Positions 1 through 5,001 of a DNA stretch of 5,001 nt are shown in pieces. The position numbers were made by a program, and so were the translations under genes. Within the stretch, counting starts at the first letter, position 1. Every line of letters starts with the position of its first letter. The notes below the pieces were generated by a model. It searched no databases and was not told where the DNA came from. It worked only from the letters and a program-made list of their open reading frames with translations. This DNA comes from Candidatus Rokuibacteriota bacterium (GTDB lineage: Bacteria; Methylomirabilota; Methylomirabilia; Rokubacteriales; JACPHL01), in contig JACPHL010000163.1 in the NCBI GenBank assembly GCA_016188625.1, positions 1 to 5,001 of the forward strand, read 5' to 3'.

Positions 1-1167
1 CGGGAAGACCCCTGGGCCGGGGCCTTCCTCGAGCGGCTCCTCGCCGAGGAGGAGTTGGACCTCGACCCCCTCTCCGAGCTCCTCGTCTTCGGCGAGGGGT
101 CCTCGCTCGAGGTCGCGGTCCGTCGGGGCGGCCGGGGCACGGGGCTCGAGCGGCTCGTCTCCGCCCTCCAGGTCGGGTACTTCTCGCGGCGGATCTGGGA
201 GCAGTTCCCCTGGAGTGTGATCGAGGCCGATCTGGAGCGGCTCCTCGGGGCACTCGAGGCCCGGGGGGTCGAGGCCGGCGTCCTGGCCCGGCTCCGGGCG
301 TACCTGGAGCTGCGCCTCGAGGCGTTCCGCCGGCTCGTCCGCCAGCACGTCGAGCGCGAGCTGGCGCGGCGCGGCCACCGCGCCGAGGAGCGGCTCCGCG
401 AGGAGCTCCTGGCCGAGCGCCCGCTCTTCACCCTGTCGGCGGAGGAGGTGGCCCGGATGAAGGCGGTGGTGGCCCGGCTGGTGCGGAAGATCAAGGACGC
501 CCTGGCCCGGCGCCAGCGCCGGGAGCGCCGGGGGCGGCTCGACCCGAAGCGGACCGCCCGCCGGAGCCTCCAGTACGACGGGGTCCCGGTGGAGCTCTCT
601 TACCGCCGCCGGCACCGTGAGCGGCCCCGGCTCGTCACCCTCTGCGACGTCTCGGACTCGGTCCGGAACGCCTCGCGCTTCATGCTCCAGCTCGTCTGGA
701 GCCTCCAGGACTGCTTCGCCAAGGTGCGGAGCTTCGTCTTCGTCGGGGAGATCGACGAGGTGACCGAAACCTTCCGCGCCCTCCCCGTGGAGCGGGCGAT
801 CGAGTACGCCCTGGGCATGGCCCGGGTGGACTACGGGAGCCGCTCCGACTTCGGCTACGCCTTCAGCCGCTTCTACCGGGAGCAGCTCGAAGGGCTGGAC
901 GGGAGGACGACGCTCCTGATCCTGGGGGACGCCAGAAACAACTACAACGACCCCCAGGCCTGGGCCCTCAAGCTCCTCCGCGAGCGGGTGAAGGGGATCA
1001 TCTGGCTCAACCCCGAGGGGCGATGGGGGTGGGGGGTCGGTGACTCCGTCCTCCCCCTCTACGCCCCCCACTGCGACCTGGTGCGGGAGTGCCGAACCAT
1101 GGCCCAGCTCGGCGAGGTCGTCGATGGCCTGGTCCAGGGGTGGTGGCGCCGCGCCCCGCGGGTGTGA
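1..1167 (+). CDS. CoxE-like von Willebrand factor A domain protein (5' end outside window)
   Basis: The frame is open from base 1, so the start lies upstream; the TTG at 55 is only an internal codon. 388 codons are visible. The first half is charged and largely helical (Leu/Glu/Arg-rich). The second half is a VWA domain of the CoxE type: a beta-strand LVTLCDVSDS carries the MIDAS-like D-x-S-x-S (visible residues about 216-220), followed by a helix with SRFMLQLVWSLQ, the strand FVFVGEIDEVTE, a S-R-S-D-F-G segment in the place of the metal-binding Thr loop, and the strand TLLILGDARNNYND with its conserved Asp. CoxE-family proteins usually pair with a MoxR-type AAA+ ATPase and help assemble or activate metalloenzymes such as CO dehydrogenase; that partner would be upstream and is not visible. 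The actual client is unknown. The next gene starts 65 bases downstream on the same strand, so co-transcription is possible but not shown. The VWA assignment is confident; the role is family inference. Confidence 0.85.
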   Translation, partial: REDPWAGAFLERLLAEEELDLDPLSELLVFGEGSSLEVAVRRGGRGTGLERLVSALQVGYFSRRIWEQFPWSVIEADLERLLGALEARGVEAGVLARLRAYLELRLEAFRRLVRQHVERELARRGHRAEERLREELLAERPLFTLSAEEVARMKAVVARLVRKIKDALARRQRRERRGRLDPKRTARRSLQYDGVPVELSYRRRHRERPRLVTLCDVSDSVRNASRFMLQLVWSLQDCFAKVRSFVFVGEIDEVTETFRALPVERAIEYALGMARVDYGSRSDFGYAFSRFYREQLEGLDGRTTLLILGDARNNYNDPQAWALKLLRERVKGIIWLNPEGRWGWGVGDSVLPLYAPHCDLVRECRTMAQLGEVVDGLVQGWWRRAPRV

Positions 1168-1219
1168 GCCACGCCCTTGTCGGGAGGGGGCGCTTCGGGT
1201 AGGCTGGGAGAAACCCGCT

Positions 1220-1225
1220 GGAGGT
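1220..1225 (+). promoter_or_regulatory. Ribosome binding site for the 348-residue gene
   Basis: GGAGGT lies 7 bases before the ATG at 1233 and supports that start. The rest of the 65-base gap after the CoxE-like gene (1168-1219) shows no clear terminator or promoter. Confidence 0.7.
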
Positions 1226-1232
1226 CGCTCGC

Positions 1233-2279
1233 ATGCTGCACGAGGCGGATCCCGCGGAGGCGATCGAGCAGCTCTACGCGCAGGGGGTGACCGACGGCCT
1301 CCCCGTCGTCCCGCCGACCCGGGCGCGGGTCCGGGTCTTCGTGGAGGCCTCGGGGCGCCCCGCCGACGAGCTGATCGCCCGCCTCCCGCCCAACTTCGGC
1401 CGCGCTACCATCGAGAAGATCGCCATCAACGCCGTCCTGGCCGGCTGCCGTCCCGAGTACATGCCGGTGGTCATCGCGGGGGTGGAGGCGATCTGCGAGG
1501 AGGCCTTCGACCTCCACGGCGTGGCCGCGACCACCCACTTCGCCTCCCCGCTCGCCATCATCAACGGCCCGATCAGAAAGGAGCTGGAGATCAACTCGGG
1601 GGCCAACGTCTTCGGCCAGGGGTGGCGGGCCAACGCGACGATCGGCCGGGCCCTCCGGCTGATCATGGTCAACCTCGGCGGGGCGAGGCCCGGCGTGATC
1701 AGCATGTCCACCTTGGGCCACCCTGGCCGCTACACCTACTGCATCGGCGAGAACGAGGAGGAGAGCCCCTGGGAGCCGCTCCACGTCGAGCGCGGCTTCG
1801 CGCCGGGGGAGAGCACCATCGCGGTCTTCGCTGGCGAGGCCCCCCACGGGGTCTACGACCACCGGAGCCGGGGCGCGCCGCAGATCCTCGCCTCGATCGC
1901 CGGGAGCCTGGCCGTGATCTCCAACTACCGGAGCACGGGCTGGGGTGATACCCTGATCGTGCTGTCCCCCGAGCACGCCCGGACGATCGCGGGGGACGGC
2001 TGGGACAAGCCCAGGATCCGGCAGTGGCTCTGGGAGCGGCTCCAGAAGCCGGTGCGGGAGCTGGTCCCGGACGCCGAGTGCGGCGAGGGGCTCCCGGAGA
2101 AGGTCCTGGCGCGCTACGCCGATCCCGCCCGTGAGGAGACCCTGATCCCGAAGTTCCGCGCCCCCGAGAACCTGATCGTCGTCGTCGCCGGCGGCACGGC
2201 CGGGCGCTTCTCGGCCGTCATCCCGGGCTGGACCTTCCCGGGCGGGAGCCAGCTCGTCATCCGAAAGATCCAGCGTTGA
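1233..2279 (+). CDS. Conserved-looking 348-residue protein, likely partner of the UGSC selenoprotein
   Basis: I do not recognise a named family. The ATG at 1233 has a good Shine-Dalgarno sequence 7 bases upstream. No signal peptide or membrane segment is evident, so it is probably cytoplasmic. Notable segments are an N-terminal helix followed by GVTDGLPVVPPT (residues 18-29), TIEKIAINAVLAGCRPEYMPVV (59-80), FASPLAIINGPI (103-114), a Gly/Asn-rich stretch GANVFGQGWRANATIGRA (123-140), VNLGGARPG (146-154) and a C-terminal VVAGGTAGRFSAVIPGW (317-333). It has four Cys residues (C72, C88, C170, C283), of which C72 in AGCRPEY sits in the most motif-like context. The stop at 2277-2279 is 11 bases from the next ATG and overlaps that gene's Shine-Dalgarno, so the two are probably translationally coupled. 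By context it may be the larger subunit or substrate-binding partner of the selenoprotein. The gene is certain; the function is unknown. Confidence 0.85.
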   Translation: MLHEADPAEAIEQLYAQGVTDGLPVVPPTRARVRVFVEASGRPADELIARLPPNFGRATIEKIAINAVLAGCRPEYMPVVIAGVEAICEEAFDLHGVAATTHFASPLAIINGPIRKELEINSGANVFGQGWRANATIGRALRLIMVNLGGARPGVISMSTLGHPGRYTYCIGENEEESPWEPLHVERGFAPGESTIAVFAGEAPHGVYDHRSRGAPQILASIAGSLAVISNYRSTGWGDTLIVLSPEHARTIAGDGWDKPRIRQWLWERLQKPVRELVPDAECGEGLPEKVLARYADPAREETLIPKFRAPENLIVVVAGGTAGRFSAVIPGWTFPGGSQLVIRKIQR

Positions 2280-2286
2280 AGGAGGG
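2279..2286 (+). promoter_or_regulatory. Ribosome binding site fixing the selenoprotein start at 2291
   Basis: AAGGAGGG begins on the last base of the preceding stop codon and lies 4 bases before the ATG at 2291. It rules in that ATG over the in-frame TTG at 2276, which has no upstream Shine-Dalgarno and would contain this site within its own coding region. Confidence 0.8.
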
Positions 2287-2290
2287 AGCT

Positions 2291-2818
2291 ATGGTCGTGG
2301 AGTACCTGGACCCGACCGATGCGGTGATAGTGACCCGCACGATGGCCGTGCGGCCGGCCAGCCTCGAGGGGAAGGTGGTGGCGCTGCTGGACATCTCCAA
2401 GCCCCAGGGGAACCACTTCCTCGACCGGGTGGAGGAGCTGCTCCGGGAGCGCGCCCGCCCGAAGGCGATCCTCCGGCGGACGAAGCCGACCTTCGCCAAG
2501 CCCGCCCCGGAGGACCTCCGGGCCGAGCTGCTCGCCGAGGCGGACCTCGTCATCGAGGCGCTCGCCGACTGAGGGTCGTGCACCACGTGCAGTGTGCACG
2601 ACGGCGTCTTCTTCGAGGATCAGGGCAGGCCGACGGCCACCATCGCCACCACCGAGTTCGTCAAGGCCGCCCGCGCCCAGGCCGAGGCCCTGGGGCTCCC
2701 CGCCTTCCGCGTGGTGGCGCTCCCGCACCCCATCCAGCCGTTGACCGAGGCCGAGGTGCGGGCCCTGGCCGACAAGGCCTGGGACGAGATCGTCGAGCGC
2801 CTGACCCGCCCGGCCTGA
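2291..2818 (+). CDS. UGSC-family selenoprotein, with in-frame TGA (Sec) at 2570-2572
   Basis: Read through the TGA at 2570-2572, this is one 175-residue protein with selenocysteine at residue 94. The Sec site reads A-D-U-G-S-C-T-T-C-S-V-H-D, giving U94, C97 and C100 in a U-x-x-C-x-x-C arrangement. Before it come LDPT (6-9), LEGKVVALLDISKPQGNHFLDRVEELL (25-51) and LLAEADLVIEALAD (80-93). After it come GVFFEDQGRPTATIATTEF (105-123), LGLPAFRVVALPHPIQPLT (134-152) and a final helix. Both halves have almost exclusively G/C third positions, and a 9-bp hairpin lies just after the TGA, so this is recoding and not a nonsense mutation. UGSC is a selenoprotein family known to me from metagenomic selenoproteome surveys; its function is unassigned. 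The U-x-x-C-x-x-C pattern recalls the selenoprotein subunit GrdB of glycine reductase, which hints at thiol/selenol redox chemistry; that is inference. It directly follows the 348-residue gene. An alternative, two separate genes, is unlikely because the second half lacks a ribosome binding site. Confidence 0.92.
2570..2572 (+). other. Selenocysteine codon (in-frame TGA)
   Basis: This TGA is preceded by GCC GAC and followed by GGG TCG TGC, encoding U-G-S-C. The frame continues for 82 sense codons to the true stop at 2816-2818. It is the only in-frame stop in the gene, and it falls exactly on the residue that is Sec (or Cys in homologues) in the family as I recall it. Confidence 0.9.
2575..2602 (+). 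promoter_or_regulatory. Bacterial SECIS element (hairpin for SelB-dependent UGA recoding)
   Basis: GTCGTGCAC (2575-2583) pairs perfectly with GTGCACGAC (2594-2602), a 9-bp stem starting 2 nt after the TGA, with a 10-nt loop. The loop can tighten further: with C2584 bulged, A2585-T2593 and C2586-G2592 pair and leave a 5-base apical loop GTGCA (2587-2591). This gives an apical loop 15-19 nt after the TGA whose first base is G, close to the usual bacterial SECIS geometry (loop roughly 16-37 nt downstream, G at the loop start, a bulge below it). The element is also coding, specifying residues from the UGSC motif to H-D-G, which limits how freely its sequence can drift. The stem is visible; SelB binding is inferred. 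Confidence 0.82.
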
Positions 2819-2847
2819 GCGATCACCGCGACGGTCTCTGACGGTTT

Positions 2848-2873
2848 GCGCCCCGGGCCCGGTCCCGGGGCGC
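2848..2873 (+). terminator. GC-rich hairpin, possible terminator of the selenoprotein unit
   Basis: GCGCCCCGGG (2848-2857) and CCCGGGGCGC (2864-2873) form a perfect 10-bp stem with a 6-base loop, 29 bases after the selenoprotein stop. There is no T-run after it, so it is not a canonical intrinsic terminator; such U-less hairpins are common after genes in high-GC genomes. It could instead stabilise the 3' end of the mRNA. The rest of the gap up to 2935 shows no other clear signal. Confidence 0.45.
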
Positions 2874-2935
2874 CGCGTCTCATCCGGTCTATTGTGGTGA
2901 CGGGCCGCCCGCGCGGGCCCGGAAAGGAGCCGCCC

Positions 2936-3265
2936 GTGGACGTCGTCGCGCGATCGATGGGGCTGTTCGTCCTCGCCGGGCTCTGCGAGATCGGCGGGGG
3001 GTATCTCGTCTGGCAGTGGTGGCGGGAGGGGGCGGGGTGGTGGCTGGGGCTCGCGGGGGCGGCCATCCTCTTCCTCTACGGGATCGTGCCGACCTACCAG
3101 CCGGCCCACTTCGGCCGGGTCTACGCGGCCTACGGCGGGATCTTCGTGATCCTCTCGCTCCTCTGGGGGTGGGGCGTGGACCGGATCGCGCCGGATCGCT
3201 ACGATCTCCTCGGCGGGGCGCTCTGCCTCGCCGGCGTCGCCGTCATCATGTACACCCCCCGCTGA
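2936..3265 (+). CDS. YnfA/UPF0060 family small inner-membrane protein
   Basis: The GTG at 2936 is chosen because AAAGGAG (2923-2929) lies 6 bases upstream and the resulting 109 residues match the family's usual length (E. coli YnfA has 108). The frame is open further upstream, but that part has no ribosome binding site and runs across the GC hairpin. Four hydrophobic segments are seen, at about residues 6-26, 33-52, 60-80 and 88-107. Family hallmarks are [17 protein letters not shown] in the first helix and [24 protein letters not shown] in the third. YnfA proteins are related to the small multidrug resistance transporters and are thought to act as dimers exporting cationic toxic compounds, although physiological substrates are poorly known. 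It has its own ribosome binding site, and no functional link to the selenoprotein pair upstream is apparent. Confidence 0.93.
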
Positions 3266-3291
3266 GCCCCGGAGCGGCGCCGGCCGGAGCT

Positions 3292-3465
3292 ATGGCACGG
3301 TCACGAAGGGCTCGGACCTCGCTGGACCGAACCTTCGACGCGGCGGTCTCGAGGCTCTCCCTCTGCACGTTCCCTGATCCGGTCGCGGCCTTCCTGGAGA
3401 TGGCCCGCGTGTGTCGCCCGGAGAGCCGGCCGCTGCCGTCGCGGCGAAGACTCCGGCAAACCTGA
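3292..3465 (+). pseudogene. Remnant of a class I SAM-dependent methyltransferase
   Basis: The frame from ATG 3292 to TGA 3463-3465 has 57 codons. Its middle reads RTFDAAVSRLSLCTFPDPVAAFLEMARVCRP. This matches the stretch after the SAM-binding core in UbiE/methyltransf_11-type enzymes, where the family reads like F-D-x-V-x-S-R-x-x-L-H-H-F-P-D-P-x-x-x-x-x-E-M-x-R-V-x-R-P-G-G. The conserved GG after RP is lost (the sequence becomes ESRPLPS), the N-terminal SAM-binding half is absent, and the frame soon stops. I could not pick up the rest of the enzyme in another frame downstream. The ATG has only a weak, too-close GGAG before it, so expression is doubtful. It lies antisense to the C-terminal tail of the IclR gene. 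The match comes from recall of the family pattern, not a search. Confidence 0.6.
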
Positions 3466-4380
3466 TGATGACCATGCGGTTCGTGCGCCTCCTCCTTTGG
3501 GCCGGCGACGACCCCTACCGGGTCCTCGGGCGTTCTGCTCTGGTGGCGGGCTGACCGGGCTGGGCGGACCATTCCGCCGCCGTCCCGTTTCCTCGTCCGG
3601 CCGCCAGCCGAGCTGCTTCGAGAGAGCACGCGCCAGCCCCAAGAGCGGCGCGCGCAGTGCGCGCAGTCTCTTATGTGTCAAGCGGTTCTTCGGTCCGACC
3701 ACGCACATGGAGGCGACGACCTGGCCGGCGGGCCCGAACACGGGCGCCGCCATGCACCGGATGCCCTCCAGGTGCTCCTCGTCGTCGATGGCGTACCCGG
3801 CGGCGCGGATGCGGGTGAGGTGCGTCTCGAACTCCGACCGCGTGGTGATCGTTCTCGGCGTGTACCGCGTGAACCGCGTGTGGGCGAGCAGGCTGGCCAG
3901 CTCATCCGGCTGCAGCCACGGGAGGATGGCCTTACCGACGGCGGTGCAGTGAATCGGCCGCGGGGCGCCGATGTCGTGGACCACCCGGACCGGACCGTCG
4001 TGCTCCCGCTTGGCGACGATCGTCACCGCGCCGTCGCGGTAGACCGCAAGGCTCGCGACCTCGCCGCTCTGGCGGACCAGCTCGGCCAGGTATGGTTGCG
4101 TGATCCCGGCCAGCTGCTCCGGCGACCAGGTTCGCCCGGTGAGCAGGAACGGCCGAAGGCCGAGCTCGTAGCCGCGCGACTCGGGATTCTGGCGCAGGTA
4201 GTCGAGGCTCACCAGCGTCTGCAGGAGATGGTGCGCGGTGCTGCGGTGCAGCCCGGTCCGCCGCGCGGCCTCGGCCAGGCTGATCGGGCCGCCGCTGGAC
4301 GCGACGGCCTCGACGAGGCGTAGCCCGCGCTCTAGCGACCGGTGCGTCGCGCCCCTTGCGTCCTCCCCCGGAGTTTTCAT
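3301..4380 (-). CDS. IclR-family transcriptional regulator with unusual C-terminal extension
   Basis: The ATG at 4380 gives 359 residues; an in-frame TTG at 4443 would add 21 residues that do not look like IclR sequence. Residues about 14-65 are the winged helix-turn-helix (SLERGLRLVEAVASSGGPISLAEAARRTG, then LHRSTAHHLLQTLVSLDYL). Residues about 85-255 are the IclR effector domain, with the characteristic HCTAVGKAILP (144-154) and GYAIDDEEHLEGIRCMAAPVFG (195-216). The family normally ends near residue 260, here at QLGWRPDEE. Residues 261-359 form an Arg/Pro/Gly/Ser-rich tail that resembles no domain and covers DNA bearing a methyltransferase remnant on the other strand, so a lost stop is likely. 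There is no clear Shine-Dalgarno, so initiation may be leaderless or weak. It lies 120 bases downstream of the SDR gene on the same strand and may control it and itself; the ligand cannot be deduced. Confidence 0.92.
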   Translation of the reverse strand: MKTPGEDARGATHRSLERGLRLVEAVASSGGPISLAEAARRTGLHRSTAHHLLQTLVSLDYLRQNPESRGYELGLRPFLLTGRTWSPEQLAGITQPYLAELVRQSGEVASLAVYRDGAVTIVAKREHDGPVRVVHDIGAPRPIHCTAVGKAILPWLQPDELASLLAHTRFTRYTPRTITTRSEFETHLTRIRAAGYAIDDEEHLEGIRCMAAPVFGPAGQVVASMCVVGPKNRLTHKRLRALRAPLLGLARALSKQLGWRPDEETGRRRNGPPSPVSPPPEQNARGPGRGRRRPKGGGARTAWSSSGLPESSPRRQRPALRATHAGHLQEGRDRIRERAEGEPRDRRVEGSVQRGPSPS

Positions 4381-4500
4381 CGTATGAATAGCTATGCCAT
4401 TGAATTCAGTAAACAAAATATCCAGGTGGGGCGGGCGTGTCAAGCGCCTCGGTAGGAACTCCAGATGCGCGGTCCGGCCTCATTCCCCCCAAGCGATCCC
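4381..4500 (-). promoter_or_regulatory. AT-rich IclR promoter/operator region
   Basis: The part nearest the IclR start (4381-4424) is strikingly AT-rich compared with its surroundings. It holds an imperfect 12-base palindrome ATTGAATTCAGT (4399-4410, 10 of 12 positions symmetrical, core TGAATTCA) and an 8-base palindrome ATAGCTAT (4388-4395). IclR proteins bind short palindromes and often repress their own gene, so these are candidate operators. On the minus strand weak promoter matches can be found (for example TTTACT, 17 bases, TATTCA), which would place the start of transcription close to the ATG; I do not consider them firm. The SDR-proximal part (4425-4500) shows no clear terminator hairpin. 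Confidence 0.45.
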
Positions 4501-5001
4501 TCACCCCTGGATTGAATATCCTCCGTCCACGGGGATGGCCACGCCCGTGATGAAATCCGAGGCCGGGCTCGCCAGGAAGACGGCGACGCCCGCGAGGTCG
4601 TCGAGGACTCCCCACCGCCCCACTGGCGTGCGAGCAACTACCCGCTCGTGCAGCCCCGGGGCGTGCTTCCGGGCCTCCACCGTGAGGGCGGTGTCGATCC
4701 AACCGGGGAGCACCGCGTTCACCTGAATGTTGTCCCTGGCCCACGCCGATGCGAGCCCTCGGGTCAGCTGGACGATGCCGCCCTTGCTCGCCCCGTAGGG
4801 CACCGCGAAGGAGGCGCCGAAAAGGGAGAGCATTGAGCCCACGTTGATGATCTTCCCCCCGCCGGCCTTGCGCATGAAGGGGTAGACAGCTTTGGAGCAG
4901 AGGAAGGTGCCCGTGAGGTTAGTATCCAGGATGCTCCGCCACTCGGCGAGGCTGTAGGCCTCCGGCGCCTTGCGGATGTTGATGCCGGCGTTGTTGACGA
5001 G
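4501..5001 (-). CDS. Short-chain dehydrogenase/reductase, KduD/gluconate 5-dehydrogenase-like (N-terminus outside window)
   Basis: The minus-strand frame is open from the window edge to the TGA at 4501-4503, giving 166 residues; the first ~85, with the NAD(P)-binding T-G-x-x-x-G-I-G loop, are missing. The ATG at 4875 is internal. Classical SDR hallmarks run in order: LVNNAG at the visible start, DTNLTGTF, KIINVGSMLS with the catalytic Ser, PYGASK giving the Tyr-x-x-x-Lys pair 13 residues after that Ser, NIQVNAVLPGW, TPVGRWGVLDDLAGVAVFLASPASDFITG and the C-terminal PVDGGYS. The GGKIINVGSMLS and VGRWG segments recall 2-deoxy-D-gluconate 3-dehydrogenase (KduD) and gluconate 5-dehydrogenases, but SDR substrate prediction from such motifs is unreliable. 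The enzyme is cytoplasmic and should reduce or oxidise a carbonyl/hydroxyl group with NAD(P). The IclR regulator lies directly downstream on the same strand. Confidence 0.93.
   Translation of the reverse strand, partial: LVNNAGINIRKAPEAYSLAEWRSILDTNLTGTFLCSKAVYPFMRKAGGGKIINVGSMLSLFGASFAVPYGASKGGIVQLTRGLASAWARDNIQVNAVLPGWIDTALTVEARKHAPGLHERVVARTPVGRWGVLDDLAGVAVFLASPASDFITGVAIPVDGGYSIQG

Follow-up and report, generated by a model that had tools for sequence, protein, structure and literature searches.

A UGSC-family selenoprotein gene of a Rokubacterial genome, its conserved partner and a possible reductase function

The window, that is, the whole 5,001-nt stretch of DNA analyzed here, holds at 2291-2818 on the forward strand a reading frame whose sole in-frame stop is a TGA at 2570-2572. 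Does this codon encode selenocysteine and, if so, what might the protein do together with the gene that precedes it? The features bearing on the first part of the question are:

2291..2818, + strand: UGSC-family selenoprotein gene, 175 aa with Sec94 (PF24696 and NF041046 matches, translation)
2570..2572, + strand: in-frame TGA, read as Sec94 (TGA in 48/48 close homologues; Cys in distant ones)
2279..2285, + strand: Shine-Dalgarno-like AAGGAGG before ATG 2291 (seen in sequence)

Family and conservation of the internal TGA

From the TGA onward the residues read U-G-S-C-T-T-C, in the context ...EALAD-U-GSCTTCSVHD..., so that a single frame broken only by this codon, as claimed earlier from the letters of the DNA, is confirmed from frame and translation. 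The upstream gene ends in a TGA at 2277-2279, and the ATG at 2291 lies 11 nt downstream of that stop, shortly after the AAGGAGG; the downstream half, whose first start is a GTG at 2594, has no Shine-Dalgarno-like sequence, again in agreement with the sequence-only reading.

The read-through protein matches PF24696 (E = 5.8e-51, 173.5 bits against a cut-off of 25) over residues 5-172, on both sides of the TGA, and the NCBIfam model NF041046 at 162.4 bits (cut-off 125). The [U/C]-G-S-C motif, invariant in the UGSC family alignment, is present as U94-G-S-C97. All 48 distinct homologous genes compared, from metagenome-assembled genomes (MAGs) of Rokubacteria, Deltaproteobacteria, Chloroflexi and Granulosicoccaceae, carry a TGA codon at the Sec94 position, which is also retained in Acidovorax and Paracoccus; distant homologues from Natrinema, Halorientalis, Roseovarius, Arthrobacter, Embleya, Variovorax and Halalkalicoccus have Cys there. 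Homologues thus extend across both sides of the TGA, with U in the close relatives and C in the distant ones.

The gene is a further member of an already known family, not a novel kind of selenoprotein: it resembles the UGSC-containing selenoproteins (PF24696, NF041046; PMC2398784) in its full-length match, its motif and its in-frame TGA, and no feature excludes membership. The earlier proposal of a known family with a clear gene partner is borne out, and what is added here, to the family and to that proposal alike, is the conservation of the partner as a family of its own, a SECIS stem and a likeness to GrdB. The family is among the commonest selenoprotein families of aquatic metagenomes (PMC2398784), and within the phylum it occurs in 72 of 95 genomes, many of which have 4-8 copies; one genome gives 12 matches. 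The selenoprotein richness of Methylomirabilota has already been reported, since a 2026 review cites 63 predicted selenoprotein genes for one of its MAGs (PMC13188914).

The sequence-only reading had further held that standard annotation would lose the redox centre. This stands in part: the annotated UGSC protein of plasmid p2-T1 of Acidovorax sp. T1 stops at the TGA and the annotation on plasmid pFER4 of Paracoccus ferrooxidans is split there, but such loss does not always occur, as the NCBI model already names such proteins "(seleno)protein".

Stem-loop downstream of the TGA

2586..2600, + strand: predicted bacterial SECIS, with stem CGUGCA 2586-2591, loop GUG 2592-2594 and stem UGCACG 2595-2600 (pairing, covariation, invariant AGT)

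Just 3' of the TGA the synonymous sites are frozen, with a mean entropy of 0.34 bits versus 0.93 bits at other invariant codons of the gene (Mann-Whitney p = 0.001). The Ser101 codon is AGT in 47/47 genes with Ser at this position, while elsewhere in those genes AGT accounts for only 1 of 255 Ser codons. The 6-bp stem at 2586-2600, closed by a GUG loop that begins 20 nt past the UGA, is paired in 99.2% of cells, a value equaled by 0 of 500 shuffles, and a compensatory change from C-G to G-C is seen in Acidovorax, in Paracoccus and in the second UGSC gene of the same genome. The small apical loop just downstream of the UGA also contains the G that the loop-G criterion for bacterial SECIS elements calls for (PMC1088965). 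Because it accounts for the conserved nucleotides, including the frozen synonymous sites, and itself carries the compensatory change, this stem-loop is likely the bacterial SECIS. Two other pairings were rejected: a longer one at 2575-2602 has one pair broken in 13 of 22 sequences and no covariation excess, and a hairpin at 2579-2591 lacks covariation. Single-sequence folding downstream of the TGA (z = -1.4) is not decisive.

Selenocysteine machinery

The source assembly (2.6 Mb, 84% complete) encodes a tRNA-Sec (Rfam 75.7 bits; ARAGORN tRNA-SeC, anticodon tca), which shares one 6.9-kb contig with selA and selB. A selD gene lies at C179:1347-2267; it has an in-frame TGA itself and probably encodes a Sec-containing selenophosphate synthetase. 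The four genes selA, selB, selC (tRNA-Sec) and selD, for which the sequence-only reading had suggested looking, are therefore all present in the same genome, and nothing that it had named as contrary evidence (missing selB or selC, an unrelated residue 94, no homologues spanning the TGA) was encountered.

Taken with these observations, the TGA at 2570-2572 almost certainly encodes selenocysteine. That it is a genuine stop, the locus then being a pair of distinct ORFs or a gene in decay, is what a table 11 reading yields, but it has next to no chance of being right given a TGA conserved in 48 genes of several phyla, an invariant stem-loop behind it, Sec machinery in the genome and a second half without a ribosome binding site.

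Partner gene

1233..2279, + strand: partner gene, 348 aa, of a family without Pfam or NCBIfam name (upstream of UGSC in 38/40 loci; fusions)

The product of 1233-2279 gave no family match in Pfam or NCBIfam. A homologue of it lies immediately 5' of UGSC in 38 of 40 genome loci, with a gap of -7 to +46 nt. The order is reversed in a second pair of the same genome (contig C178), where UGSC precedes the partner with an overlapping stop/start TGATGG, and haloarchaeal plasmids likewise have UGSC first; the UGSC protein of contig C178 carries a W-type motif, UGSCTSW. C72 and C170 of the partner never vary across 19 diverse members.

The two proteins also occur fused. In Variovorax boronicumulans a CGSC domain is joined to the partner, and in Sporomusa and Vibrio a single protein has an N-terminal UGSC-like domain (PF24696 scores of 28.3 and 24.9 bits, cut-off 25) followed by a C-terminal partner domain. 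The motif of the latter two has degenerated to MGTS, with both U and C lost, which means that some of the superfamily does without U/C chemistry; the genes for these proteins (L098 8212-9936, L099 8383-10068) adjoin or lie near aconitase X and DUF126 genes. An apparent Rokubacterial fusion, seen as stop-to-stop frames of ~530 aa, was rejected, as the two genes lie in different frames there. The pairing, though strong, has an exception in Haladaptatus, whose partner gene has no UGSC detected in its vicinity.

Fold matches of the partner are weak (class I fumarase, E = 4e-4, TM-score 0.29; chorismate mutase, Z = 6.2 over 93 residues) and are not taken as functional evidence. Searches of PDB sequences with UGSC, the partner and GrdB gave no significant match, and literature searches found no paper describing the partner or tying UGSC to GrdB.

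Remote similarity to GrdB

A profile comparison with hhalign of 17 diverse UGSC sequences with 12 Rokubacterial GrdB sequences gave a probability of 93.7 (score 56, E = 2e-7, this and the other E-values of the comparison being pairwise, without database correction) and superposed the Sec columns of the two families; a narrower UGSC profile still gave a probability of 86.8. Control scores were at most 18.1 for 30 GrdB column shuffles, 19.7 for the reversed profile and at most 21.9 for unrelated profiles. Against the shorter PrdB-like proteins only a weak match was obtained (probability 23). What UGSC has in common with GrdB (PF07355) and PrdB is a UG[ST]CTxC motif followed by E-x-x-G-x-P-t, a profile match with Sec on Sec and, in relatives of the UGSC gene, an association with thioredoxin reductase.

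There are differences as well. UGSC has 175 residues whereas GrdB has ~437, it lacks the N-terminal GrdB domain, and its partner is not GrdE; GrdB belongs to Stickland operons, while UGSC is found in catabolic and plasmid settings. PF07355 found no match in 32 UGSC members at E-values up to 10, and the idea that the partner is a pyruvoyl GrdE subunit was dropped, as the two show no similarity (hhalign probability 0.2). UGSC is not filed as GrdB for these two reasons, the absent PF07355 match and a partner unrelated to GrdE. Full-length GrdB selenoproteins are encoded in Rokubacteria too, LTSTUGTSTRCGA being an example of their motifs. GrdB-like selenoproteins are numerous in this group, some full-length with GrdE-like neighbours and others, of a shorter class, carrying VUPVCHQSGG or AUGLCNQAVG motifs.

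The likeness might have arisen by convergence, limited to a short UGxC helix motif, and so say nothing about function: the aligned region covers only ~80 columns, and masking the motif lowers the probability to 41. We consider this rather unlikely, as the masked score of 35.5 is still about twice that of the best of the 30 shuffles, and the E-x-x-G-x-P-t segment that follows the motif matches as well. Remote homology to GrdB is accordingly our preferred reading of the profile match; that UGSC works like GrdB is a step beyond it, which we infer.

Gene neighbourhoods

Downstream of UGSC, the window encodes a YnfA family protein, an IclR regulator and an SDR, which indicate no substrate. A VWA/CoxE-like protein is encoded directly upstream of the pair (1-1167); CoxE-like proteins make up 8 of the 128 proteins scanned among Rokubacterial UGSC neighbours. 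Elsewhere in Rokubacteria, 17 loci have LigB a short way downstream of the pair, with LigA next in most of them, and in seven an FmdA-like amidase follows the pair. Plasmid copies of the pair sit among TRAP, TTT, CoA-transferase, PEP-mutase-family and aconitase-X genes. Together these neighbours point to a catabolic setting. On the IncP plasmid p2-T1 of Acidovorax sp. T1, the TGA-containing UGSC gene and its partner form part of a catabolic-looking cassette near IS1071.

No trxB is present in the window, and in the genome loci, Rokubacterial and other, homologues of the trxA and trxB queries were not found next to the pair. Thioredoxin reductase genes above the NCBIfam cut-off adjoin the pair in Roseovarius and Arthrobacter (the latter also with trxA) and lie within 2 kb of it in Variovorax SRS16; in Haloterrigena and V. 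boronicumulans, thioredoxin reductase-like genes scoring below that cut-off adjoin the pair or lie close to it, as does a broken one in Neorhizobium. All of these associations come from a plasmid set that is small and non-random, with no background rate.

Plasmid pFER4 of P. ferrooxidans carries a Sec island (region 1.309-1.341 Mb) in which tRNA-Sec (1.314 Mb), a thioredoxin reductase-like gene, trxB-selA (1.320 Mb), the UGSC-partner pair (1.329 Mb) and selB (1.334-1.336 Mb) fall within ~23 kb. The plasmid has no selD above the cut-off.

Proposed function

We propose, with a probability of roughly 0.55, that UGSC and its partner form a two-subunit, thioredoxin-fed Sec/Cys reductase acting on a catabolic substrate. 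The proposal draws on homology, fusion and neighbourhood, and in it the formation of a complex, the chemistry, the electron donor and the substrate class are all inferred. SelB and tRNA-Sec would insert Sec at the UGA of 2570, guided by the stem-loop at 2586-2600, to give the 175-residue selenoprotein, which would associate with the 348-residue partner as a two-subunit enzyme. In the UGSC subunit, a helix would present the selenol of U94 at its N terminus and C97 would serve as the resolving thiol, an arrangement like that of the UxxC of GrdB and PrdB in glycine and D-proline reductase, and the partner may bind or activate the substrate. After turnover, thioredoxin and thioredoxin reductase would reduce the U94-C97 selenenylsulfide. 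If the pair of residues is reduced in this way, the enzyme would be a reductase, presumably acting on a catabolic substrate of carboxylate type or derived from aromatics. Counting against this model are the missing PF07355 match, the weak alignment with PrdB-like proteins, a partner unlike GrdE, the negative result for trxA and trxB homologues next to the pair in the genome loci, and the two MGTS fusions.

The pair could instead be a Sec/Cys lyase, hydrolase or isomerase, cleaving for example C-S or C-N bonds with no net reduction, in which case thioredoxin reductase would merely keep the selenol reduced. Such an activity would agree with the aconitase X and PEP-mutase-family genes nearby, with the occurrence of MGTS variants that lack U and C, and with the partner's faint resemblance to class I fumarase. 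We regard it as unlikely: a TM-score as low as that of the fumarase match carries little weight, and the invariant U/C-x-x-C pair and the trxB association suit a redox cycle better.

The predicted fold bears on another reading, a thioredoxin-fold UxxC selenoprotein with a general antioxidant role. A Trx-like fold has been suggested for UGSC (PMC2398784), reviews group the family with Trx-fold selenoproteins, and its UxxC redox motif is common to the Trx-like, Grx-like and Prx-like selenoproteins. The structure model of UGSC (pLDDT 90.5, pTM 0.86) points to a different topology: it is an alternating alpha/beta domain in flavodoxin/CheY-like order, with Sec94 where helix 95-110 begins, following the central strand 86-92. 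Among the structural matches listed for the model are CheY-like, lumazine-synthase-like and similar folds, and no Trx-fold chain. A dedicated partner and catabolic operons speak against a general antioxidant role as well, and we find this reading quite improbable.

Implications

A broader reading of the two-subunit reductase, which we put forward tentatively and hold to be somewhat less probable than not, is that UGSC and its partner constitute a separate GrdB-type class of Sec/Cys reductases outside amino-acid fermentation, which would degrade aromatic or organic-acid substrates. This class would have multiplied many-fold in Rokubacteria and would be carried on bacterial and archaeal plasmids, one of which also bears a thioredoxin reductase and the greater part of the Sec machinery. 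What the analysis adds to the known UGSC family is functional context: with the partner, the GrdB link, the trxB neighbours and a plasmid of a cultured Paracoccus bearing tRNA-Sec, selA and selB, the function of UGSC is now a testable question.
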